Shown here: one piece after another, positions 1 to 31,734 of the stretch
How the letters are laid out: every line of letters starts with the position of its first letter
Numbering within the stretch: position 1 is the first letter of the stretch
Virus record (IMG/VR): IMGVR_UViG_3300000227_000022
Coordinates: 10-31,743 of that record
Direction: 5' to 3' (one strand)
DNA from: a virus
Length of the DNA: 31,734 bases
Translations under genes and position numbers: made by a program
Notes under the pieces: model-generated
What the model was told of the DNA's origin: nothing
What the model saw: the letters and a program-made list of their open reading frames with translations, nothing else
Databases searched by the model: none

Positions 1-303
1 GATGCTATTGTTGCGAATAACATACAAGCTTCTGCTATAACTGCAGTACAGCTTGCTGCTGACTCTGTTACTTCTAATGCTATCGCAGCTAATTCTGTCA
101 CTGCCTTTGCCATAGCTGCTGCTGCTATCACATCTGTTAAGATTGAAGCTGGTGCTGTTGTAGCTGATAAGCTTGCTGCTGACTCTGTCACATCAGATAA
201 GATTATAGCTAATGCAGTTACTGCAATTAAGATTTCTGCTGGTTCTATTGTAACTGATAAGATTGCAGCTAATGCTGTCACAGCTGATAAGATATCTGTA
301 GGT
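1..303 (+). repeat. In-frame 30-bp repeats encoding decapeptides of a fibre shaft
   Basis: About ten consecutive 30-base units encode decapeptides ending mostly in (D/x)K(I/L) or AI, for example AADSVTSNAI, AADSVTSDKI and AANAVTADKI. The DNA copies are diverged, but stretches such as gctgctgactctgt recur. The period is a multiple of three and lies inside the fibre gene, so this is protein architecture rather than a CRISPR or an origin iteron. Confidence 0.8.
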
Positions 304-933
304 AACCTCTCTGCTATCTCTGCTAATATTGGAGATATAACTGCAGGAACATTGTCTGCTGTTGGTATTTCAGGAAGTTCTTTAACAGTCGGAACAAGCC
401 CTGCTGTATCCGGAACAACCATGTCTGGAAGTGGTGTATCAGTACAAACAGATGGTAATTTTGCATTAGGAAATTCAACTACTAATATCTCCTACAATGG
501 ATCCCAGATGACATTGAATGGCAATGTCGTTGCTACCGGAAATATAAATAACAATGCTGTATCTGTGACAAGTAGTGCGCACACAGGTGGGAATGTTTTG
601 ATGAACACAACGTCAGGTGTATTCACAACACTTCAAACAGTTAACATAGTCACATCTGGTGGTCCTGTATTCATCACATCATCTGGTATCGCATATGACG
701 GGTATGGTGGAGGAGGTGAGACTCCTAATACTATATATTCAAATATACAATTAAGAATAGATGATATTGTCGTAGACACCAGGGTAAGTTCATTAAACTT
801 TGCATATAGCACTACATTATCATCTGGGTTTCATACTATTGATGTACGAGGCACACCCCAAATGAGCAATGGCTACGATATATACCCCTCTGCATCAAAC
901 AGATCACTCTTTGTAATCGAGATGAAAAAATGA
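1..933 (+). CDS. Tail fibre / receptor-binding protein, C-terminal part (5' end outside window)
   Basis: The reading frame is open from base 1 to the TGA at 931-933, so this is the last 310 residues of a longer protein. Residues 1-100 are about ten tandem decapeptides of the type AANAVTADKI, which are typical of the shafts of phage fibres and host-specificity proteins. They are followed by a Ser/Thr/Gly/Asn-rich region with beta-structure-like composition, and a C-terminal domain (about residue 210 on) with a Gly cluster (GYGGGGE). No enzyme motif is visible. It probably binds the host surface at the tail. The stop codon overlaps the ATG of the tail assembly chaperone gene (ATGA), the usual fibre-chaperone arrangement. 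An internal ATG at 421 is not the start, because the frame continues upstream without a stop. Confidence 0.75.
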   Translation, partial: DAIVANNIQASAITAVQLAADSVTSNAIAANSVTAFAIAAAAITSVKIEAGAVVADKLAADSVTSDKIIANAVTAIKISAGSIVTDKIAANAVTADKISVGNLSAISANIGDITAGTLSAVGISGSSLTVGTSPAVSGTTMSGSGVSVQTDGNFALGNSTTNISYNGSQMTLNGNVVATGNINNNAVSVTSSAHTGGNVLMNTTSGVFTTLQTVNIVTSGGPVFITSSGIAYDGYGGGGETPNTIYSNIQLRIDDIVVDTRVSSLNFAYSTTLSSGFHTIDVRGTPQMSNGYDIYPSASNRSLFVIEMKK

Positions 934-1292
934 TATACACAATATATAGCAGTTTGACAGGGCAGATATCGAGAATTGTTACTTGTATTAATATACAAGA
1001 TCAATTGTCTGAAAATGAACTTTTCCTAGAGGGTAGTTTTAGTGATACAGAGTATGAAGTAGTTTCTGGTACAGTTGTTCTAAAAAAGAAGATTGAAATA
1101 AGTTTCGAAGAAGAAGCTAGAAATGTTCGAAGGGAACGAAACAGACGTTTGTCTCAGTGCGATTGGACACAAACACCTGATAATCAACTATCTGCTGATG
1201 AAAGAGAAAAGTGGCGCGTTTATAGGGGAAAGCTAAGGGGTATACCCGAGCAATCAGGTTTCCCATTTGCAGTTATTTGGCCACAAAAATAA
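930..1292 (+). CDS. Phage tail assembly chaperone-like protein
   Basis: This 120-aa protein ends in the signature of the phage tail assembly chaperone family (Pfam Phage_tail_APC type). It has a charged helix (RNVRRERNRRL), then CDWTQTPDNQLS, W-RVYR-LRGIP, and the terminal GFPFAVIWPQK. The N-terminal half is variable, as in relatives. In this family the gene sits directly behind a fibre gene and its product helps the fibre fold or attach. The start overlaps the fibre stop as ATGA, implying translational coupling. Confidence 0.8.
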   Translation: MIYTIYSSLTGQISRIVTCINIQDQLSENELFLEGSFSDTEYEVVSGTVVLKKKIEISFEEEARNVRRERNRRLSQCDWTQTPDNQLSADEREKWRVYRGKLRGIPEQSGFPFAVIWPQK

Positions 1293-1294
1293 AT

Positions 1295-1720
1295 ATGAAA
1301 ATAGTATTAACAACCCCACAACAAGCACTAGAATACTGGCCAACAATTTCCCCTTACTTGACTAGGGTTATCGATCATGGACTAGGCGAATCTACCATTA
1401 CTGATTACATGGCAAAGATCCTTAACTACCAAGCTCAGTGCTGGGTAGTTCTTGATGAAGAGAAAATAGTAGGAGTTGGTTTAACCCAGTTCTTAGTCTA
1501 TTCCCAGTATAAGACACTTCACATCCTTGCCTTCAGTGGTGATGACTTCGATCAGCAAGCAAAGGTATTTCCAACTGTAGTAGAGTTTGCAAGAGCTAAT
1601 GATTGCAAAGCGATAGAACAGTACGGAAGAAAAGGGTGGGCTAAGGTTCTACCTAAATATATCCCACAATTTGAAGAGTCATATACTGTAATGAGATATG
1701 ACCTCACCACCAAGGAGTAA
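1295..1720 (+). CDS. GNAT-fold-like protein, candidate T7 gp13-type internal/virion-associated protein
   Basis: This is a 141-aa protein. The central part (CWVVLDEEKIVGVGLTQFLV, then hydrophobic strands, then EFARANDCKAIEQYGRKGWAKVLPKY) has the strand-helix rhythm of GNAT acetyltransferase-like phage proteins. A canonical Q/RxxGxG/A acetyl-CoA loop is not clear, so enzymatic activity is doubtful. Small proteins of this type lie just ahead of the internal virion proteins in many T7-like phages (T7 gp13 position), which is the basis for the functional guess. I chose ATG 1295 rather than the in-frame TTG at 1277, which lies inside the upstream gene. The ribosome site is weak and reinitiation from the stop at 1292 is likely. 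Confidence 0.5.
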   Translation: MKIVLTTPQQALEYWPTISPYLTRVIDHGLGESTITDYMAKILNYQAQCWVVLDEEKIVGVGLTQFLVYSQYKTLHILAFSGDDFDQQAKVFPTVVEFARANDCKAIEQYGRKGWAKVLPKYIPQFEESYTVMRYDLTTKE

Positions 1721-1722
1721 TT

Positions 1723-2247
1723 ATGTATAAGAAAATTAAATCAATTAAAAACTATGGTGGTGGCGGAGGTGTTGGTGCAGCTTCACCAGCTGCAATGGCC
1801 CCTTGGTCGGCCGCAGGTGCACCTTCCTCTGGAGCTACAGATCCCGGGAGGCCGATGAGTGCTATGGGAAATATGGTGAAAGTACCACAGGACTCATTCA
1901 GTTCAACACCAGACCTCTCAGCTGGATTTCCAGCAGGTACCAACCAACCTTCTATGCAGAGTGCTATGGGCGGTAAAGGTGTATCTCCTCAAGGTGGTAG
2001 TGGTTTCGGACCACAAACCATGAGTGGGACTCCGGGTCCACATCAACTTATGCCTAAGTGGTGGACACCAGAGGCTCAACAAGCTAGGGCAGCGGCAGCG
2101 GCAGCATCTTCTCCGCGAGCAGCACAATATGCAGACTACGGTGACTCCCCTGATGGAAGTGCAGGTGCTGCTGCTAATGCTGCTGGTGCTGCGGCGTCGG
2201 CAGATGCGGCATCGGGCGGCAACGACGGTACTAGTGGCGTCTGGTAA
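1723..2247 (+). CDS. Low-complexity virion-operon protein with N-terminal MYKK-tag
   Basis: This 174-aa protein is of no recognised family. It starts with MYKKIKSIKNYGGGGG, a basic segment followed by a glycine run, and continues as a Gly/Ala/Ser/Pro-rich, probably disordered chain ending in an alanine-rich stretch. There is no membrane segment or enzyme motif. A strong AAGGAG lies five bases before the ATG. The next gene begins with almost the same N-terminus. Its position between the fibre genes and the ejection proteins suggests a minor virion or connector protein, but this is inference. The codon phase is real: the run of ribosome sites and tight spacing is conserved through the operon. 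Confidence 0.55.
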   Translation: MYKKIKSIKNYGGGGGVGAASPAAMAPWSAAGAPSSGATDPGRPMSAMGNMVKVPQDSFSSTPDLSAGFPAGTNQPSMQSAMGGKGVSPQGGSGFGPQTMSGTPGPHQLMPKWWTPEAQQARAAAAAASSPRAAQYADYGDSPDGSAGAAANAAGAAASADAASGGNDGTSGVW

Positions 2248-2263
2248 TACAAAGGAGATGAAT

Positions 2264-2953
2264 ATGTATAAAAAAGTAAAATCTATTAAACACTACGGTG
2301 GTGGTGGAAGCGGTATGCCTACTCCTACGATACCAGATTGGATGCGTCCCGGAATTGAAGGGGTTGTTAATCAAGCAGGTACTCTCTACTCTAGTGGCGA
2401 CTTGAGCCATGTAGCTGGAACATCTCCATTGCAAGACCTAGCATTCGGACAAGGTGCAGACGGTATATCATCTGCTACTACTGGAGGACTAGCTACACTT
2501 AAAGCACAACAAGATCGTCTCTCAGGGTTAGCAACTGCACCTAGCGCAGAGACATTGGCAGCTCAGAAAGCCGGTATTGTCCAAGATGCTCAGAAGAGAG
2601 TAAGTGGTTTGAATACCCAATTTGGGGGGACAGGTACCCTCGGCTCAGCTCGCCAAGCTGTAATGCAAGGTGCTCAGAATGCTGAAACTACAGGGCAACT
2701 CGCTAAAGTAGATGCTGAATACGAAGATAAGATGTTCAAGAATAGACTCGCTGCTGAAGGTGCTCTCGGTAGTTCCGTAGGCGCAGGCGGTTCACTCGCA
2801 TCTCAAGGTGCATCCGGGCTTGCTCAACTTGGTGGTCAACAACGTACCATTGATCAAGCACAACAAGATGCACCTTGGCAAGGTTTATCTCGAATGGCTT
2901 CAACTGTATTTGGTAATCCGACTCGACAACAAGCTTCAGCTGGAGGTAAATAA
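2264..2953 (+). CDS. Small internal virion-like protein (gp14-like position) with N-terminal MYKK-tag
   Basis: This is a 229-aa protein. It opens with MYKKVKSIKHYGGGG, matching the start of the preceding gene. It then has a Gly/Ser/Ala/Gln-rich helical region with coiled-coil character (TLKAQQDRLSGL, AETLAAQKAGIVQDAQKRV) and the segment NTQFGGTGTLGSARQAVMQG, which resembles phage internal virion proteins seen beside transglycosylase-bearing ejection proteins. A T7 gp14-like role in the ejection channel fits its size and position but is not proven. The frame is open far upstream. I chose ATG 2264 because AAAGGAG lies six bases before it and because the N-terminus then matches its neighbour. 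Confidence 0.5.
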   Translation: MYKKVKSIKHYGGGGSGMPTPTIPDWMRPGIEGVVNQAGTLYSSGDLSHVAGTSPLQDLAFGQGADGISSATTGGLATLKAQQDRLSGLATAPSAETLAAQKAGIVQDAQKRVSGLNTQFGGTGTLGSARQAVMQGAQNAETTGQLAKVDAEYEDKMFKNRLAAEGALGSSVGAGGSLASQGASGLAQLGGQQRTIDQAQQDAPWQGLSRMASTVFGNPTRQQASAGGK

Positions 2954-2955
2954 TT

Positions 2956-3516
2956 ATGTCAGCATGGGACTGGGTTGATGAAGATGAAGAAGAAAGAAAG
3001 AAGAGGAGCGCCTCGAATACAATCAAAGCAGGCTCACCAGACATGCCCCCTCCTGCACCTAATGCACCTCCCGGTGTAATCGGAACAGCAGCTAACATTG
3101 GGGTAAACAGAGGTATCAATGCTGGTATCGATAAAGCACCTGCTGCTTGGGAATGGGCTAAGAATACTATTAATCCGACACGGGCTATTAACGGACTAGA
3201 TGCTATCCCAGTTGGCGGTGAGGTTGCTAGTAGTGCACTACCTGCACTATCCGAAGCTGCAACTACAGCTGCTATGGAATCAGCAGGAGCAGAAGCACTC
3301 GGAGCATATGCTGTACCAGCTCTTGCTGAAGGAATTGGTTCTGCGGCAATCCCAGCTCTTGCTGAAGGCGCAGCTGCTGCTGCTGGTACTGCTGCTGCTG
3401 GTACTGCTGCTGGTGCTGGTGGATTGGCAGCGGCGGCTGGCCCCTTAGCTGCTATGGGTCCGATTGGGTTGGGCATCGGAGCTTTATTACTAGCCAAAAA
3501 ACTAAAGATATTCTAA
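2956..3516 (+). CDS. Ala/Gly-rich virion-operon protein with hydrophobic C-terminus
   Basis: This is a 186-aa protein that I do not recognise. The N-terminus is charged (DWVDEDEEERKKR), the middle has a proline-rich linker (PPPAPNAPPG), and the last 80 residues are strongly Ala/Gly-rich. It ends in a hydrophobic segment (PLAAMGPIGLGIGALLLA) capped by KKLKIF, which could insert in a membrane. The start follows a GGAGG-type site. Its stop overlaps the ribosome site of the transglycosylase gene. A role as a membrane-active ejection component is possible, but only from context. The alanine-rich codons create a long spurious antisense frame. Confidence 0.5.
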   Translation: MSAWDWVDEDEEERKKRSASNTIKAGSPDMPPPAPNAPPGVIGTAANIGVNRGINAGIDKAPAAWEWAKNTINPTRAINGLDAIPVGGEVASSALPALSEAATTAAMESAGAEALGAYAVPALAEGIGSAAIPALAEGAAAAAGTAAAGTAAGAGGLAAAAGPLAAMGPIGLGIGALLLAKKLKIF

Positions 3517-3526
3517 GGAGAACCTT

Positions 3527-6373
3527 ATGCATGGACCATTAAGTCTAAAACAACATCGAGAGGAAACACTCCTCAACGATAGGCTCCTTAGAGATGAAAA
3601 CAAACATACAGCTGAGGAGCGTCGTAAAGATCAACTCCACCAGATCAAACTGCAAGAAGCTGCCGCTAAAGCTAACCAAGGACTTGGACACAAGGACGAA
3701 ACACACAAGGTTAAGCTGCAAGATATGCGAGCACCTCTCGCACGTAAACCCAGTCTCCGTAGTACGAATACCGATACTGTACCCGCGATGCTTACTCCGG
3801 GTGAAGCGGTTATCCCGAGGGCAGCTGCGCAGGACCCTAGGAACAAAGAGGCTATTCGGAGGATGGTTGGGGAAGGTCGGAGGGGGTATCAGGATGGGAC
3901 TGTAGGTGTCCCTGATATGCAAGGGTTTGATGAGGAAGCTTGGAGAGCATCTGAAGAAGAACGTAGGAGGTTACTGGAAGAGCAAGCTATCGCTGCTCGG
4001 GGGGCTGATGCTCGTGCAGCATATGAAGCTGAGAGGAGTAGCGGTATAATGGAGACGCCTGTAGCCCCACCTCCTACACCTACGGCTGTACCACCAGTCA
4101 CAAACACTGGATACACTGCAGCAGACAGAGCTAAGTTTGAAAATAAATCTTTCTTTATCTCTCCGTTCTCTAAACCAGAAGATCGTTCTATTCCTAAAAC
4201 CACAGTGCCGTCTGAACTCGGTAGTGATAAACCATCTAAGTATGTGTATGCAGTTGACCCAATTATGCTTGAATCCCAGTTCTTTGTTGAAAGCGGTGGA
4301 AAGCATCTTAATGATAAAAATCAATTAATAACTTCAAAAAAAGGCGCTCGTGGCATATCCCAAATTATGCCAGAAACAGGGAAGAATCCAGGTTTCGGTG
4401 TAAGATCTTTGCAAAACGAAACTGAAGAGGAATACCGAAGGTTTGGTCATGATTACCAACAAGCACTGCTGCAGAGGTATGATGGTAACAATGATAAAGC
4501 ATTAACGGCTTACAATGCTGGAGCAGGTAATGTTGATAAAGCTATTGAAAAAGCTAATGCAGCTGGAAAACCAGAGACTTGGAAAAGCTTCCTACCAACA
4601 ACTGAAGCTAAGGAATATGCGGATAAGGTTAATGCAGAATATGATAAGCGAAGTAAGTCTCCGCATCTGTCCTCTGGAGAAAAAACAAGACCACTCTCTG
4701 CTATGGACCAGAAGAAGTTTGATAACCTAACTAAGGCTCTCTCTGATCCAAGTCTTTCTGAGTCTAATAGGATTAAATTCCAAAGAGACCTAGATAGTTT
4801 GAAAGTTCAACAAAGAATCGGACCTATCGATCAAGTTAGGAAAGAGGTTTTATCTGAACCAAAACAAAATGAGATTCCAACGGCACCCAGCCCCTACGGT
4901 CCACCTCCACCTGCATATGATGACAAAGTGAACGGTGTTCCTAAAACAAAGGAGCAACTTGAACTAGAAGCCAATATAATGACACTTCCAAGTGAAGCTG
5001 AGATTGCAAAACGAGATTACGATATCTCTCAACGTGCTCAAGAGAAACAAGCTGATTTGAATGCAGCTCTTACTAAGATCAAAGAAGGTTACCCTCCAGA
5101 GAAACAAGAAGCTGCACTGTCAGATACAATCAAAGGCTTCTTCAAAGACCTCTTCACAGGTAAAGAACTAGCACGCTTTGCACTAGTTGCAGCTGGTGGA
5201 ATGCTGACTGGTGGTTCTGCTGGCGGGTCTCTTCGGTTCGCTGCTAAGGACACCTTAACTGCAATGGACAGGCGTGTTGCTGAAGAATCTGTAACTACTC
5301 GTCAAGAGAAACATGACGAACGTCTTGCTTCAAAAGAAGAAAGAAATAAACTAATCGAACTTGGGTATGAACCTAAGAAGATAGATGCTTACCAGCTAGC
5401 AAAGAAAGGCGGGTTCAAACCGGATATCCAAAGAGATACAAGAGACTTAAATAAATATATCGAATCTGGTATGCCTATCGAAGATGCTACTAAGAAAGTA
5501 ATTGAAGGTAGAAGTGACAACACGTCTATCCTCGGTGATCCTATAGTGCGATCAAGAGACACAGGACATGCACCTGTGAACCTCGTCGTTGAAGGCGGCA
5601 GGCATAGGGGTTCTGTCTTGGTTATGCGTGAAGAGCAAGTACACCAAGGAAACAAGGATATGGGCAAACGTCGATATACCATCTTGGATGGGAAAAAGGT
5701 CTATGAAAATGATTTGCCAAGCATCCTAGGGAGAGTCTCCATCACACGACCGTATGTCGAAGGTGATACCGCTAAAGGAAAGAGTGAAGCAATGCGTATC
5801 TACGGTAAAGATCTTGAAGGCGATGCAAAGCAAAGGCTTGGTTTTTTCAAAGGTAAAGTTGGTGATAAAGATCCAGCACTTTTGAGGATGCCAACTGAAG
5901 CTGCTATTGGTAACTCTGCTATTGATGCTTTTAGTAAATTTGGTTTACATTCGGACAAACCAGAAGATAGAGCAGCTATGAACGAGATATTCAGTATTGG
6001 TCTGGAAAGAATGATAGCTGAGCATAGGAGTGATTCTAAGTCTAAAATTGAAGACTTTAGACAGTATATAAATGAAGCTATCATCAAACAACGCTCAGGT
6101 CTAGAGGGTAGTTCTTTCTTGAATAAGGATAACAAACCGATGACAGCTAATCACTTAACATCTTTGCACACAGCATTGAGTAATAAGATAAGAAGTCAAT
6201 CAGATACAGAACTAGACCCGCGTGTTGTCTTGGACAAGGTTCATGAAAAACTTGGTAGTTTACATTCTAAATATGTTGCTCAAACAGAAGAAGGAAGAAG
6301 ACTAAGGGATCGGTTCACAGCATCAGATGATGTATCCGGTTTCTTTAGGTACGCTACTGATCAGTTGAAATGA
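3527..6373 (+). CDS. Large internal virion protein with lytic transglycosylase (SLT) domain
   Basis: This 948-aa protein probably cuts peptidoglycan during DNA ejection. Residues 243-345 form a soluble lytic transglycosylase domain. The catalytic glutamate is E255 in FFVESGGKH, followed by GARGISQIMPETG (273-285) and ALTAYNAGAGNV (325-336), the three family blocks. Upstream, residues 84-97 carry the VPAMLTPGEAVIPR motif common in phage tail and internal proteins. Residues 1-60 are a charged helical segment. A hydrophobic, Gly-rich stretch near residues 545-570 (LARFALVAAGGMLTGG) may be membrane-active. The C-terminal third is helical and unrecognised. AAGGAG is six bases before the ATG. T7 carries its transglycosylase domain at the N-terminus of gp16; here it is on the first of three large ejection-type proteins. 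Confidence 0.8.
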   Translation: MHGPLSLKQHREETLLNDRLLRDENKHTAEERRKDQLHQIKLQEAAAKANQGLGHKDETHKVKLQDMRAPLARKPSLRSTNTDTVPAMLTPGEAVIPRAAAQDPRNKEAIRRMVGEGRRGYQDGTVGVPDMQGFDEEAWRASEEERRRLLEEQAIAARGADARAAYEAERSSGIMETPVAPPPTPTAVPPVTNTGYTAADRAKFENKSFFISPFSKPEDRSIPKTTVPSELGSDKPSKYVYAVDPIMLESQFFVESGGKHLNDKNQLITSKKGARGISQIMPETGKNPGFGVRSLQNETEEEYRRFGHDYQQALLQRYDGNNDKALTAYNAGAGNVDKAIEKANAAGKPETWKSFLPTTEAKEYADKVNAEYDKRSKSPHLSSGEKTRPLSAMDQKKFDNLTKALSDPSLSESNRIKFQRDLDSLKVQQRIGPIDQVRKEVLSEPKQNEIPTAPSPYGPPPPAYDDKVNGVPKTKEQLELEANIMTLPSEAEIAKRDYDISQRAQEKQADLNAALTKIKEGYPPEKQEAALSDTIKGFFKDLFTGKELARFALVAAGGMLTGGSAGGSLRFAAKDTLTAMDRRVAEESVTTRQEKHDERLASKEERNKLIELGYEPKKIDAYQLAKKGGFKPDIQRDTRDLNKYIESGMPIEDATKKVIEGRSDNTSILGDPIVRSRDTGHAPVNLVVEGGRHRGSVLVMREEQVHQGNKDMGKRRYTILDGKKVYENDLPSILGRVSITRPYVEGDTAKGKSEAMRIYGKDLEGDAKQRLGFFKGKVGDKDPALLRMPTEAAIGNSAIDAFSKFGLHSDKPEDRAAMNEIFSIGLERMIAEHRSDSKSKIEDFRQYINEAIIKQRSGLEGSSFLNKDNKPMTANHLTSLHTALSNKIRSQSDTELDPRVVLDKVHEKLGSLHSKYVAQTEEGRRLRDRFTASDDVSGFFRYATDQLK

Positions 6374-6389
6374 AATATAAGGAGTACTA

Positions 6390-9300
6390 ATGATTACTTT
6401 AGAACAATCGATTCTTAATGCTGAACGAGATATATCAAGTGAAGCACCACAAGAGTCAAGTACTCCTGATTATTTGTTTGGAGAGGGTCTGCATTTAACC
6501 GATGCAGATACCTATTCCACTGCAGATGGTCGCTCTGTTCGTATGGCTAACATCAACGCAGCAGAGACATCTAAGTTCCTACCCGGAAAGAAGATATCAG
6601 GTGAACAAGCTGGGGCTGAAACACAACGGAGAATGGTTAGGAAGTTAATTGAAGACCACGGTTTCAATATTCCTATCATTTCTAATAAGAAAGATGTATA
6701 TAACCGCAGTATTGGTGACCTTCAAAATGCAGATGGTGAACTTCTATCTGCTAGAATTGCTAAAACTGGAATAGCTGAGCTTTTTGCAGCTAGTCCTGAA
6801 GCAAGGGCAAATGCAGTATTAGGCGCTAGAGACAGGGATAAGAGATTAGAATCAGGTGAAGGTACATCTGAAGATTTGCTACTAAAAGAACTTGATTCTG
6901 AACGGTACAGGTATGGTGTCCAACCAAAGATGCGCACAGGTTCTGCCCTCGAATACGGTTCTACTGTAGATGAGAAAGGTAAAAGCGACTACTTCGCAGG
7001 TCCTTCTTATGTACGTGGTATCGAAGATCGTCAAGGGCATGCTAAATCAACGATAGCTGGTGGTTGGAACCTTGGTTCTGCTAAGGCAATGCAGGGTGTC
7101 TTTGATTCTATTGATGCACTAGGTAATATGACTGGTTCCCAATTCCTTATGGAGTTTGGTAAGAACAACGGTGATCGTATTCAAACGGATCTCGAATATC
7201 TGCCAACACTGCGTAATGGAGAAGCTCTCGATGCTAATGGTAATTGGAAGCTTAAGGGCCTTCTAGAGATAGGTGACTATGCTCTTGGTATGGCAGCACA
7301 AAGTATGCCACAGATGATCGTAAGCTTAGGGGCGGCTGCTTTAGCTGCTCCTACCTATGGGACATCTCTGCTTGCACCTGCAGCTATCTATACAGGTAAC
7401 ACCTACCGAGATCAGAAAGAGAAGAACCCATATACAGCTTTAGTAGCCGGTGTCAGTATGTCAGTTGTCGAGAAGTTAGGTATGACTGGTGCATTTGCAT
7501 CCATCTTCTCCAAATCTGGACAGCATAAGATCATTAATGAGTTGATGGTGAAAGGTGGACACACACAAGAAGCTGCTGAGAAACTCTTAATGGATAGCAC
7601 TAAGGTCGCTATTAAGGAAGTCACAGATGCAATGAAGGCTACTCGTAGTCACCTTGCAACAGACCTCATTAAAGGCGCTGGTAAGGGTGTTCTCGGAGAG
7701 GCACCTGAAGAGGTTCTGCAAGAAGCAATCCAGTATGCAGGTTCAAGATCGTCTCTGGACCTCCCTACTAGCGAGATCGAGCAGAGGGATCTGAAGAACA
7801 GAATGCTTGCTGCCGGTATCGGTGGCGCTGTTCTAGGTGCTGGCTTTGGTACAATTGGAGCTGCCGCTTCCCGTTCGAAGGGTAACCAACTTGGTGGCCC
7901 GACAACTACGGATGTCGAGTACAGGAAGAAACTCTTCGAAGATGAAGGTGTTATCAAGTCTGCATCGGAAATCATTTCAGAAGCTGAAGTTGGTTTAGCT
8001 GCTGCTAAGTACGATTCTGAAGACTTGAAAGACCAAGCGCGTCCTGAAGTAATTCGTCAAACTATGCAAGGTGGTATGGGAAACGTATCATCTTGGTGGC
8101 AGAACAAAGGGTTCAAATCCTTGCATCAGTCTTGGGGGAAAACAATTGTAGGTATCTCTGAGCATGCCGGTCAAGCTATGGCTGCTCTATCTACATTGAT
8201 TGGGGCAAACAAGTCGTTGAATGGTGGATCTGTTGATGAGCAGCAACACAATGTCGCTAATGATATTAGGAATGCATTTGGTACTTTAGATAAACTAAAG
8301 GAAGCTTTTCCCGGTATGTCTCGGCAAGAGATATCTAGTGTCTTCAGAGATCCAGAAGTTGTTAAGGCTATAAGTCTTCTGTCTCAAAAGAAGATGCATG
8401 AAAAGAAAGCATCTGTTAGAGATATTCTAAACTCTGTTAATGTAGATTCCATATTGAGTGGTGATAACTTAGCACGTAAAGAAGCTATCATAGATTACGC
8501 AGATAAGGTGTCCTCTTTTCTTGACAAGCATAACAAATGGACTGAACAGAAAATATCTGTTGAAGATTTGTTGAATAACAAACCATTGAATAAGAATTCT
8601 ATATCGAGTGATTCTAAAGGTTTTGCAAAGGCACTAGCAGAGACATTCAAAGTCCCACTAGATGATGCTTTAGAGCTTACTAATCAGATTCTAAACAATA
8701 AAGACATCCACAATGTTGAAGATACAATAGATGACCTCCTGAATGGTGGTAATAAGTTCACTCAAATACGACAGAACTTATTAGCTAATTTGAATACACC
8801 AGAGATGGAGACAGCCTTTGCTAAATATATGGTACATGATATTTCGGATATCATCATAGCTAAAGCAGACAAGGGTGCTTCTCTGTATGTAAATAAGAAC
8901 TTGATTGGTAAGGATGGATCTAAGTTGGCTGCTCTATTGCAGATGGCAGATATCTCTGGTGAGATCAGCAAGGATAAGAAAGCTTTCATTGCAAAAGAAC
9001 TATCAGACTGGTTGGCAATGCGTCGAGGTGAGTACAAACCTATCAATAATGAGTATATAAAAGGAGCACTTAATACAGTAAACTTTCTAGCAACCATTGC
9101 GGCACTGCCCCTTGCAGCTATCTCGTCTACAGTCGAGTTTGCTCAGGTATACAGGAACTTGAATACAGAGCAATCATTGAGAGCAACTAAGGAACTTCTT
9201 AAAGGTTTCGGTAGTGAGTTTGCGCATGCATACAAGGCATTCAAAGATACACCTGATACTTCCGCTTATAGGGAAGCGATAGGTGCACATGGTTACGTAG

Positions 9301-10172
9301 GAACACAGTCTGCTCAATATGATAATGTACAAGGGTACTATCGCAAATGGACAGAAGGTTTCTTTAAGTTAACCGGATTAACTTCTGTTACTAACGTAAC
9401 ACGTTATGCTCGGCTAGCTATCGGTGCTGATGCTATCAACAACTGGTTAGAGGTTTATACAAATCAACCTGAATCACAAGCTGGACAAGATGCCTATGCT
9501 CACTTAGTGCGTATCGGTGTCGATGTTGACTTTATGATGAATGTTACTAATAGCCATGAAGATCAACAGCGTTTCAACGATGAGATGTCTAAAGGTGTTC
9601 ATGCTTTCGTTCAAGAAGCTGTGGTTCAGCCGGGTCTAATGAATAGACCTAAGTTCTATAGCGATCCATATCTAAAACTATTTACTCAGTTCCAAGGGTA
9701 CACTTCTACATTCACTGCGAATGTTCTACCGAGGTTACTTAAGGATATCAATAAGCATGGGTCTACGGATCAAGTTAATGCAGCAGCAACCATCGCAATG
9801 ATGTTTGCTTTAGCATACCTAGCTTTGTTCCTCAAAGATATGATTAAGTATGGCGAGTCTCCACCAGAGTGGCTCAAGAAAGAGAAAGAGTTCCAAAGGT
9901 ATATCGGTCAAGTTGGTATACTCGGAACGGGACAGCGCGTATGGGATGCGGTGTCACCAGTCTTACCAAACAACGATGTGAAGAGTAGTGTGTTTATGTC
10001 TGCCCTTAAGGGGATAGCCGATCAAGCCCCTGCACTTTCATATCTAGGAAAGGTAGACGATGCAATATCTGCTCAACCAGGGAAACAAATTGAGAAATCA
10101 GCTAGACTACTTCCTGTGTTTGGGACATCACCACAGTTTGCTAAGTATCTGCAGAAAGAACTAGGAGAATAA
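6390..10172 (+). CDS. Giant internal virion protein with N-terminal SNase-like domain and membrane segments
   Basis: This is a 1260-aa protein. Residues 33-132 resemble a staphylococcal nuclease (SNase/TNase) fold: DADTYSTADGRSVRMANINAAE, then an intervening helix, then YNRSIGDLQNADGELLSARI and KTGIAEL. Candidate equivalents of the SNase catalytic residues are R51, E59 and R106; the usual Asp of the DxPE motif is Asn. Hydrophobic, Gly/Ala-rich segments lie near residues 295-340, 472-495, 895-920 and 1130-1155 (AATIAMMFALAYLALFL). This is consistent with a protein that inserts in the host envelope after ejection, as T7 gp15/gp16 do. The rest is unrecognised helical sequence. AAGGAG precedes the ATG by five bases. 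The gene lies between two other giant virion genes, with gaps of only 16 and 4 bases. Confidence 0.65.
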   Translation: MITLEQSILNAERDISSEAPQESSTPDYLFGEGLHLTDADTYSTADGRSVRMANINAAETSKFLPGKKISGEQAGAETQRRMVRKLIEDHGFNIPIISNKKDVYNRSIGDLQNADGELLSARIAKTGIAELFAASPEARANAVLGARDRDKRLESGEGTSEDLLLKELDSERYRYGVQPKMRTGSALEYGSTVDEKGKSDYFAGPSYVRGIEDRQGHAKSTIAGGWNLGSAKAMQGVFDSIDALGNMTGSQFLMEFGKNNGDRIQTDLEYLPTLRNGEALDANGNWKLKGLLEIGDYALGMAAQSMPQMIVSLGAAALAAPTYGTSLLAPAAIYTGNTYRDQKEKNPYTALVAGVSMSVVEKLGMTGAFASIFSKSGQHKIINELMVKGGHTQEAAEKLLMDSTKVAIKEVTDAMKATRSHLATDLIKGAGKGVLGEAPEEVLQEAIQYAGSRSSLDLPTSEIEQRDLKNRMLAAGIGGAVLGAGFGTIGAAASRSKGNQLGGPTTTDVEYRKKLFEDEGVIKSASEIISEAEVGLAAAKYDSEDLKDQARPEVIRQTMQGGMGNVSSWWQNKGFKSLHQSWGKTIVGISEHAGQAMAALSTLIGANKSLNGGSVDEQQHNVANDIRNAFGTLDKLKEAFPGMSRQEISSVFRDPEVVKAISLLSQKKMHEKKASVRDILNSVNVDSILSGDNLARKEAIIDYADKVSSFLDKHNKWTEQKISVEDLLNNKPLNKNSISSDSKGFAKALAETFKVPLDDALELTNQILNNKDIHNVEDTIDDLLNGGNKFTQIRQNLLANLNTPEMETAFAKYMVHDISDIIIAKADKGASLYVNKNLIGKDGSKLAALLQMADISGEISKDKKAFIAKELSDWLAMRRGEYKPINNEYIKGALNTVNFLATIAALPLAAISSTVEFAQVYRNLNTEQSLRATKELLKGFGSEFAHAYKAFKDTPDTSAYREAIGAHGYVGTQSAQYDNVQGYYRKWTEGFFKLTGLTSVTNVTRYARLAIGADAINNWLEVYTNQPESQAGQDAYAHLVRIGVDVDFMMNVTNSHEDQQRFNDEMSKGVHAFVQEAVVQPGLMNRPKFYSDPYLKLFTQFQGYTSTFTANVLPRLLKDINKHGSTDQVNAAATIAMMFALAYLALFLKDMIKYGESPPEWLKKEKEFQRYIGQVGILGTGQRVWDAVSPVLPNNDVKSSVFMSALKGIADQAPALSYLGKVDDAISAQPGKQIEKSARLLPVFGTSPQFAKYLQKELGE

Positions 10173-10176
10173 ATAT

Positions 10177-13100
10177 ATGGCAAAGAGTTCATTTAACATA
10201 CCAGTTAATCCGAATGCATTTACGACACCTGCTCTCACAGAAACATTCAAAAAGAGTGGACTAGAAGAACCGTCAGCGATGCTTGAAGGGGAGTCCCAAC
10301 CTAGTACTGGTTACCAAGAGGGTCAACCACAAGAAGAGGAAGGGCAAGATTGGTCTGCAGTAATGGAGAACCGTCAGCCCGGCCCTCAAGTCTATCCAGA
10401 CTTAGATAGCTCGGCATATAACCAGACATCTGTTGATCTTCAAGGCAACCTCATATCACCCGGTGATCTTGCATTGAAAAGGGAAAGGGATCGTCATAGA
10501 GAGATGGAAATTCTTGGGGTGCATGATCTCTCCTTTGATGATAGAGAGAGTATCCAAAATCAGTTTGGTAGTGCAATCGGGGAGAAAGATATTGTAGCAT
10601 TTAAACTTGGTGCGGTAAGGATGGGCGAGGCTCTTGGTGGTATGACTATATCTGGAGATACAAATAGCCCCATCGAGATGGCTGGGAAGAGCGAGTCTGC
10701 TCTGGAGTATATCAAGAGGGGGTATGGTTTAACGGCTCTTGAAGCTGTTAACAATACTGCAACTACTGCTGCTCTTATTCTACCTGTTGTAGCTGGTAAT
10801 GAGACGATATCAATTGAGCAAGATGGAACATCTCCTAATGAAGTAAGTTTGCAATCTTTTCTTGGTGGTGAATTCAATGTTTCACATGCAGAGAAAGAAA
10901 CTAAACTCAAGACAGACACGGTTAAGGCTCTCCTAGGGAGCACCTATGCTAAGTTAGCAAAGTTGTCTAAAAATAGAACAGATGAGCAAGGTAGGCCGAT
11001 AGACCCTCGTAGTCTGGAAGCTGTGACAGCAGATCAACAAGTTACAGGCGAGGCTCTTCTTGCTTCTTTTGAAGAATCTGGGATTCTTGTATCTAATATG
11101 GATCCAGATGGTGTTGAACGTACATATGTAAACCCCCTCTATGGTGACGAGCTTTACAAAGCTACGAGGGAGTTGTCTCGTACTTTTAGCCAAGCTGGAC
11201 TTGGTAGATCACAGACTACTCCGGGAACAGATAAGGGTGAAAGCGGTACAGCGCAAGCTATCACCAGACATGGAGATGTCAAGAGTAAACAGAAAGTCGA
11301 TGAAATAGTAGAGTCTAAACGCATCCTGAACCAGACACCCCTTATCACCAGCCCTACAAGGGCTTGGTTAGCAGGTATGTTGTTCTCAGAAGCGTACAAA
11401 TCTGTAGTAGCTCAAGATGCGGCAGCTCTTCCAGATGCTGCTCCTGCTTTGAATATGGAAATGGACCCTCCTCCGCGAGAACCATCTAAGTACAAGCAAT
11501 ACAAAGCTGAAATGGGTCAGAAGTTTAGCAAAGGTCAGAAGACTATACAAGGTTTCTCTGAACACCTTAAGGTAGGATCGCCACGGTTTAATGTATGGTG
11601 GGAAGACTATATTGTTCACAGACTTTACTGCGATTCTAATGATGCGAACATGCAAAGAGATCTTGTAGGTCGAGCTGTTATAGGCGCAATAGAAGTCCCA
11701 TTCACCGTATCTGGTGTTGCATACCATAAAACTGGAGTAAGCAGGGCCACTGCAGATAAGTTTTGGTCTGACGTAGGTAAGCTCGTTAGGGAAGAAGGTC
11801 GAGAATCTTACCATTTGGAAAACGATAACGACAGGGAGCTTGGTTTCTTATTGACAACTGCTCATGCCCTCGATGTCGGTAAATCTGTTGGTAAGTCGAC
11901 TAAGACACTTCATCCCTCTGACTGGTTAACATTGATGACACCTGAGTTTATTGCCAGATCTGCAAGTTTTGGTAGCAAATTACAATCACTTATACCCGCT
12001 TCAACTAGAGATGTAGCAGTGCAGTTACAGAGCCCTGAGAATATCAATGTTACATCAGAGCAAAGGGTTATCCTTCAACAGTTATTAGACAATTCTGATA
12101 AGAAAGATTGGGGATTTAAAGCCCAAGCTTATATAGATCTAGCAAGATATGTTGATGCTAAGAATAGAGGAGTAGTGTTCACACCTCGTCTTACTACAGC
12201 CATTGACCAGAACTCTGCAGGTCGTGCTTTTGCCGGTGTAGATGTTGGAAGTGATGATGTTGCAAGGCGTGTTGGTTTGGCGTGGCAGAGGTACTATGAT
12301 AAGGGAATGCAAGATGCACTGCCATACGGATCACCTCGAACATACTTTCTCGGCGTAGCTACAGATATCGGTGTCGATAAGGCAATTGGTAAAGCAACAC
12401 CACATGATGCTACAGTTCTGAAAGAGATACTAAGGAGGTACGCTGCTGCGGATACTACTAATAAGTTCGTAGATGATTTTGGTAAGAAGGTTTTGCTAAC
12501 GTCTGACTATGGAAAATCTGTGTTGTTTCACTTCGAGGAAGCAAAGGCTTTCTTGAGGAAACATCCAGAGTTTGCAGCTGAATACAAGGCACTCTTTCCT
12601 AAGGATGAAGCTAAAGCTGTAGCCACTTTAAATGAGATCTTCAAGCATACTCTTTATGAAGCAACTGCTGTATGGCAGCAAGCTGTGCCTAAGAATATCA
12701 CAAAAGTCTTGCATATGATGGATAGATCACCAGCCCCTATCGGTTTCTTTGGAGAGCCAATGGGTGTCGGCAGTTTCATCATGCAAAAAACTGGAAAATC
12801 TATTAAGATTCAAGGTAAAGATATTGATAAGGTAATCGAGCTAGAGAAGCGCGTTCGTTCTATCCGAGCTAAGGCTAAGGATAAAGGTTATCTGGATGAA
12901 GAAGGTAGGCCAATTGATGCACCCGGAGAAGGCACTGCTGATATTAATCAGATTGGCCCTATGATGGGGCAATATAGAGAGTCAGCCTTGGTGATTACTA
13001 CAATGCTTCATCTGAATAAGGGAAGAGGTTCTGACAAGATTCTCTTTGCACAACCTGTATTCGATAACTTTGTTCTCAATTCAGGGAGCTTTGCTCAATT

Positions 13101-13593
13101 CCTTTATACAGCAAACAACGTCATAGCACCTAAGGTTTTCGGATGGGATATTCAAGTATCCTTTATAGATGACTTTATGAAGCAAATGAATGTTGCAATC
13201 AAGCAAGTAGAGAAGGATGGTAAAGCGGACATAGGTACAGCTGGTAAGTATTACGGAGCAACTATGACCCTCGATAGGGAGTATGGTTATCTTGCTAATA
13301 GTGAAGTTAAACTTAGCCCTAAGAAGCAAGCATTGCTTGATTTCCTTAACTCACCTAGTTCTGGATATGTCCCACCATCAGAATCTCGACCAGACAGTAT
13401 TGTAATTTCTGCTGAGAAGTATAAGAATCTTATTACTAAGTTCTTCAATTACTCTCTGTATACTTACGATAAACACGGTAGGGTTCAATCCTCTATTTCA
13501 AAGTGGAGAGATGAAGGTTTAGCTAAGAAGAAACAGATTATGAAAGAGATAATGGAGCTAGCGGCTAGAGGAGATATTCTCTTCATGACTTAA
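10177..13593 (+). CDS. Giant virion protein, candidate encapsidated single-subunit RNA polymerase
   Basis: This is a 1138-aa protein and the last gene of the structural operon. The first 660 residues are unrecognised. From 667 on I see what looks like the palm/fingers of a T7/N4-class RNA polymerase. Motif A is TAIDQNSAG with D677. An LP-x10-VA block (715-728) matches T7 LLPSETVQDIYGIVA. Motif B is GKKVLLTSDYG with K770 and Y778, the same K-to-Y spacing as T7 K631/Y639. A GP-x7-S-x-L-x2-T block (927-941) recalls T7 PNFVHSQDGSHLRKT. Motif C is VFDNF with D963. A-to-B spacing is 93 residues (T7 94) and B-to-C is 193 (T7 181). The usual H of HD in motif C is F, and R of Rx3K is D. Possible DxxGR-like sites are DLVGR (495-499) and REEGR (538-542). 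The similarity is my reading by eye, not a search. Confidence 0.55.
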   Translation: MAKSSFNIPVNPNAFTTPALTETFKKSGLEEPSAMLEGESQPSTGYQEGQPQEEEGQDWSAVMENRQPGPQVYPDLDSSAYNQTSVDLQGNLISPGDLALKRERDRHREMEILGVHDLSFDDRESIQNQFGSAIGEKDIVAFKLGAVRMGEALGGMTISGDTNSPIEMAGKSESALEYIKRGYGLTALEAVNNTATTAALILPVVAGNETISIEQDGTSPNEVSLQSFLGGEFNVSHAEKETKLKTDTVKALLGSTYAKLAKLSKNRTDEQGRPIDPRSLEAVTADQQVTGEALLASFEESGILVSNMDPDGVERTYVNPLYGDELYKATRELSRTFSQAGLGRSQTTPGTDKGESGTAQAITRHGDVKSKQKVDEIVESKRILNQTPLITSPTRAWLAGMLFSEAYKSVVAQDAAALPDAAPALNMEMDPPPREPSKYKQYKAEMGQKFSKGQKTIQGFSEHLKVGSPRFNVWWEDYIVHRLYCDSNDANMQRDLVGRAVIGAIEVPFTVSGVAYHKTGVSRATADKFWSDVGKLVREEGRESYHLENDNDRELGFLLTTAHALDVGKSVGKSTKTLHPSDWLTLMTPEFIARSASFGSKLQSLIPASTRDVAVQLQSPENINVTSEQRVILQQLLDNSDKKDWGFKAQAYIDLARYVDAKNRGVVFTPRLTTAIDQNSAGRAFAGVDVGSDDVARRVGLAWQRYYDKGMQDALPYGSPRTYFLGVATDIGVDKAIGKATPHDATVLKEILRRYAAADTTNKFVDDFGKKVLLTSDYGKSVLFHFEEAKAFLRKHPEFAAEYKALFPKDEAKAVATLNEIFKHTLYEATAVWQQAVPKNITKVLHMMDRSPAPIGFFGEPMGVGSFIMQKTGKSIKIQGKDIDKVIELEKRVRSIRAKAKDKGYLDEEGRPIDAPGEGTADINQIGPMMGQYRESALVITTMLHLNKGRGSDKILFAQPVFDNFVLNSGSFAQFLYTANNVIAPKVFGWDIQVSFIDDFMKQMNVAIKQVEKDGKADIGTAGKYYGATMTLDREYGYLANSEVKLSPKKQALLDFLNSPSSGYVPPSESRPDSIVISAEKYKNLITKFFNYSLYTYDKHGRVQSSISKWRDEGLAKKKQIMKEIMELAARGDILFMT

Positions 13594-13597
13594 TTAA

Positions 13598-13629
13598 AAA
13601 CCCCTCAAGGAGTAATCCTTAAGGGGTTT
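13598..13629. terminator. Bidirectional intrinsic terminator between the convergent arms
   Basis: An imperfect palindrome joins aaacccctcaagga and tccttaaggggttt with a four-base loop and one C-A mismatch. It is followed by TTTCTT on the plus strand and by TTTTTAATT on the minus strand. It lies in the 41-base gap between the ends of the rightward virion operon and the leftward replication operon, so it can stop both. Confidence 0.85.
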
Positions 13630-13634
13630 CTTAT

Positions 13635-13919
13635 TTACTGTTTCATTAGTGTTTCTATGTTCTTGTAGGCAAAATCTCGAAGCTTGTCTGCTTCTACCTT
13701 TGCTTCTTTTTCTGTAAAGTTCTTCTGAGTACTGGGGTTCATTACGCTTTGCAAACCTACTGCTTGATCCTTGTGGACAGCATCGATTACAAACGGATTA
13801 ATCTTAGGTGTGTAGAGATAGGAATCTGGGATGTGTATTCCGATATCTGCCATCTCTTCTTGAAACTCTGCATCAGTCATTGGGTGGCCACGTAGTGCTT
13901 CTGAATTATACGATTTCAT
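13635..13919 (-). CDS. Hypothetical protein (94 aa), last gene of the leftward operon
   Basis: This 94-aa soluble protein is of unknown function. It is mixed-charge, with a probable C-terminal helix (FTEKEAKVEADKLRDFAYKNIETLM). No motif is recognised. Its ATG overlaps the stop of the 37-aa gene before it (ATGA), and it ends six bases from the shared terminator. Placement after thioredoxin gives no clear hint of role. Confidence 0.6.
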   Translation of the reverse strand: MKSYNSEALRGHPMTDAEFQEEMADIGIHIPDSYLYTPKINPFVIDAVHKDQAVGLQSVMNPSTQKNFTEKEAKVEADKLRDFAYKNIETLMKQ

Positions 13920-14029
13920 TTCTTAGGTTCCTCTCTAATTGGTTTCTTACCGAAGACCTTCTCATAGCCTTCCTCATATTTCTTGTCATCGGTAGGTCTA
14001 CGATTAGACCCTTTCCCGCTACTTAGCAT
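13916..14029 (-). CDS. Small charged hypothetical protein (37 aa)
   Basis: This short frame encodes a 37-aa, Lys/Glu/Arg-rich peptide (MLSSGKGSNRRPTDDKKYEE at the start). Start and stop both overlap neighbouring genes: the ATG lies inside the end of the 59-aa gene, and its TGA overlaps the next ATG. These overlaps are the main support that it is translated. No family is recognised. Confidence 0.5.
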   Translation of the reverse strand: MLSSGKGSNRRPTDDKKYEEGYEKVFGKKPIREEPKK

Positions 14030-14198
14030 GGCTAACCTCGTATTCAAGATCCCATACCTTCTGTTCTAAGTACTTAATATACTTACTCATCTCAATGATT
14101 ACCTCATCTTCAATCAAAGGGCAATCTCCAGATAGTCTTGCCTTAGCAAAGTCAACTTGTTTTTTAAATTCATCAATGATGTAGTTGTCAGGGCGCAT
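14019..14198 (-). CDS. Hypothetical protein (59 aa) with C-terminal coiled coil
   Basis: This 59-aa protein starts MRPDNYIIDEFKKQVDFAKA. The second half (MSKYIKYLEQKVWDLEYEV) has a heptad-like pattern, suggesting an oligomerising helix. The start lies 11 bases inside the thioredoxin gene with GAGAGGTTC upstream, and its end overlaps the 37-aa gene by 11 bases. Function is unknown. Confidence 0.55.
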   Translation of the reverse strand: MRPDNYIIDEFKKQVDFAKARLSGDCPLIEDEVIIEMSKYIKYLEQKVWDLEYEVSHAK

Positions 14199-14448
14199 CT
14201 AGGAACCTCTCAACTTCCTCGATAGTCATCATCCCAGACTTACTCCTAATCTTCTCACCATCTCCATCCAAAAGGATGAAGTATGGGACAGATCGGACAG
14301 AGTATTTGTCAACTAAATCAGGTCGATCGTTGGCATCAACTTCTTCAAGTTGTGCATGGTAAGCTTCAATGTCAAAGTCTTTGAGCCGTTCTGACATAAC
14401 CCTGCATGGGTTACAGGTCTTTGTCGATAGCTTAATTAGTGTATTCAC
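14188..14448 (-). CDS. Thioredoxin-like protein
   Basis: This 86-aa single-domain protein has the thioredoxin/glutaredoxin layout. A short first strand leads to the CxxC site (TKTCNPCRVM, C14 and C17), then EEVDANDRPDLVDKYSVRSVPYFILLDGDG contains the cis-proline before Y, then a C-terminal helix. It directly follows the ribonucleotide reductase, and that enzyme needs a dithiol to re-reduce its C-terminal cysteines, so electron supply to the reductase is the likely job. T7 DNA polymerase borrows host thioredoxin as a processivity factor; whether this one does so is open. It starts with GTG, with AAGGAA eight bases upstream. Confidence 0.8.
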   Translation of the reverse strand: MNTLIKLSTKTCNPCRVMSERLKDFDIEAYHAQLEEVDANDRPDLVDKYSVRSVPYFILLDGDGEKIRSKSGMMTIEEVERFLDAP

Positions 14449-14497
14449 AATGTAATTTCCTTGTTTTTAAACGCATTATTCTTAGTTACCCTATACT

Positions 14498-14518
14498 ACC
14501 CCTTCATGAGGGGTTTTT
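14498..14518 (+). terminator. Hairpin with T-tract, oriented on the plus strand
   Basis: The plus strand reads ACCCCT-TCATG-AGGGGT followed by TTTTT, a compact intrinsic terminator. The surrounding genes are on the minus strand, where the hairpin has no T-run after it. It may therefore stop antisense transcripts reading through from the virion operon, or protect or process the leftward mRNA between reductase and thioredoxin. It lies in the 113-base gap 14449-14561, which otherwise holds the thioredoxin ribosome site and no gene. Confidence 0.6.
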
Positions 14519-14561
14519 AATTGCTTCTATGGTAGCAAATAAGGTAGTTTAGCTTATAGAA

Positions 14562-15120
14562 TTACCGAATTGGACATGCTCCCGTGGCGCAATCGTCCTC
14601 TAACCCGATATTAGCCTCAGAAATAGAGTTAATAGGGCGGGTTGACGCTACAAGTGTATTGTATTCTTCTTCAGAGATCTCCTCAAGTGGCGCTTGTTTA
14701 AAACCGTGTTCACTATGGAGTAAGAAAGACAACGATTTATGGTTAGTCTTGTAGTTTTTCTTGAGATACTTCTTGATCTCCGGCAGTTCCTCTAAACGGT
14801 AATAAACAGTGCAACTTACAGAGTTATCTGACCAGACTTCTTGCAACCACTTAACGGTTTCAAGCTGTTGAATTGCAGTAACATCCTTTGCCAAGACAGC
14901 GTGGTCTGGATGACGGAATGGGAATGAAACAACAACAGTAGAGTGGTCTTCCGAGTTATCAAAGTTACGTTGGTATTCGACAGGGTATCCGTGGTCTTTG
15001 CAGACTTGTACAAGCGCATGGTTAGAGCTAATCCGGATACGACGGATCATGTAACGGGCGTAAGCGGGGTGACATCCGGGGGTAACTCCGGGTAGGAGAG
15101 AGAGTGTTCCTGATGGTTTG
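14562..15120 (-). CDS. Ribonucleoside-triphosphate reductase, adenosylcobalamin-dependent (class II), exon 2
   Basis: This is the C-terminal 185 residues of the reductase, from the lysine of KPSGTLSLLPGVTPG (nucleotide-phosphate loop) to the end. It includes YMIRRIRISSN, the VSFPF segment, and a C-terminal C-x4-C pair (CATGACPIR) that shuttles electrons to the active site. The exon begins with the base C at 15120, which completes a GTC valine codon split by the intron, so TTV-KPSG is restored in frame. Without splicing, the only available start would be an ATG inside the intron end, which is not a natural protein start. It joins exon 1 at 15925. Confidence 0.88.
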
Positions 15121-15682
15121 CAATGGTTCGACATTGTTCGTTAGACAATGCCCGTTTTCTGAGCCTATAGTAATGTGTCTTACTGATTCCAAATTTCTTA
15201 GTTGCTTCTATGAATCGATAGTTCAGAACCTCAAAAGAATATTTCTCTTGAGTTTCCCAATATTTATCTGAAGCTTCCTTGCATATCTGTTTAATTTCTT
15301 TTGTATGGTGCATGCCTAAAGCTGGTGTTCTGCCAACTCTTGCTGCCCTCAATTTATTTCTCCAGTCCTCAATATCTTCTTCTGACTTACTAAGGATACT
15401 AAAACCACCCATCCCACCGGGATGAAGGTTATAAGTCTTACCTTTGTATGAAGATATGATATCTATCTCTGCTTGTTCACAATCTTTTCTGTTTTCGAAT
15501 TCATTTAGAATAGAAAATTCAAAGTTGTCCCAACCATATGCGCGTACCGCACAATAGATTGGAGATTTAACACCGCGTTTTGCAGCATTCTTATGACAAG
15601 AGATTCTTAACTTGAAGTTATTTGTTATACCAAAATAAACAGTTCCACTTAATTTATTTGTAATCATGTACAGTGTGTTCAT
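15047..15682 (-). CDS. GIY-YIG homing endonuclease encoded by the group I intron
   Basis: This is a 211-aa endonuclease of the I-TevI class. The N-terminal GIY-YIG domain shows LYMITNKLSGTVYFGIT, a conserved Arg (LRISCH), the metal-binding Glu in CEQAEIDII, and YNLHPGG. Residues about 115-150 resemble a NUMOD3-type DNA-binding element (TPALGMHHTKEIKQI), followed by a helix-turn-helix-like end (ATKKFGISKTHYYRLRKRAL). It has its own strong ribosome site (AAGGAGG, seven bases before ATG), downstream of the intron core. It probably cuts intronless alleles to spread the intron. The last 24 or so codons run past the 3' splice site into exon 2 in a different frame, so the complete protein can be made only from unspliced RNA. 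Confidence 0.85.
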   Translation of the reverse strand: MNTLYMITNKLSGTVYFGITNNFKLRISCHKNAAKRGVKSPIYCAVRAYGWDNFEFSILNEFENRKDCEQAEIDIISSYKGKTYNLHPGGMGGFSILSKSEEDIEDWRNKLRAARVGRTPALGMHHTKEIKQICKEASDKYWETQEKYSFEVLNYRFIEATKKFGISKTHYYRLRKRALSNEQCRTIANHQEHSLSYPELPPDVTPLTPVT

Positions 15683-15924
15683 TACTATACCTCCTTTAAA
15701 ACAGCTATAAGTTTCCTTATAGATCGGACTATATCATCTTCCATTTGGAAGTTGTGCGCTTCCACAGCACTCGCTGCGTACTCCCCTGAGGGATAGTCTC
15801 TGAACCTTCCAACTAGTTGTTGGCTCGGCTGCTGATTGACATAGGTACCAGGGATACCCTTAGCGTTCCAGCAATTCACACAATTATTCGACATTAGTTA
15901 CCTAATGAAGCCGCCAATGTATCA
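15121..15924 (-). ncRNA. Self-splicing group I intron in the ribonucleotide reductase gene
   Basis: This is an 804-base intron read on the minus strand. The core elements are all visible: P (aattgctggaacgctaag, 15859-15876), Q (aatcagcagccgagcc, 15822-15837), R (gttcagagactatccc, 15790-15805) and S (gatatagtcc, 15726-15735). P4 forms from GCUG/CAGC and P7 from GACUAU/AUAGUC. P9 is a perfect 7-bp hairpin at 15705-15722. P1 pairs exon CCGU with intron GCGG, with the required U-G wobble at the splice site. The adjoining UUG pairs with the first exon 2 bases CAA (P10). The last intron base is G. These define both splice sites to the base and restore the reductase frame. A hairpin (cattgt/acaatg) lies just before the 3' end. 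Confidence 0.93.
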
Positions 15925-18008
15925 ACGGTTGTCAGTTTGATAGATGGATTGAATTCCAGCTTCTTACTGTACTTCTTATCGTATTCCCTAAGCTGCTTAT
16001 AGGTTTCATCTAGCCAGCCTAGTTGTTCTTTCGTAGCTTGCATTACCCCAGTCATCCCGATACCCATACGCATGTTCTTATGAACGATAGCTTCGGTGAT
16101 CTTTTGATGACACGGTAGAGCAAGCGAGTGTTTACTTACTCGGTATAGAAGAGTTGCTACATCTAATAGTTCTTTCTTTGATTCAATGTTTGGAAGGAAG
16201 ATCTCGGAGAGGCAGCAGGTTTCACCATCTGCTAGAGATTGCTCGGCGCAGTTGTGGACAATGATGTTGTCAGCTACAAAGTTATGGGTATCCTCTACTG
16301 AGATGTCATATACATCTGTTATTGGGCCTTCTTCGATTGCAACAACTAGAGGCCAGTTCGTAAGACCTGTTCTCAAGTGGCCTGGTACATTCTTAATCTC
16401 TTTTTTGTATCCACTGTTGGTTGCTTTGAAATCACCATTCTCATCCCAGACTTGGTGATCATTATCACAAAGCGATCTTGTCAAAGTTGAATGTTCTGAA
16501 TGCAACATGCATTCTAGGTTTTCAATTGTATTATTGAAAGTATCTTCATCAACATGGTGGACATCATACCCATCTGGTATCTTTCCAAACAAACCTTCCC
16601 ACACTAACCTGTGTTCCATTGTTTGTTCTTTCACTGGTTGAGACGTCAATCGAACTCCAGAATAAGCAGTTCCTCTTCGTGTTCTTGATAAGTGAACAAC
16701 ACGATCTCCTATGTTGAGGTATCCTGCTTCAACCCACCCTCGGTTAGCAGTGAAGATCTTGTGATCAGGTGTACACACTACTGTTGCACCTGTGTTGATC
16801 TTAACTTTTATTGTTTTAGCATTCTTTTTACTTACCCAACTTGCAGTTGCTTGCTTGATGCAGAGTTTCCCAAGTGCATCCATACTGTAAACCTTCATAG
16901 GCTCTACCATATCTGCGATTCGCACTTGACCGTTTACTGTTGATACAAGTGTATCAGGGTGCAAACAAGGATTATATCCAGCTACATCTGGATCTGGGTA
17001 TTCAGTCTCTCCGAGACGACCTACTTTCCTGGATAACTTAATGTTTATTAATCCATACGGTTCTGATTTACCTTCATAAGTGTCCCAGAAGTAATCATGA
17101 AGATCATTTATATCGTTACAAACAACACTGTTGTTTGACATAGCTCTCCAAGAAGGGATACCTCCAATGTCCCATCGTTTAGCTAATAGGAACTCTACAT
17201 CGTCTGCATCACCGATAGCAATCTGTGCGGATCTACGAACGTTACCCGCTACTACAACTGCTCCAATGATATTCATGATATCAAGGCAATCGATAGGACG
17301 TAGTTGTTTCCCTACACGTTTCTCGATAACAGATGATATCTTGTCGATACCCCACACCAAATCCTCTGGTCCAGAAGCAGTGCCTCCGAATCCCTTGATA
17401 GCAGCGCCTTTAGATCTAATCAGCTGCGTCGAGTAAGTGAACGTCTGCTTACCTGAGTCGTGTGCTAGGAATGCTGCCTTCAGAGTTTTCCCGAGGAGTG
17501 CAACCCACCCTTCTCTACTGTCTGGAACAATGAACTCTGCTCCGCTATCGTTTGTACGGGTAGGTGGTTTGAAATCTAGGTTGACAGGTGGTAGCTTACT
17601 TACATTTTCTTTCTGGATATTATAGCCGACACCTGAGCCTAACATAAGGAGATCCATAGCCCATGTGAAAGGTTCTACTGGGTTATCTATAGTTCGAAAT
17701 GCGCAGTTTTGGAGAGAGGCAAGCCCTAGTTTACCTACGGTATCAGTACCGAGTTGCCACCAGAAGCGACCTGCAACTGATCCTTTGAGTGTTGTTAAAT
17801 AACGACGCAATCGTTCGTTCTCATCATCTGTGAATCCGCAATGCAGCTGTTCATTCGAAGCCTTAATAACTCGTTCAATAGTATCTGCAAACTCCTCTGT
17901 TGGAGAGTTGATATCATCCTCATTTAAGCGTCGAGAGTAAGTTCTTTTATAAGTGAGGTACCCTACAGATGACCAAGGTGTTATATATTCTACGGAAGGT
18001 GTGTTCAT
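15925..18008 (-). CDS. Ribonucleoside-triphosphate reductase, adenosylcobalamin-dependent (class II), exon 1 with intein
   Basis: This enzyme converts ribonucleotides to deoxyribonucleotides using a cobalamin-derived radical, feeding phage DNA synthesis. It matches the monomeric Lactobacillus-type RTPR family. Blocks include ASLQNCAF (first redox cysteine), DLLMLGSGVGYN, and NPCAEQSL with the thiyl-radical cysteine. A second redox cysteine lies 11 residues later (GETCC). The frame is open to 18086, but ATG 18008 is the likely start: AAGGAA precedes it, and the protein then begins like relatives. A 239-aa intein splits NP from CAEQ, and a group I intron follows TTV. The mature protein would be about 641 aa (347 + 109 + 185). 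It lies downstream of the RNA polymerase gene behind a hairpin and upstream of thioredoxin. Confidence 0.9.
16251..16967 (-). mobile_element. Intein with HNH homing endonuclease inside the reductase
   Basis: A 239-aa protein intron is read in frame with the reductase. It begins with the nucleophile Cys in CLHPDTLVST (block A). It has the block B TxxH motif (VVCTPDHKIFTANRGWVEAG) and ends with blocks F and G (VYDISVEDTHNFVADNIIV-HN), followed by the +1 Cys of the host protein. The middle carries an HNH_3-like endonuclease: EHRLVWEGLFGKIPDGYDV, HHVDEDTFNNTIENLE, then HSEHSTL. All residues for autocatalytic splicing are present, so it should be active. Excision joins ...GYNP to CAEQSL, restoring the NPCAE active-site motif. 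The +1 Cys is the catalytic thiyl cysteine of the reductase, so the enzyme cannot work until splicing is complete. Confidence 0.93.
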
Positions 18009-18033
18009 TATTTCCTTATTATTATAGATAAAA

Positions 18034-18054
18034 TAACCCCTCGCTATGAGGGGT
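18034..18054 (-). terminator. Intrinsic terminator-like hairpin between RNA polymerase and reductase genes
   Basis: On the minus strand ACCCCTC-ATAGC-GAGGGGT, a 7-bp perfect stem, is followed by TATTTTAT. It lies in the 78-base gap between the RNA polymerase stop and the reductase start, upstream of the reductase ribosome site. It probably attenuates or stops leftward transcription, or is an mRNA end. The stem resembles the other CCCCT/AGGGG hairpins near 13.6 and 14.5 kb. Confidence 0.65.
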
Positions 18055-18086
18055 CTTATGTTCAGATGTTCTCTATTAGGGGACAC

Positions 18087-20294
18087 CTAGCAGAAGAAGT
18101 ATTTAGAGTCTTTTAGAAGACTTAAGTCTAGTGTTCCCAATTCAGGCTCTGGATAAGTAAATGAGTCCTCACTTTCCATAAGCATATTCTTCAAGATAGT
18201 AAAGAAGTTAGGTACATCATACTGCGCTACAAAGGTCATCTTAGTTACCTCTTGCAGGAAATCGATATCTTCCGCATGAGAAGAGAAACTATCGTGTACT
18301 GCTGCAAATGAACCGTTGAATATCCCAATTGTATTTGCCATGTGTGAAGCATCTAAACTGTGTACAAAGTTAGGAGAGATACCTGAGGCAAAGCTTCGAC
18401 GGCAAGGTATAAGTTCCTTTGTTTCCTTGCTAATAGCATTAACTTTGATAACATGGTTGATCCTACCATCTTTATTACCAATGATACCTTTGATAGTTGA
18501 CCTCTGCTTACGCTCATGCTGAAGGTATGCTTTATAAACTACAGGGAATCCACTTGGTGTTACCCAAGTTAGATGGTTTCTCCCAGAAGCTAGCTCATGT
18601 TCAGCTATTTTCTGTAATAATTTAGCAGTCTTTAACTGACCATTACATACAGTATTTATAGCTGAGATTAGTCCTGTCGCTAGCTTGTCACAATCGTCTT
18701 CAGATATGTCATACTTTTTAGTGAATCCTTCAACATGGAGATCGTTATACATGTTCGAGGATATCTTCTTCTTGCCTGCTGAGTAAGCTCTTGTCATTGA
18801 ACCGCGTTTAGCAATTCCTTTTCGAATGTCTTTCATAGGCATTGCCCTTTGAGAGAACCAATCTGGCATTGTGGATACAAGTTCTTTTGCAACTGCTACA
18901 TAGAAATCTTTAGGGATATCATTGGGGAGGAGAGATACAAGTTCTCCTGCGTGTGCATCTTTAGAGATAGCTGCTAGATGCTGAGAACCATTCGAAGAAC
19001 CATCGATAGGTATCGGTAGTCCACTCTCATAAGTTATACCTGCAAAGACTGCATCTTCGTATGCTGATATTTCCAAACAACCAGCTAAGAAACTATGTGG
19101 CTTCTCTGCTTTGCTGTTTAATAACAGACCTTCAGCCGTATCCCTAATCATACTAGAATTGAGAGTACACCACTTAGCTCTGTCTTCCAAGGTCATCTTG
19201 TCAACGGAGATTGTATCAAGACCTTCCTTTTCAAGATGTTCGATGTAGTCAGATGTTGTCCACTGGTTTATCCTAAGCTCATCTATAGTATATGACTGAT
19301 TGAAACACGATGCTGTGTGGATACATAGCCATCGGAATCCGATCTCTGTTACCTTCTTCTTGTTAGAGAATAAGAATAGTGACCTTGCGAGATCACTCCC
19401 TTGAAACTCTACGAATGATTCTGAGTAATAAACCCTACCTCGATAATCGCAGGAAACTTCTTGGAAGAACTCTCTATCTCCGATTAATTCAGCTTTACCT
19501 ATAATTTGTTTGTATTCAAAGTACTTACTAATTAACCTTTGAAGTTTAGGATCTTTCTTCCCTAGGAAAGGCGTACCATCTGTATTGAGGAGGATAGCTT
19601 TGTCGTCTTTAATATCATTATGGATATTATAAGTTATGATTTCACCATCTTCAGTTATTAGCTCTAAAGATTCTGGCGGTGGGTTCTTCTTGGTTGCATG
19701 TAATACGTTTAAGTTTAACTTCCAAGGTTGTTGCCGGAGAATCTCTAGAGATTTTACAAATGGGGTATTCAAGTGCTCATGGAATAGACGTTGGTTAGTC
19801 CACCCTTTGATGTATGGATCTTTAGTTATCTGGGAGATCAAACCTTGAATTGGTTCTGGTTTTTCAAATACTGTACCTAACAAAATTGGTTTAACATTAT
19901 CTGTTAGGTTAGTTATCCTTAGGATATACGGAGCTTTTCTACCTTCGTACTCTCTGAAGATATCTATTAGGTTATCTTGCAGGAAAGCTTCTAAGAAGAG
20001 GTCACCTAGTGATAGTGTACTTTTGACATTTGTGTCATCAATACCAATATCTCTTGCGATCCTTTGTCCTAGAAGGTTGGAAGAAAAAGTGAGCTTAACG
20101 GCTGCAGAATACTTGGACTGCTTATTGCGAATACAATAGCGAAGCAAAGTATCCCAAGCTTCATATACAAAACGATCAATGTCATATTCCCATAATGGAT
20201 ACGATGCTAGAAGGTATGCACCGTGATTGTAAACTTTATCTGAATCGACTACGACCTTCGATACTTTTTCAGATAAGTATTGTATTGGATCCAT
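18087..20294 (-). CDS. T7-like single-subunit DNA-directed RNA polymerase
   Basis: This 735-aa enzyme transcribes phage genes from phage promoters. The motifs are DYRGR (283-287, the DxxGR motif), motif A PIDGSSNGSQH with D431, and motif B RKGIAKRGSMTRAYS with K496 and Y504. The specificity-loop region is VTPSGFPV to SPNFVHSLDASH (578-651), and motif C is AAVHDSF with D668. It is shorter than T7 RNA polymerase (883 aa), mainly in the N-terminal domain and between motifs A and B (65 residues against 94). Motif B ends YS rather than YG, and the C-terminus is YFFC. It follows the primase-helicase by six bases, with AGGAAACC before the ATG. Unlike T7 gene 1 it is far down the leftward operon, so it is unlikely to be the first gene expressed. 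Confidence 0.95.
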   Translation of the reverse strand: MDPIQYLSEKVSKVVVDSDKVYNHGAYLLASYPLWEYDIDRFVYEAWDTLLRYCIRNKQSKYSAAVKLTFSSNLLGQRIARDIGIDDTNVKSTLSLGDLFLEAFLQDNLIDIFREYEGRKAPYILRITNLTDNVKPILLGTVFEKPEPIQGLISQITKDPYIKGWTNQRLFHEHLNTPFVKSLEILRQQPWKLNLNVLHATKKNPPPESLELITEDGEIITYNIHNDIKDDKAILLNTDGTPFLGKKDPKLQRLISKYFEYKQIIGKAELIGDREFFQEVSCDYRGRVYYSESFVEFQGSDLARSLFLFSNKKKVTEIGFRWLCIHTASCFNQSYTIDELRINQWTTSDYIEHLEKEGLDTISVDKMTLEDRAKWCTLNSSMIRDTAEGLLLNSKAEKPHSFLAGCLEISAYEDAVFAGITYESGLPIPIDGSSNGSQHLAAISKDAHAGELVSLLPNDIPKDFYVAVAKELVSTMPDWFSQRAMPMKDIRKGIAKRGSMTRAYSAGKKKISSNMYNDLHVEGFTKKYDISEDDCDKLATGLISAINTVCNGQLKTAKLLQKIAEHELASGRNHLTWVTPSGFPVVYKAYLQHERKQRSTIKGIIGNKDGRINHVIKVNAISKETKELIPCRRSFASGISPNFVHSLDASHMANTIGIFNGSFAAVHDSFSSHAEDIDFLQEVTKMTFVAQYDVPNFFTILKNMLMESEDSFTYPEPELGTLDLSLLKDSKYFFC

Positions 20295-20300
20295 GGTTTC

Positions 20301-21905
20301 CTATTCAAAATCTAAGAGATCAATGGCCTTTAGTCTTCCGGTTTGTGGATTATATTGAGAGACACCACAGTCACCAGTAAGACCTGTGAATCGAGATTTA
20401 AGAACTCGAAGTTTAATTGTGTTCCTTGCATCATTGTTATCTGCAATCATGTTTCTTGCAAATGCTATTATATCAAATGAGATTTGTTTGATAGAGCCTG
20501 ACCCTTTGATATCATCAATAGATGGCAGGTGCCCTTGTTCAAAGGGCTTCTCTCCTTTCCTTAGGTGAGAGATAACGCCTAGCCAGCAGTTGTGTTTCTT
20601 GGTTATCTTTAGAAGGTCAGACATAACAGAATCTGTTGCTTCATTACCAGACTTACCATTCGCACCTTCTGATACTGCAATTGTGATATGGTCTAAGATG
20701 ATATACTTGCAACCTAATAGGGCTAAGTGTTCAATTTTATCAATCAAGGAAGCATCTCCGACTGCCCCTTGGTGATCTAGAAGTACTAGCTTTTCACTTC
20801 CAAATATAGAAGTAAATGCTTGGTATTCCTCTTCCTGTGTTACGGTATCAACTGATAGATTCTTATTGAGCTGCATTCCGATAAATTTCTGTGCAGTATC
20901 TCCAATGCTTTCTTCCAATGATACCATACCTACCATGTCTTCTGTCTTATTTAAGATTTCTAATACGATTTCTTTTATAACAGTAGATTTACCTGATCCA
21001 GTTCCAGATGTGAATAGAACAATCTCACCTAGTCTCATTCCATGAAGCTTTGTATTGAGACCTGCAAGACATACAGGGTACGGTACTGAAACTGTTTCCC
21101 TTCGTCGTTGGTAGTGTGTCCAGACATCTTCGCCTCTTACAATACCTGCTGGATTAAATGCCTTAGCATTAAACATGCAGGAGATAAGCGTTGTTGCACT
21201 ATGCTTGGTTAATACATCGCAAGCATCTTTCTCTGGAAGTGTTGCTACTTTTACCTTATCGTATCCGATGATCCTAGCTGCTTGTTCAGTTGCTTTTTGT
21301 CCCGGACCATCTTGGTCAAGCATTAGAATAACTTCTTCAAAACTTCTAAGCCACTCCCTTTGCTCAAGCAAGACTGCCATACCAGAGGCAGATGGAATTG
21401 ATACTACAGGGTAGTACCTTTGGTATTTGGAGAAGGAAGCCTCTGCCACGGCAAGTGCATCCAGTTCTCCTTCAGTAATAACCACATATTTGTTACCATT
21501 GGAAACATTTTGCCCAAATAGTTGAACACCTTTGAAGTCTCCGTGGATTGAGAACTTCTTGGGGAGTTGTCTTTCTTTGTAAGCAACGACTTCACCATTC
21601 TTTGTATAGGGATAGAAATGGCTTTGGATTGTTCCGTCTTCACCGTAGGAGACTTTAACCCCGAAGTGCGTTGCCGTGTTCTTGGTGATGCCCCTTTCCT
21701 TGAAACCTCTAGTGTCATAGTTTTTGATTTCCTCTAATGTGTGCATTGAATAGTCTTCTTTAGGGTATTCTGTTGGTTTAAAATTAGGGTCAATAGGTGT
21801 TGACTTCTGGCATGAGAAACAGAATGAAGATTTATCTCCTTCTTTGTATGAGCGGGCATCAGATGACCCGCATTTAGGACATGAAGTGTGTACCCATCTT
21901 GTCAT
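20301..21905 (-). CDS. T7 gp4-type DNA primase-helicase
   Basis: This 534-aa bifunctional replication protein primes the lagging strand and unwinds DNA as a ring. An N-terminal zinc ribbon has CPKC and CFSC (C9, C12, C29, C32). The TOPRIM primase core shows TEGELDAL (E145) and LMLDQDGPG (D197, D199). The helicase has Walker A GTGSGKST (301-308), SLEES (329-333), Walker B YIILDHI (D405), the SHLRKGE segment, and LKSRFTG near the end. The acidic, aromatic C-terminus (LLDFE) resembles the T7 gp4 tail that contacts the polymerase. The length is close to T7 gp4 (566 aa). The start codon directly abuts the stop of a 51-aa gene (TAAATG). Confidence 0.95.
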   Translation of the reverse strand: MTRWVHTSCPKCGSSDARSYKEGDKSSFCFSCQKSTPIDPNFKPTEYPKEDYSMHTLEEIKNYDTRGFKERGITKNTATHFGVKVSYGEDGTIQSHFYPYTKNGEVVAYKERQLPKKFSIHGDFKGVQLFGQNVSNGNKYVVITEGELDALAVAEASFSKYQRYYPVVSIPSASGMAVLLEQREWLRSFEEVILMLDQDGPGQKATEQAARIIGYDKVKVATLPEKDACDVLTKHSATTLISCMFNAKAFNPAGIVRGEDVWTHYQRRRETVSVPYPVCLAGLNTKLHGMRLGEIVLFTSGTGSGKSTVIKEIVLEILNKTEDMVGMVSLEESIGDTAQKFIGMQLNKNLSVDTVTQEEEYQAFTSIFGSEKLVLLDHQGAVGDASLIDKIEHLALLGCKYIILDHITIAVSEGANGKSGNEATDSVMSDLLKITKKHNCWLGVISHLRKGEKPFEQGHLPSIDDIKGSGSIKQISFDIIAFARNMIADNNDARNTIKLRVLKSRFTGLTGDCGVSQYNPQTGRLKAIDLLDFE

Positions 21906-22061
21906 TTAATTCCAATCTCTGTCTTCTTTCAGTTCACGGATAAGTTGACGACGGTAGTGTGCGTCATCTTGTGTTTGTTTCTTTCGTAGGAATGTTTCTT
22001 TAGTAGTTTCCTTTGTTGATTTATCTTCTTTGATTGGCTGCTCTCGTTTTTGTTTATTCAT
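21906..22061 (-). CDS. Small charged hypothetical protein (51 aa)
   Basis: This 51-aa, Lys/Glu/Gln/Arg-rich protein starts MNKQKREQPIKEDKSTKETT. It is probably helical and may bind nucleic acid or a partner. Its ATG lies inside the end of the endonuclease gene, and its TAA is followed at once by the primase-helicase ATG, so coupled translation is likely. No good ribosome site is seen; the case rests on the tight fit and absence of other coding. Function is unknown. Confidence 0.5.
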   Translation of the reverse strand: MNKQKREQPIKEDKSTKETTKETFLRKKQTQDDAHYRRQLIRELKEDRDWN

Positions 22062-22692
22062 TTTTTAATCTTGAAAATACATAACCTTTGTGTGATTTAG
22101 CTTCGCCATTGGCGCATCGGTACACCCTACTGAAGTCTAACCCTGCTGCAACCATTTGATCCATTCCACATAAACGGAAAGTTGATCCGGTTGCTATACA
22201 AGTAGCTTCGATTATACCTTTAAACTGGTGGTTTAGTCTACCCATTTGGGACTTAGAGATCTTTTCTCTAGCTTCATCTGAGTGTTCTTTGCTAATGAAT
22301 TTGATGTTTCCTATAGCATTGTTTATGTACTCGCGCTCACCTTCTTTGTCTTTAGCATAGAGGACTTTTGCTTCCCATTGTACTTCGACTTCGCCTGCAA
22401 CAACTCCAGCCCTTGTATGGTATAGTTGCAGAATTTCAAAGTGGAAATGTTGTACCCCATGTTTTTCAATAGCTTCTGCAATGTTTTTGGAAGATGTTTT
22501 GTAGGTCGTCCAGTCTGATTGTTTTTGTTTTGTTTTCTTTCCGAAATTTGTGTAGAAAAACTTACGTCCGATGTACTTCTTTTTGAACTCTGGATGTGAG
22601 CAAGTAACGAGGTATACAAAACCGAATCTGTTATTCGGTTCCAAGAATGGCTGGTTGTTGTACATCCACAGTGTCTTTGTTTTCTTCGGCAT
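22054..22692 (-). CDS. Free-standing GIY-YIG homing endonuclease (with NUMOD-type DNA-binding region)
   Basis: This is a 212-aa protein. The GIY-YIG core is FGFVYLVTCS to KKYIGRKFFY, with a long insertion after it, and conserved Glu-bearing segments (GEVEVQWEAKVLY). Residues 140-160 have a NUMOD3-like motif (HSDEAREKISKSQMGRLN), and the C-terminus (GSTFRLCGMDQMVAAGLDFS, then VYRCANGEAKSHKGYVF) resembles NUMOD DNA-binding repeats. It sits between the exonuclease and the primase-helicase, overlapping the exonuclease end by 62 bases. GGAG lies just before its ATG. I see no group I core around it, so it is read as a free-standing (Seg-like) element. Confidence 0.8.
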   Translation of the reverse strand: MPKKTKTLWMYNNQPFLEPNNRFGFVYLVTCSHPEFKKKYIGRKFFYTNFGKKTKQKQSDWTTYKTSSKNIAEAIEKHGVQHFHFEILQLYHTRAGVVAGEVEVQWEAKVLYAKDKEGEREYINNAIGNIKFISKEHSDEAREKISKSQMGRLNHQFKGIIEATCIATGSTFRLCGMDQMVAAGLDFSRVYRCANGEAKSHKGYVFSRLKNE

Positions 22693-23434
22693 TGATGCTC
22701 CATGTTAATCTATCTTTCAATTCGTCTAGTGATAGCTGTCTCATATCGTCAGCTGTAGTTCTAATGTATATGCAGTTGGCACACTTTAGAAAACTCTTTT
22801 CCCAATCAGTGTCCCTGTCTTTCCAGACTGCAAGGACATGATCCCATAGTTGTTCAGAGGGGACACCTTTCATTATCTTTTCGGCTGTCTTTGGGCCTAC
22901 CCCTCGGATACCTTTAATATTGTCTGTATTATCTCCAGTTAACATTTGTCCCATAACAAATCGGTAAGACTCTTCTGGTTCAATGAATCGGAAGACGCCT
23001 GTCTTAAAGTTATGATGCCATCCTGGGATGCTGTTTAAGTCTTTATCTATGTGTGATACTATAAATGTTTTTCCTTGTGAGTCTGTATCATATGCTAGTA
23101 TCGAGCAGTAATCATCTGCCTCTCCACCATCAGAAGTCATACAAAAGCCTTCTGAATATTTATAGAGCATCTTGATTCGCTCTCTGACTTCAGGCGTTAC
23201 GTTGTCTGCTCTGTTAGCTTTGTAATCTGGATCGGATAAGATTCGGAAGTTATCAGCGCCTTTAATCAGTACGATAGCTTCCTTAGCGTTTGTATCTTCA
23301 ATGATTCTACTTATCTTATCATCTAGTGTTTTCTTACAGAGTGCTGGTGATGTTTGAGTGTATGCTATGAGATACATTAATGAATCTGCATCTATGATTA
23401 CTACGTCAAACCCTTCGTTTTCCCCGTCATCCAT
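22631..23434 (-). CDS. T7 gp6-type 5'-3' exonuclease (FEN family)
   Basis: This 267-aa nuclease removes RNA primers and degrades DNA 5' to 3'. Motifs are VVIIDADSLMYLIAY (first metal Asp pair), GADNFR and YKANR (arch region). These are followed by GGEADDYCSILAY (acidic cluster), SHIDKDLNSIPGW, and a helix-hairpin-helix with potassium-site residues, GDNTDNIKGIRGVGPKTAEKIM. The order and length match phage FEN exonucleases. The frame is open to 23515, but the ATG at 23434 is chosen. It has GGAG eight bases upstream, overlaps the end of the preceding endonuclease gene by eight bases, and places the DADS motif near the N-terminus as in relatives. The C-terminal 20 codons overlap the next endonuclease gene. 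Confidence 0.92.
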   Translation of the reverse strand: MDDGENEGFDVVIIDADSLMYLIAYTQTSPALCKKTLDDKISRIIEDTNAKEAIVLIKGADNFRILSDPDYKANRADNVTPEVRERIKMLYKYSEGFCMTSDGGEADDYCSILAYDTDSQGKTFIVSHIDKDLNSIPGWHHNFKTGVFRFIEPEESYRFVMGQMLTGDNTDNIKGIRGVGPKTAEKIMKGVPSEQLWDHVLAVWKDRDTDWEKSFLKCANCIYIRTTADDMRQLSLDELKDRLTWSINAEENKDTVDVQQPAILGTE

Positions 23435-23912
23435 TGAGATAGCTCCATCCATTTGTCTCTCTGTACGCCCTTGCGACAGCTGTTTTGTATACAATTCCGA
23501 GTGCCTTGGCTGCAATGCTTACAGAATCAAAGACACCCTCTGGCGTGTTTACTTTCTTTCTGTTTGCAATATGAGCAGCTGATCTTCCAGCTTCTAAGAA
23601 GAGCTGCCTGTCTTCTTCCGACATTTTAGACCACCTTTCTTGAGAACGAACTCCGTTCCTCTCTGTGTGCGCAATGTTGTATTCTGGTTTAAATTGCAGA
23701 ATCATTTCTTTTTCTAAAGAGAGAGCCTCCCTCTCATTGAGAATGTTGTGCATCAAGATTTTTACATTTAGAAGGGGCAGCTGCTGTTCCATTAACTCAA
23801 AGTGGTGTTTATTTCGATCTCTTACACTCCAAGCTCTTTCGTTTTTACCCTTCCCTATGTAAACCAAACAACCCGTATTGTCGTAGTGTGCATAGATATA
23901 ATATTTTGACAT
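23427..23912 (-). CDS. Free-standing GIY-YIG homing endonuclease (161 aa, NUMOD1-like C-terminus)
   Basis: The GIY-YIG motifs are YYIYAHYDNTGCLVYIGKG followed by ERAW (conserved Arg), with the metal-binding Glu in LSLEKEMILQF and the Asn in EYNIAHTERNG. The C-terminal VNTPEGVFDSVSIAAKALG matches the NUMOD1 DNA-binding helix pattern. It is inserted between DNA polymerase and exonuclease, each a replication gene. AAAGGAG lies nine bases before the ATG. No group I intron elements were found around it, so it is classed as free-standing. Such genes usually cut the neighbouring gene in related phages that lack them. Confidence 0.82.
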   Translation of the reverse strand: MSKYYIYAHYDNTGCLVYIGKGKNERAWSVRDRNKHHFELMEQQLPLLNVKILMHNILNEREALSLEKEMILQFKPEYNIAHTERNGVRSQERWSKMSEEDRQLFLEAGRSAAHIANRKKVNTPEGVFDSVSIAAKALGIVYKTAVARAYRETNGWSYLNG

Positions 23913-23925
23913 ATATGTTTCTCCT

Positions 23926-25773
23926 TTAGTGTACTTGTGAATAGTCCCTCCCTATCTGTGCGTTACCAGACATGCAGTTTACTCCAAAGAGCTTTGGCCC
24001 CTCTTCAAATGCCTTTTCTGCAAGGCTTGCAACTCTGTCAGCGTCCTCTTCCCTACATACTAATGCTATCTCATCGTGGTAGAACAATGTAAAGTAGTAG
24101 TCGTGTATCTCACCTTCCCTTAACATCTTTTTTAGACAGACCATCGATGCTTTGCAAGTTATACCTTCTAAAGTTTGCAACAGGTAGTTGAGGAGTTGGT
24201 GCTCTGATGATACGAATATGACCCTGCCATCTATCGCTCGAATGAATGCGTTGTCCTCTCCGAACATATCTCTGGTTGTGTGGTATTGATAAGCTAGTTT
24301 ATTTTTCAACTCTTTCATTCCGGGGATTGAGTCTTGAAACTTATCAATTGCTGCTTGCCCAATCTTTGCATCTCTTTTACCTGTTAAGACGGAACCGAGC
24401 TTACCTGCCCCTCCACCGAAGAGGAATGCGTATAAAAAGGACTTTGCTGTGTCTCTCGAGCACCCCAGTGTGTCAGCATTCCTTTTATGAATATCTACAC
24501 CACTCACTATGTCGTTTGTGAATTCATCATTTTCGAGGTAATGACATAGACCCCTCATTTGGTTCCCTGAAGAGTCTGCTCCCACAACAACGTACCCCGG
24601 TTCGCACTTTAACAAGCCTCTGATTTCCTTTCCATAGGCAGAGGTCACTTTTGGTAAATTAGCGATAACTTCGTGACGGCATCTGAAAGTCGGTGTCCCA
24701 ATGGTCCAAAGTCGCCCCCTAAGCCTTCCATCTTTAGTAGCTCCCTCAATCCATCCTGTCAGAACACCTCGTCTGTTCTTGAGAGTATTGTACTCGTCAA
24801 TGAGGACTCCGTTGTCTCCTAGTGGCTTTAGAGATGCCTCTGTTAGTTTTGGAGATTTGTTTACGAACTTTCCGTTGATTCGTTCAACGTTCCATTCGTC
24901 AGGTTCCCATCCGATACTATAGAGGTAGTCTTTGATGACCACATCTGAGGATAGTTTTCCTTGTTCAAAAGATATGCGACAATAGGCTCCTTCAATGGGG
25001 CGTTCGGATCTACCACTTTCTTGCGTAAACCCGAAGTGCTTGACAGTAGCGACGGTATAGCAACCGTCTTTTCGCCATGTAGGTGTTTTTGTTTCATCTT
25101 CTCCATCTGTTTTTATGCACCGCATTCCGATGCGTGGTTCCATGATGGTTTCTATCTCTACAATTCTTTTTACTATTTTGTTTAAGAGAGCATTTGCTTC
25201 TTTTGTATCGAATAACCACCCTTTGCTTCGGATATCTGCTTCAATTGCTGCGAAATCCATTTCTGTTTGGAGTCCCACCTTGTATAGCGGGTTCTTTTTT
25301 AAGATAGATGTTGCTTCTTTTACAAGTTGGTGATAAACCTTTACATTAAGTTCTACATCTCGGATACAGTATGTTAACATCTCTTTAGAGTAGCTTTCAA
25401 AGGTAGAGAAGTCTAGCTTTGAGAAGCCTAGAAACTCACCCCATCCGGCGAGACCTTGTTTGTGTTTACGTTTGTATCTGTTGGTTTGAGACATTAACCA
25501 TGTGTCTAATACTCTTACAGATGTTGCAGGTTTCCAATTGAGTAGATGTTTTAGTACAACTAGGTCGTAACCTATAAGGTTGTGTCCGAATAGAATGTTG
25601 GCTTTGTTTGCCTCATCTAGTCCTTCCTTAATTGAAGGCAGGTCTTTGTCGTAGTCGGAGTAGGATCGGACTTCGTTTGTATCTGCATTTACTAGAACTA
25701 TACACCATATCTTTGAAACATCGGGCATTAGTCCGTTCGTTTCAATGTCTAGACAATATCTTAGTTTTGTCAA
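23926..25773 (-). CDS. Family A DNA polymerase with 3'-5' exonuclease (T7 gp5-like)
   Basis: This 615-aa replicative polymerase has all catalytic parts. Exonuclease motifs are CLDIETNG (D9, E11), GHNLIGYDL (D70) and YCIRDVEL (D139). Polymerase motif A is VVVGADSSGNQ (D400), motif B RDTAKSFLYAFLFGGG (R440, K444, Y448), and motif C LFYHDEIAL (D567, E568). It ends in His like T7 gp5 (QVH here). It is shorter than T7 gp5 (704 aa), mainly in the thumb and linker. Translation begins with TTG at 25773, overlapping the TGA of the metalloprotease gene, with AAAGG upstream. The first ATG in frame would remove the exonuclease D-x-E. It heads the replication block. Confidence 0.95.
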   Translation of the reverse strand: MTKLRYCLDIETNGLMPDVSKIWCIVLVNADTNEVRSYSDYDKDLPSIKEGLDEANKANILFGHNLIGYDLVVLKHLLNWKPATSVRVLDTWLMSQTNRYKRKHKQGLAGWGEFLGFSKLDFSTFESYSKEMLTYCIRDVELNVKVYHQLVKEATSILKKNPLYKVGLQTEMDFAAIEADIRSKGWLFDTKEANALLNKIVKRIVEIETIMEPRIGMRCIKTDGEDETKTPTWRKDGCYTVATVKHFGFTQESGRSERPIEGAYCRISFEQGKLSSDVVIKDYLYSIGWEPDEWNVERINGKFVNKSPKLTEASLKPLGDNGVLIDEYNTLKNRRGVLTGWIEGATKDGRLRGRLWTIGTPTFRCRHEVIANLPKVTSAYGKEIRGLLKCEPGYVVVGADSSGNQMRGLCHYLENDEFTNDIVSGVDIHKRNADTLGCSRDTAKSFLYAFLFGGGAGKLGSVLTGKRDAKIGQAAIDKFQDSIPGMKELKNKLAYQYHTTRDMFGEDNAFIRAIDGRVIFVSSEHQLLNYLLQTLEGITCKASMVCLKKMLREGEIHDYYFTLFYHDEIALVCREEDADRVASLAEKAFEEGPKLFGVNCMSGNAQIGRDYSQVH

Positions 25774-26243
25774 ATTAACCTTTCTGCATAAAGTATCGCA
25801 TATGGTGCGGCAAGTACCCTAGCTTCTACTTCAGAAGGATCAAAGAAGTATTCTTCTCTTTTATTCTTCTTATCGTACTTAAATTTAGGTATTTTAAAGC
25901 CTTGCCTACCTGTCAAGTTTTGACACACATGTACTAATTCATGGCTTAGTATTTCAAGGAAACCTGACAATGTGTACATGTTTGGTTCCCATTCGTTTAG
26001 GAATGGATCTCGCATTTGTACTAGAATTTTCCCTTCTTCTTCTGCAAAGGTTGTTAATCCTTGTGAGGTCGATTCTTCGTCGTATTCTACTAAGCAGATT
26101 TGTACTGCGAATTTCTTGTCGAGGACTTGTATACTGTATCTTTTACAGTAGTCATCTAAGATATCATAGAATATGTTCTTGATAGCCCTTTCTGCTTTTG
26201 GTAAGCAAGAAACTGTTACCTTAATTTTTGGGTATCGTTTCAT
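25770..26243 (-). CDS. Small zinc metalloprotease-like protein (HExxH)
   Basis: This is a 157-aa protein. HELVH at 101-105 is a zincin signature within LSHELVHVCQNLTG, and FFDPSEVEARVL (133-144) supplies a likely third zinc ligand (E138 or E140). This layout is seen in small SprT-like/phage metallopeptidases of unknown target. There is no signal peptide, so it is cytoplasmic. It is preceded by AAGGA, and its stop overlaps the TTG start of DNA polymerase, so the two are co-translated. Host-protein cleavage or virion-protein processing are possibilities, but only inferred. Confidence 0.65.
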   Translation of the reverse strand: MKRYPKIKVTVSCLPKAERAIKNIFYDILDDYCKRYSIQVLDKKFAVQICLVEYDEESTSQGLTTFAEEEGKILVQMRDPFLNEWEPNMYTLSGFLEILSHELVHVCQNLTGRQGFKIPKFKYDKKNKREEYFFDPSEVEARVLAAPYAILYAERLI

Positions 26244-26418
26244 TGTCTTCCTTTTTTATTATTTTGATGTTAGGTGAGCCTAACTCTTGAAGTTCCTTAG
26301 CCATTACAGCTACCATTTCTTCATAGTTTGCTACCTTTTCAAGGAGCTGGTTGTGTTTAATCTCCTTGTAGAAGATATAAAGACCTGCGATGGCTATTGT
26401 TAGTGTTTCTAGCTCCAT
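26221..26418 (-). CDS. Small membrane-anchored coiled-coil protein (65 aa)
   Basis: The N-terminal segment (LTIAIAGLYIFY) can span or dip into the membrane and is followed by a charged coiled-coil-like helix (EIKHNQLLEKVANYEEMVAV). It has no known family. The start overlaps the previous micro-gene (TAATG) and it overlaps the metalloprotease gene by 23 bases. A lysis role such as an i-spanin is conceivable but unsupported by any partner gene in the window. Confidence 0.55.
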   Translation of the reverse strand: MELETLTIAIAGLYIFYKEIKHNQLLEKVANYEEMVAVMAKELQELGSPNIKIIKKEDNETIPKN

Positions 26419-26507
26419 TAAATGTTTACCTTTCCTTTCTTAAAAAGAATTAGAATAAGAAAGATAGAGGCCAGTGCAAGAAGACTTGTCCATATTTTAA
26501 TGATCAA
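26418..26507 (-). CDS. Membrane micro-protein (29 aa, TTG start)
   Basis: The 29 residues are nearly all one hydrophobic helix (WTSLLALASIFLILILF) with a basic end (KKGKVNI). It starts with TTG at 26507, eight bases after AAAGGA, and overlaps the genes on both sides, ending TAATG with the next start. The alternative reading from the ATG at 26491 gives only a 17-aa non-hydrophobic peptide. Function is unknown. Confidence 0.4.
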   Translation of the reverse strand: MIIKIWTSLLALASIFLILILFKKGKVNI

Positions 26508-26673
26508 TATTATTTCCTTTCTTATCTTTTTGTTTTAAGTCTACTTCCATGTTGCTTGCTTCTTCATATGTAGAGAATGAAGCGACGACCTTACCTGATC
26601 CTTCTTCTTTGACATACCACCTATCATGTTGTAGGACAATGTAGTATCCACCGAAATTGAGATTGTATTGCAT
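26497..26673 (-). CDS. Small hypothetical protein (58 aa)
   Basis: This 58-aa soluble protein starts MQYNLNFGGYYIVLQHDRWY. A two-strand motif with a WYV-x-E turn is followed by a helix (FSTYEEASNMEVDLKQKDK). The layout looks like a small beta-alpha domain seen in many phage accessory peptides, but I cannot name the family. It overlaps the 29-aa gene by 11 bases and follows the 22-aa gene by six. Confidence 0.5.
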   Translation of the reverse strand: MQYNLNFGGYYIVLQHDRWYVKEEGSGKVVASFSTYEEASNMEVDLKQKDKKGNNIDH

Positions 26674-26679
26674 TTTATT

Positions 26680-26748
26680 TTAATTGTCGTTGAAGGATAT
26701 CATGTACCATATGAAGTACACGACTATGATTAGTAAAACAGTGAACAT
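26680..26748 (-). CDS. Membrane micro-protein (22 aa)
   Basis: The 22 residues form a single hydrophobic helix (FTVLLIIVVYFIWYMI) with a short polar tail. The ATG directly follows the stop of the 82-aa gene (TAAATG). No separate ribosome site is seen, so translation would depend on coupling. Support is position and composition only. Confidence 0.35.
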   Translation of the reverse strand: MFTVLLIIVVYFIWYMISFNDN

Positions 26749-26997
26749 TTATTTGAAGATGTCATCCACTTTAAACAGTGTGTCTCCTTTGAGGGCGTCA
26801 AAGACTTCTTTTGGTAACGTATATGTACCATCATAGTCTCTTAGGCTAAGTCGATTTCCTTCTTTGTCAAACCATAAGCCACCACCTTTATTTTCACCCC
26901 AGATTAAATGCTCAAAGTAGCCGTATGCTTCTCTAGTATCTACCTCCACTATGAAATGTGGTGTAATCTTTTTCCAGTCAAAATTATAGTCGCTCAT
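26749..26997 (-). CDS. Hypothetical protein (82 aa)
   Basis: This 82-aa protein contains FEHLIWGENKGGGLWFDKEG and the segment RLSLRDYDGTYTLPKEVFDAL, a beta-rich pattern found in uncharacterised phage proteins. I chose the ATG at 26997, which overlaps the TGA of the upstream Cys-cluster gene (ATGA), over an upstream in-frame start at 27030 inside that gene. Function is unknown. Confidence 0.55.
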   Translation of the reverse strand: MSDYNFDWKKITPHFIVEVDTREAYGYFEHLIWGENKGGGLWFDKEGNRLSLRDYDGTYTLPKEVFDALKGDTLFKVDDIFK

Positions 26998-27266
26998 GGT
27001 TGGTATGGCCTGTAAATGTATAGTGGACATTTTGTAGCTGTGCAGTTTGTTATATCTTCCCTTCTGCTACCTACACAGTGCATACAGAAGTTCGCTATCG
27101 CCTCCATTGGCGATGTTTTCTTCTGAGCTTTCTTTAGTGTAGCTTCTGCTTGCCATTTTTGGTATGCTTCGCTTCCTTGTTCTTTAGCTGCTGCTTTCTC
27201 TTTTCGGTAGAGAGCGAGAGCTGCTGCACCTTTTGCTATTGTGCTTGGATCTAATGTTCTTGCCAT
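26994..27266 (-). CDS. Putative zinc-binding protein (90 aa, four-Cys cluster)
   Basis: The N-terminal half is a Lys/Ala-rich helix (KGAAALALYRKEKAAAKEQ). The C-terminal half carries CMHCVG and NCTATKCPLYIYRP, giving C61, C64, C75 and C80 as likely zinc ligands. The C-x2-C ... C-x4-CPL-xxYR end is shared by many small phage proteins of unknown role, often beside DNA-processing genes. AGGG precedes the ATG. It follows the peptidase gene by nine bases. Confidence 0.65.
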   Translation of the reverse strand: MARTLDPSTIAKGAAALALYRKEKAAAKEQGSEAYQKWQAEATLKKAQKKTSPMEAIANFCMHCVGSRREDITNCTATKCPLYIYRPYQP

Positions 27267-27275
27267 TAATTTTCC

Positions 27276-28328
27276 CTATTCTTTATATACCCTATCAAAC
27301 ATTATGTTTAAAACAGAGTCTGGTGTATCTACGTCTAGCAGATTTAACATTTCATTTATAAGTTTCGGTGTCATTTTCCTTGTGTTAATAAATTTGAGAA
27401 CTGTTATTGGGTCTTCTGGATAGATAGCTTCAGCTATTAGGTCTGATATCGGCCTATAGTTACCGTATAGTGCATCTGATAGTGCATCTATTGTATCCAT
27501 CTCTAGGAAATCGCAGTCTTCTTCATTTAGAGGATATGGGTATGTTCCGTAGCCATAGATATCTTCTTCTATTTCATTTGGATCTCTCAATGTTGGGAGA
27601 GCATCCCAGTCTGTTGTGATGATAGCCCTTGCAAGGTCTTCGAAGTGGATAATGTCTAAACATTCTTTATCTGAATGTTCGTTATTGTAACCTACAGAGA
27701 TATTAGTACATTCAGGGATAATATCTGCAAATTCTGCAGTATCTGTGTACACACCTGTATCATCAGGCGAATACATGAACCTTTCAGAGCTATTTAATAC
27801 GTCTGATAGCGTACTTGCAAATTCATCTGAGCAACACCGACCTGCCCATTGGTGAGTTATGATAGAGTCTGTTGCTTTTCTGTCGAATGCGATTGCCCTA
27901 TCGAATTGGCTTAATAACTCCATGCTGTGTTTTCTTAAGAACTTAGCTCCGATACCGCCTACTTCTTCACCTTGTGTAAAGATATAGTATGCAGGGATAT
28001 TGTTACTTATCATGTGGATAAGAAGTGCACAACCTGCACCATCATCTGCACCTAAAGCATCACCATTAGCATACCATTTCTCTTTTGTTTTTCTTATACT
28101 GTTCGGACCTTCTTTGTGGTGAACTGTATCTACGTGTGCTACAAATAGTGTCCTGTTGGAAGTGTCGTGTCTATTATCTACATGTAGATTACCGCAGTTA
28201 TCAAAGAATGATGGGATCTCTTCTGGTATTTGACTTGCTAGATAACTTGTGAAGAACCTTACAGTGTTAGAACCGTGTGGTCTTTTGAGAGAGAGTGCTT
28301 TATTAAGCGTTTTGAGCAGATGGTTCAT
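27276..28328 (-). CDS. M20/M28-like zinc aminopeptidase-family protein
   Basis: This 350-aa co-catalytic zinc peptidase-like protein has the ordered ligand motifs AHVDTVH (H65, D67), LGADDGAG (D95), TQGEEVGG (general-base E121 and E122), AFDRKATD (D149) and NNEHSDKE (H218). This is the M20/M28/M42 arrangement of amino- or dipeptidases. The last 100 residues are acidic and unrecognised. There is no signal peptide. I start it at ATG 28328 with GAGGAAGAG upstream, 26 bases inside the preceding gene; the open frame extends further to 28382. Peptidases of this group are unusual in T7-like replication operons. The substrate is unknown; peptide recycling or host-peptide inactivation are guesses. Confidence 0.7.
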   Translation of the reverse strand: MNHLLKTLNKALSLKRPHGSNTVRFFTSYLASQIPEEIPSFFDNCGNLHVDNRHDTSNRTLFVAHVDTVHHKEGPNSIRKTKEKWYANGDALGADDGAGCALLIHMISNNIPAYYIFTQGEEVGGIGAKFLRKHSMELLSQFDRAIAFDRKATDSIITHQWAGRCCSDEFASTLSDVLNSSERFMYSPDDTGVYTDTAEFADIIPECTNISVGYNNEHSDKECLDIIHFEDLARAIITTDWDALPTLRDPNEIEEDIYGYGTYPYPLNEEDCDFLEMDTIDALSDALYGNYRPISDLIAEAIYPEDPITVLKFINTRKMTPKLINEMLNLLDVDTPDSVLNIMFDRVYKE

Positions 28329-29628
28329 TCTCTTCCTCTGTTTCATATTCGTCAGAATAGTCACTGTGGATCGTTTTACCACCCAATGTCTCTACTTTTT
28401 CATCATCGTCATCATTTAAGTAGTAATCACCTGAGTGCTCACATAGCCAGCAATTGTCTAATAACGCATAATCTCCATCTTTTAGTTGTACGATATCTTC
28501 ATCGTTTGATCGATACCAATCGTCATCAATACATATAGCGTTATCTAGGTGGACATAATCGCCGTTTAATAGCTCTACAATTTCGTTGTCAGAGAGGTAG
28601 TTTTGATGATAGTAACTATCCATGTCGTCTGAGTATACAGCTTCGTCAGAAGGAGCATAGTACTCGGCTCCTCGCCTACCGATTACATATGTGTACTCGT
28701 TGTTTTGACAGGAGGAGCATATGTGGTGATCTTCATGGTAACCTACAGCAACTAGATCGTCTTCGTCACAAGTTTCATCACAATCGGCACATGAGGAGTT
28801 GTGTTTTTCGGTTGCTTCTCCGTTTGTGTTATTGAAGATGTAATCACCTTCATGAATAATTTCAAAGTATTGTCCACAATCACTAACCCCTTGATCTGCA
28901 CCATCTATATATGGTGCTAGAAAACCATATTTTCTATTTGATTTTATTTTTTCTAATTTGAAACCTAACCAGCTGCTCTTTTTCCTGTAACCTTGGTCGT
29001 TTAACCAAGATTCAAGCTGTTGGTCTGAGTACGAGTATCCACCATCCTTTGCTTTGTTGTAGGATCTCACATAAGTTTTTTCATTACATAGAGCACGACC
29101 TACAGTATCACCTTCTTCGATTCGTACAGCCATGTGCCATCCGTATTTAATTGCGTATACTTGATAGGGATGATCATCGTGGTCTTGTCCTTCCCATACC
29201 ATACAAGAGGTTGGTCCTCTTTCGAGGTGGTACAGGATATCTTCCATTGTTTTTACAAATTTACATTCGGACGGGTGAAATAGCGCTACTATGTCTCGAA
29301 TGGTGTGATCTGGCATGCTTCTAAAGTGCATCTTAAGGTATTTACCTACAGACGTCCTTGTCTGTACATCATCTTGCCCTTTTCTTTCATCTCTAGTATA
29401 TGCTATTTGTGTACCGTCTTTTTCAGAGACATGTGGCCATTGAAGAATTAGATCTTGCCAGTTATCTGGTCTTTGAATCTTTACAGCTTTTATAACTGAT
29501 GGGTGTAGTTCTTGAAATTTGTTTTGCAGAGCGTAATGCCAAGGTTTTTCACCTGTTTTTCGTATAGCTCTTGCACCATCTACCATTATAGATAGCATCT
29601 CTTCCGAATCATACTCTTTGTTTTCCAT
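28303..29628 (-). CDS. Acidic Cys-cluster protein with tandem repeats (441 aa), unknown function
   Basis: I do not recognise this family. Residues 1-130 are helical; 140-260 are mixed (GWHMAVRIEEGDTVGRALCN). Residues 280-307 hold C280, C283, C287, C304 and C307, a zinc-ribbon-like cluster (CADCDETC, then ICSSC). Two repeats follow: EIVELLNGDYVHLDN (349-363) and DIVQLKDGDYALLDN (378-392), 29 residues apart. The last 40 residues are strongly acidic (NDDDDEKVET, DEYETEEENE), so the end could mimic DNA or bind a basic partner. It begins nine bases after the 91-aa gene and overlaps the peptidase gene by 26 bases, so the two may act together. Confidence 0.6.
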   Translation of the reverse strand: MENKEYDSEEMLSIMVDGARAIRKTGEKPWHYALQNKFQELHPSVIKAVKIQRPDNWQDLILQWPHVSEKDGTQIAYTRDERKGQDDVQTRTSVGKYLKMHFRSMPDHTIRDIVALFHPSECKFVKTMEDILYHLERGPTSCMVWEGQDHDDHPYQVYAIKYGWHMAVRIEEGDTVGRALCNEKTYVRSYNKAKDGGYSYSDQQLESWLNDQGYRKKSSWLGFKLEKIKSNRKYGFLAPYIDGADQGVSDCGQYFEIIHEGDYIFNNTNGEATEKHNSSCADCDETCDEDDLVAVGYHEDHHICSSCQNNEYTYVIGRRGAEYYAPSDEAVYSDDMDSYYHQNYLSDNEIVELLNGDYVHLDNAICIDDDWYRSNDEDIVQLKDGDYALLDNCWLCEHSGDYYLNDDDDEKVETLGGKTIHSDYSDEYETEEENEPSAQNA

Positions 29629-29637
29629 ATCTTTACC

Positions 29638-29913
29638 TTAGATATTAGTTGACATTGACTCCGCTTTTAATGCTGCATATGCAAGACAATCTTCAGCTGA
29701 GTCTGCATGGTATTCTTTCTTAGTAAATAGGCGGACATCCTTTAAGATTTGCATTAGGTGCCATCCTTGTGGCTCCGTTAGGTTTGTATTGTGGAAGGTA
29801 TTAAATACAGCTACTACCTTTGCCATACTACGTTCACCGTTCTCGGTGTCGTATGACTTGGCTCGTTCAGAGAGGTGTTCTGCTGCTTTGAGGAGAGCTT
29901 CAGGTGCTTTCAA
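29638..29913 (-). CDS. Conserved phage protein (DUF6378-like, 91 aa)
   Basis: This 91-aa protein has the pattern LLKAAEHLSERAKSYDT, ENGERSMAKVVAVFN, LTEPQGWHLMQILKDVRLF and HADSAEDCLAYAALKAE. That matches the widely distributed phage domain I know as DUF6378. It is helical; the HADSAEDCLAYAAL end recalls nucleotide-metabolism (MazG-like) helices, but this relation is only a suggestion. The start overlaps the upstream gene as ATGA. Confidence 0.7.
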   Translation of the reverse strand: MKAPEALLKAAEHLSERAKSYDTENGERSMAKVVAVFNTFHNTNLTEPQGWHLMQILKDVRLFTKKEYHADSAEDCLAYAALKAESMSTNI

Positions 29914-30290
29914 AGATTATCCTTTCTGTATTGTTGTTCAGTTGACATTAATTGACGAATATGTGGTGCTCCGTGTCCTTCATCTAAGATACGGTTAATA
30001 TGATCATCTTCCATGTCTTTTAAACGTATCCAGTGTAGCGGTTCGTGTCCGCCTTTACCTCTGCTGCCCCATGCGAAGTACTTTCGGATCTCTGAGAATA
30101 AATCTCCTTCGTATAGGGATGCTTCTTTCGCTGGAGCAGTTGGGTTGATGTTTCTACGTAGGTACTCCAAGCCACCATCTACCATATACTCTTGACCGTT
30201 TCTGTCGGTATACGTTAGATAGTCGTGTCTATGGAATGATTGTAGAGACGTACCGTCTGGTGTAATTATTCTGTTAACTAAGATATTCAT
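29910..30290 (-). CDS. Conserved phage hypothetical protein (126 aa)
   Basis: The sequence has the blocks GQEYMVDGGLEYLRRN, FAWGSRGKGGHEPLHWIRLK and MEDDHINRILDEG, in the order seen in a common phage and prophage family of unknown function. I chose ATG 30290 because it overlaps the TGA of the 47-aa gene (ATGA). An in-frame ATG at 30305 also exists. It ends with ATGA overlap to the DUF6378-like gene. Confidence 0.65.
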   Translation of the reverse strand: MNILVNRIITPDGTSLQSFHRHDYLTYTDRNGQEYMVDGGLEYLRRNINPTAPAKEASLYEGDLFSEIRKYFAWGSRGKGGHEPLHWIRLKDMEDDHINRILDEGHGAPHIRQLMSTEQQYRKDNL

Positions 30291-30430
30291 GTTACTGCTA
30301 AACATAGTCCTGCGTTAGCAAAGGCGTATCCAAAGAACGCGATTGCCATACCTATGTTTCCCTTTATAAGTTGATCGATAGCAACGCCTAAGTAGACGAA
30401 GCCGACTGCTCCAATAAGCCAATAGCTCAT
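30287..30430 (-). CDS. Small membrane protein (47 aa)
   Basis: Two hydrophobic helices (YWLIGAVGFVYLGVAI and MAIAFFGYAFANAGLCLAV) are separated by a short polar turn (DQLIKGNIG). It is very likely a two-pass inner-membrane protein. Both ends overlap neighbours as ATGA. No family is recognised; holin-like behaviour cannot be judged. Confidence 0.55.
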   Translation of the reverse strand: MSYWLIGAVGFVYLGVAIDQLIKGNIGMAIAFFGYAFANAGLCLAVT

Positions 30431-30642
30431 TTGTTATATCTTTCTAGTAACCAAGCTTCATGGTCATCTGGTGCTGAAAAGTACTCTAGAACTGTTGTTA
30501 GTGCCGTTAGGAGATCTTCATCAGGTTCTACTATATCATCACTGCAATCTATTCTATTTGGATGTCTGTTTAATTCGAAAGCTAGTTGTAATTCTTGTCT
30601 TACTATTGAATCTATTTGATCATTTGTTACTTCTATTTTCAT
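30427..30642 (-). CDS. Small acidic hypothetical protein (71 aa)
   Basis: This 71-aa helical, acidic protein starts MKIEVTNDQIDSIVRQELQ and has an acidic centre (DCSDDIVEPDEDLL). Similar small phage proteins of unknown function share the TNDQIDxIVRxEL start and a terminal LLERYNK-like helix. Both ends overlap neighbouring genes by four bases (ATGA). Confidence 0.6.
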   Translation of the reverse strand: MKIEVTNDQIDSIVRQELQLAFELNRHPNRIDCSDDIVEPDEDLLTALTTVLEYFSAPDDHEAWLLERYNK

Positions 30643-30917
30643 AACTCTTCCAATTCTTTTGCTAGCCGTTTATGAAACCCATCCTCACCATCGTCACCAG
30701 ACAATAGCCAGTCAATCCGTTGAGCGTAGACATACGCTTTCTTGAGAGCGGCTATACCTTGTTTAAACTCATTGATGGTTTCCTCTGTGTACCTGCGCCC
30801 TATAGAGTCACCAAACTCATTCTTCGCCTCGCTGTCGTTGTCAAGCACAAACTGTTCAATGTCATTCCACATTTGCAGTATGCGATGTTGGTCGTATCTG
30901 AATTGTCCTCCGCTCAT
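30639..30917 (-). CDS. Conserved phage hypothetical protein (MSGGQF family, 92 aa)
   Basis: This 92-aa protein starts MSGGQFRYDQHRI and contains EFGDSIGRRYTEETI and RIDWLLSGDDGEDGFHKRL. This is the pattern of a widespread phage/prophage family of unknown role. The ATG at 30917 overlaps the TGA of the gene before (ATGA); the open frame runs further upstream without a matching start. Base composition here is richer in GC than in the replication genes. Confidence 0.7.
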   Translation of the reverse strand: MSGGQFRYDQHRILQMWNDIEQFVLDNDSEAKNEFGDSIGRRYTEETINEFKQGIAALKKAYVYAQRIDWLLSGDDGEDGFHKRLAKELEEL

Positions 30918-31150
30918 TTGTTGCTCCTTGCTCTGATTGCTTCTGCGCACTTTACCGCCGCTCTACATCCGATTGCCGAGTACATGTCTGCGGCAATATC
31001 CCCACACACCTTCGCACAAGCCTCGCGCTCAACCTCAATTCCGCGCTTATACGCTTTTCTAGCAAACCGTATCAGAATCTCCGCGAAAGGCTGATGACTC
31101 ATATCCCAACCATCAGACCTGGCTAATTTAGTTATTTCTTCGTCAGTCAT
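30914..31150 (-). CDS. Hypothetical phage protein (78 aa)
   Basis: This 78-aa helical protein contains RGIEVEREACAKVCGDIAAD and ends AAVKCAEAIRARSNK, a pattern repeated in many temperate-phage accessory proteins. No function is known. It overlaps both neighbours by ATGA. Confidence 0.65.
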   Translation of the reverse strand: MTDEEITKLARSDGWDMSHQPFAEILIRFARKAYKRGIEVEREACAKVCGDIAADMYSAIGCRAAVKCAEAIRARSNK

Positions 31151-31341
31151 TTCACTCTCTCCTTACAAATTTGTGTGACTTCCTTGAACGACAAGTGGTT
31201 GTGTTCAGTGAGGCATCTCTCTATCAATCTGTTTCGCTCATTTTGTTGCCCGTTGACGGAGCCGATAAAGTATGTGCCGACTAGTGAAACAGTTACTACA
31301 AAAAAGGTTGTAATTAAACCTGCGTAGTTAGTATTACTCAT
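31147..31341 (-). CDS. Small single-pass membrane protein (64 aa)
   Basis: An N-terminal transmembrane helix (LITTFFVVTVSLVGTYFIG) is followed by a charged tail (QQNERNRLIERCLTEHNHL). The start at 31341 has AAAGGAG eight bases upstream; the longer frame to 31368 is not used. It overlaps the broken gene upstream (ATGA) and the 78-aa gene downstream. Such short anchored proteins occur in phage accessory operons; function is unknown. Confidence 0.6.
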   Translation of the reverse strand: MSNTNYAGLITTFFVVTVSLVGTYFIGSVNGQQNERNRLIERCLTEHNHLSFKEVTQICKERVK

Positions 31342-31510
31342 GTGTTCTTCTCCTTTAGTTTTTCCCAAATATCCATGTAGAACTGCAACTGCCTCTGTGG
31401 GATAAACCCCGTTTCCCGCACAGCATCTTTCAGTGCCTCCAGCAGATCAGGCGGGCGTTGGCAAGACCTTCAGAAATGGCTACGTCCTTGACGGCTTGGG
31501 ACTCGGTCAT
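31338..31510 (-). pseudogene. Frameshifted small gene (would be about 57 aa)
   Basis: The ATG at 31510 overlaps the upstream stop (ATGA) and opens MTESQAVKDVAISEGLANAR, then a frame change and early stop. The continuing frame reads PDLLEALKDAVRETGFIPQR, QLQFYMDIWEKLKEKNT and ends with TGA at 31338-31340, again overlapping the next ATG. The span is 173 bases, one short of a whole codon number, so one base is missing, near 31448-31452 (CGCC-TGATC). Either the gene is broken, the sequence has an error, or a frameshift is programmed. Confidence 0.6.
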
Positions 31511-31728
31511 ACAAAACCTCCTTCCATTGCCCATTGCTTACCCTTCTCTAGCAGGAATAGTGCTTCAGCTCGTGACATATGTGATGATCGTATCATCAAC
31601 TCGCCATCTACACAGCCAATAATAAGTACATCTGTCAGAGCATCCTCAAAATCTAACGCAGACTTTAGGGCTTGGTTTGGTCTGAAGTTACTTGATGCCG
31701 GTAGTCCTATGACATTGGTGTCATTCAT
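31507..31728 (-). CDS. Hypothetical phage protein (73 aa)
   Basis: This 73-aa protein contains DVLIIGCVDGELMIRSSHMS and RAEALFLLEKGKQWAM, a strand-turn-strand followed by a helix, seen in many small phage/prophage accessory proteins. Function is unknown. It is the first leftward gene fully in the window. The operon clearly continues to the right, since a TAA (31732-31734) of another reading lies just before it. Confidence 0.6.
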   Translation of the reverse strand: MNDTNVIGLPASSNFRPNQALKSALDFEDALTDVLIIGCVDGELMIRSSHMSRAEALFLLEKGKQWAMEGGFV

Positions 31729-31734
31729 TCCTTA

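Follow-up and report, generated by a model that had tools for sequence, protein, structure and literature searches.

More than 100 group I introns and approximately 80 inteins had been curated in ribonucleotide reductases in RNRdb by 2009 (PMC2795772), and statistics support a preference of introns and inteins for conserved sites (PMC2814812). An intron and an intein occur together in one phage reductase gene in SPbeta (nrdE), Brochothrix phage A9 (nrdE), and Lactococcus phage 949 (nrdD) (PMC3653736, PMC8270828), and a likely intein was noted in the reductase of phage G20c (PMC6459318). An on-switch function has been hypothesized for phage introns (PMC11878797). No paper describing an HNH intein paired with a GIY-YIG intron in a class II reductase was found in the literature searched, outside of which most subscription papers lie.

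Such a pair was identified in the window, that is, the whole stretch of 31,734 nucleotides analyzed here, which covers almost all of a 31.7-kb linear virus record belonging to a T7-like phage with a bacterial host. The combination is real and has clear precedents, and there is little doubt that this class II reductase gene was invaded separately by two homing elements, one spliced at the RNA level and the other at the protein level. A single enzyme would depend on splicing of its RNA as well as of its protein.

The Reductase Gene and Its Exons

The minus-strand gene encodes a monomeric B12-dependent class II ribonucleotide reductase (NrdJm/RTPR; match to 1L1L, E = 1.6e-80) in which the catalytic Cys and a C-terminal pair of Cys residues are present. 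TIGR02505 matched both exons, although the interruption of the gene left each hit under the whole-protein cut-off. The original prediction placed an HNH intein and a GIY-YIG group I intron in this single gene, between 14562 and 18008, and Pfam, TIGRFAM, and Rfam models located both elements there, with the limits refined to 15924-15121 for the intron proper and 15120-14562 for exon 2 (Table 1). Once the intron is removed, the two exons form a continuous frame (...IKLTTV^KPSGTLSLL, where ^ marks the junction) of 2643 nt without an internal stop, and removal of the intein as well leaves an intact enzyme of 641 aa. The junction expected in the spliced reductase RNA is ...ACCGTCAAACC. As originally claimed, a functional enzyme would need both kinds of splicing, and judging from the sequence, both elements very probably splice. 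Gene finders are liable to fragment reductases that are doubly interrupted in this way. In the replication region of the window, a weak M20/M28 metallopeptidase match, under the Pfam cut-offs, was also detected at 27276-28382.

Table 1. Coordinates of the reductase gene, its interrupting elements, neighboring genes, and comparable inserts in other contigs
Feature	Position	Strand	Basis or remark
Reductase gene	ATG 18008 to stop 14562	-	
N-extein part of exon 1, residues 1-347, ends ...AGYNP	16968..18008	-	TIGR02505, 1L1L alignment
HNH intein, 239 aa, immediately before catalytic Cys codon	16251..16967	-	Pfam, TIGRFAM, splicing residues
Catalytic Cys codon, +1 residue of C-extein	16248..16250	-	Cys408 in 1L1L
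C-extein part of exon 1, CAEQSL...IKLTT	15925..16250	-	includes GT of Val codon
Group I intron, 804 nt	15121..15924	-	starts after ...ACCGT (P1 U.G pair), last base G
Rfam Intron_gpI match	15705..15934	-	covers P1 including its exon strand and the P2-P9 core
In-frame stop (TAA)	15894..15896	-	would end translation of unspliced RNA
GIY-YIG ORF, 211 aa	15047..15682	-	3' part of intron, overlapping exon 2
Exon 2, KPSGTLSLL... to stop, 185 aa	14562..15120	-	
Thioredoxin-like gene	14448-14188		3' of reductase gene
Single-subunit RNA polymerase	18087-20294		
Primase-helicase	20301-21905		
Family A DNA polymerase	23926-25773		
Site-1 inserts in Cys codon	contigs L127, L130, L141, L146, L161, L171-L176		class II reductases

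The HNH Intein at the Catalytic Cysteine

The insert at 16967-16251 matched Pfam Intein_splicing (2.6e-18), contained an HNH_3 match (PF13392, 2e-13), and scored above the cut-offs of the N- and C-terminal intein models TIGR01445 and TIGR01443. It starts with Cys and ends with His-Asn, followed by Cys-Ala-Glu-Gln of the C-extein. Blocks A, B, F, and G were all recognized, and the splicing residues were complete, including C1, TPDH (block B), THNF (block F), the terminal HN, and the +1 Cys. The HH...N...N residues of the HNH motif were invariant in six relatives. In the sequence alignment with the Lactobacillus leichmannii reductase 1L1L, from which residue numbers were counted by hand, the intein lies directly before Cys408, which is established as the catalytic thiyl residue. 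The Hint region of the predicted structure, within a model of moderate overall confidence, resembled solved inteins, the best matches including NrdJ-1 and Mtu RecA (E approximately 1e-9). Silent differences outnumbered amino-acid-changing ones in comparisons of the intein with its relatives (pN/pS 0.24-0.30, with several silent distances saturated). Bacterial and archaeal genomes scanned with the intein alignment yielded five weak or partial relatives, which did not establish a cellular source.

The Group I Intron and Its GIY-YIG ORF

The intron matched the full RF00028 model (positions 1-253) with 82.8 bits (E = 7.5e-20; cut-off, 50 bits). It contains the conserved catalytic core (P3-P8, with the P7 guanosine site), its P1 is formed by CCGU/GCGG, and its P7 is perfect (GACUA/UAGUC). 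The bases at the splice sites, ACCGU^UGAU... and ...AUUG^CAAACC, include the 5' U and 3' G of group I introns. Extra hairpins, a feature of subgroup IA, lie between P7 and P3'. The intron interrupts a valine codon directly ahead of KPSGT, and this codon matches Val547 in the same hand-counted alignment with 1L1L.

An ORF with an in-frame ATG (15134-14562) covers exon 2, and the Thermus phage phiYS40 encodes a split NrdJ as two adjacent ORFs (PMC3653736); the intron might accordingly stay unspliced, with exon 2 being made alone from ATG 15134 as a second subunit. However, the break falls inside a codon, and joining exactly restores a conserved motif. The intron also has a complete group I core, no Shine-Dalgarno-like stretch was seen upstream of 15134 when the sequence was inspected, and the equivalent ATG of a relative with the homologous intron (L126) does not share the frame of exon 2. 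A stand-alone subunit, which the original prediction had named as the finding that would overturn it, is thus highly improbable, and this explanation was rejected on these grounds.

The GIY-YIG ORF is preceded by AAAGGAGGT ahead of its start at 15682, and matched PF01541 (2.4e-12) and, above cut-off, TIGR01453. The GIY-YIG fold of its predicted structure resembled I-TevI (1mk0/1ln0), and R26, H30, E72, and N85, which correspond to the Arg, His, Glu, and Asn positions of I-TevI, were invariant across three relatives. Outside the Hint and GIY-YIG cores, the predicted structures were of low to moderate confidence; as a whole, they added little to the sequence evidence. The pN/pS values of the GIY-YIG protein against its relatives were 0.47-0.48, again with more silent than amino-acid-changing differences and several saturated silent distances. 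The ORF (15682-15047) continues for 74 nt, stop included, beyond the 3' splice site and reads this part of exon 2 in another frame. The related ORFs of L126 and L147 keep a stop ahead of the 3' splice site, whereas that of the window has lost it; its C-terminus is therefore altered, and the ORF may be decaying.

The lost stop would also be expected if the whole locus were a decaying pseudogene carrying dead elements. On the other hand, the exon and intein frames are all open once the intron is removed, neither the catalytic Cys nor the C-terminal Cys pair has been lost, the N-extein has a pN/pS of approximately 0.19-0.24 against L083 and L084, and a thioredoxin-like gene follows next downstream. 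Decay of the gene is the least probable of the alternatives considered, and it was rejected on these grounds.

Two further GIY-YIG-like genes were observed in the window, one SegE-like with NUMOD3 (22054-22692) and one UvrC-like (23427-23912). The two lie next to the 5'-3' exonuclease and DNA polymerase genes and are probably free-standing homing endonucleases.

Empty and Singly Occupied Relatives

Both sites were empty in 81 relatives (L001-L081) that were up to 86% identical, and therefore both elements are insertions, far beyond chance. An intein at the same site and 73% identical was present in L083, in which the intron site is empty, and one 72% identical was present in L084, the contig of which stops short of the intron site. 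The DNA of L001 and L083 is approximately 90% identical, and the intein distinguishes the two. L126 and L147 (the latter being the contig of L184) contained a homologous intron at the same base and no intein, and their GIY-YIG proteins were 54 and 47% identical to that of the window, respectively. The L147 intron had no Rfam match at E <= 0.01; nonetheless, its core aligned well with that of L126. Empty, intein-only, and intron-only relatives with identical base positions are thus at hand as controls.

In the reductase tree, the window fell inside a well supported set (SH-aLRT 99), the other members of which were empty; therefore, the insertions are patchy. The minimum numbers of changes on the tree were five for the site-1 intein (at the catalytic Cys codon), three for the site-2 intron (at the valine codon), and six for site-1 introns, with the split intein of L156 scored as an intein. 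Searching with the site-2 junction pattern retrieved 43 genes, mostly with LTTC rather than LTTV, among which only L126 and L147 had an intron at that site; five others turned out to have site-1 introns. The GIY-YIG protein as a single query retrieved no intron at the same site, and a search with the three-sequence GIY-YIG alignment found more than 40% identity only in the contigs of L126 and L147.

Both elements interrupt essential positions, and phage introns have been suggested to act as on-switches (PMC11878797), in line with the suggestion of the original prediction that double occupancy may delay or gate deoxynucleotide synthesis. A two-step switch that holds reductase activity back to a set infection stage is nevertheless very unlikely, as the 81 relatives do without either element, the intron and intein pair was seen only once in this reductase family, and the distribution on the tree fits mobile elements. 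The idea that the two elements act together or gate dNTP synthesis is unsupported. The double occupancy most plausibly reflects two independent arrivals in a frequently targeted gene. The pre-mRNA would lose the group I intron by self-splicing, joining ...LTTV to KPSGTL..., and the translated precursor would lose the HNH intein, leaving the catalytic cysteine as the first residue after the excised stretch. The HNH and GIY-YIG nucleases would most likely cut the corresponding unoccupied site of a second phage infecting the same cell, into which the respective element would then be copied. Splicing in vivo, nuclease activity, and homing are what we infer for both elements.

Conservation of the two sites was ranked over 631 ten-residue segments of 109 distinct relatives and the window (effective number, 35). 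In this ranking, the intron site came 21st and the intein site 122nd, with VAGNVRRSAQ at the top; N, P, C, and E were invariant at the intein site. The original description of the sites as the two most conserved active-site motifs is overstated: one site is catalytic, and both are conserved without being the top two. Likewise, both element types favor conserved sites, but the convergent targeting that had been considered striking follows an established pattern (PMC2814812) and has precedents in other intron and intein pairs (PMC3653736, PMC8270828).

The Catalytic Cysteine Codon as a Hot Spot

A junction pattern search identified inserts of 167-830 nt that break the catalytic Cys codon after CCGT (CCGT^GY) in 11 contigs, and joining across the insert restored NPCAEQ in all 11. 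These inserts are probably group I introns, judging from a sub-threshold Rfam match of L173 (31.5 bits) and, for the others, from likeness to L173 and the boundary bases, the 167- and 174-nt inserts being unproven. A nuclease-like ORF was present in some of them and absent from others. The introns at site 2 (window 15925) and at site 1 (L127-type genes) share the exon bases CCGU and the GCGG guide, and their cores look different; this common pairing is either due to chance or a sign of spread by reverse splicing.

Inteins of several kinds were found at the same site. L165-L167 and L170 contained a site-1 intein with a LAGLIDADG-like nuclease (type judged by eye), and L085-L088 and L089/L090, which are other reductase types, contained inteins akin to that of the window. 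L156 harbored a split intein (approximately 1854-3032, reverse strand), the N-half of which ends in a stop and the C-half of which is joined to CAEQSL; a separate ORF between the halves resembled PD-(D/E)XK or Vsr nucleases by eye. The survey for co-occurrence, which had been proposed for class II reductases, revealed a second double case in L090 (5001-6830), where a group I intron (67.8 bits) lies 14 codons beyond an intein at the catalytic Cys; its sister L089 has the intein and no intron. The numbers of site-1 and double cases are not frequencies, as the search terms determined which genes appeared.

The catalytic Cys codon is a hot spot common to unrelated element types, and this shared use is less ordinary than the double occupancy of the window. 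The preference for conserved sites is thereby narrowed to a single-codon example, at which unrelated element types are directly comparable. Chances are even that this codon of phage class II reductases serves as a common landing site at which protein- and RNA-level elements replace one another, with HNH, LAGLIDADG-like, or split inteins before the codon and small or ORF-bearing group I introns inside it (CCGT^GY), so that the double occupancy of the window would be a snapshot of an ongoing competition for few tolerant positions.

Comparison with Known Systems

The nrdE gene of SPbeta encodes a class Ib enzyme, whereas that of the window is class II. In a 1998 paper listed in PMC8270828, the bnrdE intron and intein are reported to lack nuclease genes, in contrast to the window, where each element carries one. 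Brochothrix phage A9 nrdE and Lactococcus phage 949 nrdD combine introns and an intein in one gene (PMC3653736), similar to the window; however, A9 nrdE is class Ib with three introns, and 949 nrdD is class III. In Bacillus phage phiNIT1, elements differing in nuclease type likewise colonized a single gene, that of the DNA polymerase, one after another (PMC11878797), although both are introns and no intein is present.

Among class II enzymes, the monomeric reductases of Thermus phages G20c, TSP4, and P23-45_stolb1 are approximately 30% identical to that of the window and contain an in-frame insert, taken as an intein, at the same NPC site; no intron was seen in them. The class II reductase of the cultured Roseobacter phage CRP-7 contains a group I intron (RF00028, 79.2 bits), the core DNA of which is 76% like that of the window over 113 nt. 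This intron lies 13 codons downstream of the start of the catalytic Cys codon and carries another ORF, and the gene has no intein. The CRP-7 locus (L177, 262-2880) is annotated as two CDS and a hypothetical protein and is actually one intron-split class II reductase gene.
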